Source: Streptococcus alactolyticus (lineage in GTDB: Bacteria; Bacillota; Bacilli; Lactobacillales; Streptococcaceae). Taken from it: a DNA stretch of 64,000 bases. Within the stretch, counting starts at the first letter, position 1, and each line of letters opens with the position of its first letter. The stretch spans positions 248,001 through 312,000 of the forward strand of contig NZ_JAAXMT010000005.1 in the NCBI RefSeq assembly GCF_012277075.1. The letters are read 5' to 3'. Shown here in pieces: positions 1 to 64,000 of the stretch. The translations under genes and the position numbers were made by a program. Below the pieces are notes generated by a model that was not told the origin of the DNA, made no database searches, and was given only the letters and a program-made list of their open reading frames with translations.

Positions 1-342
1 ACACTTCAATGCAGCTGGATCAACTCCATTTTCTCGAATGTGATCAAAAAATGCAATCTTTGGAAAATGATTGGTTTGAATAATGTTTTTTGCTTCTTCT
101 AAAGTCAAATCGTGATTGTGTTCCAAATTGCCAACTTTTTTGGGCACTTTAAGAGTGAGTTCGGCGCGGTCGTCAAATGTGCGAATGCGCAAGGACATCC
201 GATTGGCTTTCATATCAAATGCCGCTGTATCAAAGTAGTAGTTGGTTTGAGTAACAGGAGCGACTTGTGCAAATTGTGGGCTCAAACGGTTAAAATCATC
301 CTTGTTTAATAAGGTTTTGTATTCTATTTCAAGATGTGTCAT
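1..342 (-). CDS. CYTH domain protein, 3' part cut off by window edge
   Basis: The reading frame begins at an ATG whose complement ends at 342 and runs off the left edge without a stop, giving the N-terminal 114 codons. The protein starts MTHLEIEYKTLL, carrying the ExExK signature (EIEYK, residues 5-9) of the CYTH/triphosphate tunnel metalloenzyme fold. Further basic and acidic strands follow, including the alternating SLRIRTF pattern. Family members bind triphosphorylated substrates in a cationic tunnel with a divalent metal; streptococcal members are uncharacterised cytoplasmic proteins, often next to relQ as here. It is divergent from relQ, and the 124-bp gap between them must hold promoters for both. 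Only the N-terminal part is visible, so integrity of the rest is unknown. Confidence 0.85.
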   Translation of the reverse strand, partial: MTHLEIEYKTLLNKDDFNRLSPQFAQVAPVTQTNYYFDTAAFDMKANRMSLRIRTFDDRAELTLKVPKKVGNLEHNHDLTLEEAKNIIQTNHFPKIAFFDHIRENGVDPAALKC

Positions 343-466
343 AAGCCAGTTTTCCTTTGTGATAAAAATAGTGAATATGATATAATTAGAATGTTATACT
401 AATTCTATAAAAAAGTTATTTATTTGACAAGAATGGACTTGTCATGATAAAGGGGGATGATGATTT

Positions 467-1132
467 TTGGATTGGGAAAAGTTTTTGGATCCGTATATCC
501 AAACCGTAGGAGAGTTAAAAATTAAACTGCGAGGGATTCGAAAGCAATTTCGAAAGCAAAACAGACACTCTCCGATTGAGTTTGTCACAGGACGTGTGAA
601 ATCGGTTGAGAGTATTCAAGAAAAAATGGCACTCCGAGGCATTAAGCTTGAAAATATCGCTCAAGATTTGCAAGATATTGCTGGGGTACGTATTATGGTT
701 CAATTTGTCGATGACGTGGAGGAAGTCTTGACGCTATTGCGTAGCAGACATGATATGACCATTATCCAAGAACGCGACTACATCAACAATATGAAATCAA
801 GTGGTTACCGTTCATACCATGTGATTATTGAGTATTCTGTTGATACTATAGATGGTCAAAAAACAGTCCTAGCCGAAATTCAAATTCGGACTTTGGCCAT
901 GAATTTTTGGGCAACGATTGAACATTCCTTGAACTACAAGTACAAGGGGGAATTTCCAGAAGAAATCAAGAAACGTTTGGAAATCACGGCAAAAATTGCT
1001 TTGGAATTGGACGAGGAAATGCGGAAAATTAGGGAAGATATCAGAGAAGCACAGCTTTTATTTGATCCAGCGAGTCGAAAATTAAATGATGGAGTGTGGA
1101 ATAGCGATGACACAGACGAATACTACAGGTAA
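467..1132 (+). CDS. relQ: Small alarmone synthetase, (p)ppGpp synthase RelQ type
   Basis: A 221-aa protein with a RelA/SpoT synthetase domain and no hydrolase, TGS or ACT domains, the size of RelQ/YjbM small alarmone synthetases. These cytoplasmic tetramers transfer pyrophosphate from ATP to GDP or GTP. Visible family motifs are DIAGVRI, the SSGYRSYHV substrate loop, and [17 protein letters not shown]. The frame has a stop (TGA 461-463) just upstream, so the only usable start is TTG at 467, preceded by AGGGGG at 451-455. A TATAAT hexamer lies at 381-386. It overlaps nadK by 26 nt, so relQ, nadK, rluD and pta form one transcriptional block, as in other streptococci. It looks intact. Confidence 0.93.
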
Positions 1133-1952
1133 AAACAAAAAAGCTATGCGTGTGGCTATTGTTTCAAATGGAAAAAAACAAAGTCGCCGAGTAGCTTCAA
1201 AATTGTTTGCGATTTTTAAAGAAGACAAGGATTTTTACTTAACCAAAAAAGACCCTGATGTAGTGATTTCAATTGGTGGCGATGGTATGTTGCTTTCAGC
1301 CTTCCATATGTACGAAAGAAATCTAGACACCGTCCGTTTTGTGGGGGTTCACACGGGGCATTTGGGCTTTTACACCGATTACCGTGATTTTGAAATCGAC
1401 AAATTGGTTGATAATTTGCGCTCAGACAAGGGCGACAAGGCTTCTTACCCTATCTTGAAAGTGAAAATTACCCTTGATGACGGCAAAGTCATTAACCTTA
1501 GAGCCTTGAACGAATCGTCAATCAAACGGATTGAAAAAACCATGGTGGCAGATGTCATGGTTAGCGATGTTATCTTGGAGCGTTTCCGTGGTGATGGCTT
1601 GTCTGTATCAACACCGACAGGAAGCACGGCTTACAACAAATCATTAGGTGGGGCTCTTTTGTACCCAACCATTGAAGCCATGCAGTTAGCTGAAATTTCA
1701 AGTTTAAATAACCGTGTTTATCGCACCTTAGGGTCATCAATTGTTGTGCCTAAAAAAGATAAGATTGAAATCAAGCCGACCCGCCAAGGTATCTATACCA
1801 TTTCAGTGGACAATAAAACCATGCATTATAAAAATTTATCTAAAGTGGAATATCGGATTGATTCTAAAAAAATTAGCTTTGTGGCAACCCCATCGCATAC
1901 AAGTTTTTGGGAACGTGTCACAGATGCTTTCATAGGAGATTTGGATTCGTGA
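1107..1952 (+). CDS. nadK: NAD kinase
   Basis: A 281-aa NAD kinase (PpnK) that phosphorylates NAD to NADP in the cytoplasm, setting the NADPH supply. The diagnostic GGDGML motif is present near residue 50, followed by the NESS segment and a [17 protein letters not shown] active-site loop, all typical of the family. An upstream in-frame ATG exists at 1086, but the ATG at 1107 (MTQTN) is preferred because GGAGTG lies at a workable distance and the length then matches homologues. The gene starts inside relQ and its TGA overlaps the GTG start of the pseudouridine synthase, so translation is probably coupled along the operon. Confidence 0.93.
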
Positions 1953-2839
1953 GATTTGAATTTGTTGCAGACCGTCAAACCAAGGTCAAGACATTTCTAA
2001 AAAGCCATGATGTTTCAAAAGGGTTACTCGCCAAGGTTAAATTTAAAGGGGGGAATATTTGGGTTAACGGCGTTGAGCAAAATGCGATTTACCTCTTAGA
2101 AAAAGGAGATGTCGTCACGATTGAGATTCCTGACGAGCAAGAGCACGAAACCCTCATTCCCGTCAAACACCCTTTGGATATTGTCTATGAGGACGAACAT
2201 TTTCTAATCATCAATAAGCCGAGCGGCTTTGCTAGCATTCCAAGTGTTTTGCACTCTAACACCATCGCTAATTTTGTGAAGGCTTATTATATGGAAAATG
2301 ATTACCCTAATAAGCAGGTTCATATTGTGACCCGTTTGGATAAGGATACGAGTGGTTTGATGCTTTTTGCCAAACACGGCTACGCTCATGCCAGACTAGA
2401 TAAGCAGCTGCAAAGCAAGTCTATTGAAAAACGTTATTTGGCTTTGGTTTCTGGCAAGGGAGAATTGGAAGATAGCGGCGAGATTATTGCACCAATTGCT
2501 CGCTCAGATGACAGCATCATCACGCGCCGTGTTCACCCATCAGGCAAATACGCTCACACCAGCTATCAAGTGGTCGAACGTTTTGGTGATGTGGCCTTGG
2601 TGGACATTCGGCTGCACACAGGACGCACCCATCAAATTCGCGTGCATTTTGCGCACATTGGCTTTCCTTTGCTGGGAGATGATATGTATGGCGGTCGGAT
2701 GGATTTAGGCGTCACACGTCAAGCTTTGCATTGCCATTACTTGCGTTTTAGAAATCCTTATGACAATAAGGAGATTATCCAGAAAATCCCCTTGACAAAA
2801 GACTTTGAAAACGTTATCATTAAATTACAAAAAAATTAG
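1949..2839 (+). CDS. RluD-family RNA pseudouridine synthase
   Basis: A 296-aa protein with an N-terminal S4-like segment followed by the RluA/RluD catalytic domain. The catalytic aspartate sits in the [18 protein letters not shown] motif, and the RTHQIRVH motif follows in the C-terminal part. Family members isomerise specific uridines in large-subunit rRNA or tRNA; the exact target cannot be read from sequence. The start is taken as GTG 1949 ([10 protein letters not shown]), with AGGAG at 1934-1938, because this gives the normal family N-terminus. The GTG overlaps the nadK stop, consistent with translational coupling. Confidence 0.9.
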
Positions 2840-2856
2840 AATTGAAGGTTGTTTAT

Positions 2857-3852
2857 ATGGGAATTCGCTCTTTATTTGGCAGTTTGCGCGGAAAAATCAT
2901 TGGAAAAAACCTCAAGATTGTCTTTCCTGAAGGCAGTGACGAACGTGTTTTGCGTGCGGCAACACGTTTGAAATTTGAGGGATTAATAGAACCGATTATT
3001 CTAGGAGAACCTCAGGTCATTCGTGAAACACTTGACATGATTGGATTTGCTGATTTGAATTACATTATCATTAACCCAGAGGAATACGATGGCTTTGATG
3101 AGATGAAAGCAGCTTTTCTAGAAATTCGCAAAGACAAGGTAACACCTGAAGAAGCTGATGAACTCTTACACGATGTCAATTATTTTGGGGTTATGTTAGT
3201 TAAAATGGGGATTGCTAACGGGATGGTATCAGGTGCCATGCATTCAACGGCAGCTACGGTTCGACCAGCCCTTCAAATCATTAAAACTAAACCAGGCGTA
3301 TCAAGAACTTCAGGAGTATTTTTGATGAGCCGTGAGACAACCGAACAACGTTTGGTGTTTGCTGATTGTGCCATCAATGTAGACCCAAATGCCCAACAAC
3401 TCGCTGAGATTGCTGTCAACACAGCAGACACCGCTAAAATTTTCAACCTAGATCCTAAAGTAGCTATGCTTAGCTTCTCAACTAAGGGCAGCGCTAAAGC
3501 CCCCCAAGTGGAAAAAGTTCAAGAAGCTCTGCAATTGGCTAAGGAAGCACGACCTGACCTTGCTATTGACGGGGAATTACAATTTGACGCGGCTTTTGTG
3601 CCTGGAACTGCAGCTCTTAAAGCGCCAGGCAGTGACGTTGCAGGACAAGCAAATGTCTTTATCTTCCCAGACCTTCAATCAGGAAATATTGGTTACAAGA
3701 TTGCCCAACGTTTGGGAATGTTTGAGGCTATCGGGCCAATTCTCCAAGGTCTTAACCAACCTGTTAACGATTTATCTCGTGGCTCAAGTGCCGAAGATAT
3801 CTACAAATTAGCCATTATCACAGCTGCCCAAGCTATTGATGATGACGAATAA
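2857..3852 (+). CDS. pta: Phosphate acetyltransferase
   Basis: A 331-aa phosphotransacetylase interconverting acetyl-CoA and acetyl phosphate in the acetate overflow pathway with acetate kinase. The PTA_PTB fold is recognisable from the N-terminal IVFPEGSDERVLRAA through SGAMHSTAATVRP (CoA/phosphate region) to the C-terminal FPDLQSGNIGYKIAQR. The ATG at 2857 (MGIRSLFG) is chosen over an upstream TTG at 2842 because GAAGG lies just before it and the length matches streptococcal Pta. It is the last gene of the relQ-nadK-rluD-pta block and is followed at once by a hairpin terminator. Confidence 0.94.
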   Translation: MGIRSLFGSLRGKIIGKNLKIVFPEGSDERVLRAATRLKFEGLIEPIILGEPQVIRETLDMIGFADLNYIIINPEEYDGFDEMKAAFLEIRKDKVTPEEADELLHDVNYFGVMLVKMGIANGMVSGAMHSTAATVRPALQIIKTKPGVSRTSGVFLMSRETTEQRLVFADCAINVDPNAQQLAEIAVNTADTAKIFNLDPKVAMLSFSTKGSAKAPQVEKVQEALQLAKEARPDLAIDGELQFDAAFVPGTAALKAPGSDVAGQANVFIFPDLQSGNIGYKIAQRLGMFEAIGPILQGLNQPVNDLSRGSSAEDIYKLAIITAAQAIDDDE

Positions 3853-3856
3853 ACAC

Positions 3857-3890
3857 AAAGTTCAGTTGGATAATCCAACTGACTTTCTCA
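3857..3890 (+). terminator. Rho-independent terminator after pta
   Basis: CAGTTGGAT and ATCCAACTG (3863-3881) form a perfect inverted repeat extended by flanking AAAG/CTTT, followed by a T-containing tail. It closes the relQ-pta operon. Confidence 0.6.
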
Positions 3891-3914
3891 TTTAGCAAAT
3901 AGAAAAGAGAAATC

Positions 3915-4670
3915 ATGTCAAAAATTGTTTTAGTAACAGGGGCTTCTGCTGGATTTGGCATAGCCATTGTCAAAACATTAGTTGCTGACGGCTATCAAGT
4001 GATTGCTTGTGCCCGTCGCTTTGATAAATTGCAAGAGTTGCAAGCCGAGTTGGGACAAGACAAGGTCTATCCCCTCCAAATGGATGTGGCTCAGCCAAAA
4101 GCTATTGATGCGGCATTGGCTAGCTTACCTGAACAATGGCGCGCTATCGATGTTTTGGTCAATAATGCTGGTTTGGCGCTAGGTTTGGACAAGGCCTATG
4201 AGGCTGATTTTACCGATTGGATGACCATGATTAATACCAATATTGTAGGCTTGATTTACCTCACACGACAAGTGCTGCCAGATATGGTCAAACGCAATTC
4301 TGGTTTGATTATCAATCTTGGTTCTACCGCTGGAACTGTTCCTTACCCAGGCGCAAATGTTTACGGGGCATCAAAAGCCTTTGTTAAACAATTCTCCCTC
4401 AATTTACGAGCGGACCTTGCAGGTACTAAAATCCGCGTGTCTAATATTGAACCAGGCTTGTGCGAAGGAACAGAATTTTCAAATGTGCGCTTTAAGGGAG
4501 ATGATGAGCGAGTTGCCAAACTCTACGAAGGAGCACATGCTATTCAACCTGAGGATATTGCTAACACGGTATCTTGGATTGCCAGCCAGCCTGAGCACGT
4601 TAATATCAATCGCATCGAAATCATGCCTGTTTCACAGACATTTGGTGCGCAGCCCGTTTATCGCGACTAA
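3915..4670 (+). CDS. SDR-family NAD(P)-dependent oxidoreductase (YdfG-like)
   Basis: A 251-aa short-chain dehydrogenase/reductase. The Rossmann glycine motif TGASAGFG is at residues 8-15, the NNAG structural motif near residue 87, the catalytic Ser in INLGST, and the YGASK catalytic Tyr/Lys pair near residue 150. It resembles the 3-hydroxy acid/serine dehydrogenase YdfG branch, which oxidises small beta-hydroxy acids with NADP, but the substrate is inferred only from the family. It stands alone between the pta terminator and its own terminator, with AGAAAAGAG upstream of the ATG. Confidence 0.9.
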   Translation: MSKIVLVTGASAGFGIAIVKTLVADGYQVIACARRFDKLQELQAELGQDKVYPLQMDVAQPKAIDAALASLPEQWRAIDVLVNNAGLALGLDKAYEADFTDWMTMINTNIVGLIYLTRQVLPDMVKRNSGLIINLGSTAGTVPYPGANVYGASKAFVKQFSLNLRADLAGTKIRVSNIEPGLCEGTEFSNVRFKGDDERVAKLYEGAHAIQPEDIANTVSWIASQPEHVNINRIEIMPVSQTFGAQPVYRD

Positions 4671-4680
4671 TCAAAGTAGC

Positions 4681-4714
4681 AACACCTTTCTTGCTAGTCA
4701 AGGAGGTGTTTTTT
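4681..4714 (+). terminator. Rho-independent terminator after the SDR gene
   Basis: AACACC at 4681 pairs with GGTGTT at 4705-4710, with an inner CTTG/CAAG extension, followed by a run of T. Confidence 0.75.
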
Positions 4715-4799
4715 CATACCATTCTATTAGAAAACGCTAACATCATACTATCTTTTCCTTTAGCCAGCTCTTATAATGACAGTGAAAGGAGGGAAAAAC

Positions 4800-5500
4800 A
4801 TGGGCACAGAAATGCCTGATAAGCTTTGGGCGATTGATTTTGATGGCATGATTGGTGGCAACGGTTCTTATGTGGAGTGTGACGGTCAGGTTGTCATGCA
4901 CCAACTGATATCAAAAGAAGACACCAAGGTGATTGTGGATTGGTTGCAGGAGCGTATTTTAGCCTTTTATTTGAAATCAAACAACGGCCTTTTTGCCTCA
5001 GACAATTCAAAGAAGCGGCTTGTTCTATCATGCGCCAATACGCCATGCGTAAGGGAAAAACAGCAGCAGAGGTGAAAGATTTGGAAGCAGAGGATACTTT
5101 GTACGGCTTGGTTTATGGGGATGAATTGTATTGCGATGATGTCAATAAGGTGAGTTTTATTCTCAAGACGTATCAAGACCATTTGGATTCTGTCCTAGTT
5201 TTTCCAAATCTCAAAGCAGGGACTTGGAGTGGCCGTGGGGAAACGGCATTATTTGGCGACCTAGGTGTCAAAGATATTACCAAGGCCCATGCCATTGACG
5301 TGCTTTTAAAGTATCTGCAAGCGGACAAACAAGACACCATTGCCTTTGGCGATGCTAAGGTGGATATTCCTATGCTTGATTATTGCGAGATTGGGGTTGC
5401 CATGGGAAATGGAGGTCCTGACAGTCTAGCCATGGCCAATATGGTCACCGATGACGTGGAAGAAGATGGTTTGTTTAATGCTTTTAAAGCATTAAAGTAA
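4800..5500 (+). pseudogene. Cof-type HAD phosphatase, N-terminally deleted and frameshifted
   Basis: Remnant of a haloacid-dehalogenase (HAD-IIB, Cof-like) sugar-phosphate phosphatase. Promoter (TATAAT 4771-4776), ribosome-binding site (AAAGGAGGG) and ATG 4800 are intact, but the protein enters directly at the middle of a Cof protein (PDKLWAIDFDGMIGGNGSY). The true N-terminal DxDGT nucleophile segment, about 40 residues, is missing; the IDFDG seen here is the later cap-region motif, not the nucleophile. A second lesion is a 1-nt loss in a T run near 5006: the first frame reads FASDNSKK, and the second resumes as FKEAACSIMRQYAMRK. The C-terminal Mg-binding motif AFGDAKVDIPML survives. Two independent lesions make it non-functional. 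Confidence 0.85.
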
Positions 5501-5505
5501 ATTGA

Positions 5506-7035
<1,530 letters not shown>

Positions 7036-7046
7036 AATGAATAGAG

Positions 7047-7080
7047 AAAGCACTCAATTTTGATATTGAGTGCTTTTTCT
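7047..7080. terminator. Bidirectional terminator between bglA and the ABC exporter
   Basis: AAAGCACTCAAT and ATTGAGTGCTTT form a 12-bp stem with flanking A and T runs. It can serve bglA on + and the convergent ABC operon on -. Confidence 0.8.
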
Positions 7081-7081
7081 T

Positions 7082-7738
7082 TTAAATCTGAGTAAATCTT
7101 TTCTTCTTGAGTTCGAAGATAACATCTGTTTCGTTAGCGACAGCCGTTTCGTGAGTAACGATGATTACGGTTTTATTTTGTTGGTGCGCGATTTCTTTAA
7201 AAATATTAACGATATCTTGGGTGGTTTCTTCGTCAAGGTTTCCAGTCGGTTCGTCAGCGATAATGATATCATGTTCTGTTGCCAAGGCTCGTACAATTGC
7301 GACGCGTTGCTGTTGGCCGCCTGAAAGTTGAAGAACTGGTTTATCAATTAGTTCTTTTGGAATGCCAACGAGTTCAAAAAGTTCTTCGATTTTTGCATTA
7401 TCAACGTTCTTATTGGAAATTTCTAGCGCCGTTTGAACATTTTGACGTGCAGTCATGTAAGTCATTAAATTATAAGCTTGAAAAATAGTAGAAACACTAT
7501 TTTTACGGTAATTAGTCAGACCAGAGTTATTAATGCCTTTGTCATTGAGGAATATTTCCCCAGTCTTTGGGCTATCTAGTCCAGCTAAAAGAGAGAGAAA
7601 TGTCGTTTTTCCGCTTCCAGATTGACCAAGGATTGAATAAACTTTTCCCTTTTCGAAGTTTAAATTAACATCTTTGAAAAGGTAGTCGTCGGGATTGTTG
7701 GTGTACCAGTAGCCGATATTTTGTGTGCGTAATGTCAT
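7082..7738 (-). CDS. ABC transporter ATP-binding protein (MacB/Vex-like)
   Basis: A 218-aa ATPase of the LolD/MacB subfamily. Walker A is GQSGSGKTT near residue 38, the signature is [11 protein letters not shown], Walker B is [14 protein letters not shown], and the H-loop is IIVTHE. Proteins of this type work with FtsX-like permeases as mechanotransmission exporters for peptides or other substrates rather than importers. It lies 12 bp downstream of the permease gene on the same strand and shares a terminator with bglA. Substrate unknown; the permease is Vex-like. Confidence 0.9.
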
Positions 7739-7750
7739 ATGGTTTCCTTT

Positions 7751-9262
7751 CTAATTAGAAGATAAGATATCTTTAGGTTTCATGCGGATGATGCCGATAC
7801 TTGCTAAGATAGTTGAGATAAATGAGATAAGAAGGGCAATTCCACCAAGTTTTGCGACATCATTTCCTGTTAACTTGATGTCTAATTGATCAATTTCTTT
7901 GCTTGAAGAAGTAGCCATTGTCATCATATTGCCAAAACCAGCTCCACTTGGTCGGCCAAGTTTTTGTTGGAAATCATTTTTAGTGCTCTTATCAGAAGAG
8001 TCGCTATCTTGACCAGGACCACCAGCAAAATCATTTTTAGCAGTCTGTTGGGTTTGAGTTGAAGATGATAGAAGCTGATTACCAAGTGCGTTGCCTACAA
8101 AATTTCCAGCAACAGTAGCAATGACAAGGGAAACGACTGTTACCATAAATAATTCTGTGAAGAATTGCCCGATAATTTTAAGGCGATTTTCGCCTAAACT
8201 CATAAGGACACCGATTTCGTAACGACGTTCTCGGATGCTTAGAATGACAATGAGCGTCAAGATGACGGCACCAGCGACAGCAACTAAAATAACAATATTT
8301 TGTGCAATTGATGAAATGTTATTGAGTGGTGAAAGCATTTGTTCATAGATTTCATCGCTAGAGGTTACAGAATATGAATCAGTATCAATTTCTGATTTGA
8401 CTTCTTTGACGAAATCATCCATTTTTTCAGGGTTTGAAAGAGTGTAAATAGCTGAATCTAATTTGTCGGATTCACCTTTCATAGTATTAGCCGTTGTGAG
8501 GTTAGTATAGATGTTATTTTGTGGATTTGAGGCATTTGACATCATTTGAGCAGTTGTCGCTGTCGATGAATTGTCATAAATACCAACGATTTTTAGAGTG
8601 TAACTTGTTTCGGTATCATTGACAGTCGTTTTAATTGTAAAGCTATCGCCGATACTTAAGTTGTTCTCTTTGGCTAAATCAGCTGAAATAAGTGCTGAAT
8701 TGTCAGCAGTGTCTTCAGTGATACCAGTTCCTTTAGAAATTTTATTTGTCCCAGAAGTAAAGTCGCTTACCTTATCTGTGCTATTGACTCCTGTAATTGT
8801 GAAATCGCCAGAAACCATCATTCCAGGGCCAGCTGGTTGAGAGTTGCTGTTTGAAGATTCATCAGAAGATGATGAGGTAGATGATGTTGAGATAGCAGTG
8901 ATATCATCGCCTGCTGTAGCAGTTGTTGTTGTCGTAAAAAGGTATGAAGCTACATCGCTTTTTTCAGCAATAGATTTTGCGGTTGCAAGGTCAACAGAGG
9001 TAATAGCAGATGTGTCACTACTTGAATCAGAACTATTATTGCTATCAGGTTTGAAAGCTTTCATCATTGCTTCGCGGTTAACCGATAGTGTGACGGTTGC
9101 GCCAGCTTGCTTTTTAGCGTTTTTTACAGCTGAATCAGCAGCGTTTTTGATGGTCAAGCCTGCTAGAACAAAAATCAAGATAGCGCTGGTTACTAGAATT
9201 AGTAGTCCCGTACGTCCTTTTTTGGCTTTTGTCGCAAGCCAAGCACGTTTAATAAAATTCAT
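7751..9262 (-). CDS. ABC transporter permease, FtsX/MacB family
   Basis: A 503-aa membrane protein with the MacB layout: one N-terminal transmembrane helix (residues about 18-38), a large extracellular domain of about 280 residues, then three C-terminal helices starting near residue 325. The conserved cytoplasmic RERRYEIGVLMSLGEN loop and terminal RMKPKDILSSN are typical FtsX features. The extracellular domain contains strikingly Ser/Thr/Asn-rich low-complexity stretches (about residues 75-85 and 125-145), and another lies between the last helices. ATG 9262 is preceded by AAAGGAG. It forms an exporter with the downstream ATPase. A CiaR-like repeat lies upstream at 9331-9347. Confidence 0.88.
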   Translation of the reverse strand: MNFIKRAWLATKAKKGRTGLLILVTSAILIFVLAGLTIKNAADSAVKNAKKQAGATVTLSVNREAMMKAFKPDSNNSSDSSSDTSAITSVDLATAKSIAEKSDVASYLFTTTTTATAGDDITAISTSSTSSSSDESSNSNSQPAGPGMMVSGDFTITGVNSTDKVSDFTSGTNKISKGTGITEDTADNSALISADLAKENNLSIGDSFTIKTTVNDTETSYTLKIVGIYDNSSTATTAQMMSNASNPQNNIYTNLTTANTMKGESDKLDSAIYTLSNPEKMDDFVKEVKSEIDTDSYSVTSSDEIYEQMLSPLNNISSIAQNIVILVAVAGAVILTLIVILSIRERRYEIGVLMSLGENRLKIIGQFFTELFMVTVVSLVIATVAGNFVGNALGNQLLSSSTQTQQTAKNDFAGGPGQDSDSSDKSTKNDFQQKLGRPSGAGFGNMMTMATSSSKEIDQLDIKLTGNDVAKLGGIALLISFISTILASIGIIRMKPKDILSSN

Positions 9263-9330
9263 ATAAAACTCCTTTGCAATTGTCTTACAAAAAGTTTAGG
9301 GAATAAGACTTAAGTAAAACTGAAAGAAAA

Positions 9331-9347
9331 CTAAAATAAAGCTTAAA
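9331..9347 (-). promoter_or_regulatory. CiaR-like direct repeat upstream of the ABC exporter
   Basis: On the - strand this reads TTTAAG-5nt-TTTTAG, one base from the streptococcal CiaR consensus TTTAAG-N5-TTTAAG, about 70 bp before the permease start. No strong -10 element follows, so regulation by the CiaRH two-component system is only a possibility. Confidence 0.3.
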
Positions 9348-9417
9348 CTGATGAAAAGGTGTACAATAAATAACGTACGGATAAAACGAACTATATAAAA
9401 ATACAAAAGAAAAATAG

Positions 9418-9446
9418 TTGACATAAAACGAATGAAGTTGTAGAAT
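9418..9446 (+). promoter_or_regulatory. guaC promoter
   Basis: TTGACA (9418-9423), a 17-bp spacer and TAGAAT (9441-9446) make a near-consensus sigma-A promoter. Transcription should begin near 9453, leaving an untranslated leader of about 190 nt before guaC. An AAAACGAAC sequence slightly upstream resembles half of a PurR box. Confidence 0.8.
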
Positions 9447-9452
9447 GATAAT

Positions 9453-9640
9453 GGAAGGGTAAGTTTTTACCTAGCGATGCTCTATTGAATCAATGCTCAG
9501 TAGAGTTATAGGAAGGTCATTTTTTAATGAAAGAGTCGATGTGTTTTTGCCTACTCTGACAGAGAAAAAAGTGGCCTTTTTGTATTGTCCTTTGACTTTG
9601 TTTGAGTTTGTAAGGACACAAAGACCATGGAGAAACTTAT
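9453..9640 (+). promoter_or_regulatory. Structured guaC leader with an internal terminator
   Basis: The leader holds a GGTAA/TTACC hairpin (about 9457-9471), a CTCTA/TAGAG stem around 9480-9505, and a long terminator-like hairpin: AAGGTCATTTTTT (9513-9525) pairs with AAAAAAGTGGCCTT (9565-9578) and runs into T residues. A further TGTCCTT/AAGGACA stem (9586-9618) lies just before the ribosome-binding site. The layout is that of a transcription attenuator. It lacks the conserved core of purine riboswitches, so its ligand or effector is unknown. Confidence 0.6.
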
Positions 9641-10624
9641 ATGTATAACGAAATGCCTGTCTTTGATTACGAAGATATTCAACTCATTCCTAACAAATGT
9701 ATCATTAAAAGCCGTTCAGAAGCAGATACGCATGTGACACTTGGGGATTATACTTTTAAGTTGCCAGTTGTCCCAGCAAATATGCAAACGATTATCGATG
9801 AAGATATCGCTGAAAAACTTGCTAAAGATGGTTACTTTTATATTATGCATCGTTTTGATGAAGTGTCTCGTAAACCTTTTGTTAAACGTATGCATGATAA
9901 AGGCTTGATTGCTTCAATCTCAGTGGGTGTTAAAGATTACGAATATGACTTTGTTACAAGCTTAAAAGAGGACGCACCAGAGTTTATTACGATTGACATT
10001 GCTCATGGGCATTCTGATAGCGTGATTAACATGATTAAGCACATCAAGAAAGAATTGCCTGACACCTTTGTTATTGCCGGAAATGTTGGTACGCCTGAAG
10101 CCGTTCGTGAGTTGGAAAATGCGGGTGCAGATGCGACAAAAGTCGGTATCGGTCCTGGTAAAGTCTGCATCACAAAAGTAAAAACTGGTTTTGGTACTGG
10201 CGGATGGCAATTGGCAGCTTTGCGCTGGTGTGCGAAAGCCGCTCAAAAACCTATTATCGCAGATGGTGGTGTGAGAACACACGGTGATATTGCCAAATCA
10301 ATCCGTTTTGGTGCTACAATGGTTATGATTGGTTCACTTTTTGCAGGGCATTTGGAAAGTCCTGGAAAACTAGTTGAAGTGGATGGCGAACAGTATAAAG
10401 AATACTACGGTTCTGCTTCAGAATACCAAAAAGGTGAGCACAAAAACGTCGAAGGTAAGAAAATCCTTTTACCTGTCAAAGGTCATTTGAAAGATACCTT
10501 GCAAGAAATGCAAGAAGACCTTCAAAGTTCAATCTCTTATGCAGGTGGCCGTGACTTGCATAGCTTGACGCGCGTGGATTACGTGATTGTTAAAAATTCG
10601 ATTTGGAATGGGGATTCCATTTAA
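9641..10624 (+). CDS. guaC: GMP reductase
   Basis: A 327-aa GMP reductase of the bacterial GuaC2 type, converting GMP to IMP with NADPH and releasing ammonia for purine interconversion. The catalytic cysteine lies in [15 protein letters not shown], and the IMPDH/GMPR barrel is recognisable from [36 protein letters not shown] and [15 protein letters not shown]. It has no CBS domains, which separates it from IMP dehydrogenase. TGGAGA precedes the ATG. It is monocistronic, with a long leader upstream and a terminator just downstream, suggesting control by purine status. Confidence 0.95.
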
Positions 10625-10639
10625 TCAGATGATAAAAGC

Positions 10640-10675
10640 AAAAAGGAGTAGGAGCTATTACTGCTATTCCTTTTT
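10640..10675 (+). terminator. Terminator after guaC
   Basis: AAAAAGGA and TCCTTTTT arms with an inner TAG/CTA extension are followed by the T tract; this isolates guaC from the sortase gene. Confidence 0.7.
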
Positions 10676-10771
10676 GTGTGTTTGAAAGCATATCATTCGC
10701 TCCCTTGGTCAAGAAATGGTATGCTGGTAGGAGATTATTGGATTAGAAAAGTCAGAAGGGAAATTGTCGCT

Positions 10772-11488
10772 ATGAAACGATTATTAAGGGGATAGGTACG
10801 TTGGATCTTGATTCTAGTGCTTTTGCTTGTAGGCATGGCACTATTCTTTCATCAGACCATTAGCCACATTATGATGGCTTACACGACCGACCGTTATCAA
10901 GTGAGCCATGTATCACGAGAAAATATTGAACAAAATGAAAAAAGTAAGGGTAATTTTGATTTTTCACAGGTAGCTGTTGTTTCTACCCAAGGTGTGCTAG
11001 CAGCTCAGATGAGTGGTCAAAAACTAAACGTCATTGGTGGCATTGCGATTCCAGATCTGGAAATGAATTTGCCCGTTTTTAAAGGCATTGACAATACCAA
11101 CCTTTTATATGGTGCGGGAACCATGAAGGAAAATCAAACCATGGGAGAGGGGAATTATGCGCTTGCCAGCCACCATGTTTTTGACCAAGTCAATAGCGAT
11201 CACCTGCTCTTTTCACCACTAGAAAGAGCGGAAGTGGGGCAGAAAGTCTATCTGACAGACAAGGCTTATATCTACACTTACACAATTACTAGCAAGGAAG
11301 TTGTGGCTCCGACAGATGTTGAAGTCATTGAGGATGTTCCTGATAAGACCTTACTGACCTTGGTGACGTGTGATGATTTGCAAGCGAGCAACCGTTTGAT
11401 CGTGCAGACGACTTATGATGGCAAAACACCATACGACCAAGCACCATCTAAGGTTCAAAAAGCTTTTACCAAAAGCTACACGCAGTAG
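10772..11488 (+). pseudogene. srtA: Class A sortase with in-frame stop at codon 8
   Basis: The frame starts at ATG 10772 (AGAAGGG upstream) as MKRLLRG, meets TAG at 10793-10795, and continues without shift as VRWILILVLLLVGMALF, the membrane anchor of a class A sortase. The rest is complete: paired His in ALASHHVF (near residue 134), the catalytic Cys in TLVTC (near 200) and Arg in SNRLIV. Sortase A cleaves LPxTG surface proteins and joins them to peptidoglycan. A single substitution can create the stop. Weak re-initiation at TTG 10808 is conceivable because that start still keeps most of the transmembrane helix. In many streptococci srtA follows gyrA, which is not the case here. Confidence 0.8.
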
Positions 11489-11505
11489 CCATTATTCGTT
11501 TTTTG

Positions 11506-11537
11506 ACAGCTGAACCGTCTTGTGTTCGGCTGTTTTC
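11506..11537 (+). terminator. Terminator after the sortase gene
   Basis: ACAGCTGAAC (11506-11515) pairs with GTTCGGCTGT (11523-11532), followed by TTTTCC. Confidence 0.65.
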
Positions 11538-11626
11538 CTTGTTAAAAATAGCAGTTCCTGAAATACTTTTTAAAAGTATGGTATAATGTTAGTTATTGAA
11601 AGTTTTTGGAGGTTAAGATTATCGCA

Positions 11627-13207
11627 ATGAAAAACACAGATAAAGATAGCAGAGTTGTTCGTTTATTGAGTAAGAGCCGTCGTGGGTTGCTTCGAGGTAT
11701 CTTTAGTCGAACGACCATTATTTCGGTTCTGTTAATCTTGCAACTGCTGTTTATCTTTGATTCTTACATTTGGTTAGACCAATCTCGGATTTGGGCGGAG
11801 ATTATTGAACGTATTTTGACTATTACAGCCGTTTTGTATTTGGTTAATAGTGAAATGGATGCTCTTTCTCGAGTGACTTGGCTGATTTTGATTATGATAG
11901 CACCACTATTAGGGTCGCTTTTCTTGATTTACACCAAGCTAGACTGGGGTTATAGAGGCTTGAAGCAACGGATGGGACAACGCGTGGACGAGAGTGTGCA
12001 ATACCTGCCACATCATCCCGAAATTGTGAGAACCTTGAAAGAGGATACCTCAACAACCTATCATCTTGTTCAATATTTCAGTCGTAGCCGTGGCAATTTT
12101 CCTGTTTACCAAAATACCGACGTCACTTATTTTCCGACAGGTGAGGATTTCTTTAAAGAATTAAAAAAACAACTCCTTAAAGCCGAACACTACATTTTCA
12201 TGGAGTTTTTCATCATAGCTGAAGGGGAGATGTGGGGAGAAATCCTAAGTATTCTTGAAGATAAGGTCAAGCAAGGCGTTGAGGTTAGGGTTTTGTATGA
12301 CGGCATGATTGAATTATCAACCTTATCACCTGACTACACCCAACGTCTTGAAAAAATTGGAATTAAAGCCAAAGTTTTTTCACCTATTTCACCTTTCATT
12401 TCGACTTATTACAATTACCGTGACCACCGTAAAAATATTATCATTGATGGGCAAGTTGCCTTTACAGGTGGGGTGAATTTGGCTGATGAATACATTAACA
12501 AAATCGAGCGTTTTGGTCACTGGAAAGACACGGCCGTGATGATTGAAGGCGAAGCCGTCGATAGCTTTTTGGTCTTGTTCTTGCAAATGTGGTCTGTTAC
12601 GGAAAGAGAATTGGTGGTGGAACCTTATTTGATGGAACACTCGCCAACTAGAACAGCCGATGGTTACGTGATTCCTTATGGTGATTCGCCTTTAGATACG
12701 GATAAAGTTGGGGAAAATGTGTATATCGATATCCTCAACCATGCTAGAGATTACGTGTATATCATGACGCCTTATTTGATTTTAGATAGCGAAATGGAAC
12801 ACGCCCTTTGTTTTGCGGCTGAGCGTGGAGTGGATGTGCGGATCATGATGCCTGGTGTCCCTGATAAACCGATTCCGTATGCTCTAGCTAAGACTTACTT
12901 TGGCAAATTGATGCGTTCTGGGGTTAAGATTTACCTCTACACGCCAGGCTTCTTGCACGCCAAGGTATTTGTCAGCGACCACATTAAAGCTGTTGTGGGA
13001 ACCATTAACCTAGATTACCGCAGTCTTTACCATCACTTTGAATGCGCAACTTATATGTACCGAGTGGATGCCATTCGAGATATTTACGAAGATTTCACCA
13101 TGACTTTGGAAGAATGTGAGCGTGTGACGCCTGAAACTCTAGCCAAACGCCCTGTTCATGAAAAAGTTGTGGGTATGTTGGTCAAAACCATTGCGCCGCT
13201 CCTATAA
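11627..13207 (+). CDS. cls: Cardiolipin synthase
   Basis: A 526-aa membrane enzyme that condenses two phosphatidylglycerols into cardiolipin. Two N-terminal transmembrane segments (about residues 30-50 and 60-100) are followed by two phospholipase D domains with HxKxxxxD motifs: HRKNIIID near residue 267 and HAKVFVSD near 443. The ATG at 11627 is used; GGAGG at 11608-11612 is 14 nt away, rather far, so a nearby alternative start codon cannot be excluded. A TATAAT element (extended TGGTATAAT) lies at 11580-11586, so the gene has its own promoter. Confidence 0.92.
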   Translation: MKNTDKDSRVVRLLSKSRRGLLRGIFSRTTIISVLLILQLLFIFDSYIWLDQSRIWAEIIERILTITAVLYLVNSEMDALSRVTWLILIMIAPLLGSLFLIYTKLDWGYRGLKQRMGQRVDESVQYLPHHPEIVRTLKEDTSTTYHLVQYFSRSRGNFPVYQNTDVTYFPTGEDFFKELKKQLLKAEHYIFMEFFIIAEGEMWGEILSILEDKVKQGVEVRVLYDGMIELSTLSPDYTQRLEKIGIKAKVFSPISPFISTYYNYRDHRKNIIIDGQVAFTGGVNLADEYINKIERFGHWKDTAVMIEGEAVDSFLVLFLQMWSVTERELVVEPYLMEHSPTRTADGYVIPYGDSPLDTDKVGENVYIDILNHARDYVYIMTPYLILDSEMEHALCFAAERGVDVRIMMPGVPDKPIPYALAKTYFGKLMRSGVKIYLYTPGFLHAKVFVSDHIKAVVGTINLDYRSLYHHFECATYMYRVDAIRDIYEDFTMTLEECERVTPETLAKRPVHEKVVGMLVKTIAPLL

Positions 13208-13214
13208 GATATGC

Positions 13215-13394
13215 TATACTAATCTTATGCGATGAGCCGAGTGAACTCGTTCTTAATGAGTTTATTTGCGCAGAGGAGGTCACTCTAACTTTTGTTAGAA
13301 CGCAGGAGCGGACTTTGACAATTTGTGTGAACCATTTTGTCACATTCAAATGAATGCCTCAGCCCTCTTACCTATTTGGTGGGAGGGCTTTTTT
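13215..13394 (+). ncRNA. Orphan small-RNA locus between cls and panT
   Basis: TTGCGC (13191-13196), an 18-bp spacer and TATACT (13215-13220) precede about 170 nt with no credible open frame, ending in a strong terminator (AGCCCTC 13361-13367 with GAGGGCT 13383-13389, then T). Internal helices include TGCG/CGCA enclosing competing CGAG/CTCG and AACTC/GAGTT hairpins, a CTAAC/GTTAG hairpin, TGACAA/TTGTCA and CATTC/GAATG. The next gene on + is over 2 kb away, so it is not an obvious leader. I do not recognise it as 6S, SRP, RNase P, tmRNA or a known riboswitch. Confidence 0.5.
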
Positions 13395-13400
13395 GATAGC

Positions 13401-13427
13401 AAAAAAGCTAGGAGAGACCTCCTAACT
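13401..13427 (-). terminator. Terminator of the coaB-coaC-panT operon
   Basis: On the - strand AGTTAGGAG pairs with CTCCTAGCT across a 4-nt loop and is followed by six T residues. Confidence 0.7.
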
Positions 13428-13439
13428 TTCTAGTATCTA

Positions 13440-14012
13440 TTAGCGTCTTTGCTTTTCAAGGACAGGAACGACTGCAGCGGTTAAAATAGCAGAGGCAATC
13501 ATTTCTGCAATGGCATTGGTTCCAAAAACAGCTACTAATAAGGCTTTTATGTCACCATTATACACATTTGAAAAGATAAAGAAAACGCCACCCAATACAA
13601 AGATAGTATTGGTCATTGAACCGACTGCTCCAGCTACTACCAGACCAGCTCTACTGTGCCACCATTTGTAAACGTAATAAGGGGTGATACCGATTAAAAT
13701 ACGGGGCACCATAGCAATCACAAGTGAGGCAAGATTCCCATTTTCAACAAAGGGAGAAAAGAGGTAGCTTGTCGGCATCAGCGTGATGGTATTGACCGTC
13801 ACACTGATAATCCCCATCAGACCACCTAAAATAGCACCAATACGCGAACCATACATGATAGAAGCCACGATAACAGGAATCTGAATCAGCGTGGGTTTAA
13901 TTGGGACAGGCCACAGGTTAAACACCAAACTAGTCAAGAAATGAATAACGAGCATAATTGCAAAGAAAATGGCGATAACGGCAATATCCGATGCGGATTG
14001 TCTTTTTTTCAT
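13440..14012 (-). CDS. panT: ECF transporter S component, probable pantothenate uptake
   Basis: A 190-aa integral membrane protein with about five or six hydrophobic helices and the S-component pattern of energy-coupling-factor transporters (N-terminal helix after KKRQSASDIAVIAIFFAIML). Such proteins bind the vitamin and dock to a shared EcfT-EcfA module encoded elsewhere. Its position behind coaB and coaC supports a pantothenate or pantothenate-derivative substrate. The start ATG 14012 has a strong AGGAGG just upstream. The gap to coaC is about 105 bp. Confidence 0.82.
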   Translation of the reverse strand: MKKRQSASDIAVIAIFFAIMLVIHFLTSLVFNLWPVPIKPTLIQIPVIVASIMYGSRIGAILGGLMGIISVTVNTITLMPTSYLFSPFVENGNLASLVIAMVPRILIGITPYYVYKWWHSRAGLVVAGAVGSMTNTIFVLGGVFFIFSNVYNGDIKALLVAVFGTNAIAEMIASAILTAAVVPVLEKQRR

Positions 14013-14118
14013 GGTTCCTCCTAAATCCAAAAGCCGAGAATAAATGCGTTGAGTCTTTGAAAAGACTTTAACCCATTATACAGGTTTGGGCTAGTGTTGA
14101 CAAGTGTATCCGTTACCA

Positions 14119-14670
14119 TTATTCGTGATTTTTACAAACTTTTAACACTGATTCAATAATTGTTTCCAAATCTGCCAAAGCCCCCTTACCGACATCACCG
14201 CAGGCCAGTCGCGTTGAACGAGGTTCGATTTTCTGATAACCTGCCTGAATAAGCTGCTCAATATTGCGTTTGGTCATGGGATTATTGTACATATTGGTAT
14301 TCATAGCAGGTGCAATGAGTTTAGGCGTGTCAGCTGGCAAGGCTAAAGCTGTTGTGGTCACGATGTTATCTGCCATGCCATAAGAGAGTTTGGCGATGGT
14401 ATTAGCAGAAGCAGGGGCAATCAAAAAGACATCCGCTTCCTTGGCTAAATCAATATGATTGATGGTTTGAGCATCTTCTTCCTTAATCACATCAAGGGTG
14501 ACGGGATTTTTAGAAAGCACCTGCAAGGTTAAAGGGGTGATAAATTGAGTAGCAGCAGGTGTCATCAAAATCCGAACGTTCAATCCTGCTTTAGTGAATT
14601 GATTGGTTAAATCAGCTGCTTTATAAGCGGCGATACTGCCTGAAACGGCTAATAATACAGTTTTAGTCAT
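14119..14670 (-). CDS. coaC: Phosphopantothenoylcysteine decarboxylase
   Basis: A 183-aa flavoprotein of the HFCD family that decarboxylates 4'-phosphopantothenoylcysteine to 4'-phosphopantetheine in coenzyme A synthesis. Key features are SGSIAAYKAADL at the N-terminus, the catalytic His in INHIDLAKEADVFLIAP, the PAMNTNMYNNP substrate clamp, and the active-site Cys in RLACGDVGKG. In streptococci CoaB and CoaC are separate proteins rather than a fusion, as seen here. It overlaps the end of coaB by 8 nt, indicating translational coupling. Confidence 0.95.
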   Translation of the reverse strand: MTKTVLLAVSGSIAAYKAADLTNQFTKAGLNVRILMTPAATQFITPLTLQVLSKNPVTLDVIKEEDAQTINHIDLAKEADVFLIAPASANTIAKLSYGMADNIVTTTALALPADTPKLIAPAMNTNMYNNPMTKRNIEQLIQAGYQKIEPRSTRLACGDVGKGALADLETIIESVLKVCKNHE

Positions 14671-15346
14671 GTGTTACCCTTTCCAAAATCAGCTCGGCAA
14701 TTGCTTTCTTGGTCTTAGCGACAACCACGTCATCTTTCCCCACTAAATAAGCCAAGTGCTGATTATCATCTATTGTGGTGAGGTCATTTGCGACGATATA
14801 GTGGGCTTGATTGGTCGCTAAACTGCGTCTAGCAACAGCTAACAATTCCTCCTTTGGCACTCCCACCAAGAGTTTGAAGCCGATTAACATAATATCAGGA
14901 TTCCATTGCTTGATTAGGGAAATCACCTTTGGTGTTTTTTTGAGAAAAAGCACTTGGTAATCTTGTTGAGAGGAAATTTTGGCACTTGTGTTGCTTTTAT
15001 GAAGCAAATCTTTGACGGCTGGTGCTTTTTCCACTTCCTCAAGGTCCGTCATGTAAACAGGGGTGTAGTCAGATACCGCCATGCTATGGATGATAGCATC
15101 ATGCGTTTTCACTAAGGGTTCAAGTTCCGCGATTAAATCAGCCACCGTTTCGACCAAGATGATTTTGAGCTTGGAATGTTTCTTGGGTTTGACCGCTCTT
15201 TGTGTCGTCACCAATGTCACATCATGCCCTTGCGCCAAAAAGCACTCAGCAACTTCCTTGCCAAGAGTCCCAGTGGCATGATTGGTAATACCACGAACGG
15301 CATCAATATTTTCGGTGGTTCCACCAGATGTAATTAAAATCTTCAT
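14663..15346 (-). CDS. coaB: Phosphopantothenate-cysteine ligase
   Basis: A 227-aa stand-alone CoaB that joins cysteine to 4'-phosphopantothenate. The N-terminus ILITSGGTTENIDAVRGITNHATGTLG is the nucleotide-binding signature, and the C-terminal half holds the YIVANDL motif near residue 190. It heads the coaB-coaC-panT operon. Upstream a TTTACG-17-TAAAAT promoter (-10 at 15353-15358 on the - strand) places the predicted transcription start almost on the ATG, and no clear ribosome-binding site is visible, so the mRNA may be leaderless. Confidence 0.93.
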   Translation of the reverse strand: MKILITSGGTTENIDAVRGITNHATGTLGKEVAECFLAQGHDVTLVTTQRAVKPKKHSKLKIILVETVADLIAELEPLVKTHDAIIHSMAVSDYTPVYMTDLEEVEKAPAVKDLLHKSNTSAKISSQQDYQVLFLKKTPKVISLIKQWNPDIMLIGFKLLVGVPKEELLAVARRSLATNQAHYIVANDLTTIDDNQHLAYLVGKDDVVVAKTKKAIAELILERVTHD

Positions 15347-15352
15347 GTTCTC

Positions 15353-15381
15353 ATTTTACACAAAAAAATTTTTTTCGTAAA
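15353..15381 (-). promoter_or_regulatory. coaB promoter, possibly leaderless
   Basis: On - the elements are TTTACG (15376-15381) and TAAAAT (15353-15358), separated by 17 bp. Only six bases separate the -10 box from the coaB ATG. Confidence 0.45.
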
Positions 15382-15439
15382 CGATTTACCATAAGCTAGA
15401 ATAGGCTTGTTGCTGCCTTTCTAAAGTAAAACCATCGAA

Positions 15440-15503
15440 TAAAATACGAACATTTATAAAACTATGAATAAAAACGTGCGTTTTTTATAAAATGTGATAT
15501 AAT
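15440..15503 (+). promoter_or_regulatory. fhs promoter region with PurR-type box
   Basis: AAAATACGAACATTTAT (15441-15457) matches the lactococcal/streptococcal PurBox core CGAAC flanked by A/T, and AAAACGTGCGTTTT follows at 15471-15484. TATAAT sits at 15498-15503. PurR controls one-carbon and purine genes, so fhs is a sensible target; the regulatory sign cannot be read from sequence. Confidence 0.6.
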
Positions 15504-15536
15504 AAAGCTATCACTTATAATTTAGAGGAGAATCTT

Positions 15537-17207
15537 GTGAAATCTGATATCGAAATTGCACAAAGTGTTGAACTAAAACCTATTACTGAAATTGTCGAAA
15601 AAGTTGGGATTACGTTCGACGATATTGAACTCTATGGTAAATACAAAGCGAAACTATCTTTTGATAAAATTGCAGCTGTTCAAAACAATAAACCTGGTAA
15701 GCTTGTCCTTGTGACAGCTATTAACCCGACACCTGCCGGTGAAGGAAAATCAACCATGTCCATTGGTCTAGCAGATGCCTTAAATAAAATTGGCAAGAAA
15801 ACTATGATTGCCTTGCGTGAACCATCTCTTGGTCCTGTTATGGGGATTAAAGGGGGAGCAGCAGGTGGTGGTTATGCCCAAGTTCTTCCAATGGAAGACA
15901 TTAACCTTCATTTTACTGGGGATATGCACGCCATTACAACAGCTAATAATGCCCTTTCAGCTATCATTGATAACCACCTTCACCAAGGTAATGAACTTGG
16001 TATTGACCAACGTCGTATTATCTGGAAGCGTGTGGTTGACCTTAATGACCGTGCCCTTCGTCATGTAACCATTGGTCTTGGTAGCCCAGTTAATGGTATC
16101 CCACGTGAGGACGGTTTTGATATCACTGTTGCGTCTGAAATCATGGCCATTTTGTGTCTGGCAACTGACATCAATGACTTGAAAGAACGCCTTGCCAATA
16201 TCGTGGTAGCTTACCGCTATGACCGTACACCTGTTTACGTTCGTGATTTGAAGGTTGAAGGTGCTTTGACGCTTATCCTTAAAGACGCTATTAAACCAAA
16301 TCTTGTGCAAACCATTTATGGCACACCTGCCCTCGTTCATGGTGGACCATTTGCCAATATCGCACATGGATGTAACTCTGTTTTGGCAACAAGCACAGCA
16401 CTTCGTCTAGCAGATTATACCATCACAGAAGCTGGATTTGGTGCAGATCTTGGGGCTGAAAAATTCCTTGATATTAAAACACCAAATCTTCCAACAACAC
16501 CTGACGCCGTTGTGATTGTGGCCACTATTCGTGCTCTTAAAATGCATGGTGGCGTAGCGAAAACAGATTTAGCTGAAGAAAATGTCGATGCTGTTCGTGC
16601 TGGTTTTGCCAACCTTAAACGTCACGTGGAAAACGTTCGTAAATTTGGTATCCCTGCCGTTGTTGCTATCAATGAATTTGTAGCAGATACTGAAGCTGAA
16701 ATTGCTGCTCTTAAAGAACTTTGTGCCGAAATCAACGTTCCTGTTGAATTGGCTAGCGTTTGGGCAAACGGTGCTGACGGTGGTATTGACCTTGCAAATG
16801 CCGTTGTTAATGCTGTTGAAAATGGCAATGCTGACTACAAACGCCTTTACTCAGACGACGATTCTCTTGAAGAAAAAATCACTAAAATCGTTACTGAAAT
16901 TTACGGTGGTAACAAAGTTATCTTTGGCAAAAAAGCACAAACGCAATTGAAACAATTTGCCCAATTTGGCTGGGATAAATTGCCAGTATGTATGGCGAAA
17001 ACACAATACAGTTTCTCTGACAACCCTACGCTTTTAGGGGCTCCAGAAGGCTTTGATATCACTATCCGCGAATTTGTACCGAAAACAGGTGCGGGGTTCA
17101 TCGTTGCCTTGACAGGAGATGTGATGACCATGCCTGGTTTGCCTAAGAAACCAGCCGCTCTTAATATGGACGTGGCAGAAGACGGAACAGCTATCGGTTT
17201 GTTCTAA
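15537..17207 (+). CDS. fhs: Formate-tetrahydrofolate ligase
   Basis: A 556-aa enzyme that makes 10-formyl-tetrahydrofolate from formate, THF and ATP, feeding purine ring synthesis and initiator-tRNA formylation. The P-loop [15 protein letters not shown] is near residue 65, and the downstream [16 protein letters not shown] and [13 protein letters not shown] segments are conserved in the family. The start is GTG 15537, set by GAGGAG at 15525-15530. It is monocistronic, with a PurR-type box upstream. Length is normal and no lesions are visible. Confidence 0.96.
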
Positions 17208-17236
17208 TCTGTCAGATGACTGATTTAATGAGCATC

Positions 17237-17264
17237 TTGTAATAATTACAATAAATGTTACAAT
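17237..17264 (+). promoter_or_regulatory. xpt-pbuX promoter
   Basis: TTGTAA (17237-17242) and TACAAT (17259-17264) with a 16-bp spacer predict transcription from about 17271, giving a leader of about 165 nt. Confidence 0.6.
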
Positions 17265-17268
17265 AGAA

Positions 17269-17434
17269 CAACTGATCTACCCCATCACAGCCAATCGTGC
17301 CATGTGTGGGGTAGAAACATTTATATAGCTATGCAGTTAACCATTTAGCGAGGTAGAAGCAGTGAACAAAAGTGGTAAGTAAATAACAAAATCCTAGCTT
17401 AATGGGTTAGTTGTGAAAAGAAAAGGAGACGTGT
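17269..17434 (+). promoter_or_regulatory. Unassigned structured leader of xpt-pbuX
   Basis: AACTG (17270-17274) pairs with CAGTT (17334-17338) around a CTACCCCA/TGGGGTAG helix (17277-17284 with 17307-17314). Then AACCATTTAGC (17339-17349) can pair with GCTTAATGGGTT (17397-17408). In many Firmicutes xpt is preceded by a guanine riboswitch, but that core is not visible here. There is no T tract after the hairpins, so any control is more likely at RNA stability or translation. Confidence 0.5.
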
Positions 17435-18016
17435 ATGAAATTATTAGAAGAACGCATTTTAAAAGATGGCGATGTTTTAGGTAAGGATATCTTAAAAGTT
17501 GACAGTTTTTTGACGCACCAAGTGGATTATGAGCTCATGCAAGAAATTGGAAAAGTTTTTGCAGAGGTTTATAAAGACGCTGGTATTACAAAAATTGTCA
17601 CAATTGAAGCTTCTGGGATTGCTCCCGCGCTTTATACTGCTCAAGCCATGCAAGTTCCAATGATTTTTGCTAAAAAAGCGAAAAACATCACGATGACAGA
17701 AGGCATTTTAACGACTGAAGTTTATTCCTTCACTAAACAAGTGACAAGCACGGTTTCTATTGCGAGCAAGTTCTTGTCAGAAGATGACACGGTGCTTATT
17801 GTCGATGACTTCTTGGCAAATGGTCAAGCTGCAAAAGGCTTGTTAGATATTATCCAACAGGCTGGAGCTAAGGTGGCTGGTATTGGGATTGTGATTGAAA
17901 AATCATTCCAAACAGGGCGCCATTTGTTGGAAGAAGAGGGTGTGCCAGTGACATCTCTAGCACGTATCGAAGCTTTCTGTGATGGAAAGGTGGTTTTCAC
18001 GGAGGCCGATGCATAA
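17435..18016 (+). CDS. xpt: Xanthine phosphoribosyltransferase
   Basis: A 193-aa type I phosphoribosyltransferase converting xanthine and PRPP into XMP for salvage. The PRPP-binding motif is [16 protein letters not shown] near residue 115, and the N-terminus [12 protein letters not shown] is typical of Xpt. AAAGGAGA precedes the ATG. The permease gene starts 1 nt after the stop codon, so import and salvage of xanthine are coupled. Confidence 0.95.
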
Positions 18017-18017
18017 G

Positions 18018-19283
18018 ATGAACGAAGAAACACACTCACGCTCAGCGGTGTTGGGCTTACAACACCTATTAGCCATGTACGCTGGTTCAATCTTGGTGCC
18101 TATCATGATTGCTGGGGCACTAAATTATTCAGCGGAACAACTGACCTACCTCATCTCGACCGATATTTTCATGTGTAGGGTAGCGACTTTCTTGCAACTG
18201 CAATTGCGTAAGCATTTTGGGGTAGGTTTGCCCGTTGTTTTGGGATGTGCCTTCCAGTCAGTCGCACCTTTGTCTATTATCGGTGCAAACCAAGGCTCAG
18301 CTTATATGTTTGGTGCTTTGATTGTCTCAGGAATTTACGTTATGGTGATTGCTGGCATTTTCTCAAAAATCGCGGCTTTCTTCCCGCCAGTCGTGACAGG
18401 TTCGGTTATCACAACCATTGGTTTGACCTTGATTCCTGTTGCTATGGGAAATATGGGAGATAACATTGACTCGCCAACAGCACAGTCAATGATTTTAGCC
18501 TTGATAACCATCGCTATTGTCTTATCCGTTAATATTTTTGCCAAAGGTTTCTTGAAATCTATTGCTATCTTGATTGGTTTGATTGGCGGAACCGTTATTG
18601 CGGCTTTCATGGGCTTGGTAGATACTTCTGCTGTGGTAGAAGCTCCGCTGGTTCATGTTCCACAACCATTTTACTTTGGTATGCCAAAATTTGAAATCAC
18701 CTCTATTGTCATGATGTGTATCATCGCGACGGTTTCAATGGTTGAATCAACAGGTGTTTACCTCGCACTTGCAGATTTGACAGGGGATAAGATTGACAGC
18801 CAACGCTTGCGTAATGGTTACCGTGCAGAAGGTTTTGCCGTCCTTCTAGGTGGAATTTTCAATACCTTCCCATACACTGGTTTTTCACAAAACGTTGGTT
18901 TGGTACGCATTTCAGGTATCAAGACACGTCGCCCGATTTACTACACAGCTTTGTTCCTTGTGATTTTGGGATTGCTTCCTAAATTTGGAGCCATGGCACA
19001 AATGATTCCAAGTCCTGTGCTTGGTGGTGCGATGATTGTCCTCTTTGGTATGGTTGCTCTTCAAGGGATTCAAATGCTGCACCAAGTGGACTTTGAACAC
19101 AACGAGCACAACTTCATCATCGCTGCCGTTTCCATTGCCTGTGGTGTAGGTTTTAACGGAACGAATCTCTTTGATAGCCTACCAACAACTCTACAAATGT
19201 TCTTAACCAACGGTATCGTTATTGCTACGCTTTTAGCCGTTGTGCTAAACCTCGTATTAAATGGTAAAACACAAACAAAATAA
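18018..19283 (+). CDS. pbuX: Xanthine permease, NCS2 family
   Basis: A 421-aa polytopic transporter of the nucleobase-cation symporter 2 family, with about 12 to 14 helices and family motifs QHLLAMYAGSILVP and GVYLALADLTGD. It imports xanthine for Xpt. The ATG at 18018 is chosen because GGAGG at 18001-18005, inside the end of xpt, is well placed. An ATG at 18009 is too close to it. The sequence is full length, with no lesions seen. Confidence 0.93.
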   Translation: MNEETHSRSAVLGLQHLLAMYAGSILVPIMIAGALNYSAEQLTYLISTDIFMCRVATFLQLQLRKHFGVGLPVVLGCAFQSVAPLSIIGANQGSAYMFGALIVSGIYVMVIAGIFSKIAAFFPPVVTGSVITTIGLTLIPVAMGNMGDNIDSPTAQSMILALITIAIVLSVNIFAKGFLKSIAILIGLIGGTVIAAFMGLVDTSAVVEAPLVHVPQPFYFGMPKFEITSIVMMCIIATVSMVESTGVYLALADLTGDKIDSQRLRNGYRAEGFAVLLGGIFNTFPYTGFSQNVGLVRISGIKTRRPIYYTALFLVILGLLPKFGAMAQMIPSPVLGGAMIVLFGMVALQGIQMLHQVDFEHNEHNFIIAAVSIACGVGFNGTNLFDSLPTTLQMFLTNGIVIATLLAVVLNLVLNGKTQTK

Positions 19284-19290
19284 GCTTAAA

Positions 19291-19316
19291 AAACCAGCTC
19301 TTCAAGGGCTGGTTTT
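19291..19316 (+). terminator. Terminator after pbuX
   Basis: AACCAGC and GCTGGTT arms around a short loop, followed by TTTTC. Confidence 0.75.
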
Positions 19317-19320
19317 CATT

Positions 19321-19683
19321 TTAAGGCTGACGCTCACCAGTTAAGATAAATTGGATAAGCTGGCCCACATCGTCAAAATCATCGTAGTCACCATAGATGC
19401 CATCACGGTGGTAAACAATGCCTCTTTTTTCATTCAATTTTTCTTCGCCATATTATTTCATGAACAGGGTAAAAGCATAGGGCTTTATCTTACCAAGTAG
19501 GCCTTTTCGACACTCTTGCGAACATTGGTAGCAGTGGGACAATTGTTTTTCCATGGAGCAGTTACGATTGATGCAAGTCGTACTTCCAGGACATTGGTTT
19601 GAATGGCAGCCCTGATAGGTCACATTTTCTGAACATAAGCAACAGGCCAAACCACACCTTGCTATTCCTAATTCCCGTTTCAT
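19321..19683 (-). pseudogene. DUF3795-like cysteine-rich protein with in-frame stop
   Basis: The frame opens at ATG 19683 (GGGAGG upstream) as MKRELGIARCGLACCLCSENV, a cysteine-rich N-terminus of DUF3795 type. It contains repeated Cys clusters typical of metal-binding domains (CHSNQCPGSTTCINRNC, CYQCSQECRKG). After PYAFTLFMK a TAA (19453-19455) interrupts it, and the same frame continues as YGEEKLNEKRGIVYHRDGIYGDYDDFDDVGQL and stops at 19321. The readable tail strongly suggests a full-length ancestor with a nonsense mutation and perhaps a small internal deletion between YGEEKL and NEK. It is divergent from the GyrI-like gene. Function unknown. Confidence 0.7.
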
Positions 19684-19771
19684 AGCCATACCTCCCGTAA
19701 ACTTCACTCTATTATACCACACATTGAAAGCGATATCATTATTTGTTATACTATGTCAAAAGGAGGGTGCC

Positions 19772-20404
19772 ATGGCTTTTGATTTTAAAAAAGAATACAA
19801 GATGTTTTACAAACCTAAAAACAAACCAGAAATCGTTGAGGTGCCAAAGGCACATTATATTGCCGTTCGAGGAAAGGGCGATCCTAACGAAACAGGCGGA
19901 GCTTACCAGCAAGCTATTCAGTTGCTTTATTCAGTAGCTTATACCTTGAAAATGAGCTACAAAACCGACTACCACATGGAAGGCTTTTTTGAGTACGTCG
20001 TTCCACCACTAGAAGGACTTTGGTGGCAAGACAGAGGTGGTGATATCAATTATAAAGACAAGTCTGCTTTTCACTGGATTTCCCTTATTCGTTTGCCTGA
20101 TTTTGTCACACCAAAAGACCTCGATTGGGCTATCGCCACAGCAAGCAAAAAGAAAAAGTTGGATTGTTCGCCTGTTGAAAGGCTGACGCTTGATGAGGGC
20201 TTATGCGTTCAAATCATGCATCAGGGACCATTTGACGATGAACCAAAAACCATCGCGTTAATGCAAGAGTTTCTTACTGAGAATGGCTATGTCACGGATT
20301 TGACGGATGAGCGACGTCACCATGAAATCTATCTGTCAGATGCTAGAAGAGTTGCTCCTGATAAATGGAAAACCGTCATCAGATTGCCTATCAAAAAGCA
20401 GTAG
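19772..20404 (+). CDS. GyrI-like small-molecule binding domain protein
   Basis: A 210-aa protein of the GyrI-like/AraC effector-binding superfamily, without a DNA-binding domain. It starts MAFDFKKEYKMFY; the duplicated SHS2-type strands are recognisable around PEIVEVPKAHYIAVRGKGDPNETGGAY (residues 17-43) and LCVQIMHQGPFDDEPKTI. Members bind hydrophobic or cationic compounds and have been linked to toxin and drug tolerance; the ligand here is unknown. ATG 19772 follows AAAGGAGGG closely. It is divergent from the broken DUF3795 gene, an association found elsewhere that suggests a shared role. Confidence 0.8.
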   Translation: MAFDFKKEYKMFYKPKNKPEIVEVPKAHYIAVRGKGDPNETGGAYQQAIQLLYSVAYTLKMSYKTDYHMEGFFEYVVPPLEGLWWQDRGGDINYKDKSAFHWISLIRLPDFVTPKDLDWAIATASKKKKLDCSPVERLTLDEGLCVQIMHQGPFDDEPKTIALMQEFLTENGYVTDLTDERRHHEIYLSDARRVAPDKWKTVIRLPIKKQ

Positions 20405-20413
20405 CATCCAAAG

Positions 20414-20446
20414 AAAAAAGCTAGAACAAATCGTCTAGCTTTTTGG
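20414..20446. terminator. Bidirectional terminator
   Basis: AAAAAGCTAGA (20415-20425) and TCTAGCTTTTT (20434-20444) serve both the GyrI-like gene (+) and the tautomerase gene (-). Confidence 0.8.
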
Positions 20447-20447
20447 C

Positions 20448-20633
20448 TTAGTTTTTCTTTTTCATTTCGCCGTATGGGTAGTAAGTTCCCTCAGGCATAT
20501 CGTTAATAAAGACATGAATAGCTTCTTTTGGTGCTTTAGCAACACGAGAAACCACCTCAGTTACTTCACGAGCTAATTCAATTTTTTGTTCTTCCGTACG
20601 ACCTTCAAACAAATCAATTTTGACAAATGGCAT
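20448..20633 (-). CDS. 4-oxalocrotonate tautomerase family protein
   Basis: A 61-aa tautomerase. Translation from ATG 20633 gives MPFVKIDLFEGRTEEQK, so removal of Met exposes the catalytic Pro-1 of the family; an upstream frame extension (MLRRGI) would bury it and is rejected. AGGAGA precedes this start. Conserved residues downstream include VSRVAKAPKEAIHVFINDMP. Small streptococcal tautomerases are cytoplasmic hexamers with promiscuous keto-enol activity; the physiological substrate is unknown. Confidence 0.9.
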   Translation of the reverse strand: MPFVKIDLFEGRTEEQKIELAREVTEVVSRVAKAPKEAIHVFINDMPEGTYYPYGEMKKKN

Positions 20634-20703
20634 GATACCTCTCCTTAACATTTAGTAATATCAGTATTGTAGCATATTTTGCACAAAAATTCAGAAACAA
20701 ATG

Positions 20704-20709
20704 GTATAA
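20704..20709 (+). promoter_or_regulatory. Promoter of the small membrane-peptide transcript
   Basis: An extended -10 (TGGTATAAT) at 20701-20709 with a poor -35 (TTGCAC, 19 bp upstream) predicts a start near 20716. Confidence 0.5.
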
Positions 20710-20777
20710 TGAAGGTGTAGATAAAAGAAAAAGCGACATTCGCTCACATGTAAAGAATACATATAGAGGTAGAATAA

Positions 20778-20858
20778 ATGAAACCTATGTTTATCGTGGC
20801 AATGCTATCGATTTTCATTGCACTATACGCTGGCGATAATGACTCAAAACCTCAATAA
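20778..20858 (+). CDS. Candidate 26-aa membrane peptide
   Basis: ATG 20778, preceded by AGAGGTAG, opens a 26-codon frame reading MKPMFIVAMLSIFIALYAG then DNDSKPQ: one hydrophobic helix with a short hydrophilic tail. It has its own promoter upstream and its own terminator 12 nt downstream, so the transcript of about 190 nt encodes little else. It may be a small membrane protein, a toxin-like peptide or a coding small RNA. I do not recognise it. Confidence 0.5.
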   Translation: MKPMFIVAMLSIFIALYAGDNDSKPQ

Positions 20859-20870
20859 GACGATAATTTA

Positions 20871-20906
20871 GCACTCAGACTCTTAATCGAGGAGGGTGCG
20901 TTTTTA
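20871..20906 (+). terminator. Terminator of the small-peptide transcript
   Basis: GCACTC (20871-20876) pairs with GGGTGC (20894-20899), extended by inner GACTC/GAGG pairing and followed by TTTTT. Confidence 0.7.
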
Positions 20907-21010
20907 TTGTTAAAATGCCTTTTCATCTGGAAGTCAAAATAGTACCCATATACGAAAAGTCGTATTTATGGTAAAATAGGAGAATATTAATAGAAGGTAG
21001 GATCTTATTC

Positions 21011-21592
21011 TTGGCTCAACTCTATTATAAATACGGAACCATGAATTCTGGTAAGACCATTGAAATTTTAAAAGTGGCTCACAACTATGAAGAACAAGGC
21101 AAGCCCGTTGTGATTATGACATCGGCACTGGATACGCGTGATGGGTACGGGATTGTTTCTAGCCGTATTGGTATGCGTCGTGAGGCAGTAGCTATCACAG
21201 AAGAGATGGATATTTTTGCTTTTGTACAAGCTTTGCCTTTCACACCTTATTGTGTGCTGATTGATGAGTGTCAGTTTTTAAACAAACAACACGTTTATGA
21301 TTTAGCGCGTGTTGTGGATGAGTTAGGCATTCCTGTTATGGCTTTTGGTTTGAAAAATGATTTTCAAAATGAGTTATTTGAAGGCTCACGTTATCTTTTG
21401 CTTATGGCAGATAAGATTGACGAGATTAAAACCATTTGCCAATTTTGTTCTAAAAAAGCAACGATGGTCTTGCGTACGGAAAATGGTAAGCCTGTGTACG
21501 AGGGCGATCAGATTCAAATTGGTGGTAATGAAACCTATATACCTGTCTGCCGCAAGCATTATTTCAATCCGATGATGCCAACAGACAAGTAA
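21011..21592 (+). CDS. tdk: Thymidine kinase
   Basis: A 193-aa class II thymidine kinase that phosphorylates thymidine to dTMP with ATP. The P-loop [13 protein letters not shown] is at residues 9-21, the CVLIDECQF metal/Walker B motif near residue 84, and a structural zinc site is formed by CQFC and the late CRKH pair. The start is TTG 21011, giving MAQLYYKYG, the normal family N-terminus; AAGGTAGG precedes it. It heads the tdk-prfA-prmC-sua5 gene series, conserved in streptococci. Confidence 0.94.
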
Positions 21593-21622
21593 AACTGGAA
21601 AAAGAGAGGGTAATAAAAAACA

Positions 21623-22702
21623 ATGAACATTTACGATCAGCTACAAGCGGTTGAAGACCGTTATGAAGAATTGGGAGAATTGCTTAGTGACCCTGAGGTC
21701 GTTAGCGACACCAAACGTTTTATGGAATTGTCACGCGAAGAAGCTAATACCCGCGATACCGTGACAGCTTACCGCGAATACAAGCAAATTCTTCAAAACA
21801 TCGAAGACGCTGAAGAAATGATTAAAGACGCTGGTGGCGATCCTGAATTGGAAGAAATGGCCAAAGAAGAACTCAAAGAGTCAAAAGCTGCCAAGGAAGA
21901 ATACGAAGAAAAATTGAAGATTTTGCTCTTGCCAAAAGATCCAAACGATGATAAAAACATCATCTTGGAAATTCGCGGAGCAGCAGGCGGGGACGAAGCA
22001 GCTCTTTTTGCTGGTGACTTATTGCAAATGTATCAAAAATACGCTGAAAGCCAAGGTTGGAAATTTGATGTCATGGAAGCTTCTTACAACGGTGTCGGTG
22101 GTATCAAAGAAGTAGTGGTCATGGTATCTGGTCAATCGGTTTACTCTAAATTGAAATACGAATCAGGTGCCCACCGTGTGCAACGTGTTCCTGTAACAGA
22201 AAGCCAAGGGCGTGTTCACACCTCAACAGCGACCGTCTTGGTTATGCCTGAAGTAGAAGAAGTCGAATACGAAATTGATCCAAAAGACTTGCGCGTGGAT
22301 ATCTACCATGCCTCAGGTGCTGGTGGACAAAACGTCAACAAAGTAGCGACAGCCGTTCGTATGGTCCACATTCCAACAGGTATTAAAGTGGAAATGCAAG
22401 AAGAACGTACCCAACAAAAGAACCGCGACAAAGCCATGAAAATTATTCGTGCGCGCGTGGCTGACCACTTTGCCCAAATCGCTCAAAACGAACAAGACGC
22501 CGAACGTAAATCAACCATCGGTACTGGTGACCGTTCAGAACGTATTCGTACCTATAATTTCCCACAAAACCGTGTGACAGACCACCGTATCGGTTTGACC
22601 TTGCAAAAATTGGATAGCATTTTGTCAGGAAAATTGGACGAAATCATTGACGCCTTGATTCTCTTTGACCAAACCAAGAAATTAGAAGAGTTGAATCAAT
22701 AA
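21623..22702 (+). CDS. prfA: Peptide chain release factor 1
   Basis: A 359-aa release factor recognising UAA and UAG codons. The GGQ motif that triggers peptidyl-tRNA hydrolysis lies in [17 protein letters not shown] near residue 230, and the codon-recognition [10 protein letters not shown] segment (PxT type, RF1 rather than RF2) is near residue 190. It is modified on the GGQ glutamine by the product of the next gene, prmC, whose ATG overlaps the prfA stop (22702). Confidence 0.97.
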
Positions 22703-23532
22703 TGAATTACGCTGAAACCATCAGCCAATTAGAAAAACAGTTACAAAACCTTGGCGAAGCCCCCGAAAACCTTGCTTACGTTTTTCGTGACATCAAAGGC
22801 TGGACTTTGCTGGATTACATTTTACACCAAAATCAATCTGTGACGTCCGAGGACGAGCAAGTGTTGGCAGGGATTATGTCCCAACTAAGCCAGCACCGCT
22901 CCCCTCAATACATCACAGGTACGGCTTATTTCCGCGATTTAGCTTTAGCCGTGGATGAGCGCGTTTTGATTCCGCGACCAGAAACCGAAGAATTGGTTGA
23001 GTTGATTTTAAAGGAAAATAGCGGAGCAGATAAACGTGTTTTAGATATCGGTACAGGTAGCGGGGCGATTGCCATTTCACTCAAGGCTGCGCGGACAGAT
23101 TGGCAAGTGACAGCGTCTGATATTTCAATAGATGCCTTAAACCTAGCGCGTGACAATGGGGGGAAACACCAAGTCAAGATTGATTGGGTGCAATCTGATG
23201 TATTTAGCAATCTGACAGGAACATTTGATATCATTGTTTCCAATCCGCCTTATATCGCCTTTGACGATAGGGATGAAGTGGGTGTGAATGTTTTGACCTC
23301 AGAGCCGCATTTGGCTTTGTTTGCAGACGAAGATGGTTTTGCTATTTACCGTCGGATTATCGAAGAAGCTAGCAACTACCTAACCGAGCAAGGAAAGCTT
23401 TATTTTGAAATTGGGTATAAGCAAGGTGACGGTTTGCGAAACTTGCTGGAGCAGCATTTTCCTGGCAAGCGCGTGCGGGTATTACAAGATGTATTTGGAA
23501 AAGATAGAATGGTCGTGATGGATAATGGCTAA
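22702..23532 (+). CDS. prmC: Release factor glutamine methyltransferase
   Basis: A 276-aa SAM-dependent N5-glutamine methyltransferase. The SAM-binding motif VLDIGTGSGAIAISL is near residue 115 and the substrate-glutamine NPPY motif, in DIIVSNPPYIAF, is near 185. It methylates the GGQ glutamine of release factors, and its start overlaps the stop of prfA, its substrate gene. Its end overlaps sua5 by 8 nt. Confidence 0.96.
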   Translation: MNYAETISQLEKQLQNLGEAPENLAYVFRDIKGWTLLDYILHQNQSVTSEDEQVLAGIMSQLSQHRSPQYITGTAYFRDLALAVDERVLIPRPETEELVELILKENSGADKRVLDIGTGSGAIAISLKAARTDWQVTASDISIDALNLARDNGGKHQVKIDWVQSDVFSNLTGTFDIIVSNPPYIAFDDRDEVGVNVLTSEPHLALFADEDGFAIYRRIIEEASNYLTEQGKLYFEIGYKQGDGLRNLLEQHFPGKRVRVLQDVFGKDRMVVMDNG

Positions 23533-24124
23533 TTTAAAAGAGATTTTAGAAAATGGCGGAGCGGTGATTTTGCCGACAGAAACGGTTTACGGACTATTTG
23601 CGCAAGCCATGAACGAAGCAGCAGTTGAGCACGTTTACCAACTCAAACGTCGTCCAAAAGACAAGGCGATGAATCTTAATGTGGCTGATTTGGAAACCAT
23701 TTTAGCGTTTTCAAAAAATCAACCCAGCTACCTCAAAACACTTTACGAGGCTTTTTTACCTGGTCCTTTGACCATTATTTTACAGGCCAATGACCGTGTG
23801 CCAGCTTGGATCAATTCTGGCTTATCAACAATTGGTTTTCGAATTCCCAATCACCCAAAAACCTTGGAATTGATTCAGCAAACAGGGCCTTTAATTGGTC
23901 CTTCTGCCAATATCTCTGGGCGAGAAAGTGGGAAAATCTTTGCTGATATTAAAACCCAGTTCAACAACGAGGTGACAGGGCTGGCAGATGATGCTGCCCT
24001 AACAGGCGTGGATTCAACTATTTTAGATTTATCTGGAGAAACAGCTCGAATTTTGCGCCAAGGTGCCATTACCAAGGCGGAATTATTGGCTGTGGCACCT
24101 GAATTATCGTTTGAATCCAATTAG
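23525..24124 (+). CDS. L-threonylcarbamoyladenylate synthase (Sua5/YrdC/TsaC)
   Basis: A 199-aa YrdC-domain protein that forms threonylcarbamoyl-AMP from threonine, bicarbonate and ATP for the t6A modification of ANN-decoding tRNAs. The N-terminal AVILPTETVYGLFAQA with the following KRRPKDKAMNL is the family signature, and the GPLIGPSANISG motif is in the second half. It lacks the C-terminal Sua5 extension, hence TsaC length. It overlaps prmC, consistent with translational coupling. Confidence 0.92.
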   Translation: MANLKEILENGGAVILPTETVYGLFAQAMNEAAVEHVYQLKRRPKDKAMNLNVADLETILAFSKNQPSYLKTLYEAFLPGPLTIILQANDRVPAWINSGLSTIGFRIPNHPKTLELIQQTGPLIGPSANISGRESGKIFADIKTQFNNEVTGLADDAALTGVDSTILDLSGETARILRQGAITKAELLAVAPELSFESN

Positions 24125-24216
24125 GTTTTTAGGGGGAATTTTTCTCATAATGTTTTGGCTTTGACAGACTTGACGACAAGGGTGTCACTTGGACTTATCA
24201 AAAAGGAGATCAGGTT

Positions 24217-25467
24217 ATGATTTTTGACAAGGAAAACTACGAAGCATTTGACCAAGAACTCTGGGCTGCCGTGCACGCTGAAGAAGTTCGCCAACAAAAC
24301 AACATTGAACTCATCGCCTCTGAAAATGTGGTGTCAAAAGCTGTCATGGCAGCACAAGGTAGCGTTTTGACCAATAAATACGCTGAAGGTTACCCAGGTA
24401 AACGCTACTACGGGGGAACAGACTGCGTGAACGTGGTCGAAAACCTTGCCATTGACCGTGCAAAAGAACTCTTTGGTGCTGCATTTGCCAATGTTCAACC
24501 GCACTCAGGAAGTCAAGCCAATGCCGCTGCCTACATGGCTTTAATCCAACCTGGCGATACTGTTTTGGGCATGGATTTGGCGGCTGGTGGGCATCTAACG
24601 CACGGAGCACCCGTTAGCTTTTCAGGAAAAACTTATCACTTTGTGTCATACACCGTGGACCCCGTCACTGAATGCATTGACTACGATGCTCTAGCTCAAT
24701 TAGCGCTGAAAACCCAGCCAAAACTCATCGTTGCAGGAGCGTCAGCTTATTCTCGTATCATTGATTTCAAACGTTTCCGTGACATTGCTGATAGCGTTGG
24801 GGCTTATTTGATGGTGGATATGGCGCACATTGCGGGGTTAGTCGCTTCAGGTCATCACCCAAGCCCTGTTCCTTATGCCCACATCACAACAAGCACAACC
24901 CACAAAACCCTACGTGGGCCTCGTGGTGGCTTGATTTTAACCAATGATGAAGCCCTAGCTAAGAAGATTAATTCTGCGGTCTTTCCTGGCTTGCAAGGTG
25001 GACCCTTGATGCACGTCATTGCTGGAAAAGCCGTTGCCTTCAAAGAAGCCCTGGACCCTGCTTTCACAACTTACGGTGAGCAGGTGGTGAAAAATGCTGC
25101 CGCTATGGCAGAGGTTTTTACCCAACACCCAAATTTCCGCGTCATTTCAGGAGGAACAGACAACCACGTCTTTCTTGTTGACGTGACGAAGGTCGTTGAA
25201 AATGGCAAAGTGGCCCAAAACATTTTGGAATCAGTCAATATTACCTTGAACAAAAATGCGATTCCATTTGAAACCTTATCGCCTTTTAAAACCTCAGGCA
25301 TTCGCATCGGCACCCCAGCCATCACTAGTCGTGGCATGGGCGAAGCTGAATCACGTACGATTGCAGAATTGATTGTCAAGACCCTAGAAAATCACCAAAA
25401 CGAAACTATTTTAGAGGAGGTTCGTCAGGACGTGAAGGCTCTAACAGATGCTTTCCCGCTCTACTAA
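24217..25467 (+). CDS. glyA: Serine hydroxymethyltransferase
   Basis: A 416-aa PLP enzyme that interconverts serine plus THF with glycine plus methylene-THF, the main one-carbon entry. The PLP lysine lies in [15 protein letters not shown] near residue 228, with [13 protein letters not shown] and the N-terminal [16 protein letters not shown] also conserved. AAAAGGAGATCAGG precedes the ATG. About 90 bp separate it from sua5. Together with fhs it supplies folate-bound C1 units for purine synthesis. Confidence 0.97.
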
Positions 25468-25488
25468 CGAACACTTAAAACAGCCAAC

Positions 25489-26463
25489 ATGATTGATTTA
25501 TATATTAAACGGATTGTGATTCACCAATTCACACCCAACGACACTGACCTAATCTTGTCAGACCAACCGTTGACTCTGACGCCGCGAATTGATGAGTATT
25601 TTCGCAAAAAACTCAGTAAAGTCTTTTCAGACGAAGCCAAGCGTGGCACTTTTTCTAAGGACAATGTTTTTTGGAGCTATCTCACCGATGATTTGCTGGA
25701 ATCATCGGTTCAGATTGCCCAGCTGTGGAAAGAAGAATTTGTCTTGTCTGACAACCAAAAAGTCAATGATCTCATTTTCATTCAATTTGACAAGGATGGC
25801 ATGGAGCACTTTGCTTTTTTGCGGGTTGCTTTGAAAGAAAATTTCACACATATTTCAAGCGATAATGATAATCCTTTGAAAATCACGCAAAACAATCTGC
25901 CAACGGCTGCACAAGTGCCTGATGAGGCCTTGATTGTCAACCGTCAAAATCGCAATTACTATCTTATCGAGAAGCGAATTAAGCATAATGGCAGTTTTGC
26001 TCATTATTTTTCAGAAAATCTCTTGCAAGTTCAGCCTGAACAATCTGTGAAAAAATCCATTAAAATGGTGGAACAGACTGCTCAGAAAATCGCTGAAAAT
26101 TTTCAGCAAGATGACTTTGCTTTTCAATCGAAAATGAAAGCAGCTATCCATAAAAACTTGGAAGAAGAGGAGTTGTCGCCTGAAAAGCTAGCTGACCAAT
26201 TGTTTGATAGCAACCTGACTGCCCGTCTGACCTTTGTGGATGAATTGAAAGAAAGCATTCCAGAACCTATTCAACTATCAGATATTGACCATTCGCGTCA
26301 GAGTAAAAAACTGGAAAATCAGAAACTCTCACTTTCAAATGGCATTCAACTCATTGTTCCCAATAATGTCTATGAGGATGCCGAGTCAGTCGAATTTATT
26401 CAAAACCCAAATGGAACCTATTCTATTCTAATCAAAAATATAGAGGATATTCAAAATAAATAA
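25489..26463 (+). CDS. Nucleoid-associated protein (NdpA/YejK family)
   Basis: A 324-aa cytoplasmic protein starting MIDLYIKRIVIHQFTPND, matching the 37-kDa nucleoid-associated protein family. The N-terminal half carries the FFRKKLSKVF-like segment after DEYFRKKLSK and the NYYLIEKRIKHNGSFAHYFSENLL region. Family members associate with the nucleoid, but their function is poorly defined. It lies downstream of glyA with 21 bp between them and overlaps the next gene by 1 nt, so it is in the same transcript. Confidence 0.85.
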   Translation: MIDLYIKRIVIHQFTPNDTDLILSDQPLTLTPRIDEYFRKKLSKVFSDEAKRGTFSKDNVFWSYLTDDLLESSVQIAQLWKEEFVLSDNQKVNDLIFIQFDKDGMEHFAFLRVALKENFTHISSDNDNPLKITQNNLPTAAQVPDEALIVNRQNRNYYLIEKRIKHNGSFAHYFSENLLQVQPEQSVKKSIKMVEQTAQKIAENFQQDDFAFQSKMKAAIHKNLEEEELSPEKLADQLFDSNLTARLTFVDELKESIPEPIQLSDIDHSRQSKKLENQKLSLSNGIQLIVPNNVYEDAESVEFIQNPNGTYSILIKNIEDIQNK

Positions 26464-27065
26464 TGTTTAAATGTATCAGACGTTTGGTTATACTTGGGCT
26501 TGTTTTCTTTGCTGGCTTTCAAATTCACGACACTTATGTCAACGTACATAATGTCTTGCAATATAAAACTATGGTGAAGGAGATTTTGGCGACCAATGAC
26601 ACCACTGCCAATGTTGACTTGGTTTTGGCCATGATTTACACGGAAACCAAGGGCAGTGATGGGGACGTTATGCAATCCAGCGAAAGCACCTCAGGAGTTG
26701 CCAATTCCATTACGGATAGCCAAACCAGTATCCGTCAGGGCGTCACTCTCTTGTCTAAAAACCTTACCTTAGCTGAGGAAAAAGGCGTGGATGTTTGGAC
26801 GGCAGTGCAAGCCTACAATTTTGGAACGGCTTATATTGATTATGTTGCTAATCATGGTGGTAAGAGTACCATTGCATTAGCCACTGAATATTCCAAAAAT
26901 GTCGTTGCTCCCAGTCTTGGAAACACCACTGGGGAAAGTTATTTTTACCATCACCCTATAGCACTCATATCTGGAGGAAAATTGTACAAAAACGGTGGTA
27001 ATATCTATTACTCACGCGAAGTTCATTTCAATCTCTATCTGATTGAGTTGATGAGCTTGTTTTAA
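26463..27065 (+). CDS. Lysozyme-like exported protein (PvaA family)
   Basis: A 200-aa protein with an N-terminal hydrophobic segment (residues 7-23, VILGLVFFAGFQ) that acts as signal anchor, then a goose-type lysozyme-like domain. The likely catalytic glutamate is in LAMIYTETKGSDGDVMQSSESTSG near residue 61. Homologues such as pneumococcal PvaA are extracytoplasmic muralytic proteins acting on peptidoglycan. The position after glyA and the nucleoid protein is conserved in streptococci. ATG 26463 overlaps the previous stop. Confidence 0.87.
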   Translation: MFKCIRRLVILGLVFFAGFQIHDTYVNVHNVLQYKTMVKEILATNDTTANVDLVLAMIYTETKGSDGDVMQSSESTSGVANSITDSQTSIRQGVTLLSKNLTLAEEKGVDVWTAVQAYNFGTAYIDYVANHGGKSTIALATEYSKNVVAPSLGNTTGESYFYHHPIALISGGKLYKNGGNIYYSREVHFNLYLIELMSLF

Positions 27066-27087
27066 CATATGTTTTAGAAAGTAGAAA

Positions 27088-28818
27088 ATGAAAGCATTAG
27101 GACAGTATTTTAAAGGGTACCTGAAAGAGACAATCTTGGGGCCCCTTTTTAAATTATTTGAAGCTTCTTTTGAACTGTTAGTTCCCATTATTATTGCTAG
27201 AATCGTTGATACCATCATTCCCCACCATAATAAGTCACAGTTGTATGCCATGATTGGCTTGCTCTTTCTTTTGGCTATTGTAGGTGTAATCGTTGCTATT
27301 ACAGCCCAGTATTTCTCATCAAAAGCTGCCGTTGGTTACACCCGTCAGCTCACGCAGGATTTGTTTAAGAAAATCATGAGTTTGAGTAAGGAGGACCGTG
27401 ATCGCATAACCGCTTCTAGTTTGATTACGCGTCTAACCAGTGATACTTATCAGATTCAGACAGGTATTAACCAATTTCTACGCCTCTTTTTACGCGCACC
27501 TATCATTGTCTTTGGGTCAATTATCATGGCCTTTACCATTAGCCCAAAATTGACCATTGCCTTTGTTTTGATGGTGGTCATTCTCTTTACCTTGGTCTTT
27601 GTGATGTCACGCTTGCTAAATCCCATTTATGCAAAAATTCGTCTGGCTATCGACCACATTGTGCGTCTGACGCGTCAGCAATTAGAAGGTGCTCGCGTTA
27701 TCCGTGCCTTTGGACAGGTGGACAAAGAAGAAGAGGAATTCTCTGCTGCTAATCAAGGCTACACGCGCTTGCAACTTAAGGCAGGGTACTTGTCTAGCTT
27801 AGTGACCCCTTTGACTTATGTCGTGGTTAACGGCACGCTGATTATCGTGATTTGGCAGGGAAATCTATCTATCGGACAAGGTTTATTGTCACAAGGGATG
27901 TTGATTGCCTTGGTTAATTATCTCTTGCAGATTTTGACAGAATTGCTCAAGATGACCATGTTAGTCACATCGCTAAACCAATCGTTCATCAGTGCTAAAC
28001 GCATGACCGAAGTGTTTGAGATGCCGTCAGAAAATTTGAATACCCCATTGCCACAAAAAACGTCTGACCTTGCTATTAGCATCAAGGACATGAGTTTCAC
28101 TTACCCATCCGCAGCTGAGCCTGCCTTGTCTGATATTAACCTGGCCATCACTCCAGGAGCCTTTATCGGGGTTATCGGAGGGACAGGAGCAGGAAAATCA
28201 ACCTTGGTGGAATTGCTAACGCACCTGTACACCCCACAAGAGGGAAGTTTGAACATTTTCCAAAAGCAACACTCTCCTAAAACCTTGAAAGAATGGCGTT
28301 CGTGGGTCAATGTCGTGCCGCAAAAAGCAGAGCTGTTCCAAGGAACCATTCGTTCTAATCTGACCTTTGGATTAAAAGAAAAGATTAGCGATGAACAGCT
28401 TTGGCGTGCCTTGGATATTGCCCAAGCCACTGAATTTGTTTCAGAAAAAGAAGGGCAATTGGATGCCGTGGTGGAAGCTTTTGGGCGTAATTTCTCAGGT
28501 GGGCAGCGTCAACGGTTGACCATTGCTCGCGCCTTGGTGCAAGAAGCGCCGTTCTTGATTTTGGATGATTCCACATCAGCCTTGGACTACTTGACTGAAG
28601 CCAAGCTATTGACAGCCATTCATGAAGAATTGAAGGACACCACTTTGATTCTCATCTCACAACGCACCAATAGCTTAAAAGCTGCTGACAAGGTCTTGCT
28701 CTTAGACCAAGGCAAGCAATTAGGCTTTGCGTCACATGATGACTTGTTAGCTCACAACAAGGTTTATCAGGCTATCCATTACTCACAACATTCTGAAGAA
28801 GAAGGAGGTTTAGGATGA
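27088..28818 (+). CDS. ABC multidrug exporter half-transporter, subunit 1 (PatA/SatA-like)
   Basis: A 576-aa type IV half-exporter: six transmembrane helices in the first 300 residues, then a nucleotide-binding domain with Walker A GGTGAGKST (near residue 367), signature FSGGQRQRLTIARAL and Walker B FLILDDSTSALD. The residue after the Walker B aspartate is Asp rather than catalytic Glu, the asymmetry expected of one partner of a heterodimer with one degenerate ATP site. The second subunit overlaps it by 4 nt. Homologous pairs export fluoroquinolones and dyes in pneumococcus and S. suis; the substrate here is inferred. Confidence 0.9.
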   Translation: MKALGQYFKGYLKETILGPLFKLFEASFELLVPIIIARIVDTIIPHHNKSQLYAMIGLLFLLAIVGVIVAITAQYFSSKAAVGYTRQLTQDLFKKIMSLSKEDRDRITASSLITRLTSDTYQIQTGINQFLRLFLRAPIIVFGSIIMAFTISPKLTIAFVLMVVILFTLVFVMSRLLNPIYAKIRLAIDHIVRLTRQQLEGARVIRAFGQVDKEEEEFSAANQGYTRLQLKAGYLSSLVTPLTYVVVNGTLIIVIWQGNLSIGQGLLSQGMLIALVNYLLQILTELLKMTMLVTSLNQSFISAKRMTEVFEMPSENLNTPLPQKTSDLAISIKDMSFTYPSAAEPALSDINLAITPGAFIGVIGGTGAGKSTLVELLTHLYTPQEGSLNIFQKQHSPKTLKEWRSWVNVVPQKAELFQGTIRSNLTFGLKEKISDEQLWRALDIAQATEFVSEKEGQLDAVVEAFGRNFSGGQRQRLTIARALVQEAPFLILDDSTSALDYLTEAKLLTAIHEELKDTTLILISQRTNSLKAADKVLLLDQGKQLGFASHDDLLAHNKVYQAIHYSQHSEEEGGLG

Positions 28819-30557
28819 AAGCACGCTATCAAACACAGACCACCCAACGCTTAATCAAAGATTTGTTGACACAAAGATGGCTGGTCTTGGGAGCAACCAT
28901 TGGAACCCTGATGCAAGTGAGCTTGACCGTTTACCTCCCTATTCTCATCGGGGATGCGGTTGATGTTGTTTTATCACCCAATTCCATTCAACTGTTGTTG
29001 CCAATTATTGCCAAGATGATTGCCGTCGTCGGACTCAACACCTTGATTCAGTGGGTTAATCCTTTGATTTATAACCGCTTGACCTTCCAATTCGTTTACC
29101 AATTGCGGCAAAAAGTCATGGAAAAACTCAATCAAATGCCCATTGCTTATTTGGACCGCAAGAGCGCTGGCGACCTCGTCAGCCGCGTCACGACCAATTC
29201 TGAACAATTAAGCAACGGTTTGTTAATGGTCTTTAATCAATTTTTCATCGGTATTTTAACCATTGTCATTACCATTGTGGCTATGGCTGATATTGATTTG
29301 TTAATGGTTGGTCTGGTCTTGATTTTGACGCCCTTATCACTCTTTTTGGCACGTTTTATTGCCCAAAGAAGTTACCAATTGTACCAAAATCAAACCAAAT
29401 CACGTGGTCAACAAACTCAGTATATCGAGGAAATGATTCGTCAGGAAAGTTTGATCCACCTTTTAAACGCTCAAAATACTACAATCGAGCAATTTACAGG
29501 CATTAACAATACTTATGCCGATTATTCTCAAGAGGCTATTTTCTATTCTTCAACGGTGAACCCAGCCACTCGCTTTATCAATAGTTTGATTTATGCCCTC
29601 TTGTCAGGGGTTGGAGCCTTGCGCATCATGTCAGGTGCCTTCACGATTGGAGAATTGACCACCTTCTTAAACTACGTCAACCAATACACCAAGCCTTTCA
29701 ATGACATTTCATCTGTCTTGTCAGAATTGCAGAGCACCTTGGCTTGTGCAGAGCGTCTGTATAGCATTTTGGATGAAAAAAGCGAACCGCTCCCAGTGAA
29801 AATAGAGCTGGACGCTGAAAACATTAAAGGGCAAATTGATTTCAAAGCCGTTTCTTTTGGTTATACCAGCCAAAAAACCTTGATTAAACATCTGGACTTG
29901 TCTATTCCGCCAGCTTCAAAAGTCGCGATTGTTGGGCCAACAGGAGCAGGGAAATCAACCCTAATCAATCTCTTGATGCGTTTCTACGAGTTAAATAGCG
30001 GCTCAATTGACTTAGACGGCGTGCCAATGTCCCATTACGACGCGGAGGCCTTACGTCACCAAATCGGAATGGTCTTGCAAGAAACGTGGCTCAAGGTTGG
30101 TACCGTCCATGATAACATTGCTTACGGAAATCCAAATGCCACAAGAGAAGAAGTCATCGCAGCAGCTAAGGCTGCCAATGCCGATTTCTTTATCCGTCAA
30201 TTGCCAAACGGCTACGACACTTATCTGGCTGATGCAGGCGCTTCATTGTCACAGGGACAACGCCAATTGCTCACCATTGCCCGCGTCTTTATCAAATCAC
30301 CGAAAATTTTGATTTTAGACGAAGCCACATCGTCAATTGACACACGGACAGAACTCTTGGTGCAAGAAGCCTTTGAAACCTTGATGAAAGGACGCACCAG
30401 CTTTATTATCGCCCACCGTCTATCAACCATCAAAAACGTGGATTTCATTCTCGTTATGGTTGACGGGGATGTGGTCGAATACGGTAAACACCATGCCTTA
30501 ATGGCGAAAAAAGGTGTTTATTACCAAATGCAAACCGCACACGACAGTGCCTTTTAA
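28815..30557 (+). CDS. ABC multidrug exporter half-transporter, subunit 2 (PatB/SatB-like)
   Basis: A 580-aa half-exporter partner. Six helices are followed by Walker A GPTGAGKST (near residue 376), signature LSQGQRQLLTIARVF and Walker B ILILDEATSSID with the catalytic Glu present. The degenerate signature LSQGQ and the intact Glu complement the first subunit, as expected of a heterodimer. GAAGGAGG precedes the ATG at 28815, which overlaps the upstream gene. A strong terminator follows at once. Confidence 0.9.
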   Translation: MKARYQTQTTQRLIKDLLTQRWLVLGATIGTLMQVSLTVYLPILIGDAVDVVLSPNSIQLLLPIIAKMIAVVGLNTLIQWVNPLIYNRLTFQFVYQLRQKVMEKLNQMPIAYLDRKSAGDLVSRVTTNSEQLSNGLLMVFNQFFIGILTIVITIVAMADIDLLMVGLVLILTPLSLFLARFIAQRSYQLYQNQTKSRGQQTQYIEEMIRQESLIHLLNAQNTTIEQFTGINNTYADYSQEAIFYSSTVNPATRFINSLIYALLSGVGALRIMSGAFTIGELTTFLNYVNQYTKPFNDISSVLSELQSTLACAERLYSILDEKSEPLPVKIELDAENIKGQIDFKAVSFGYTSQKTLIKHLDLSIPPASKVAIVGPTGAGKSTLINLLMRFYELNSGSIDLDGVPMSHYDAEALRHQIGMVLQETWLKVGTVHDNIAYGNPNATREEVIAAAKAANADFFIRQLPNGYDTYLADAGASLSQGQRQLLTIARVFIKSPKILILDEATSSIDTRTELLVQEAFETLMKGRTSFIIAHRLSTIKNVDFILVMVDGDVVEYGKHHALMAKKGVYYQMQTAHDSAF

Positions 30558-30560
30558 GCC

Positions 30561-30602
30561 AAAATACCTCCCTCATGTTTCCCATGAGAGAGGTATTTTT
30601 TA
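30561..30602 (+). terminator. Terminator of the ABC exporter operon
   Basis: AAAATACCTC with CTCATG pairs with CATGAG and GAGGTATTTT in one long stem, ending in six T. Confidence 0.85.
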
Positions 30603-31005
30603 GTTATCAGGATACTGTTTTTCAAGGATATTGCTGATTAGAATGAGCAATATCGGTTGCAGTAAAATCAGCGTCCCTGTCATGATAGCTGGTAAAAAAT
30701 AATCCAATGCAATCAGCAAAACCGTGACAATTCCCAGAAAAATCATGGTTATCATCAGAGCAATGCTGCCTGCCTTTTCCTTGATAAAGGTATTGCGTTC
30801 TGTCTTGACGCTGATGCGATAAGTTGTGTCTGTTCGCATCATTTTATGGTGCAGCAAACTGAATGTAAGAAATGCTAAAAACCGCACTAAACAAAAAGAT
30901 AAGCGCCATATCCATCGTTTTAGAAAAATCATTGCAAAACATCATTACAATAAGCAGGAGTGACAAGGCATAGCCAATGTACCAAATACGGTTGTTTCCC
31001 TTCAT
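30600..31005 (-). pseudogene. Frameshifted small membrane protein (DUF2178-like)
   Basis: ATG 31005, preceded by AGGAGGA, opens a frame reading MKGNNRIWYIGYALSLLLIVMM and a second hydrophobic helix, ending at a TAA near 30850. A second frame resumes at LLHHKMMRTDTTYRISVKTERN and encodes two more helices up to the stop at 30600. Joined, they give a plausible protein of about 134 aa with four helices and a cytoplasmic KTERNTFIKEKAG loop, the layout of DUF2178-type membrane proteins often found beside regulators. A 1-nt indel near 30855-30865 explains the break. It lies 34 bp downstream of the amylase gene on the same strand. Confidence 0.65.
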
Positions 31006-31038
31006 GGCAAGTCCTCCTCAATCACTAAGCGAAAGGAC

Positions 31039-32496
31039 CTACAAGACCCCAAGTGGTACCCAAGCACTCACCGATTTTTCACCCACTGGAAAGTCCCCAT
31101 AACCGTCCGCATCAATCGTGACAGGCAAAGGGTAGTGGTATAGGGCATCTTCAAAGGCTTGTCCAACCCAATTTTCCCCAACAAAAAGGCGTTTTGAGGT
31201 CGCTTTGCCATTGCTAATCACAACCGCTAGAGGATTTGGGTGCTGGTCATCGCCAAGGCAAGTCCAGCCGATGCAATTTTCCTCATCAAAATAATCCACT
31301 TCCTCGCCGTAAACCACCGTTTGACGCAGTAGAAGTAGGCGGTCAATCACATCTTTAAAGCTCTCTTGGGCAAATTCACCAGAAATGCCGTAATAATCCC
31401 CATAAAAAACACAAGGAAGTCCTGTTTGTCGCAAGAGAATGAGAGCATAGGCTGCAGGCTTAAACCACTCGGCAATCGTTGATTCTAAAGCCTGTCCACG
31501 CTGGGTATCGTGATTATCGACGAAAGTCACCGCAGAATCAGGGTGGTTTTTAACCAGCGTTCCCTCAAAAATCGTCTGCAAATCGAATTGCTCATCTTGG
31601 CTCGCGTCAAATAAATTGTGGTGCAGTCGCACATCTACCAAGTCAAAACGAAAATCCGTGCTTTCCAGATAATCCGTATTGGCTTGTTCATCGCTATTCC
31701 AAAATTCCCCAAAGACATAGAAATCATCGCCGTATTTGGCTTTCATATCGCGGATGAAATTCCCCATAAAGAAAGAATCAATGTGCTTGATAGCGTCCAA
31801 ACGAAAACCTGTTATGCCAGTCGTTTCCACGAACCAGTCCGCCCAGTCGTAGATATTTTGAATGACCTCAGGGTGTTTAAAGTCCAAATCAGCGTACATG
31901 AGATAGTCGTAGTTACCGTTTTCACCATCCACCAGATTTTGGTTCGCCCAACCTTTGTTATCCCCTTGAATCTGAAAAATACCTGTCTTGCCTGTCTTGA
32001 CATCGTAGTCAGTCCCAGTGAAATGGTACCAGTGCCACTCAAAAGCGTTGTATTTATGCTTTCTACCTGCAAAGGTAAAATTGGTCCAACCCTCGATTTC
32101 AAAAGGCTCGCTCAAGACCTTGGTGCGGTCCTCAGGCGACACCTCCACCACGGTAAAGACTTCCGTGTGGTCAGCAGCAGCCTTGTGATTCAAAATCACA
32201 TCCGCCATAGGTTCAATGCCGTTATCTTTCAGGCTTTTAATAGTCGCTAGATAGTCAGCCTTGGTACCGTACTTAGTCCGAACGCTGCCTTTTTGCTCAA
32301 ATTCTCCCAAATCAAACAAATCGTAAACACCGTACCCCACATCAGCCGAGTGCGTTGCCTTAAAGGCAGGCGGAAGCCACATCTTCGTAATCCCTTTTTT
32401 AGCTAATTGCGGTGCAGCAGCAGCCAAGTTTTGCCAGTGCTTACCATCATCAGGCAAATACCATTCAAAATACTGCATTAAGGTTTCATTTGTCAT
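31039..32496 (-). CDS. amyA: Cytoplasmic alpha-amylase, GH13
   Basis: A 485-aa GH13 alpha-amylase without signal peptide, like the intracellular AmyA of streptococci and Bacillus type GH13_5 enzymes. Motif I is DVILNHKAAADH, motif II GFRLDAIKH with the nucleophile Asp, motif III EFWN with the acid/base Glu, and motif IV FVDNHDTQRG. It hydrolyses imported maltodextrins or stored glycogen. The ATG 32496 (MTNETLMQYFEW) has AGGAGA upstream; the long in-frame extension to 32601 is rejected because it reads through the promoter. A LacI-family operator overlaps the -35 region. Confidence 0.94.
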   Translation of the reverse strand: MTNETLMQYFEWYLPDDGKHWQNLAAAAPQLAKKGITKMWLPPAFKATHSADVGYGVYDLFDLGEFEQKGSVRTKYGTKADYLATIKSLKDNGIEPMADVILNHKAAADHTEVFTVVEVSPEDRTKVLSEPFEIEGWTNFTFAGRKHKYNAFEWHWYHFTGTDYDVKTGKTGIFQIQGDNKGWANQNLVDGENGNYDYLMYADLDFKHPEVIQNIYDWADWFVETTGITGFRLDAIKHIDSFFMGNFIRDMKAKYGDDFYVFGEFWNSDEQANTDYLESTDFRFDLVDVRLHHNLFDASQDEQFDLQTIFEGTLVKNHPDSAVTFVDNHDTQRGQALESTIAEWFKPAAYALILLRQTGLPCVFYGDYYGISGEFAQESFKDVIDRLLLLRQTVVYGEEVDYFDEENCIGWTCLGDDQHPNPLAVVISNGKATSKRLFVGENWVGQAFEDALYHYPLPVTIDADGYGDFPVGEKSVSAWVPLGVL

Positions 32497-32534
32497 AAAA
32501 ATAAATCTCCTAAAAAGAAAAAGCTGTTTCTTCC

Positions 32535-32572
32535 ATTGTACCAAAAAGATAAAATAACGCAACCGTTTGCGT
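32535..32572 (-). promoter_or_regulatory. amyA promoter with MalR/CcpA-like operator
   Basis: On the - strand, ACGCAAACGGTTGCGT (32557-32572) is a near-perfect dyad of the LacI-family type, closest to streptococcal MalR sites and also resembling cre. It overlaps the -35 TTGCGT, 16 bp before TACAAT (32535-32540). This predicts repression in the absence of maltodextrin or catabolite repression. Confidence 0.7.
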
Positions 32573-32601
32573 AAAGTACAACCTTTTCTGAAATATAACA
32601 T

Positions 32602-32860
32602 GCAACTGACAAGGCAGACTGTTTGTGGTTATTTGGGAACAATAAAAAAGCAAGAGCTCTAGAAGCCCTCACCTATGGAGATTATGAAAAAGAAAAGTTT
32701 TAGGATTTTCTTATAATATAACCAAATAATCTTAACGCCCACTTAAAAACTTTTCAAATGTTTTGACATGAGTCAATTGACTGAAATCTAACATCCTCAT
32801 GACAAAATAACTCTTTTTTCAAAAAATAGGACTTTAGACGGATGTGATTTAGGGCCACAT
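32602..32860. other. Intergenic region upstream of the guaA leader
   Basis: AT-rich, with no credible coding frame on either strand. A GATGTG/CACATC inverted repeat (about 32840-32860) sits around the -35 position of the downstream small transcript. I see no further feature here. Confidence 0.5.
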
Positions 32861-32864
32861 CTTA

Positions 32865-32936
32865 TATACTAATAGCATACCGATCCTTTTCATATTAACT
32901 CCGAACAGAACAGTTTTTAGCTGTTCTGTTTTTTTT
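32865..32936 (+). ncRNA. Short terminated transcript upstream of guaA
   Basis: TATACT (32865-32870) predicts transcription from about 32877, ending at a strong terminator where AACAGAACAG (32904-32913) pairs with CTGTTCTGTT (32921-32930), followed by eight T. The product would be only about 60 nt. It may be an attenuated guaA leader or a separate small RNA; guaA also has a candidate TACAAT at 32978-32983. Confidence 0.5.
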
Positions 32937-33032
32937 CTTACCTAAAAATAGATAATGCTAAATAAGAAAAAATATGTTACAATGAGCTATGATTACTGTT
33001 GGCGGTTTGCCGACGATATAGAAAGGGTAATA

Positions 33033-34595
33033 ATGACTGACAAATCTACTTTGACTGATGTTCAAAAAATCATTGTTCTTGATTATGGTAGCCAGTATAA
33101 CCAATTAATCGCACGTCGCATTCGTGAATTTGGTGTGTTCTCTGAATTGAGAAGCCACAAAATCACAGCCGATGAAGTTCGTGAAATCAATCCAATCGGA
33201 ATTGTGCTTTCTGGTGGTCCTAATTCTGTTTATGCGGACAATGCTTTTGGTATTGATGAAGCTATTTTTGAATTGGGTATTCCAATTCTTGGTATCTGTT
33301 ACGGGATGCAATTATTGACTGATAAGCTCGGCGGAAAAGTAGTGCCAGCTGGTCAAACAGGTAATAGCGAGTACGGCCAATCAACACTTCGCCTAAAAGC
33401 AGAATCAAAACTTTTTGCAGATACACCAAAAGAGCAAACGGTTTTGATGAGCCACGGTGATGCCGTTACAGAAATCCCAGCAGGTTTCCACTTGGTTGGT
33501 GATTCGGCTGATTGCCCTTACGCTGCTATTGAAAACACTGAGAAAAACATCTACGGTATCCAATTCCATCCAGAAGTGCGTCACTCTGTATATGGTAACG
33601 ACATTTTGCGCAACTTTGCCTTCAAAATTTGTGGGGCTAAAGGTGACTGGTCAATGGATAATTTCATCGACTTGCAAATCAACGAAATTCGCAAAAAAGT
33701 TGGTGACCGCAAAGTGCTTTTAGGACTTTCTGGTGGCGTGGACTCATCTGTTGTTGGAGTCCTTCTTCAACGCGCTATCGGCGACCAATTGACATGTATC
33801 TTCGTTGACCATGGTTTGCTTCGTAAAAACGAAGGTGACCAAGTTATGGAAATGCTTGGTGGTAAATTCGGACTTAACATCATCCGCGTTGACGCTTCAA
33901 AACGTTTCTTGGACTTATTGGCTGGCGTAGAAGACCCAGAGAAAAAACGTAAAATCATCGGAAATGAATTCGTTAGCGTCTTTGATGATGAAGCAAGCAA
34001 GCTAAAAGGTGTTGATTTCCTTGCACAAGGAACGCTATACACTGATGTCATCGAATCTGGTACAGATACTGCCCAAACCATCAAATCACACCACAACGTT
34101 GGTGGTCTTCCAGAAGACATGCAATTTGAACTTATCGAGCCATTGAATACCTTGTTCAAAGACGAAGTTCGTGCGCTTGGAACAGCTCTTGGTATGCCAG
34201 ACGAAGTGGTTTGGCGTCAACCATTCCCAGGACCTGGTTTGGCTATCCGTGTCATGGGTGAAATCACTGCAGAACGCTTGGAAACTGTCCGCGAATCAGA
34301 TGCCATCCTCCGTGAAGAAATCGCTAAAGCAGGTCTTGACCGTGACATTTGGCAATACTTCACTGTTAACACTGGCGTTCGTTCTGTTGGGGTTATGGGT
34401 GACGGTCGTACTTACGACTACACTATCGCTATCCGTGCCATCACATCAATTGACGGCATGACCGCAGACTTCGCTCGTATCCCTTGGGATGTCTTGCAAA
34501 AAATCTCTGTTCGTATCGTAAACGAAGTGGACCACGTTAACCGCATCGTCTACGATATTACAAGTAAACCACCTGCAACAGTAGAATGGGAATAA
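33033..34595 (+). CDS. guaA: GMP synthase (glutamine-hydrolysing)
   Basis: A 520-aa enzyme converting XMP to GMP with glutamine and ATP. The class I amidotransferase domain has the nucleophile Cys in GICYGMQ and the His/Glu pair in GIQFHPE. The ATP pyrophosphatase P-loop is LSGGVDSSV, near residue 235, followed by the C-terminal dimerisation domain ending ATVEWE. ATG 33033 with AGAAAGGG is preferred over an upstream in-frame ATG. A GTTGGC/GCCGAC hairpin sits in the leader just before the ribosome-binding site. Its 3' end is the apparent target of the adjacent integrative island. Confidence 0.97.
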
Positions 34596-34596
34596 A
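34584..34596 (+). other. Left att-like site at the guaA 3' end
   Basis: GAATGGGAATAAA covers the last codons of guaA. A close copy (GAATGGGAGTAATAAA) lies at 40808-40823, on the far side of the restriction-modification genes and an integrase fragment. guaA 3' ends are known integration targets. Confidence 0.55.
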
Positions 34597-34654
34597 GTAG
34601 TGACACTTTATAACACCAGAAACGTTGATTTTACTGCATTTAGCTAAAACTCAA

Positions 34655-34746
34655 GTGACGTTCGGAGACACAAAATGATTTGAATTGTCTCCAAAACTGT
34701 CGCCAAAAATCCTCTCACTGAATGGTTGTCGGTGGGAGGATTCTTT
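34655..34746 (+). pseudogene. Integrase 3'-end trace and terminator left of the island
   Basis: TTGTCTCCAAAACTGTCGCC, around 34685-34704, nearly repeats TTGTCTCCAGAACTGTCTCC at the end of the integrase fragment (around 40722-40741), encoding the same LSPxLSPK tail. This points to a second integrase 3' end here. It is followed by a terminator hairpin (AATCCTC 34708-34714 with GAGGATT 34736-34742). Confidence 0.5.
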
Positions 34747-34818
34747 TGATTCTCGCTAACACGTGTAAGGCGTTCAATGCTATAATTTAAGAGATAAACT
34801 ATTAAGGAGATGAGCAAA

Positions 34819-36768
34819 ATGGCAAAAATTGAACCGAAAATTTTTGACGAGTTGAAAACGGCTTTGGTATCTTTTGGCGACAAATATTTTGTCGGAGAAG
34901 TATTGAACCGTTCCAAACTCACGGATGATTTACGAAATTATGATGAAGCACTTTTGAGCAAGTTGTTTGAAGTAGATTTCATCAAGCAACATTTCATCAA
35001 GGAAGTGGCGGGGCAAAAGCTCTTTCAGATTGAACAACTTGAAGAAGCCGTTCTCTATAACGATTACTGGGACACAAGCTACACCAAATATGAAAATCGT
35101 GTTGGGTTAGCTTCAAAAGGGAAGTTCTTACAAGATAGCCAAGATGTCGTATTAGACTTCCCGTTCAAAGATGGTGTTCTCACTGCTTCTATGACAAAAG
35201 AAGATAATGAAGATGGTTATGATGATGCTTTTTTGAATGAAGTGATTTAGAAAGACGAGATTGACCGTTTGTTTGATAAGAAGGTTTTTGTAAATAGTAA
35301 AAAGTACGATGAAAATGGTGAGTCAGCTGTAACAGAATTTGATGAAGATAAAGATAACTTAATTATTAAGGGAAATAATTTACTAGCTTTACATGCAATC
35401 AAGGATAAGTACGCTGGTAAAGTGAAACTTATTTATATTGACCCTCCTTACAATACTAAAAATGATAGTTTTGTTTACAACGATAAATTTAGCCATAGCT
35501 CTTGGTTAGCATTTATGAAAAATAGACTTGAAATTTCTCATGACCTACTTTCAGATGATGGAATAATCTTCATTCAATCAGACGATAATGAACAAGCATA
35601 TCTCAAAATTTTAGCTTCTGATATTTTTGGGTCAAGTAACTTTGTCTCTACTGTTCCGGTGATTTCAAATTTAAAAGGGAATCAAGACCAATATGGTTTT
35701 GCAGGGACACATGAGTATTTGACAGTTTTTGTAAAAAACACTTCATTTGCGAAGTTTAATAATTTACTTATTACGGATGAATCAGTTGATGAGTGGGAAG
35801 AGGATGAAGTCGGATACTTTAAAAAAGGGGCTAATTTAAAAGCAACGGGTGTAAATGCACCAAGAACGAAACGACCAAATTTATATTATCCAATTTATAT
35901 TAGTAGCGCTGGTAAAATTCAATTTGAAAGACAATCAGAAAGTGACTTTGAGCTTCTACCAATAACAGATGGACAGGAAGTGTCGTGGAGATGGAAAAGA
36001 GAAACTATGAAGAGGTTAATTGATGATGTTATCCTCGTTAAAGGAACAGATGGTTACTCTATCTATAAAAAACAAAGACCAGAGCTTGGAGACCTACCAT
36101 CTAAAAAAGCAAAGTCAGTTTTTTACCGTCCCGAATATTCAAGTGGTAATGGTACAAATCAGTTAAAAACTTTATTTGGAGAGAAAAAATTTTCGTTTCC
36201 TAAACCTGAACATTTGATTTCAGACATCATTCAAATTGGTTCAAATGAAAATGATATTGTTCTTGATTTTTTCATGGGTTCTGCAACCACTCAAGCAGTC
36301 GCGATGAAAATGAACCGCAGATTTATCGGTATTGAACAAATGGACTATATTAACGAAGTATCTGTACCAAGACTACAAAAAGTAATCGCTGGGGAACAAG
36401 GTGGTATTTCTAAAGATGTAAATTGGCAAGGCGGGGGTTCATTTGTCTATACAGAACTAATGCCTAAGAATATGGGTTATCTACAAGATATTATTCATGC
36501 AAAAACATTAGATGACTTGAAAGTCGTGTACAATCGTATGTTAGAAGGAACAGATACTATGGAACCTGCTGATATTTCTTTCCGTGCTGACTTATCCAAG
36601 ATTGATTGGCTACAAGGATTTGACGAAAACAAGCGTCTACTTGTGAAGCTCCTTGATAAAAATGGGCTTTACTATAACTACTCTGAAATTGACGATAAAA
36701 ACGTCCGTGACTTAATCTCTGATGAAGATTACACCTTCAACAAGAATTTCTATGAAGGGGGTGACTAG
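34819..36768 (+). pseudogene. mod: Type III restriction-modification methyltransferase with in-frame stop
   Basis: A 650-codon frame encoding a beta-type adenine methyltransferase, interrupted by TAG 35248-35250 (codon 144) in FLNEVI-stop-KDEIDRLFDKK, where homologues have Glu; the frame continues unshifted to 36768. The N-terminal part (MAKIEPKIFDELKTALVSFG) is a conserved Mod segment. The second part keeps the catalytic motif DPPYN (near residue 208) and the SAM-binding DFFMGSATT (near 482), with a variable target-recognition region between. Mod methylates the recognition sequence and is required by Res. Re-initiation at TTG 35269 could give a truncated protein with both motifs, so loss of activity is likely but not certain. 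Confidence 0.85.
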
Positions 36769-36769
36769 C

Positions 36770-39556
36770 ATGGCAAAAGCAAAGAAAATACCTGCTAACG
36801 CTCGTCAATTTCCTCTTGTGGATCAGGCTGAACAAGCAGAAAAAGACTTGTTCAGTCAGCACCAAGGTTATATCATTCCTGAGTATATCAACGCAAACTT
36901 AATTCATACTTTGCGTGCCTATCAGGATAAAGCTATCCGAAATTATCACTATACCCAAACACAGATTAAACCAAACCCTCAACACGTTTTATTTAACATG
37001 GCGACAGGTTCAGGGAAAACCGACTTGATGGCAGGGCTTATCCTCTACCTTTATCAAGAGCATGGCTATCGCAACTTCTTGTTTACCGTCAATACCAACT
37101 CAGTCTTGATGAAAACAAAGGACAACTTGGTCAACGAAAATAGTGAAAAATACCTGTTCCAAGACAAAATTGAAATCGACGGCAAGCATATTTTCATTAA
37201 GCAAGTCGAACGATTTCCTAGAGTCCAACAAGACAACACCATTTACATTAAGCTATCTTCGGTTCAAAAAGTATCGGATGACCTGTTTGTCTTGAAAGAA
37301 AATACCATGGGGCTTTCAGACTATGAAAACCAACCTGTTGCAGTCTTAGCAGATGAAGCACACCATTATTCCGCAAGCACCAAGTCAGAGAAGGAAGCTG
37401 AAAATACTTGGGAATCAGCCATTAACAAAATCTTGCGTGCCCGTGATGATAAGGAACAAAAGAATCTCCTCCTTGAATTTACGGCAACAGTCGATTTTGA
37501 TAAAGAAGTCATATATAACAAGTATCGGGATAAGGTGGTCTACCGCTATCCGTTGAATCAATTCATGTTTGATGGCTATTCCAAGCAGGTTAAGCGAATT
37601 GAAACGTCCGCAAGCGACCAAGATAAAATGCTAAACGCGGTCTTGCTTTCGCAGTTTAGAAAATACTGTGCTTATGCCGAGGGTGTCACAGGAACATTTA
37701 AGCCCGTGATTATGTTTAAGTCAGCAAAAGTTGCGATATCACTGGAAGCCAACAAGGTCTTTAATGAGCTGATTCAAAATCTCAATGTTACGGATTTGCT
37801 CGCATTTATCAAGCGCCAACAAGTCCTAGATAGCAACGACAGCTCAGCTTTGGAATTGGCTTACAACTACTATCTCAAAAACGAAGATGACCTTGCAAAA
37901 ATCGTCCGTGAGATTAAGCAAGACTTTGACCCGAGAAACGTGTTAAATGCTAATGACACAAGCGGAAATATGCTTGAAAAGGGGCAGTATGAGGCACTCA
38001 ACACGCTCGAAAGCCCAAACAACCTCTATCGTGTGGTTTTTGCGGTCGCAAAACTGACAGAGGGATGGGATGTTCTCAATCTCTATGATATTGTTCGTAT
38101 TGAACAGGAAGCTGCGACAAACAAAAATGCCACAATGGTTGAAGCGCAACTCATTGGGCGTGGTGCAAGGTATTATCCATTTGAATTAGACGGTGTAAAA
38201 AGCTATCAACGTAGATTTGATGGCGATAGCTCAAACAAGCAATTGTTCCTAGAAACGTTGCACTACCACACGATGAATGAGCCACAATACCTTAAACAGC
38301 TTGTAGGCTCATTGAAGCAAATGGACTTGCCAACGGGGCAGGACAAGAAAAATCCACCAATTGAAATCAAGCTTAAGCCTGCTTTCAAGAAAACTGATAC
38401 CTATAAGACGGGAAAAATCTACTACAACGAAGCTGAGGATGTGGCAGATGATTGGTTTGATTCCATTCAGAAATACGGAATCACACACAAGACGGACATT
38501 CAAAGAAGTCTGAATTATGGTACTCGTGAAGTGTCTTATCAAGCAACAGTCGCATTGACTGAGACAAAACAAGTCCATGTTGATAGGTTTGATGACCGCT
38601 ATATTAAGAAAGCCATTCACCGCCTTGAGTTTTATCAATTTGATAACTTGAAAAAGTATCTGCCATTACTTGAATCCATGAAAGACTTCATTTATGGAGA
38701 AAATTGGCTCAACGCAAGTAAGTTGAAACTTTTCCTGACCGTTCCAAAAGAATACAAGTCAACAGATATTACGGCAGACGATATTTTGAAAGTCACCATT
38801 GACCTTTTGAAAGAGTACGAAGTCAAATTCAAGTCTGGCTACGTCAAGAAACGTGGTACAAACAAATTTGTTGGTTATCCAATTAGCGAGTATCTGACCA
38901 ACTATAATAAGCGAGTACCTGAGTATGACACGGCAAACCTCTTGAATGAAACCACTCAAAAAGTTGCAGTTTACGATATGGCTGAGGACTTCTATGTCTA
39001 TGACCGTGCTATCGTCAACAAGTTGGAATTTGACCTCATCACACGTATTCAAGCCCATGTGAATGAGCTAAAAGCCAAATATAACAAGGCAGTTTACTTG
39101 TTCCGCATGGACGAGAATATGCACCGTGAGTCAGCTAAGAGCGAAAAGCTCAAGCTCCATCAATATGGCTCACGGATCAATCGAGCTGGCGAAATTGTAG
39201 ATATGCACTTGCAGGGCTTCCAACCCGACTTCATCTTGTTCCTTGAAGATAGTGACTTTTACTTCCAAATATTCATTGAACCAAAAGGCATGAGTGGCGA
39301 TAGATTCGTAAGCGAGCTATGGAAGCAGGACTTGTTGCTCTATATGACCGACCATCAAGCAGAGATGGAATTTGAAGATGGTGTCGATAACGTCAAGATT
39401 AGCGGTCTGAAATTCTTTACCGCAAAAGACGGCCAAAACACAATCCCTGAATTGATGGCAATGTCTGGTGTGACCTATCAGAAACCTAATGAACAGATAG
39501 ATTTATTGATGGTAGCAGACCCTTCTACTGATGTAATAATCGAGGAGGATGAGTGA
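36770..39556 (+). CDS. res: Type III restriction enzyme, Res subunit
   Basis: A 928-aa translocase-endonuclease. The helicase core starts with Walker A NMATGSGKT near residue 80, the DEAH-type box VLADEAHH near 195, and motif VI EAQLIGRGARYY around 460. The C-terminal nuclease PD-ExK pattern is visible as QPDFILF and IFIEPKG near residues 818-840. It would cleave DNA with unmethylated head-to-head sites in complex with Mod. The ATG at 36770 follows the mod stop by 1 nt, with GAAGGGGGTG as ribosome-binding site. Res looks intact although its modification partner is interrupted. Confidence 0.93.
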   Translation: MAKAKKIPANARQFPLVDQAEQAEKDLFSQHQGYIIPEYINANLIHTLRAYQDKAIRNYHYTQTQIKPNPQHVLFNMATGSGKTDLMAGLILYLYQEHGYRNFLFTVNTNSVLMKTKDNLVNENSEKYLFQDKIEIDGKHIFIKQVERFPRVQQDNTIYIKLSSVQKVSDDLFVLKENTMGLSDYENQPVAVLADEAHHYSASTKSEKEAENTWESAINKILRARDDKEQKNLLLEFTATVDFDKEVIYNKYRDKVVYRYPLNQFMFDGYSKQVKRIETSASDQDKMLNAVLLSQFRKYCAYAEGVTGTFKPVIMFKSAKVAISLEANKVFNELIQNLNVTDLLAFIKRQQVLDSNDSSALELAYNYYLKNEDDLAKIVREIKQDFDPRNVLNANDTSGNMLEKGQYEALNTLESPNNLYRVVFAVAKLTEGWDVLNLYDIVRIEQEAATNKNATMVEAQLIGRGARYYPFELDGVKSYQRRFDGDSSNKQLFLETLHYHTMNEPQYLKQLVGSLKQMDLPTGQDKKNPPIEIKLKPAFKKTDTYKTGKIYYNEAEDVADDWFDSIQKYGITHKTDIQRSLNYGTREVSYQATVALTETKQVHVDRFDDRYIKKAIHRLEFYQFDNLKKYLPLLESMKDFIYGENWLNASKLKLFLTVPKEYKSTDITADDILKVTIDLLKEYEVKFKSGYVKKRGTNKFVGYPISEYLTNYNKRVPEYDTANLLNETTQKVAVYDMAEDFYVYDRAIVNKLEFDLITRIQAHVNELKAKYNKAVYLFRMDENMHRESAKSEKLKLHQYGSRINRAGEIVDMHLQGFQPDFILFLEDSDFYFQIFIEPKGMSGDRFVSELWKQDLLLYMTDHQAEMEFEDGVDNVKISGLKFFTAKDGQNTIPELMAMSGVTYQKPNEQIDLLMVADPSTDVIIEEDE

Positions 39557-39557
39557 A

Positions 39558-40334
39558 ATGCCAAAGAAAAGTGTGAATTCACGACCCTATCTCAAAACTT
39601 GTGAGTTGATTTATCAATTGACTTCACAAAGAATTGTCGAAAAATATCGTAAATGGAAAGAAGATAACCTAAAATATAATACCCAATCTCAGTTTTTTCC
39701 CGAGGACCGCAAGTTAGTTAGTAGAGTACTAAACTGCATAAGGACAAAAAACAATCCGTACCTGATTACTCCAAGAATTCAGGAAGCAATCATGGAGAAT
39801 CTCGATTTTACAGACGTAAATGAACTTTATTGGTGGGAAGATATTTCCGAGTATTTTCAACAGTTTTTTACGATATTACTACTAGAAATTCAAGAATATA
39901 AAGATTACACCAAATTTTGGATAGGAATTCCGCTTTCTACTGAGTCCGAGATAACCAAGTTTTATTTAGAAAATCAGGTTCCTATTTTAGAAATCGATGA
40001 ATCATATAACCAAGAATATGAGGCATTGATTGACCAATTTATCAACTTCACTTTTAACAAAATTAGTTATTTCGAGTTTGAATCTGCCAAAAGACTTGGG
40101 TATTATCGTGAGGATGAGTTAGTGTATAGAACGAAGAGAAAGCCTAATAAACCTAAAAAGGATGAAGAGGTTGATGAGACAAAGGTGGATAAAAAGGCTA
40201 AAGAGTACAAAAATGAAGTACTAACATTTATCGAATTACCAAAGAAATTAGATATTTTTGTTGAAAAAGTTTTTGTTCCATTCATTAGCTCAATTTGTCT
40301 AGGTAAACGATTAGAATTACATATCAAACGCTAA
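39558..40334 (+). CDS. Unrecognised third gene of the type III RM operon
   Basis: A 258-aa soluble protein overlapping no known family I can name. It begins MPKKSVNSRPYLKTCELIYQL, is rich in Tyr, Glu, Lys and aromatic residues, and has a lysine/acid-rich linker around residues 195-220 (RTKRKPNKPKKDEEVDE), then a final hydrophobic stretch (VFVPFISSICLG). There are no signal peptide or enzyme motifs I can identify. ATG 39558 is set by AGGAGG at 39543-39548; the gene begins 1 nt after res and ends at a terminator, so it is co-transcribed with mod and res. It could be an accessory or safety factor for the RM system, or an independent defence protein. Confidence 0.8.
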   Translation: MPKKSVNSRPYLKTCELIYQLTSQRIVEKYRKWKEDNLKYNTQSQFFPEDRKLVSRVLNCIRTKNNPYLITPRIQEAIMENLDFTDVNELYWWEDISEYFQQFFTILLLEIQEYKDYTKFWIGIPLSTESEITKFYLENQVPILEIDESYNQEYEALIDQFINFTFNKISYFEFESAKRLGYYREDELVYRTKRKPNKPKKDEEVDETKVDKKAKEYKNEVLTFIELPKKLDIFVEKVFVPFISSICLGKRLELHIKR

Positions 40335-40340
40335 AAGTAT

Positions 40341-40372
40341 AGACTCTCACTATAAAGGGGGGGGTCTTTTTT
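40341..40372 (+). terminator. Terminator of the RM operon
   Basis: AGACTCTC pairs with GGGGGTCT, with G-U pairs, followed by six T. Confidence 0.6.
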
Positions 40373-40465
40373 GCTGAAACATTTTTTTACCACCCCACCC
40401 TTACACTTTGTGAGTGCTTTAATATCCTTATCAAGAGCAGCAAATCTTGATGGTAGGCGGTCAGG

Positions 40466-40750
40466 TTGGCGGGTGTTCCCGTGATTCAAGCCAAAGGGCT
40501 AAGACATAGTCATGTTAGCTTTCTAATTAATGAAATCAATGCTTCTGTCTTGATTGTTTCCAAACGACTCGGGCACAGCTCGCCAGAAATCACGCTCAAG
40601 CATTATGCACACTTGTGGCGAGGGATTGATGATGGTGTCGCTGAATCTATGGCGGGGATTATCACAATATCAACCGCACCAAGTAAACAATTTGCCTTCA
40701 CGGGCAATCAATCCGTGAAACAATTGTCTCCAGAACTGTCTCCAAAATAG
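40466..40750 (+). pseudogene. C-terminal fragment of a tyrosine integrase
   Basis: The frame lacks a proper start and corresponds to the last 90-95 residues of a phage/ICE-type tyrosine recombinase. GLRHSHVSFLI carries the conserved HxLRH-type Arg/His box, RLGHSSPEITLKHYAHL contains the second His and the catalytic Tyr. The N-terminal and core domains, including the first catalytic Arg, are absent. Located beside the right att-like repeat, it identifies the guaA-linked region as a decayed integrative element that can no longer excise itself. Confidence 0.85.
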
Positions 40751-40807
40751 TGGAGACACCTTACAAACGCAATAACAACGGGCTTTTCAAAGCCAAACCT
40801 ACTCATT

Positions 40808-40823
40808 GAATGGGAGTAATAAA
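40808..40823 (+). other. Right att-like site of the guaA island
   Basis: GAATGGGAGTAATAAA resembles the 3' end of guaA (34584-34596). Just beyond it lies a strong terminator that may originally have belonged to guaA. Confidence 0.5.
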
Positions 40824-40903
40824 CAGAGGATTAAAAAGCTATTAGCCTGCAAGTTACAGTAGAAGCTGGCAATATTTCGAGTACTACTCATAAAATTATT
40901 AAA

Positions 40904-40951
40904 CCTTGCTGATGTTCAGAAATGAAAGCTGAATGTCGGCAAGTTTTTTTT
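40904..40951 (+). terminator. Terminator, possibly the ancestral guaA terminator
   Basis: CTTGCTGATGTTCAG (40905-40919) pairs with CTGAATGTCGGCAAG, with G-U pairs, and eight T follow. The rest of 40752-41000 holds no credible gene. Confidence 0.75.
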
Positions 40952-41011
40952 GTCATTAAAGCGATTCCTCCCCAAAAATCATTAAAAAGATGCAAAAATC
41001 TATTGCTAATA

Positions 41012-41032
41012 TGCAAGCGTTTGCTTTATAAT
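41012..41032 (+). promoter_or_regulatory. MATE gene promoter with LacI-family-like operator
   Basis: TATAAT (41027-41032) has a TTGCTA -35 18 bp upstream. The spacer contains TGCAAGCGTTTGC (41012-41024), a dyad resembling cre or another LacI-family site. Binding there would block the promoter. Confidence 0.45.
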
Positions 41033-41065
41033 CTAAGTATGATGATTTAGGGAGAAAACGCTTTA

Positions 41066-42389
41066 ATGACAACGAAAACCATTTTTCAGAGAAGCCATGA
41101 CGATTGCATTGCCCGTTGCTTTGCAAGCTATGTTGCAATCGTCTTTTTCCATGATTGACCAGCTGATGGTGGGGCAATTGGGCAAGACGGCCATTGCTTC
41201 GGTGGAAATTGGCGGAAAACCACAGTTTATTTTCACTTTTGTGAGTGGGGCAATTGCAACCGTGACGGGGATCATGGTGTCCCAATACATGGGCCGACAG
41301 GAGCAGAAGAAGATCAACACCAGCATGTCCTCCAATCTCCTTGTGATGTTGGCCTTGGCAGCCTTGACCGTTATGGCGTGTTTCTTCTTGCCAAGCACGG
41401 TGGCGGGGATTTTCACTACCGACCAAAAGGTGATTGCGACGGCGGCGGATTACATGCGAATTTTGGCCTTTATTTACCCACTGTCAGGGATGGCCTCCAT
41501 CTTGGCCGTTCATATGCGCTGCTACAGTTACGCCCAATACCCGCTCTACATAAGTGCGGTGGGAGCCGTGGTCAATACGGTCTTGAATTACCTCTTGATT
41601 TTTGGTAATTTTGGTTTTCCTGTCATGGGGGTCAAGGGAGCAGCCATTGCCAGTCTGATTTCGCAGATGGTAAATCTACTCTTGATGATTTATTTTTATC
41701 GGAAATATTGCCAGTTTGCCTTTGATTTGGGTATGACCTCAAGCGAAGTCAAGCAGTACGCTGTCATGCTTTTCCCTATCGTTGCCAATGAATTGCTTTG
41801 GACCTTGGGGCAGAGTGTCAATACCTTCATCTATGGGCACATGGGAACAGGTGAGCTGGCTGGTATGTCCTTGACAGGTCCTATCCAAGGGCTCTTTATC
41901 GGAGCTCTTTCAGGGCTGTCGCAAGCAGCGGGCATTCTCATCGGTAGGCGCCTCGGCAAACGCGACTACGAAAGTGCCTACTACGATTCCAAACGCTTGT
42001 GCGTTTATGGTTTTATAGGGTCTTTGGTGCTTTCGCTCGTGCTTATCCTCACCAGAAGCAGCTACATCAATCTCTACAATGTCGATGAGCAGGTCAGTCA
42101 CGTCGGTTCACAATTGCTCCTAGCCTTTGCCATCCTTGCCCCTATCAAAGTCCAAAACATGATCTTAGGGGGCGGCATTATCCGAAGCGGCGGTCGAACC
42201 AAATACATCATGATTATCGACATGATGGGCACTTGGCTGATCGGCGTTCCCCTAGGGCTTTTCACAGGACTCGTCCTCAAACTCCCTATCGTTTGGGTCT
42301 ATTTCATCCTCTCCCAAGAAGAGCTTTTCCGCTTTATCGTGTCCATCTTCATGTTTCGCAGCCGAAAATGGATGAATACCATTCGATAA
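41066..42389 (+). pseudogene. MATE-family exporter with frameshifted N-terminus
   Basis: The expected start ATG 41066 (AGGGAGA upstream) reads MTTKTIFQ and then shifts out of frame. Removing one T from the run at 41082-41086 restores MTTKTIFREAMTIALPVAL, joining the long frame. That frame encodes a complete MATE exporter of about 12 helices (VALQAMLQSSFSMIDQLMVGQLG onward), a Na+ or H+ coupled drug/metabolite antiporter. Translation from internal ATG 41097 would lose only about 10 residues and could be functional, but no good ribosome-binding site precedes it. The rest of the gene is undamaged. Confidence 0.7.
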
Positions 42390-42420
42390 TATTAACGTAA
42401 TATTATTTATGTAAACTATA

Positions 42421-42444
42421 AACCTTCCCAAGGGAAGGTTTTTT
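42421..42444 (+). terminator. Terminator after the MATE gene
   Basis: AACCTTCCC and GGGAAGGTT form a 9-bp stem followed by T. An AATATTA/TAATATT palindrome lies just upstream (42388-42404). Confidence 0.85.
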
Positions 42445-42478
42445 CTGAAAACGGCTAGTCAAGAGCACTAAAAGCGTG

Positions 42479-42666
42479 TATAATGGAGCTATTACTGCGA
42501 AATAATGGAGAACACCTCCCCAATCTGAGTCGAAAAGCTTGGGGAAGCACGGAATCGTGACAGTTTTCTGCCGTTTTCTTGAAATTGGAGGGGTGTATGG
42601 ATAGCAAAATACCAAACATAAGGTTTAAAGGGTTCACTTACGCTGTTCCCAAGCGTTAGCTTTTTT
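42479..42666 (+). ncRNA. Orphan structured RNA locus
   Basis: A TATAAT promoter (42479-42484) precedes about 170 nt without a credible open frame. ACACCTCCCCAAT (around 42508-42520) pairs imperfectly with ATTGGAGGGGTGT (around 42585-42597), enclosing an inner CACG/CGTG hairpin near 42551-42562 and GAAAA/TTTTC pairing. A terminator follows: ACGCT (42640-42644) with AGCGT (42652-42656), then T at 42661-42666. The small gene downstream has its own promoter (TTGGAC-16-TATAAT), so this RNA is probably independent. Identity unknown. Confidence 0.5.
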
Positions 42667-42709
42667 GGACAAAATTGAATCTATGATATAATAAATGGGA
42701 GTTAGTATT

Positions 42710-42889
42710 ATGATTTTAGATATTAATGTAAAAGAAATGGTCATTTTGGGTGTTCCATTTGAGGATAGAAAAATTTTTACAAGTGTTTGGTACGCTCTAA
42801 GCACCAATATGATTGAAGGTTGGGAGCCGACTGCTAAAGATGTCGAACGTTTAAAAAGTGAAGCCATTGCTTTAGGAGCGGCATCCTGA
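42710..42889 (+). CDS. Small protein resembling VbhA-type antitoxins
   Basis: A 59-aa acidic helical protein starting MILDINVKEMVIL, with GGGAG before ATG 42710. The central LSTNMIEGWEPTAKDVERLKSEAIALG segment resembles the short helical antitoxins (VbhA type) that inhibit Fic AMPylating toxins. No Fic-domain gene is adjacent, so it may be an orphan or have another role. It has its own promoter (TTGGAC 42665-42670, TATAAT 42687-42692) and terminator. The family assignment is tentative. Confidence 0.5.
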   Translation: MILDINVKEMVILGVPFEDRKIFTSVWYALSTNMIEGWEPTAKDVERLKSEAIALGAAS

Positions 42890-42894
42890 GTCTA

Positions 42895-42926
42895 AACACT
42901 GCTAAACACTTTTAGCGGTGTTTTTC
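42895..42926 (+). terminator. Terminator after the small gene
   Basis: AACACTGCTAA pairs with TTAGCGGTGTT, followed by TTTTTC. Confidence 0.8.
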
Positions 42927-43000
42927 TTTGAGAAGTCTAAAAACTTCTTCAAAAATATGGTACAATGAGAAAAGGACATTTTTTAGGAGGGGAGTGCCGT

Positions 43001-43699
43001 ATGGTTCCAGCGTACATTAGAATTCACGATGCGATTAAGAAACAAATTGACGATGGCTTTTGGGAGATTGGGCAGCGTTTGCCGAGTGAACGGGATTTGG
43101 CAGATGAGTACGAGGTGAGCCGTATGACGCTGCGTCAGGCTATTACGCTCTTGGTGGAAGAGGGCATTTTGGAGCGTCGTGTGGGGAGCGGGACTTATGT
43201 CGCCAGCCACCGCGTGCAAGAAAAAATGCGTGGAACGACTAGTTTTACCGAGATTGTCCGCTCACAAGGAAAGGCGCCTTCATCTCGCTTGATTTCTTAC
43301 CAACGAAAACCAGCCAATAACACCGAGATTCAACGCTTGCAGCTGAAAGAAACGGATTATGTGATTCGCATGGAACGGGTGCGCTACGCTGACCATATGC
43401 CGCTTGTTTTTGAAGTGGCTGCCATTTCAGAAACGCTCATTCAATCCTTCAATAAAGAGGACATTACCGAGCATTTTTTCCAAACTTTGACCGACCACGG
43501 TTACGAGATTGGCAAGAGTCAGCAAACCATCTACGCCAAAAATGCCAGCGAAAAAGTGGCAAATTACCTCAAAATTCCTAAAAACCACGCCGTCCTCGCC
43601 CTGACACAAGTTTCCTATTTCACCGACGGCAGACCATTTGAATATGTCCACAGCCAATATGTTGGTGACCGATTTGAATTTTATTTGGAAAATAAATGA
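43001..43699 (+). CDS. GntR-family regulator with UTRA domain
   Basis: A 232-aa HutC-subfamily GntR regulator. The winged helix-turn-helix occupies the first 75 residues (GQRLPSERDLADEYEVSRMTLRQAI), followed by a UTRA effector domain. ATG 43001 follows AGGAGGGG. A GntR gene next to guaA is common in streptococci, so the island and MATE genes probably separated an older guaA-GntR neighbourhood. UTRA ligands are often sugar phosphates or related small molecules; the effector and targets are not evident here. Confidence 0.9.
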   Translation: MVPAYIRIHDAIKKQIDDGFWEIGQRLPSERDLADEYEVSRMTLRQAITLLVEEGILERRVGSGTYVASHRVQEKMRGTTSFTEIVRSQGKAPSSRLISYQRKPANNTEIQRLQLKETDYVIRMERVRYADHMPLVFEVAAISETLIQSFNKEDITEHFFQTLTDHGYEIGKSQQTIYAKNASEKVANYLKIPKNHAVLALTQVSYFTDGRPFEYVHSQYVGDRFEFYLENK

Positions 43700-43702
43700 T
43701 CT

Positions 43703-43735
43703 GAAACACCTGATTTTTTAAGGTGTTTCTTTTTG
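43703..43735 (+). terminator. Terminator after the GntR gene
   Basis: GAAACACCT and AGGTGTTTC arms around a T-rich loop, followed by TTTTT. Confidence 0.85.
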
Positions 43736-43816
43736 TATTGAAAAATTTAACCAATTCTGACCATTTGCGTGCTTTCTGACTATTAAAACCGCGCGAAATA
43801 TGATAAAATAAAGGCT

Positions 43817-44149
43817 ATGGAAATTGAAAAAACCAATCGCATGAACGCTTTGTTTGAATTTTATGCGGCTTTGTTGACCGATAAGCAGATGAATTATATC
43901 GAGTTGTATTACGCTGATGATTACAGCTTGGCAGAAATTGCTGAGGAGTTTGGTGTCAGCCGTCAGGCAGTTTATGACAACATCAAGCGAACTGAAAAAA
44001 TCCTCGAAGCTTACGAGATGAAGCTCCATATGTATTCTGATTATATCGTTCGTAGTCAGATTTTTGATGAGATTTTAGAAAAATACCCTGATAATGCTTT
44101 CTTAGAAGAAAAAATCACGATTTTGAGTAGTATTGACAACCGTGATTAA
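43817..44149 (+). CDS. ylxM: YlxM/p13-like DNA-binding protein
   Basis: A 110-aa helix-turn-helix protein ([26 protein letters not shown] near residues 40-65) of the YlxM family, encoded upstream of ffh in most streptococci. In S. mutans its homologue binds SRP components and modulates the pathway. The ATG follows an AT-rich promoter region, with a TATGATAAAAT sequence around 43800. It ends 58 bp before ffh, so the two are likely co-transcribed. Confidence 0.92.
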
Positions 44150-44207
44150 ACACCCATCAGAGAAAATGATAGAAATGAAAGACAGATTCAAGTAGGAGAA
44201 TGATATT

Positions 44208-45773
44208 ATGGCTTTTGAGAGTTTAACCGAACGCCTGCAAGGCGTGTTTAAAAACATTCGTGGCAAACGCAAACTTTCTGAAAAAGACGTGCAGGAAGTC
44301 ACCAAGGAAATTCGTCTGGCCTTGTTAGAGGCGGACGTTGCCCTTCCAGTTGTTAAAACCTTCATCAAACGTGTCAGAGAACGTGCTATCGGGCATGAAA
44401 TCATTGATACCCTTGACCCAACTCAACAAATCGTCAAAATCGTCAATGAAGAATTGACAGAGATTTTAGGGTCTGAAACGGCTGAAATTGAGAAATCACC
44501 TAAGATTCCCACCATTATCATGATGGTCGGATTGCAAGGGGCTGGTAAAACAACCTTTGCTGGTAAATTAGCTAACAAGCTCATCAAGGAAGAAAAAGCA
44601 CGTCCTTTGTTGATTGCGGCCGATATTTACCGTCCAGCAGCGATTGACCAATTGAAAACCCTTGGGCAACAAATCGATGTACCTGTCTTTGACATGGGAA
44701 CGGACCACTCAGCTGTTGAGATTGTCAAAAACGGTTTAGCCCAAGCCAAAGAACACCGCAATGACTACGTTATCATTGATACGGCAGGTCGTCTGCAAAT
44801 TGATGAAAAACTCATGAACGAATTGCGTGATGTTAAAGCCTTGGCACAACCAAATGAAATTCTCTTGGTTGTTGATAGCATGATTGGTCAAGAGGCTGCC
44901 AACGTCGCTGACGAGTTCAACAAACAATTGGATATCACAGGGGTTGTTTTAACCAAGATTGACGGGGATACACGTGGTGGTGCAGCGCTTTCTATTCGCG
45001 AAATCACAGGTAAACCAATTAAGTTCACTGGTACTGGTGAAAAAATCACTGATATCGAAACCTTCCACCCAGACCGTATGTCTAGCCGTATTCTCGGTAT
45101 GGGAGCCTTGTTGACGCTGATTGAAAAAGCCAGCCAAGAGTACGATGACAAGAAATCATTGGAACTCGCTGAAAAAATGCGTGAAAACACCTTTGATTTC
45201 AACGATTTCATCGAACAATTGGACCAAATGCAAAGCATGGGACCAATGGAAGATTTGATTAAGATGATTCCAGGTATGGCAAGCAATCCAGCCATGAAAA
45301 ACTTCAAAGTGGACGAAAAAGAAATTGCTCGAAAACGTGCCATCGTGTCATCAATGACACCTGAAGAACGTGAAAACCCAGATTTGCTTAACCCAAGCCG
45401 TCGCCGCCGTATCGCAGCGGGTTCTGGTAACAGCTTTGTCGAAGTTAACAAATTCATCAAAGATTTCAACCAAGCCAAACAAATGATGCAAGGCGTTATG
45501 TCAGGTGACATGGACAAAGCCATGAAACAAATGGGCATCAACCCAAATAACCTCCCTAAAAATATGCCAAATGGCATGGATATGTCAGCTCTAGAAGGCA
45601 TGATGGGCGGAAATGGTATACCTGATTTATCAGCCCTAGGTGGCGGAGATATGGACTTACGCGAAATGATGGGCGGCGGCCTCAGAGGCCGAATCGGTGA
45701 ATTCGCCATGAAACAATCCATGAAACGCATGGCAAACCGAATGAAAAAAGCCAAGAAAAAACGTAAGAAATAA
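44208..45773 (+). CDS. ffh: Signal recognition particle protein Ffh
   Basis: A 521-aa SRP54 homologue that binds 4.5S RNA and signal sequences and targets proteins to FtsY and Sec. The N-terminal bundle is followed by the G domain with G1 GLQGAGKTT near residue 106, DTAGRLQID and TKIDGDTRGG, then the methionine-rich M domain (MQSMGPMEDLIKMIPGM and GMDMSALEGMMGG) that binds signal peptides and RNA. AGTAGGAGAA precedes the ATG. The C-terminal tail is basic (KKAKKKRKK). Confidence 0.97.
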   Translation: MAFESLTERLQGVFKNIRGKRKLSEKDVQEVTKEIRLALLEADVALPVVKTFIKRVRERAIGHEIIDTLDPTQQIVKIVNEELTEILGSETAEIEKSPKIPTIIMMVGLQGAGKTTFAGKLANKLIKEEKARPLLIAADIYRPAAIDQLKTLGQQIDVPVFDMGTDHSAVEIVKNGLAQAKEHRNDYVIIDTAGRLQIDEKLMNELRDVKALAQPNEILLVVDSMIGQEAANVADEFNKQLDITGVVLTKIDGDTRGGAALSIREITGKPIKFTGTGEKITDIETFHPDRMSSRILGMGALLTLIEKASQEYDDKKSLELAEKMRENTFDFNDFIEQLDQMQSMGPMEDLIKMIPGMASNPAMKNFKVDEKEIARKRAIVSSMTPEERENPDLLNPSRRRRIAAGSGNSFVEVNKFIKDFNQAKQMMQGVMSGDMDKAMKQMGINPNNLPKNMPNGMDMSALEGMMGGNGIPDLSALGGGDMDLREMMGGGLRGRIGEFAMKQSMKRMANRMKKAKKKRKK

Positions 45774-45802
45774 AAAATATCTTGCAGATAAATCAATAGA
45801 TC

Positions 45803-45837
45803 AATGAAAAAGGCTGAATGATTTGGCCTTTTTCATT
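45803..45837 (+). terminator. Terminator after ffh
   Basis: AATGAAAAAGGC and GCCTTTTTCATT form a long stem. Confidence 0.8.
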
Positions 45838-45953
45838 ATGAATTAAAGGTATTTCTTTTACCAAACACCCCAGAGAGCTAGTTTAAAACTTTACTTCTAT
45901 TTATTTGATTATTTGATGTGTATAATATAAGTATAAATAGGAGGACAAGCAAT

Positions 45954-46138
45954 ATGCCAATGACCCCTAAGCAGATGATAAAATTGCTTAAAAAAATGGG
46001 TTTTACGAAGTCAGCCAAAATGGAAGCCATAAGAAATTTCGAGATGATAAAGGACACCAAATCATTGTTCCATTACACAATAAAGACCTCGGAAAGGGCC
46101 TTGAAGACGCTATTTTAAAACAAGCAGGTTTGAAATAA
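45954..46138 (+). pseudogene. HicA-family mRNA interferase, frameshifted
   Basis: ATG 45954 with AGGAGG upstream starts MPMTPKQMIKLLKKMGFT, the HicA N-terminus. One base is missing near 46006; the correct frame then reads EVSQNGSHKKFRDDKGHQIIVPLH, with the catalytic His of the GSH motif, and ends DLGKGLEDAILKQAGLK-stop at 46138. HicA toxins cleave mRNA on translation arrest. With the frameshift, the catalytic half is out of frame and the product should be inactive. Confidence 0.85.
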
Positions 46139-46194
46139 TCTTCTTGCTGAATAGCAATGCTTATTTCACTACAACAATTACGAGGAGGTTTATT

Positions 46195-46572
46195 ATGTTA
46201 GTTTATCCAGCTTTATTTACCCAAGATGGTGATTATATTCTTGTAACTTTTCCAGACGTTCCTGAAGCTATTACTCAAGGAAAAGATGTTCAAGAAGCTT
46301 TTGAAAAAGCTACAGAAGTTCTAGGATTTGCACTCGAAGATTATAAAGAGTATCCACAACCAACTTCGCCATCGGATTTAAAACAGCAATTTCCCGATAG
46401 CTATATCGCCTTAATTCAAATTGATATGGTTGTCTAAATGAAAAAGTATCATGCCAACAAGGTTCGTAAAAACGTGACTATTCCTGAATGGTTGAATGAC
46501 TTGGCAGAGGAAAACGATGTTAATTTTTCTCAAGTCTTAACAGAAGCCTTGGAAAGAAAACTACAGCCTTAA
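46195..46572 (+). pseudogene. HicB-family antitoxin split by an in-frame stop
   Basis: ATG 46195 with GAGGAGG upstream begins MLVYPALFTQDGDYILVTFPDVP, the degraded-RNase HicB fold. After IQIDMVV a TAA (46435-46437) interrupts the frame, which continues MKKYHANKVRKNVTIPEWLNDLAEE to 46572, the ribbon-helix-helix DNA-binding domain. The two halves might still be made separately, since an ATG directly follows the stop. HicB neutralises HicA and autoregulates; the partner hicA is also broken, so the whole module has decayed. Confidence 0.8.
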
Positions 46573-46582
46573 TAAACTATTG

Positions 46583-46606
46583 AAAGTCCGTGCGAGCGGG
46601 CTTTTT
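46583..46606 (+). terminator. Terminator after the hicAB remnant
   Basis: AAAGTCCG and CGGGCTTT arms followed by T. Confidence 0.7.
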
Positions 46607-46646
46607 ATTTACCCTATTATACAAATCAGCAACCTAAGGGGAAAAT

Positions 46647-47216
46647 ATGAATTGTGAAACCAGTCATTCAGGAAATTATATCATCTACACAGATGGTTCT
46701 TATAAAAAGTACAACAGCGGTAACGTTAAAGCTTCATGTGCCTATATTGTTTTAGATGACAATCACGAAGTCATTTTAAAGGGAAAGAGTGCCATTTCAG
46801 ATACCAAAGAAAAGTTACTAAATTCCGTAGGCGTAGAACTTTTTTCGGTTATTATTGCCTTAAAAGCTCTACGGAAAATAAGCAAAGATGCTGATAAAGT
46901 GAGTGTTAGCATTATGACGGATTATCGAGAATTGGAGCGCTTTCATCATTTGTTAAATACTCATAGGAAATCATCTTATAAAAAGAAAGAAAAACAGCAG
47001 ATTTTTCAGTGGAATTGGTATTATTCAAATCTCTGTCAAGTGTTTAAATTGTATAAAGAATTGGGCAAAGAGTTAATTTTAGAGGTTAAATGGTGTCGTG
47101 GACACGCTGAAATTTTTTGGAACGAAAAAGCTGATAGTTTAGCAAAAGATGTGACTAAAAAGCGAGGCAAAGAAAAGAGAAGAACAAAAAATAAAATAAT
47201 AGATATACATAAATAA
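46647..47216 (+). CDS. RNase HI-like protein
   Basis: A 189-aa protein with the RNase HI fold. All acidic/His catalytic positions can be placed: Asp in IIYTDGSYKK (near residue 16), Glu in GVELFSVIIAL (near 64), Asp in VSIMTDYREL (near 92), and the WCRGHAEIFWNEKADSLAK tail with His and Asp. It is longer than standard RNase HI because of a lysine-rich insertion (THRKSSYKKKEKQQ) between the third and fourth motifs. It probably removes RNA from RNA-DNA hybrids. It lies in an accessory stretch between hicAB remnants and the dif site; a housekeeping rnhB is present at 58.9 kb. Confidence 0.75.
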   Translation: MNCETSHSGNYIIYTDGSYKKYNSGNVKASCAYIVLDDNHEVILKGKSAISDTKEKLLNSVGVELFSVIIALKALRKISKDADKVSVSIMTDYRELERFHHLLNTHRKSSYKKKEKQQIFQWNWYYSNLCQVFKLYKELGKELILEVKWCRGHAEIFWNEKADSLAKDVTKKRGKEKRRTKNKIIDIHK

Positions 47217-47270
47217 ATTTACGTTATCTATGGAAACAGATTTCTGAAGTATTTATATTTTTCTCCGAAC

Positions 47271-47303
47271 ATCTTTCTGAAAAACTGTAATTTTCTTGAA
47301 AGA
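47271..47303. other. dif: Chromosome dimer resolution site, difSL type
   Basis: ATCTTTCTGAAAA and TTTTCTTGAAAGA flank a short centre, the imperfect dyad with unequal arms typical of the streptococcal/lactococcal difSL site used by XerS. It lies about 60 bp upstream of xerS, its usual place. Gene orientation switches here from mostly + to entirely -, as expected at the replication terminus. Confidence 0.85.
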
Positions 47304-47361
47304 TAGGTAGACCTGTGATATACTTCTAGTTATCAGATATTTGGGAGTTTTTTAGCAAAAA

Positions 47362-48432
47362 ATGAAACGTGAACACATTTTACAAAAAATCGACGAGCTG
47401 AAAACGCTCATGCCTTGGTACGTCTTGGATTATTATCAATCAAAATTAACCGTTCCTTACAGTTTTACGACCTTGTATGAATACCTCAAGGAATACAGAC
47501 GCTTTTTTGAATGGCTTTTGGATTCTGGGATTTCAGATGCTGATAAAATGGCTGATATTGACTTATCAACCTTGGAACACCTCTCTAAAAAAGACATGGA
47601 ATCCTTTATTTTGTACCTGCGTGAACGTCCGTCGCTCAATACTTATTCCAAAAAGCAAGGGGTTTCACAAACAACCATAAACCGTACGCTTTCTGCGCTT
47701 TCCAGCCTTTTCAAATACCTGACAGAAGAGGTCGAGGATGAAAATGGTGACCCCTACTTCTACCGCAACGTCATGAAAAAAGTCGCTACCAAAAAGAAAA
47801 AAGAAACCTTGGCAGCTCGGGCAGAAAACATCAAGGGCAAATTGTTTTTGGGCAATGAAACCATGGCTTTCATTGATTATATTGACAAAACTTATCAAAG
47901 TACGCTGTCGCATCGTGCCTTATCTTCTTTCCAAAAAAATAAAGAGCGCGATTTGGCCTTGATTGCCCTACTGCTTGCCTCCGGCGTTCGTTTGTCCGAA
48001 GCAGTCAATCTAGACGTCAAGGACTTAAATCTTAACATGATGATTATTGAAGTGACACGAAAAGGCGGCAAACGTGATGCAGTCAATATCGCTGGTTTTG
48101 CTAAACCTTATTTGGAAGCTTACCTTGCAATTCGTACCCCACGTTATAAGGCTGAAAAGCAAGACCAAGCCCTCTTTCTCACCGAATACCGTGGGGTTCC
48201 AAATCGCATCGACGCATCCAGCGTAGAAAAATTAGTCGCAAAATACTCGCAAGCCTTCAAAGTCCGCGTCACACCGCATAAATTGCGACACACCTTGGCG
48301 ACTCGCCTATACGACACCACAAAATCACAAGTCCTAGTTAGCCACCAACTCGGACACGCCAGCACTCAAGTCACCGACCTCTACACCCACATCGTCAACG
48401 ACGAACAAAAAAATGCCTTGGATAAATTGTAA
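47362..48432 (+). CDS. xerS: Tyrosine recombinase XerS
   Basis: A 356-aa recombinase that resolves chromosome dimers at difSL, acting alone rather than as an XerC/XerD pair. Catalytic residues are the Arg in [12 protein letters not shown], the HxxR box [12 protein letters not shown], and the His/Tyr pair in [15 protein letters not shown]. The N-terminal SAM-like DNA-binding domain covers about residues 10-150. The neighbouring dif-like site confirms the assignment. It looks intact. Confidence 0.96.
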
Positions 48433-48464
48433 AAAAAGAAGTAGGATTAACCCCCTACTTTTTC
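48433..48464. terminator. Convergent terminator between xerS and the Bce sensor kinase
   Basis: AAGTAGG (48439-48445) and CCTACTT (48454-48460) with flanking A and T runs serve both directions. Confidence 0.75.
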
Positions 48465-48466
48465 TC

Positions 48467-49414
48467 TTACTCTTTTGGTAATGCAATAGTAACCTGAGTG
48501 CCTTTATCAACTTGGCTAGTGATGCTGATGGCTAGATTCAGACTATCTAAAATTTGTTTGGTCATGTAAAGCCCTAAACCAGTGGCTTTTTGATTCTCAT
48601 GGCCATTAAAACCTGTGAAGCCTTCCTCAAATAAACGTGGCAAGTCCTCTTCTAGTATTCCAATACCATTATCTGATATGCTAATCCTACCATCTGTTAT
48701 TTCAATTCTAATCTTGTCTTGTTCCTTAGAATACTTTATGGCATTGTCTAGGATTTGTGAAATGGCAAAGCTGAGCCATTTGCGGTCAGAAGCAAGCAGC
48801 CAATCACCTTCGACTTCGATAGATAATTGCTTCAGTAGGCAAGGAATGCGGTATTTTTTAACGTTTTCAATCGTGATATCGCGTACAGACAGGCGTTCAA
48901 ATCGAAAATCATCCTTGTTCTGGCTGAATTTGAGGTAGGTTAGCAAGGTATCCAGATAGTTCTGCAGGCGAGTCAGTTGTTGCTGAACTTCCTTGCCATC
49001 TAGCTGATTGGTTTGTGCCATCAAGGACAGGGCAGACAATGGAACTTTCATTTGGTGCGACCACATCTTGACAAGGCTCTGCCCATCTTCAGTCTTAGCC
49101 TGCTCTGCCAACAATTCTTGTGCACTTTGCTCGTACAAACGAATAATCACATCTTTATAGGCTAATTCTGACGGCAATTGTAAGGTATCTAATTCGTTTA
49201 CATAAATAAATTGTTGTAACGTATTGATTTTATGTTTAAAACGTTGGTACTGCCATAAGGTGATAAAGCTGAGGATCGTCAGATTGAGCAGAAAACTGAT
49301 CACAAAATAGACGATAGGCAAGTGGTAAAGAGCAAAAACAATTAGAAAGAGAGCACTCAGTAACGCATAGCTCCAGTACCAAACGGCATTTTCTTTAAAA
49401 AAAGTTCGAATCAT
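48467..49414 (-). CDS. bceS: Sensor histidine kinase, BceS type
   Basis: A 315-aa intramembrane-sensing kinase with two N-terminal helices (about residues 12-58) and almost no extracellular loop. The phospho-acceptor His is in VKMWSHQMKVPLSAL near residue 119, followed by the ATPase domain (N-box LDNAIKYS, G1 ISDNGIGI, G2 GLGLYMTKQIL). Such kinases sense flux through their partner BceAB-type transporter when it encounters bacitracin, lantibiotics or related peptides. It overlaps the response regulator gene by 4 nt and is transcribed after it. Confidence 0.9.
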   Translation of the reverse strand: MIRTFFKENAVWYWSYALLSALFLIVFALYHLPIVYFVISFLLNLTILSFITLWQYQRFKHKINTLQQFIYVNELDTLQLPSELAYKDVIIRLYEQSAQELLAEQAKTEDGQSLVKMWSHQMKVPLSALSLMAQTNQLDGKEVQQQLTRLQNYLDTLLTYLKFSQNKDDFRFERLSVRDITIENVKKYRIPCLLKQLSIEVEGDWLLASDRKWLSFAISQILDNAIKYSKEQDKIRIEITDGRISISDNGIGILEEDLPRLFEEGFTGFNGHENQKATGLGLYMTKQILDSLNLAISITSQVDKGTQVTIALPKE

Positions 49415-50073
49415 TTTAAGAGATACCCCACTCCTCGGACTGTGTGAATGGCATTGAAACTTAGTGGTGTTATTTTTTTACGCAGGCGTGCCATGTTGAC
49501 GCTGAGCGTGTTTTGATCGATAAAGCTGTCGTTTTCCCACAATTTTTCCAGCAATTCCTCCTTGGTCACCACTTGATTTTGGTGTTCAAATAAAATGGAT
49601 AAAATTTTATTTTCTGTTGGCGAAAGGGAAATTTGTTCTGTGCCATTTGACAAAACCCCGTCACGCGAGAGGCTAAATGCCCCTAACTGGTAAGTGTCTG
49701 AGGTGAATTGGTAAGCTCGTCTTAAAAAGGCAGAAATTTTAGCATCTAAAATGGTCAATGAAAAGGGTTTTGACACAAAATCATCTCCACCCATATTGAG
49801 CGCCATGACCGTATCCATCTCATCATCGCTGGATGAAATGAAAATAATAGGCAAGGTCATCGTCTTGCGAATTTCTGTCGTCCAGTAAAAACCATTAAAA
49901 TAAGGCAGGGTAATATCAATCAAAATCAAATCTGGCTGAATTTCCTCAACTTCTTGCTTAATGGCTCGAAAATTTTGCACACTAAAGACCTCATAAGTCT
50001 GGCTCAAGTGCTGTTTTAACAATTTAACGATGGTTTCATCGTCCTCAATAATGTAAATCTTTCCTTGTTTCAT
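49411..50073 (-). CDS. bceR: Response regulator, BceR type
   Basis: A 220-aa OmpR-family regulator. The receiver phospho-acceptor Asp is in LILIDITLPYFNG near residue 51, with the conserved Lys in VSKPF; the winged-helix domain ends HTVRGVGYLLK. ATG 50073 (MKQGKIYIIEDDE) is used, with GGAAAG-type ribosome-binding site upstream on the complementary strand. It is the cognate of the adjacent kinase and is expected to act at the inverted repeat upstream of the transporter genes. Confidence 0.92.
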   Translation of the reverse strand: MKQGKIYIIEDDETIVKLLKQHLSQTYEVFSVQNFRAIKQEVEEIQPDLILIDITLPYFNGFYWTTEIRKTMTLPIIFISSSDDEMDTVMALNMGGDDFVSKPFSLTILDAKISAFLRRAYQFTSDTYQLGAFSLSRDGVLSNGTEQISLSPTENKILSILFEHQNQVVTKEELLEKLWENDSFIDQNTLSVNMARLRKKITPLSFNAIHTVRGVGYLLK

Positions 50074-50107
50074 AGTATTATTGTAACATAAGCTCTGATG
50101 AATCAAA

Positions 50108-50134
50108 ATAAAAGATGGCCGCAAGGGCCACCTT
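50108..50134 (-). terminator. Terminator between the transporter and two-component genes
   Basis: On -, GGTGGCC pairs with GGCCATC and a T-rich tail follows. It partly separates bceAB from bceRS transcription. Confidence 0.65.
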
Positions 50135-50136
50135 AT

Positions 50137-52107
50137 TTAACGTTCAATGATTTTATAGTAAGTTTGGCTAGTGATTTTGTAAATCATGAAATAAACGAGG
50201 GTTAAGATGACAATGGTCGAACCACTCACGATGTAAATCGTGCTTGAGCTTGTCACACCGAAAATAAGCAACATTTGTTTTAACATAACCAAGGCCACCG
50301 CAAAATGTAGGGTTGCTAGTCCTAACGGCATGAAGAAAACCAGTAAAATTTGTGAATTGATGGCTTTTTTCACTTCTTGGCTGCTCATCCCAACTTCTTG
50401 CAAGATTTTATAAGATTTCTTGTCCTCAATACCTTCTGAACGTTGTTTGTAGTAAATAATCAAGGCTGCGCCCATTAGGAAACTGATACCCAGCAAGAAA
50501 CCTGTGAACAAGAAGCCACCTGTGAAGGCATAAGCACTGTCGAGGTATTCCTGTTTGGTTTCTACCGTAGCTAAAATGCTATTTCCATTGGCATCTTCGT
50601 GAACGACTTCTGATTCACCGCCAAAGTGTGCCAAGGACTTGATTTCTTTTTGAGAAAGGTCAGCATAGCTGATAAGTGACGTTTGATGGAAAACCTTATT
50701 TTTCGTGAAGATTGTTTCAATGTTATTAAGCACTTCTTGGTTGCTGACGACTAAGACAGCTGGGTTGTAGGTATTGACTACTTCTGGGAAGTTAACCTCC
50801 TTGAGATTATGGACATTGTCAAAGGTTTGCCCAAATAAGTCCAGTTTTTCCAAATAGCTGTTGCCTTTTTGGGTAAAGAAAGCAGTTTGGTTTTCATTGA
50901 GGTGTGAGAGTTTGTTTCCCAAGGCTCTAAAGTCATCCTGTGTGACGATGTAAAGATAGCCAGCGCTGCTAAGGTTAGGATTTTCGACATCCTCACGCGT
51001 CATGGCAATCTCTTTGGCATCTGAAACTGGGAAAAGCGTATAAACAGAACGGTAAGTGAGCCATTGGTCTGCAGGTTTGTGCAAGGGTTCCATGACCTCT
51101 TTTTCCATCAAGGTATCCATATCTGCTTGATTGTCAGCGTTAAGAGCTACCTTGGTGGTTTTTGGGAACATCATGTTCACTTGCGTTTGGGTATTCACAT
51201 AAAGCGACGTTGTTGTAGCAATCGTAACAAATGCCATAACCGCTAGTAAAGTGATATTAGCCAGACCAACGGCATTTTGTTTCATACGGAAAATCATTTG
51301 TGCCGTTGTGACAAAGTGTTCAGGTTTGTAAAAATAAGCCTTATTTTGACGACGGCGTTTCAAATACCAAGTCATGAAACTGATATAAAAGAGATAGGTT
51401 CCTATGATAACCAGCACAACTGCCGCAAAGAAACGATACAATACAACCAAAGCAGCTACTTTAGTGGATGATAGGGACAAATAATAACCAATTCCCAAAG
51501 ACAAAACACTCAAAATAGCCAGCAAGACATTACCGCGAGGTTCTTTTTCCCCTTGCTCTTGCTTTTTAAACAAGGCAAGCGGTGAGGTGCGACGAATGGT
51601 GTAAAGATTGCCCCCTTCTAGCAGAACAAACATTCCGATAAAGAGAACAATTGCACTCACAAAGGCTTCAAGGGATAAGGTCAAGACCAGCTGATGATAA
51701 TGCAGGAGATTCACAAAAGCCAAATAGAACAATTGTGAAAAGATAGCAGACAAGACACTACCTAACACGATGACTCCCAGCAAAATCAAACCTAATTCAA
51801 TGGTTGATAGCCAGCTGACCTGCCAACGATTCATCCCCAGCATATTATACAGACCAAATTCCTTACTGCGTTGTTTGAGTAAAAATTGATAGCTGTAAAT
51901 TTCCATCACGGCTGAAAAAATCGCCAAAACAATCAAAGCGAGACTGAGAATAGAGGACCCATGACGCATTCCCCCACCAACAGGGCTAAACAAAATCAGC
52001 AAAGTTGAGCAGTTTAGGACAAATAAAATTGTACTGCTGAGCAGGAATGGTCCAAAAACATTAATGGACTTTTTAATATTAGACCAAGCGAGTTTTGCAT
52101 AAAACAT
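50137..52107 (-). CDS. bceB: Antimicrobial-peptide ABC transporter permease, BceB type
   Basis: A 656-aa FtsX-like permease with ten predicted helices: one near the N-terminus, clusters before and after a large extracellular domain of about 200 residues (roughly 310-510), and two at the C-terminus. This is the hallmark of BceB proteins, which free lipid II-cycle intermediates from bound peptide antibiotics and signal to BceS. ATG 52107 (MFYAKLAWSNIKKS) is used. It is encoded one base downstream of the ATPase stop. Full length. Confidence 0.92.
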   Translation of the reverse strand: MFYAKLAWSNIKKSINVFGPFLLSSTILFVLNCSTLLILFSPVGGGMRHGSSILSLALIVLAIFSAVMEIYSYQFLLKQRSKEFGLYNMLGMNRWQVSWLSTIELGLILLGVIVLGSVLSAIFSQLFYLAFVNLLHYHQLVLTLSLEAFVSAIVLFIGMFVLLEGGNLYTIRRTSPLALFKKQEQGEKEPRGNVLLAILSVLSLGIGYYLSLSSTKVAALVVLYRFFAAVVLVIIGTYLFYISFMTWYLKRRRQNKAYFYKPEHFVTTAQMIFRMKQNAVGLANITLLAVMAFVTIATTTSLYVNTQTQVNMMFPKTTKVALNADNQADMDTLMEKEVMEPLHKPADQWLTYRSVYTLFPVSDAKEIAMTREDVENPNLSSAGYLYIVTQDDFRALGNKLSHLNENQTAFFTQKGNSYLEKLDLFGQTFDNVHNLKEVNFPEVVNTYNPAVLVVSNQEVLNNIETIFTKNKVFHQTSLISYADLSQKEIKSLAHFGGESEVVHEDANGNSILATVETKQEYLDSAYAFTGGFLFTGFLLGISFLMGAALIIYYKQRSEGIEDKKSYKILQEVGMSSQEVKKAINSQILLVFFMPLGLATLHFAVALVMLKQMLLIFGVTSSSTIYIVSGSTIVILTLVYFMIYKITSQTYYKIIER

Positions 52108-52108
52108 A

Positions 52109-52861
52109 TTACTGACCTCCAAGTAAAGCGCTCATGGTAAGCGAAATATCTTTTGCAAATTCTTGATTGGTCTTGTGACCACGGTAAATTTGGTGGAAAA
52201 TACGCCCATCTTTGATAAAGAGGACTCTTTTCGCATGACTAGCCGCATTGGCAGAGTGAGTTACCATCAGCAAAGTCTGACCGTCTGCGTTAATCTCTTC
52301 AAACAGTTTTAAAATATCTTCTGAATTTTTGTAGTCAAGAGCGGCAGTCGGCTCATCTGCTAAAAGCAATTGTGGCTTAGTGATAAGACTTCTAGCAATG
52401 GCAACACGTTGTTTTTGACCACCAGATAATTCAAACGGGCGTTTGTCTAGCAAGCTTTCAATGTGTAGTTTCTTTGCCAAAGGCTGCAAGCGTTGCTCCA
52501 TCTCTTGATAAGGCAAGCGACCAAGTACCAAAGGTAAGAAAATGTTATCCTTGACCGAAAGGGTATCCAACAAGTTAAAATCTTGAAAGACAAAGCCAAG
52601 ATTCTTCAAACGAAAAGCAGCCAACTGACTTTCCTTGATTTTGGTAATGTCCTCTCCGTTTAACATGACAGAACCCTTAGTTGGTTTTTCCAAAGTCGCC
52701 AAAATGTTCAACAAGGTGGTTTTTCCTGAACCTGATTCTCCCATAATAGCGATAAATTCGTTTTTATCAACCTTAAAATCAACATCTTGTAAGGCACGCG
52801 TTTCCTCTTTTGAAAAGCGAGTGCGGAAAACTTTCTCTAAGTGATTAATCTCTAATAACAT
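52109..52861 (-). CDS. bceA: Antimicrobial-peptide ABC transporter ATPase, BceA type
   Basis: A 250-aa ATPase of the MacB/BceA class: Walker A GESGSGKTT near residue 42, signature ELSGGQKQRVAIARS, Walker B LLADEPTAALD and H-loop LLMVTHSANAA. ATG 52861 is set by AAAGGAGA upstream and gives MLLEINHLEKVFR. It powers the BceB permease for defence against peptide antibiotics. Two very small frames precede it on the same strand and may belong to the transcript. Confidence 0.93.
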   Translation of the reverse strand: MLLEINHLEKVFRTRFSKEETRALQDVDFKVDKNEFIAIMGESGSGKTTLLNILATLEKPTKGSVMLNGEDITKIKESQLAAFRLKNLGFVFQDFNLLDTLSVKDNIFLPLVLGRLPYQEMEQRLQPLAKKLHIESLLDKRPFELSGGQKQRVAIARSLITKPQLLLADEPTAALDYKNSEDILKLFEEINADGQTLLMVTHSANAASHAKRVLFIKDGRIFHQIYRGHKTNQEFAKDISLTMSALLGGQ

Positions 52862-52890
52862 CTCTTTCTCCTTTATTTGGTATTTTAATA

Positions 52891-52995
52891 CTATTTGTGT
52901 TTTATTTTTCTTCTGCCACTCCAATACCACACACCTAAGCTGATGACGCTTGCGGTGATCAGGGATAGAATGGTTATTAAACTATTGGTATCCAT
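52891..52995 (-). CDS. Candidate 34-aa membrane peptide upstream of bceA
   Basis: ATG 52995 preceded by AGGAGA (10-nt spacing) opens MDTNSLITILSLITASVIS followed by LGVWYWSGRRKIKHK: one hydrophobic helix and a strongly basic end. It ends 29 nt before bceA. Its size, ribosome-binding site and place suggest a small component of the Bce operon, perhaps tuning signalling. Not recognised. Confidence 0.5.
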   Translation of the reverse strand: MDTNSLITILSLITASVISLGVWYWSGRRKIKHK

Positions 52996-53047
52996 TAGGC
53001 TTATTTCTCCTAACATTCTTATTTGACTAAGCGGAAGGTCTGATAGA

Positions 53048-53137
53048 CTAGTAGGTTGCAGAACCTACTATTGCCATACTCAACCAAATAAACAGCTGAC
53101 TTCCTAATTGTAGGTGTCTTTTGATTGCTTGATTCAT
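53048..53137 (-). CDS. Candidate 29-aa membrane peptide at the head of the Bce operon
   Basis: ATG 53137 with AGAGGAG upstream encodes MNQAIKRHLQLGSQLFIWL then SMAIVGSATY. The 3' end overlaps a perfect hairpin (TAGTAGGTT/AACCTACTA, 53049-53070), which might pause or attenuate transcription into bceAB. It is the first frame after the promoter at 53167-53172. Not recognised. Confidence 0.45.
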   Translation of the reverse strand: MNQAIKRHLQLGSQLFIWLSMAIVGSATY

Positions 53138-53166
53138 CTCATTGCTCCTCTCTTATTGACAAGTCT

Positions 53167-53230
53167 ATTGTATCGAAAAAGGAGCCTTTCCTTCCTTACA
53201 GTTTCTCCTTTAAATCTTACAAAAATGTAA
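53167..53230 (-). promoter_or_regulatory. Bce operon promoter with BceR-type box
   Basis: TTACA-AAAA-TGTAA (53217-53230) is the inverted repeat expected for BceR-like regulators. It sits upstream of a -10 TACAAT (53167-53172, - strand) that has no recognisable -35, consistent with an activator-dependent promoter. Confidence 0.7.
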
Positions 53231-53243
53231 GAATAAAGTCATC

Positions 53244-53274
53244 AAAAACGCCTGAGACTAAATCTCAGACGTTT
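53244..53274 (-). terminator. Terminator after the isomerase gene
   Basis: On -, AAACGTCTGAG pairs with CTCAGGCGTTT, followed by TTTTTG. Confidence 0.75.
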
Positions 53275-53280
53275 GTCGTT

Positions 53281-54105
53281 TTAGTTCAGTTCTTGTACCA
53301 ACCGTTTCAAATAAGCATGACTAGCCACTTGCTCTTTAGGATTGGTGACATTTGCCAGATTAATCTCGTAAATGCTGGTAGCACGGCTATTAAGAAGTGG
53401 CAGAAGCTTTGCCCAATCTATCTTTCCTTGTCCCAGCGGCAGACTATCGTGGCGTTTTCCAAAAGAATCCACCAAATGGTAGTGAACGATGTTCTTTTTC
53501 AGGGTACTTAAAGACCTTTGTAGGGCCACATTATCCCGATTTAAGAAAATGAAGGCATGAGAAATATCGTAAGCCAACGGGTAGCCTTTTTGCAGCAAGA
53601 CTTGGTCAAAATCAGGATGGCCAAAGGAAAAGAGATTTGAAATCCCATTTTCAAACATGATGCGATTTCCACCCAGTTGCCAAAGAGCATCTATTCGAGA
53701 AAAGAGGTAATCTTGAGCGTTTTTGAGGGTTTCAAAGGGATCTAGCAAGTCCTTTTCTCGCAAATCATAAGAGCCATGCACCAGTACTTTACAGTCAAAT
53801 GCGTTAGCAAGTTCCAGCAAAGTCTTGGTGGTTTCATCAATAAACGAAACAAGTTCTGGCTTGTGGGCTGGATGAGCTACCAACTCCAAAAACTGCCCTT
53901 GGTATTTCATGGGTTGATGTAAAATAATATGCTTCACCCCACTCATTTTGACAGTTTCAATGGCATCGCGCAACATTTTCAAACCTTGAGGAGTAAAATC
54001 GTGTTCTGACGTGTAAAACTCAAAGATTTCAGGTTGGTATGTTAGGCGACTCGCCACTTGAATAGGGTCACAACTGGCTTTCAAACCTAATCGAACAGGA
54101 AACAT
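53281..54105 (-). CDS. Sugar phosphate isomerase/epimerase-like TIM-barrel protein
   Basis: A 274-aa AP endonuclease 2/xylose-isomerase-like TIM barrel. Metal-ligand positions are suggested by VKHIILHQPM, VLVHGSYD, IMFENGIS, YDISHAF and VHYHLVDSFGKRHDSLPLGQGKIDW, where the final HDSLPLGQG loop is typical of the family. It may isomerise or epimerise a sugar (phosphate), but the substrate is unknown. ATG 54105 with GGGAGG is chosen over an in-frame ATG at 54138 that would overlap trmFO. Confidence 0.8.
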   Translation of the reverse strand: MFPVRLGLKASCDPIQVASRLTYQPEIFEFYTSEHDFTPQGLKMLRDAIETVKMSGVKHIILHQPMKYQGQFLELVAHPAHKPELVSFIDETTKTLLELANAFDCKVLVHGSYDLREKDLLDPFETLKNAQDYLFSRIDALWQLGGNRIMFENGISNLFSFGHPDFDQVLLQKGYPLAYDISHAFIFLNRDNVALQRSLSTLKKNIVHYHLVDSFGKRHDSLPLGQGKIDWAKLLPLLNSRATSIYEINLANVTNPKEQVASHAYLKRLVQELN

Positions 54106-54127
54106 TGGCAACCTCCCTGAGATACTT

Positions 54128-55465
54128 TTAGACATCAAGATAAGCTTGCAAATCCGTCAAAGCACGCTCTGCAATTTTTTCGTAACGTTCTTTCTTATCG
54201 CGAATACGAGGACCGTCCAACTCTTTAATGATACCAAAGTTGACATTCATCGGTTGGAAATGCTTGCTTTCCGCATGAGTGATGTAATGTGGTAGCGCGC
54301 CAATAGCCGTGGTTTGTGGGAAAATCACAGGTTCTTCACCTTTGAAACGGCGAACAGCATTGATACCAGCTACCAAACCTGACGCTGCTGATTCAACGTA
54401 ACCTTCTACCCCTGTCATTTGACCAGCAAAGAAGAGGTCTGGATTTTTACGTGTGGCAAAAGTTTCCGTCAAAAGATTTGGCGAATCCATGTAAGAATTG
54501 CGGTGCATCACACCATAACGAACAAAATCAGCGTTTTCAAGACCAGGAATCATACGAAAAACTCGCTTTTGTTCGCCCCATTTCAAATGCGTTTGGAAAC
54601 CGACAATATTGTACAGGCTACCAGCAGCGTTATCTTGACGCAACTGCACAACCGCATAAGGCGTTTTAAATTCCCCATCTCGAGGTCCTTTGTAATCTTC
54701 TGGGTATTCTAAGCCAACTGGTTTCATCGGGCCATAAAGCATGGTTTTAATGCCGCGTTTCGCCATCACTTCAATTGGCATACACCCTTCAAAGTATTTT
54801 TCCTTTTCAAAACTGTTGAGTGGTGCTTCTTCTGCATTAACCAAAGTATCGTGAAAAGCCATGAACTCCTCTTTGGTCATAGGGCAGTTCAGATAAGCAG
54901 CCTCTCCTTTGTCGTAACGTGATTTAAGATAAACCTTATCCATATCAATCGAACCCTTATCGACAATCGGCGCTGCTGCATCGTAGAAATAAAAGCCATC
55001 CCCACCATTTAACGCATGAATACGTTCAGCAAGAGCGTCAGACGTCAACGGACCGCTGGCAATCACAGTAATCGCATCATCAGGAATTTCCGTGATTTCC
55101 TCACGAATAACCTCAATAAGCGGATGATTGCTGACCTCGTCAGTCACCATTTGCGAAAAGCCGTCACGGTCAACTGCCAAAGCACCACCTGCAGGTACAC
55201 GCGTGCTTTCTGCGGCTTTCATGATAACAGAATCCAAACGACGCATTTCTTCCTTGAGTAGTCCTACCGCATTGGTCAAGCTATCACCGCGCAGCGAATT
55301 AGAACAAACCAACTCCGCAAATTGGTCGGTTTTATGTTGTGGGGTCGCTTTTTTCCCACGCATTTCATAGAGTTTGACAGGAATGCCACGCTTAGCAATT
55401 TGATAGGCAGCTTCAGATCCCGCCAAACCAGCTCCAATGACATTGATATAAGATGATTGAGACAA
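54128..55465 (-). CDS. trmFO: Folate-dependent tRNA (uracil-54-C5) methyltransferase TrmFO
   Basis: A 445-aa flavoprotein that makes ribothymidine at tRNA position 54 using methylene-THF and FADH2. The FAD-binding motif [18 protein letters not shown] is at the N-terminus and [23 protein letters not shown] with the conserved Cys follows near residue 50. The start is TTG 55465, with GGAGG ten bases upstream, matching the N-termini of streptococcal TrmFO; the longer in-frame extension crosses the leader hairpin and is rejected. Confidence 0.93.
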
Positions 55466-55511
55466 TAGACTAATACCTCCAAAAATGACAGTTCTCACCG
55501 CCATTTTCCAA

Positions 55512-55531
55512 ATGCGGGGAATGCCCCACAT
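55512..55531 (-). promoter_or_regulatory. Hairpin in the trmFO leader
   Basis: ATGCGGGG and CCCCACAT form an 8-bp stem with a 4-nt loop about 50 nt before the trmFO start. It may protect or regulate the message. Confidence 0.4.
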
Positions 55532-55596
55532 CTGAATCTTTCTAATTATGATATGTTTTATCATATCATAAATGACATAAAACACCAAAATAAACT

Positions 55597-55628
55597 ATTA
55601 TTTACGTAATTATAATTATGTAAATAAT
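55597..55628. repeat. 32-bp AT-rich palindrome between topA and trmFO
   Basis: ATTATTTACGTAATTA and its near-perfect reverse complement meet at the centre, with one mismatched pair. A second dyad (TATGATA/TATCATA) lies about 40 bp away at the trmFO promoter. Possible operator or DNA-structure element. Confidence 0.5.
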
Positions 55629-55636
55629 ATAACACT

Positions 55637-55669
55637 AAAAAAGCTCGCAAACTCATTGCGAAGCTTTTT
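55637..55669 (-). terminator. Terminator after topA
   Basis: AAAGCTTCGCAA and TTGCGAGCTTT on - with flanking A and T runs. Confidence 0.8.
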
Positions 55670-55671
55670 GG

Positions 55672-57804
55672 TTATTTGATGACTTCTTCTGCGTAATCGC
55701 ATTCTTCATTGCTGCAGACCACTTGCTTGCCTCCACCACGGATTTTCTTCTCAACCAGATAATCGCCTGATTTTGGACACGTTCGTCCGACAGGTTTGTC
55801 CCAAGAGGTGAATTCGCAGTCGGGGTAGCGGTCACAACCATAGAAAATACGGTTGCGTTTGGTTTTGCGTTCAATCACTTGACCTTCGCCACAAAGCGGA
55901 CAAGTCACGCCGATTTCCTTGGTAATAGCTTTGGTATTATGACATTCTGGGAAGTTGCTACAAGCGTAGAATTTGCCGTAGCGACCGAGTTTGATAACCA
56001 TAGGATGCCCGCAGAGTTCGCAGTCAAAACCAGCAGGTTCATCCTTGATTTGAATTTTTTCAATCTCGGTTTCAGCTTTTGCCAATTCTTTTTCAAACGG
56101 TTTGTAGAAGGCATCGATGACGGTCTGCCACTGTTGTTTACCTTCTTCGACCTCGTCAAGCTTACTTTCCATATCAGCCGTGAATTTGACATCCACGATA
56201 TCAGGGAAGAATTCCACAATCAAGCCATTAACAATCTCACCCAATTCGGTTGGTTCAAAGCGTTTAGCAGCCAGACGGACATAATAACGTCTTTGGATGA
56301 CATCAAGTGTTGGAGCGTAGGTTGACGGACGTCCCACACCGTTTTCTTCCAAGGTTTTAATCAAGGTTGCTTCCGAATAACGAGCTGGCGGTTGGGTAAA
56401 GTGTTGTTCTGGGTTGGTTGATACCTTTTTAACACTATCGCCCTCAGCCATGTCTGGCAACATTTTGTTTTTGTCAGAGTCGTTATACACGGCTAAATAA
56501 CCGTCGAATTTCACTTGACTACCGTTGGCGGTGAAGCGCACGCCATTTTGCTCCAAATGCACCTTCATGGTATCAAAGATTGCTGCTGTCATTTGACTGG
56601 CCACAAAACGATTCCAAATCAAGGTATACAGTTTTAGCTGGTCCTTATCCAAATGCTGTGCAATCGATTCAGGGGTTAAGGTCACATTTGACGGACGAAT
56701 AGCTTCGTGGGCATCTTGAGCACCTGAAGCATTTTTCACACGATTGCCATGTTTCGAATAAGTCGCTCCAAAACGTTCTGTGATGAAGTTTGCGGCTTCG
56801 TTTTGAGCCACAGGGCTAATACGCGTTGAGTCCGTACGCATATAAGTAATCAAACCTTGTGTGCCGCTCTTACCAAGGCTAATTCCTTCGTACAATTGCT
56901 GTGCGACCATCATGGTCTTGCGAGTTCGGAAATTGATTTTGTTGGCAGCGTCTTGTTGAAGAGATGACGTGGTGTAAGGAAGTGGCGCATTGCGGCGACG
57001 TTCTTTCTTTTCAACTTTGGCTACTTCAAAGGTGTCACTCGTGATTAAAGCGAGCACTTTTTGCACATCTTCGTTGGTTTCGAGTTTTAGTTTTTTGCCA
57101 TCAACACCGTAAAAAGAGGCTTGGAATTTCTTGTTTCCTTTTTGGAAGAAACCATCAATAGTCCAGTATTCTTCAGGTTTGAAAGCCTTGATTTCATTTT
57201 CACGGTCAATGATGAGTTTCAAAGCGACCGATTGCACGCGCCCCGCTGACAAGCCTTTTTTGACTTTCTTCCAAAGCAATGGCGAAATCGAGTACCCCAC
57301 AATACGGTCCAAAACGCGGCGAGCCTGTTGGGCATCAACCAGATTCATATCAATTTGTCGCGGTTCAACGAAGGCATTTTTGACCGCATCTTTGGTGATT
57401 TCGTTGAAAACCACACGGTTTTTGTCCGTTTCATCCAAATTTAAAATATGGGCCAAATGCCAAGAAATCGCTTCTCCTTCACGGTCTGGGTCACTTGCAA
57501 GATAGACTTTTTTAGCTTTTTTCGCTTCTTTTTTCAAGTCATTAATCAAAGGACCCTTCCCGCGAATATTGATGTATAGCGGTTCGTAATTATTGTCAAA
57601 ATCAATGGACATGCTTGATTTTTTCAAATCACGGATATGACCAACTGAAGCGACAACCTTGTAGTTACGCCCCAAATATTTTTCAATGGTTTTTGCTTTT
57701 GCAGGAGATTCCACAATAACCAAATTCTTTTGTGGTTTTTTGCGTTTCGTTTTTGTTTTTGTTTTTTTGACAGTTTTAGATGCTTTTGAAACAGTCGTTA
57801 CCAT
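55672..57804 (-). CDS. topA: DNA topoisomerase I
   Basis: A 710-aa type IA topoisomerase that relaxes negative supercoils. After a Lys/Thr-rich N-terminal tail (about 25 residues), the TOPRIM domain begins [19 protein letters not shown] with the [13 protein letters not shown] metal motif. The catalytic Tyr lies in [14 protein letters not shown] near residue 325. The C-terminus carries two Cys4 zinc-ribbon repeats (CELCGHPM..C and CPLCGEGQ..C) and a third, degenerate one. ATG 57804 ([10 protein letters not shown]) with AGGAAG is used. It is encoded downstream of dprA, as in other streptococci. Confidence 0.96.
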
Positions 57805-57938
57805 AAAGCTCACTTCCTATTAGTAATAAACTTATATCATGATAACCCGCTTTTTTTAAACTGTCAATATAAAAGTTACGCATTTTGGAAACATTTTCAA
57901 AAAATCAGGGTAAAAAAAATGTAAGAAAAAGGCTTGTC

Positions 57939-58780
57939 TTAATCACGATACTCCGACAAAATATCTTGCCCTGAAGTCACGCATTTAGCGCCTTCATTGA
58001 TGAGTTTGTGGCAACCGTCTGATTGACCATCCAAGATATTTCCTGGTATGGCAAAGACATCCCGACCTTCTTCTAATACCCTCTCACAAGTGATAAGACT
58101 TCCCGACCTCGCTTTGGCTTAGCCACAAGCACACCTTGGGACAAACCTGCGATAATGCGATTTCGCTCAGGAAAATGGTACTTCAAAGGCTTCTCTCCTG
58201 GGGCATACTCACTTAAAACCAAATGATTTTTGCCTAAATAATCCTGTAATTGTTGATTTTCTTTAGGGTAATACACATCCAGCCCGCAACCGATAACAGC
58301 AATGGTCGCTCCGCCATTTTTCAAAACAGATACATGAGCACTGGTATCAATCCCACGCGCCAAACCGCTAACAATCACGAAACGATTGCCCAATTCTTTG
58401 ATAATCTTTTGAACCGACTTGGTTCCCACAGCAGACGCATTTCTAGCGCCAACAACCGCTAATTTACGACGTTGAAGCAAGTCTAAATTGCCTTGATAAA
58501 AGAGCAAGACAGGAGGATTGTAACAATTTTTCAGCTCCAAGGGGTATTCCTTGTCTAAAATCGAAAGACTTGGGTAAGTGTTAAACTCCTGCCGCAAGGT
58601 TTTGCTATCTAGCGACTTGTAATTCTCAATAAACAAGACAGGATTGCGGCACTTTGAGACAACAGCCATATCCCTTAAGGACAGGGATTTCTTCTGCTTT
58701 TCGTGATACTCCAAAATCGCTAAGATATTCAGATTGGTTAAGCCTGCTTTTTTTAATTTAAACAATTCAAAATGATTCAT
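57939..58780 (-). pseudogene. dprA: DNA-processing protein DprA, frameshifted
   Basis: ATG 58780 starts a DprA protein (MNHFELFKLKKAGLTN) with the Rossmann-like core intact: VVGARNASAVGTKSV, VSGLARGIDTSAH and YHFPERNRIIAGLSQGVLV. Near 58108 one base is missing. The long frame then reads a spurious GREVLSLVRGY and stops, whereas the next frame continues RSGSLITCERVLEEGRDVFAIPGN to a stop at 57939. Restoring one base gives the usual 280 residues. DprA loads RecA on incoming single-stranded DNA, so its loss would abolish natural transformation. Confidence 0.87.
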
Positions 58781-58819
58781 GTGTCACCTCACTATCTTAT
58801 TAGTTCGATAAAGAGGGCA

Positions 58820-58853
58820 AAAAATACCATCTTGCCTTAAAAAACAAGATGGT
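58820..58853 (-). terminator. Terminator after rnhB
   Basis: On -, AACCATCTTG pairs with CAAGATGGT and a run of six T follows. Confidence 0.8.
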
Positions 58854-58861
58854 TAGTCATT

Positions 58862-59635
58862 TTAAGAGAGCATGGATTTGATAGGCTCAAAGCTTTTGCG
58901 ATGAATAGGGGTGACACCGTATTGTTTTAGGCCTGCTAGGTGGTCTTTAGTACCATAGCCAACGTTTTTATCAAAGGCGTAACCTGGGTATTCTTTTGCG
59001 TATTCAGCCATCATATGATCACGCGTAACCTTTGCCACAATCGAAGCTGCTGCAATAGAAAGGGAATTGGCATCGCCCTTGATCAGGGATAGTTGGGGAA
59101 TAGGTGTGTCTAACTGCATCGCATCAATAAGCAAGTAATCAGGCTTTGTTACCTCGCCTTTCATCTGCTCAATTGCTTGCAACATACCAAGTTTTGTCGC
59201 CTCGTAAATATTGACGCGGTCAATGGTGTCATTGTCCACGATGCCGATCCCCACTCCCAAAGCACGCGCAAGGACCTCTTCGTAAATCTCCTCGTGGTGT
59301 TTTTTGGGAATTTTTTTGGAATCGTTGAGGTGTCTGATTTTACAATCTTTAGGCAAAATCACGCAAGCAGTGACAACAGGTCCTGCTAAAGGGCCTCTGC
59401 CAACTTCATCAATGCCTGCGATAGCTTGATAACCTTTCTGGTACAACTCCTTTTCGTAGCGCAGCATTGTTTCAAGACGAACGTACTCGTCAATCTCTGC
59501 CTGAATAGCTTTTTTGCGCTGTACAATCGCTTTTTGCACACCGATGCGAATATCTGATGCGTACAAGTCCCAGCGGTCATCGTCTAGACAGTCAATCTGA
59601 GCCAGCGCTTCCTTGATGTCCTTAATAGTCGCCAT
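58862..59635 (-). CDS. rnhB: Ribonuclease HII
   Basis: A 257-aa RNase HII that removes ribonucleotides and RNA primers from DNA. The catalytic Asp-Glu pair is in [17 protein letters not shown] near residue 75, further Asp residues are in YLLIDAM, and [19 protein letters not shown] is a family signature. An N-terminal domain of about 65 residues ([15 protein letters not shown]) is typical of Firmicute enzymes. It overlaps rbgA by 14 nt, so translation is probably coupled. Confidence 0.95.
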
Positions 59636-60476
59636 CTGTCACTTCTCCTACGACATCTAAGGTGTAACGCCCCAATTTGCCTTCGCGGACATCCTTCACA
59701 AACAGATTGTAAAAACGGTCATAATCATCACGAAATCCTAATTTTTGCGTCATGGCCATGATGATTTCAGGCGCTTCTTCTTCCAAATCAATGCCCTTGA
59801 AACGCTCAATCAAACGCTCAGAGTAATGTTCCTTAAAGTAATTCAAGCCAAAAATAGTCACTTCATCCATGGGCAAGAGCTGGTCTTTGATAGCACCCGT
59901 CAGAGCTAATTTTAAGCCAACAACTTCGTCTTCAAATTTTGGCCATAAAATACCTGGTGTATCAAGAATTTCCAAGTCTTTATTTGATTTGAGCCACTGT
60001 TGCCCTTTTGTAACCCCAGGTTTATTGCCTACAACGGCAATTTTTTTACCTGCCAAACGGTTCATGAGGGTTGATTTTCCTGCGTTTGGAATACCGATAA
60101 TCATGGTGCGGAGCGTTTCTTTTTGAATACCGCGCTCACGCAATTTAGCCAATTTATCAGCCATCAAAGATTTGGCAGCATCGGTGACCAATTTGACAGT
60201 TGCTTGCTCCTTAGAATTCACGGCCAAGGTCTTAATGCCCTGACTTTCAAAATACTGACGCCATTCTTTGGTGCAGTTACTGTCAGCCAAATCGGCCTTA
60301 TTTAAAATCATGAGTTTGGGTTTATCTCCGACAATTTTCGTCAACATAGGATTTTGACTTGAGAGAGGGAGGCGAGCATCTACTAAAATCGTGACAAAAT
60401 CAACGTGTTTTAGATTTTCCTGAACTTGTCGGCGTGCCTTGGACATATGCCCAGGAAACCATTGAATAGTAGCCAT
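59622..60476 (-). CDS. rbgA: Ribosome biogenesis GTPase RbgA (YlqF)
   Basis: A 284-aa circularly permuted GTPase needed for late 50S assembly. The motif order is permuted: G4 ILNKADL (near residue 58) precedes G1 [13 protein letters not shown] (near 125) and G3 DTPG (near 172). The N-terminus [16 protein letters not shown] is the family signature. ATG 60476 opens the rbgA-rnhB operon, and an integrative element remnant lies immediately upstream. Confidence 0.95.
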
Positions 60477-60566
60477 AAGTTTATAAATCCTTTCGTAGCA
60501 AGTTTTTTTGTTTGAAAAACCTGCCTATTTTTTATTAGGCACCAAACAGGCACCAAGATTTTGTAT

Positions 60567-62011
60567 TCACCAAGTTAACCTATAACCAACAACCTTTTGT
60601 TTTCCTTCTCTTAAATAAGAAATATCAAATGACTTGTAATATTTTGATAAATCTTTCTTAAGCTTAGGAATTATATTTGCAGTTATATGCCTAGGTGTAT
60701 GGGTTGATTTTAGACCAAGTTTGTCTCTAAAATCATCTAAAGAAAATTCAATCATTTTTGAATCAAGATTATTTTCTATTTCATCATTTAATATTTTGGA
60801 ATATTTGCTAGACCAAGATTTTAATACTTCAAATCTAAAATTATTTCTATCAATAAATTTATCTAAGGCTTTAACTGTTTGATTTTGAGATATTCCTTGA
60901 CTATGAGTATACAACATAGTTGTTTCATAATTAGCATGTCCAACACGTTCCATAATTTCTTTTATAGCAACTTTCATACCCTCACTTTGTAAATAGGTAA
61001 TATGCATATGTCTAAAGGAATGAGGGGTTACATGCTTTGTCCATTTGAAACCGTATCTCTCTTCGCAGTTTTTAGTAAGATCAGTTTCAACACGAGCAAG
61101 TACTTCCCGGAAAGAAAAGGATTTTCAATCGCATAGCGGTCAAACTCTTCACTTCGTTGTATACCCCTTAATATAGCATCACAAGCCACTTTAGGTAAAG
61201 CAACATCTCGATCAGCATTTATTGTTTTGGTTTCATCAAAGTAGAATTCTGAAACTTTCAAATCATGATATTGTAAAGCCTTATCAATATGTAGTATACT
61301 TCTCTCAGCATCAAAATCTTTCTTTGTAAAAGCAGCTTCTCCGATTCGCAGTCCTGAAAATAGTAAAACTATAGCCAAGTCATAGTAATTTGGGTTTCTT
61401 CTTCGACTTAGTGTTTCAAAGAAAGCTCTAATTTCATGAATTTCTAAAAACTTTGCTTCTCGTTTTTTCTTTGTTTCACGCTTTTTCTCAAGGGACGTTT
61501 CTAGCTTTATTACAGACATTGGTGAGAACTGAATAACATTATAAAGAACACCATGGTTAAAAATTTTGTTACAAGTGCTTTTTATATGTATCATAGTAGA
61601 TTGTGACGCATTATATTTCTCCATATAGGTAGTCAAACACCTTTTCATCAATAATGGTGTTAAGCGTTCGAGTAAATAATCATCACCAATAATTTCACCA
61701 AGACGTTCTATCACAAAAGCCTCTCTTTTAATTGTCTGAGGTTTTACTGATACTGACCAGGTTTCTAGCCAACTCATCTTTAACTCTCCGAAAGTTCTTA
61801 TCAACTGGGGATTAAATTGGGCTTCACTGCCATTAACTAATCTCTCAATTTTATCTTTGAGCTTACGTTCTGCTTGTTTTCGAGCGCGACTCGTGTTTTT
61901 ATGATAACTTACAACAGCTGTCTTCCACTTTCCAGTTAGTGGATCCTTATATTTATCTACAACTTCGTATCGAGTAACTCCTTTTGAATTAGTTTTTGTT
62001 CTATAGTACAT
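60567..62011 (-). pseudogene. Tyrosine integrase with extra C-terminal domain, frameshifted
   Basis: ATG 62011 (AAGGAAACG upstream) begins MYYRTKTNSKGVTRYEVVDKY, an AP2-like integrase N-terminus, followed by the SAM-like and catalytic domains (LLFSGLRIGEAAF with the first Arg). One T is missing from the run at 61115-61118: the long frame ends at 61028, and the correct one continues SFREVLARVETDLTKNCEERYGFKW to HVTPHSFRHMHI (HxxR box), RVGHANYETTMLYTH (catalytic Tyr). Beyond the Tyr, about 100 extra residues (MIEFSLDDFRDKLGLKS ... KVVGYRLTW) look like a Rep_3-type winged helix. The full-length ancestor would be about 482 aa. Confidence 0.83.
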
Positions 62012-62085
62012 TTTCGTTTCCTTAAACTTGAAAAGAAAAATCAATCATAGAAATATAACCATTTTATATTATATCATGATTCTTT

Positions 62086-62319
62086 TTATTTTACCGCCCT
62101 TTGTTTCCATCTTAAAAACTCTTCAAAGCCTTCCAAATTAATAAAGACTAGTTTATGAGTTGGGTTGATCACATAATCTTTAAACTGCTTATTATCTCTC
62201 ATTTCACCTAACCATCTGTTCAGTGTATATTGATTCAGACCTTCCCATCTCCTCAATATAGCTTTTTTATCTGCCCACTCAGCTATGCTATTCTCAACCG
62301 ATACAAATTTAATTTTCAT
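62086..62319 (-). CDS. Excisionase-like protein
   Basis: A 77-aa basic protein (MKIKFVSVENSIAEWADKKAILRRW) encoded 75 bp upstream of the integrase on the same strand, the usual position of Xis. The central ILRRWEGLNQYTLNRWLGEM segment fits a winged-helix DNA-binding fold, and the C-terminus is basic. Xis proteins direct excision of integrative elements and may repress int. The family call rests on size, composition and neighbourhood. Confidence 0.65.
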   Translation of the reverse strand: MKIKFVSVENSIAEWADKKAILRRWEGLNQYTLNRWLGEMRDNKQFKDYVINPTHKLVFINLEGFEEFLRWKQRAVK

Positions 62320-62344
62320 ATTAGTTTCTCTCTATTTTATATTA

Positions 62345-62455
62345 TTAACCTCCGTGGGTATGATTGGTTAAATCATTCATGGGCATTTCACCCACTGTCC
62401 TTTTACGATGGCAGCCTGAACGTTCAGAAGTATCATTGTCCTTATTTGTGGTCAT
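62345..62455 (-). CDS. Doubtful 36-aa frame in the integrative element
   Basis: ATG 62455 opens MTTNKDNDTSERSGCHRKRT followed by VGEMPMNDLTNHTHGG. Hydrophilic, no recognisable family, and no convincing ribosome-binding site. It could be a degraded small gene of the element. The remaining 62456-62589 stretch shows nothing. Confidence 0.25.
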   Translation of the reverse strand: MTTNKDNDTSERSGCHRKRTVGEMPMNDLTNHTHGG

Positions 62456-62589
62456 GGCAGATAGAAAACCACTCTATTTTATAGCTAATAAATTTTGCTC
62501 CTATCACGGCGTATCTCACTAAATTGCTCGACAAATAAGAAAGTCCCACCTCGGTTTATTCAATTGTCAATGGTCAAATTAATGGAGAA

Positions 62590-62811
62590 CTATTTTATAC
62601 TCTTCAAACGGGGAGGATAATTAGTTAACCCCAATAGGTAATCTGTACTCACGCCGTATAAATTAGATAATTTAATAAGATAATCGGTAGGTAACTGACG
62701 TTTACCAGCCTCTATCTTTGAATATGACGATTGACTACAGGATAAATACTTGGCAAGATACTCTTGTGAATAATCATTATCCTCTCTCAAATCTCTGAGA
62801 CGTCTATACAT
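62590..62811 (-). CDS. Xre-family HTH regulator
   Basis: A 73-aa protein made almost entirely of an HTH_XRE domain: LRDLREDNDYSQEYLAKYLSCSQSSYSKIEAGKRQLPTDYL with the turn at YLSCSQSS. It resembles the cI-like repressors that keep phages and ICEs quiet. With the Xis-like and integrase genes it forms the regulatory-integration end of an element whose other genes are absent here. Confidence 0.85.
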   Translation of the reverse strand: MYRRLRDLREDNDYSQEYLAKYLSCSQSSYSKIEAGKRQLPTDYLIKLSNLYGVSTDYLLGLTNYPPRLKSIK

Positions 62812-62967
62812 TCGTTCACTCCTACTTAAAATTATAATTTGGTACAGAGTGAAGTGTGTGATTTATTCTAAATTGGCATATTTTTTAATGTCGACCTTAA
62901 CATGATTGCTCAAATAATTAAGAAAGAGTACTAGAGCATAAATAAAACGAGTTTATGAAAGGAAAAT

Positions 62968-63006
62968 AAAAAAAGCACTCATTAAGTTTCATAACTCAAC
63001 GGGTGC
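62968..63006 (-). terminator. Terminator of the lactate dehydrogenase transcript
   Basis: On -, GCACCCGTTGAGTT pairs with ACTTAATGAGTGC and seven T follow. Confidence 0.75.
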
Positions 63007-63109
63007 CGTCCTGATTTAATCACAAGAGTAGTACTTTTGGATAGTTCATATCTAGCTGCACTTAGCCTTTCAGTGAATTTTCTATTCAACACTGTAATTC
63101 AAAGACTTA

Positions 63110-63478
63110 TTAAATTTGTAAATTTAATTCTGTTAAAAACTCCTTTACATCCCCAACATAGGCATAATCAGAGATATCAAAAATGGGCGCATTTCTATCA
63201 ATGTTAACAGAGATGTTTAAATCTGCTTTGTCCATGCCAGTGGTATACTGACTTGCTCCCTGTATACCCACCAAATTAATAATCACATTAGGCTTAACGG
63301 TGTGTCCTGACTGACCAATTTGATTCTCAATTGAAAAATATCCAACTCGGTTAGTGGCCGTGTCAATCCAACTTGAGCATTAATCTTATTTGCGACTTCA
63401 AAAGCAATCTTATTCTTTTCCTTTTTCTTTGGTTCAAGAATCCGCCTTACAACTGTTGGAGATCCAACAATACCTATC
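63110..63478 (-). pseudogene. Electron transfer flavoprotein alpha (EtfA/FixB) C-terminal remnant
   Basis: Downstream of the dehydrogenase stop the - strand encodes an EtfA-like C-terminus: NKINAQVGLTRPLTEL, then after a 1-nt shift near 63342, GYFSIENQIGQSGHTVKPN and INLVGIQGASQYTTGMDKAD to NIDRNAPIFDISDYAYVGD, stopping at 63110. The IGQSGHTVKP and PIFDISDY motifs correspond to the FAD-binding domain of EtfA. The N-terminal domain is missing. Etf proteins shuttle electrons between dehydrogenases; they are uncommon in streptococci. Confidence 0.6.
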
Positions 63479-64000
63479 CTAAAAGAAATTATTAATAATT
63501 CGTTTTACTTGTCCTGCAGAAGATTGCATCTTTTGTAATTCAGCATCGTTCAATGGCAGATTAACCGGTCGAACAATGCCACGAGCACCAATAATTGCTG
63601 GCTGTCCAATAAACAAATCTTTGACACCTTTATATTGCCCATACTGATAAACAGATAAGGGAAGAACGGTATTTTCATCATTCAGTATAGCTTTCGTAAT
63701 CCGAGCGAGCGCCACTGCAATACCATAAAATGTAGCACCCTTTTTGTTAATGATGGAATAAGCAGCATCACGAACAGATTCAAACAGTCTGACAAGCCCT
63801 TCTTCATCAATATCACGATTCTCTTGTAACCATTGTTCCAGTTTCACACCAGCAACATTCGCATGTGACCATACAGCAAACTCAGAGTCACCGTATTCAC
63901 CCATTATGTAAGCATGAACAGATCGGGCATCAATTCCAATTTTTTCCGCAAGGGCTTGACAAAATCGAGCAGTATCAAGTGATGTCCCTGACCCAATAAC
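63479..64000 (-). CDS. L-lactate dehydrogenase family protein, 5' part cut off by window edge
   Basis: The visible 173 C-terminal residues match L-lactate/L-2-hydroxyacid dehydrogenases: [12 protein letters not shown] with the conserved substrate-binding Arg, [26 protein letters not shown], and the terminal [15 protein letters not shown] helix. The family's catalytic His normally sits in GEHGDSE; here the codon is TAC and the motif reads GEYGDSE, which should cripple hydride transfer. The companion EtfA fragment downstream suggests a decayed metabolic locus. The N-terminal NAD-binding half lies beyond the window. Confidence 0.75.

Follow-up and report, generated by a model that had tools for sequence, protein, structure and literature searches.

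Background

The closest described relatives of the locus treated here are the integrative and mobilizable elements (IMEs) of streptococci. guaA is a published insertion site of such elements (in a passage of PMC5357655), and passages of two reports describe streptococcal IMEs with guaA sites, TcpA and relaxases of PF01719 (PMC5357655; PMC12479173). Restriction-modification (RM) systems have been published as IME cargo, and in S. salivarius type III RM is found exclusively on IMEs according to a passage of PMC7563491. As for regulation, the relevant part of a review (PMC5704250) has known IMEs kept quiet by regulators of a helper element, the helper-borne SetCD and AcaCD; this counts against the reading preferred below, which gives the element a regulator of its own. 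Figures and supplements aside, the main-text passages of the IME literature searched name no such boundary gene as the one described here.

The gene in question was found in a stretch of 64,000 nucleotides from Streptococcus alactolyticus (contig NZ_JAAXMT010000005.1, positions 248,001 to 312,000), called the window below. It follows a type III mod-res pair as a third gene (Table 1), and an earlier note had taken it for a possible component or accessory of that RM system. We lean towards seeing it as a backbone gene of an IME at guaA, not as type III RM cargo, and its product as probably a DNA-binding boundary regulator on which selection is relaxed in this copy.

Table 1. Features of the guaA locus in the window, in order of position
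Feature	Positions	Strand	Evidence and remarks
guaA (GMP synthase), where the element is inserted	32955-34595	+	ORF; named from its translation
Left att-like repeat GAATGGGAATAA	34584-34595	+	Final guaA codons
Type III mod	34810-36768	+	PF12564 in 34810-35247; PF01555 in 35269-36765; PADLOC MTase_III
Type III res	36722-39556, likely start 36764	+	PF04851; PADLOC REase_III, 7.6e-187
Boundary-protein ORF (third gene)	39558-40334	+	258 codons plus stop; 258 aa; shared N-terminal region at about residues 14-105
Spacer	40335-40469	+	3' of the third gene and before the transfer genes in fuller elements
Terminator-like hairpin, then T run	40344-40361	+	5-pair hairpin; scan
Tyrosine integrase 3' fragment	40466-40750	+	
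Right att-like repeat GAATGGGAGTAA	40808-40819	+	

The third gene and the mod-res genes upstream

The ORF of 258 aa and its link to res were confirmed, the res stop at 39556 leaving a gap of 1 nt. By eye, a ribosome site (GAGGAGG) lies inside the end of res, 9 nt 5' of the ATG at 39558; the ORF as called mechanically starts at 39549, also an in-frame ATG. The gene occurs once in its own genome. Copies are found at the same place in the genomes of two other species (91% identical, and 86% identical with a stop), and more distant homologues abound, so that it is not a chance ORF. The earlier description of a gene fused into an RM operon holds for its adjacency to mod-res, while no fusion is present. 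The terminator assigned to res and the third gene together is plausible but weak, since the hairpin has five pairs and the scan of the region gave seven such sites against 4.6 +/- 2.0 in shuffles, which is not clearly above the shuffles.

Like type III RM systems, the window has a Mod with PF12564 and PF01555 and a Res with PF04851. Unlike them, its mod carries an in-frame stop: a TAG at 35248 splits the gene, so that the domains of the pair are present but mod is not intact. Barring readthrough of the TAG or an error of sequencing, the strain's type III RM system is probably inactive. To our knowledge, the third gene is no standard component of type III RM. In a related mod frame (L104, positions 2341-3832, minus strand), the first residues hold tandem SRAEQ-type repeats, and these would suggest repeat-tuned or phase-variable modification.

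A decayed element at guaA

The ORF upstream of mod is presumably guaA, as named from its translation. Between the att-like repeats at 34584 and 40808, the window keeps the left part of an element and a 3' fragment of its integrase, as in elements that a tyrosine integrase has inserted at the 3' end of guaA with direct repeats. Genes for a relaxase and a coupling protein are absent from this element. Two fuller elements, L061 and L062, have the order guaA-mod-res-gene-small gene-TcpA-like-hypothetical-Rep-integrase, with a transposase-like gene (by eye) after the boundary gene in L061. Pfam identifies Rep of L061 as PF01719 and its integrase as PF00589. The TcpA-like protein of L061 is a P-loop ATPase, with DUF87 above the cut-off and FtsK_SpoIIIE below it (19.5 of 24 bits). 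The Rep-like ORF of L062 is only 106 aa long. We take the small gene to be DUF961-like; the three copies tested (L061, L064 and L065) had no Pfam match.

The window spacer (40335-40469) is 97% identical to L061 13146-13280 and to L062 9748-9883, and window positions 40462-40818 are 95% identical to L061 17216-17572, which lies within and past the 422-aa integrase (PF00589). From these two matches, about 3.9 kb is missing in the window relative to L061. The counterpart of the att-like repeat in L062, GAGTGGGAATAA, is found at both ends of the element; the exact left 12-mer occurs in L061 at the guaA end only. Judging from these sequence comparisons, the window holds the remnant of an IME at the 3' end of guaA, without transfer genes. 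With the streptococcal guaA IMEs in the published passages (PMC5357655; PMC12479173), L061 has in common the guaA 3' site, the TcpA-like protein, the PF01719 Rep and the tyrosine integrase, and L062 and the window have att-like repeats at both ends. The window element differs in having lost everything from after the boundary-gene spacer to the middle of the integrase.

Selection on the boundary gene

Of the four guaA loci with type III RM, two carry an intact boundary gene, a third has a stop in it and the fourth a truncated copy. The window and L061 copies differ by 5 synonymous and 24 nonsynonymous changes (dN/dS 1.14), and res of the same two loci gives a dN/dS of 0.056 (0.073-0.108 in other res pairs; four copies). 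Given a true ratio of 0.25, at least 24 nonsynonymous changes among 29 have P 4.5e-4, and given one of 0.5, P 0.058, so a ratio of 0.5 is compatible with the counts. These values come from three copies of the boundary gene, one of them broken, and the test is confined to the window-L061 pair; dN/dS is 0.94 for window-L062 and 0.87 for L061-L062, the L062 copy having frameshifts and a stop. Twelve other pairs of the family were compared. Six with dS below 1 gave 0.14-0.29, four with dS of 1.3-2.2 gave 0.16-0.30, and the remaining two gave 0.51 in one case and no measurable value in the other. Therefore, the family is constrained, whereas the window copy is not measurably under purifying selection. 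Since dS is 0.034 in the boundary gene and 0.15 in res, the region may be mosaic.

Distribution and genomic context of the family

With the window protein as query (284 genomes of the genus, E 0.01), 14 genomes had a match, including the window's own. One of these, in L015, is a DUF1033 protein and was rejected as a chance match. Two full-length copies and one fragment of 56 codons adjoin res. A profile of ten sequences (E 0.001) found the family in 28 of the 284 genomes of the genus and, in the order, in 20 of 395 genomes, which belong to 11 of 80 genera. Of 39 regions fetched, 33 have a family ORF, and the window itself is not among these 33. The regions left uncounted, having no family ORF, are L082, L085, L086, L097 and L099, plus L098 (a region at other coordinates); two weaker second matches (G069:C13 and G042:C7) are outside the fetched set.

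An integrase and TcpA-like or Rep genes are nearby in 31 of the 33 loci, a TcpA-like gene in 30 and the small gene in 29; these classes (TcpA, Rep, Int and small gene) were grown by phmmer from seeds chosen by eye, and the Pfam check covered the L061 and L064 genes and the L065 small gene. The two exceptions are L063, where the copy is truncated, and L074. In 25 of the 31 the boundary gene and the transfer operon diverge, and in the other 6 the gene is co-directional just upstream of the operon, as for a regulator at the head of an operon. Ten of the 33 loci adjoin guaA, a neighbour identified by eye, as were the transposases and surface proteins. Outside RM, the closest homologue is L064 (36% identity), which is also at guaA; its order is gene-small gene-TcpA-like-Rep-Int, with no mod-res.

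RM genes adjoin the family member, on the side away from the transfer genes, in 18 of the 33 loci and are absent as neighbours in 15. They belong to type III in L061, L062, L063, L088, L089 and L094, consist of type II methylases and/or nucleases in L069, L070, L078, L081, L087, L092 and L096, are of type IIG in L071, L079 and L080 (the last assigned by likeness to that of L079), and are single-chain type I/IIG in L090 and L091 (both scanned in part). Other defence-type matches about 3 kb off, PDC-S60 in L077 and RmrA in L083, were not counted as RM. Of the earlier note, the linkage to mod-res holds, and the family is often found beside RM genes of some type, type III accounting for only 6 of 33 loci. 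By the same counts, homologues are mostly outside RM if only type III is considered (27/33) but not if RM of any kind is (15/33). A component or accessory of type III RM is not what these loci indicate, since 6 of 33 adjoin type III RM and 31 of 33 an IME transfer module. A role in the cargo retains some probability from the 18 loci with RM genes, and this counts against our preferred reading; RM cargo is common on IMEs generally (in a passage of PMC7563491), so the adjacency seen here lacks a proper baseline.

Some family loci differ in the boundary gene itself. Between L075 (8358-11097) and L076 (9340-11623) the gene is inverted, while the flanks are 93-96% identical and in the same orientation; no long inverted repeat was observed on its flanks. 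L065 (9401-10234) and L066 (9626-10459) have a dS of 0.18 in the boundary gene and of up to 0.004 in the TcpA-like, Rep and integrase genes, as if the boundary gene had been exchanged on its own. In seven loci (L065, L066, L067, L068, L072, L075 and L076) an XRE regulator and a large surface protein accompany the family member on the cargo side, and by eye the surface protein is surface-exclusion-like.

mod-res without the gene

A tblastn search of plasmids gave 39 records (Enterococcus 36, Carnobacterium 2, Lactococcus 1), none of which covers 80% of the protein; among the 20 of the 39 matches listed, all cover residues 226-258. In five loci (L002, L017, L018, L130 and L132) the end of res is followed by the ATG of the boundary gene and a remnant of 32 codons, and L003 looks alike. 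This in-frame remnant, with its ribosome site, is almost unchanged across Enterococcus, Carnobacterium and Lactococcus DNA, and it is consistent with an in-frame deletion between two CCAAAGAAA repeats. Both mod and res are annotated in L017 and L130; L132 has an annotated mod and an unannotated match to res, and L002 and L018 match only about 0.25 kb at the end of res. One Lactococcus and one Carnobacterium plasmid retain a close mod-res, with Res 95-97% identical and the gene cut to 32 codons. Downstream of more distant relatives of res (about 52% identity; L105-L108 and L110), no boundary gene was seen by eye. Plasmid searches with three homologues gave no match.

These data bear on the idea that the protein regulates or guards RM cargo, e.g., by delaying restriction or balancing Mod and Res on entry to a new cell, independently of the transfer genes. 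The adjoining RM systems (types III, II, IIG and single-chain type I/IIG) would fit such a role, as would the orders gene-mod-res, in one direction, in L089 and L094 and mod-res-gene in L061, L062 and L088. We nevertheless hold it to be unlikely, because the RM types are unrelated and 15 of the 33 loci have no RM neighbour, because plasmid mod-res persists with 32 codons of the gene, and because the window copy shows no measurable constraint while res is constrained.

The same slot in other IMEs

For the converse comparison, a TcpA profile was run and had matches in 95 of 157 genomes of the genus, and 20 IME loci were picked from these matches, each without an earlier family match at the locus. 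The set is partly redundant (L184-L187 are alike, as are L202/L203 and L197/L200/L201). The family occupies the slot in 6 of the 20 (L188, L190, L195, L198, L202 and L203; profile E below 1e-3) and is missing from it in 14. Proteins above the cut-off for Pfam HTH_3, unrelated to the family, are found there in three (L191, L193 and L194), and a 478-aa protein in three more (L197, L200 and L201), the L197 copy having no match in a Pfam scan; the remaining 8 have something else or nothing clear. Hence in 11 of the 20 the slot lacks both the family and an HTH protein confirmed by Pfam, which counts against a regulator. A different small gene of L193 reaches E 1e-3 as well. A second small gene of 161-176 aa, HTH-like by eye, adjoins the DUF961-like gene in L188 (4395-4880), L194 (7316-7801) and L195 (5216-5746).

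An accessory of the relaxosome or of replication, which would bind oriT or the origin and help Rep and the coupling protein, would also be expected next to the small gene, the TcpA-like gene and Rep, and the lack of a clear HTH domain agrees with it. Such a gene is expected inside the transfer operon, whereas the family is divergent from it in 25 of 31 loci and is missing from the slot in 14 of the 20 comparison IMEs; we regard this role as quite unlikely.

Domains and fold

In line with the earlier note, which recognised no family, the protein could be placed in no known one: Pfam (best E 0.15), PHROGs (best E 0.068), NCBIfam, PADLOC and PDB all lacked a significant match. Seven homologues had no PADLOC match either, a phage search with the window protein gave no match, and IMG/VR scans found no homologue. 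Weak PDB matches of the family profiles A1/A2 (ribonucleotide reductase, E 0.011; an HTH protein, E 0.47) were taken as chance, and a single-sequence AlphaFold model with mean pLDDT 34 was discarded. What the family shares is an N-terminal region of about 100 residues, where many members have NPYLxTP and W-G motifs; the C-terminal parts are variable.

This combination of a common N-terminal region with variable C-terminal parts, beside defence genes, would suit a separate defence or exclusion effector, directed, e.g., against competing elements or phages. It is an improbable role, considering that neither the gene nor the seven homologues match PADLOC and that the family tracks the transfer module, not one cargo type.

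Cro/C1 (XRE) HTH regulators include the ImmR-like regulators of elements. By eye the N-terminal region resembles a clear cro/C1 HTH; a narrow XRE set did not bear this out (P 0.17, probability 0.4%), and a broader one did so only weakly. With the broader cro/C1 set, hhalign gives a collinear, weak match to the N-terminal profile (P 0.016, probability 2.8%), and five non-HTH controls give P 0.13-0.84. The 478-aa slot protein matches the family at P 0.0014-0.0015 (probability 18%) and XRE HTH at P 3.6e-4 (probability 37%), a weak bridge between the two. Slot proteins of 358 aa and 450 aa clearly belong to the family (probabilities 97 and 98%) and have no Pfam HTH. The family is thus like the XRE regulators in its weak collinear alignment and in a slot that true HTH_3 proteins occupy in L191, L193 and L194. 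It differs in the low hhalign probability, in having no match to Pfam HTH models (third gene, seven homologues and five further members, i.e., 12 members besides the gene) and in having none between its profile and the true HTH proteins of the slot (P 0.39-0.52), which themselves match XRE at 95%.

Conclusions

In small mobile elements, the family is found where the cargo meets the transfer genes, and an element control gene is therefore likelier than a part of a restriction enzyme. From its position and orientation, the most likely function is that of a boundary regulator, with DNA binding putative. On one side of the family lies variable cargo, often RM, and on the other a transfer module made up of the small gene, the genes of a TcpA-like coupling protein and an RCR-type Rep/relaxase, and the integrase. 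The boundary protein may set the expression of the adjacent transfer operon, and perhaps also of the cargo on its other side, and would keep the element quiet until transfer; we infer DNA binding, repression and the choice of promoter controlled. With the transfer module deleted in the window, the gene would have lost its target, ride at the end of the mod-res operon and drift.

Going further, the family might be an undescribed class of IME regulators across the order, whose N-terminal region reads a site at the cargo/transfer junction and couples the expression of swappable RM or defence cargo to transfer, unrelated RM types being plugged in beside it. This wider proposal we consider doubtful.

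The analysis takes the third gene out of the role of an RM accessory and places it in the control region of mobile elements of a common class. If this is true, a boundary regulator of the element's own would be a testable addition to the helper-borne regulators covered in the review passage cited above (PMC5704250). The slot also marks a site where defence cargo is exchanged, and may be used for finding further defence systems.
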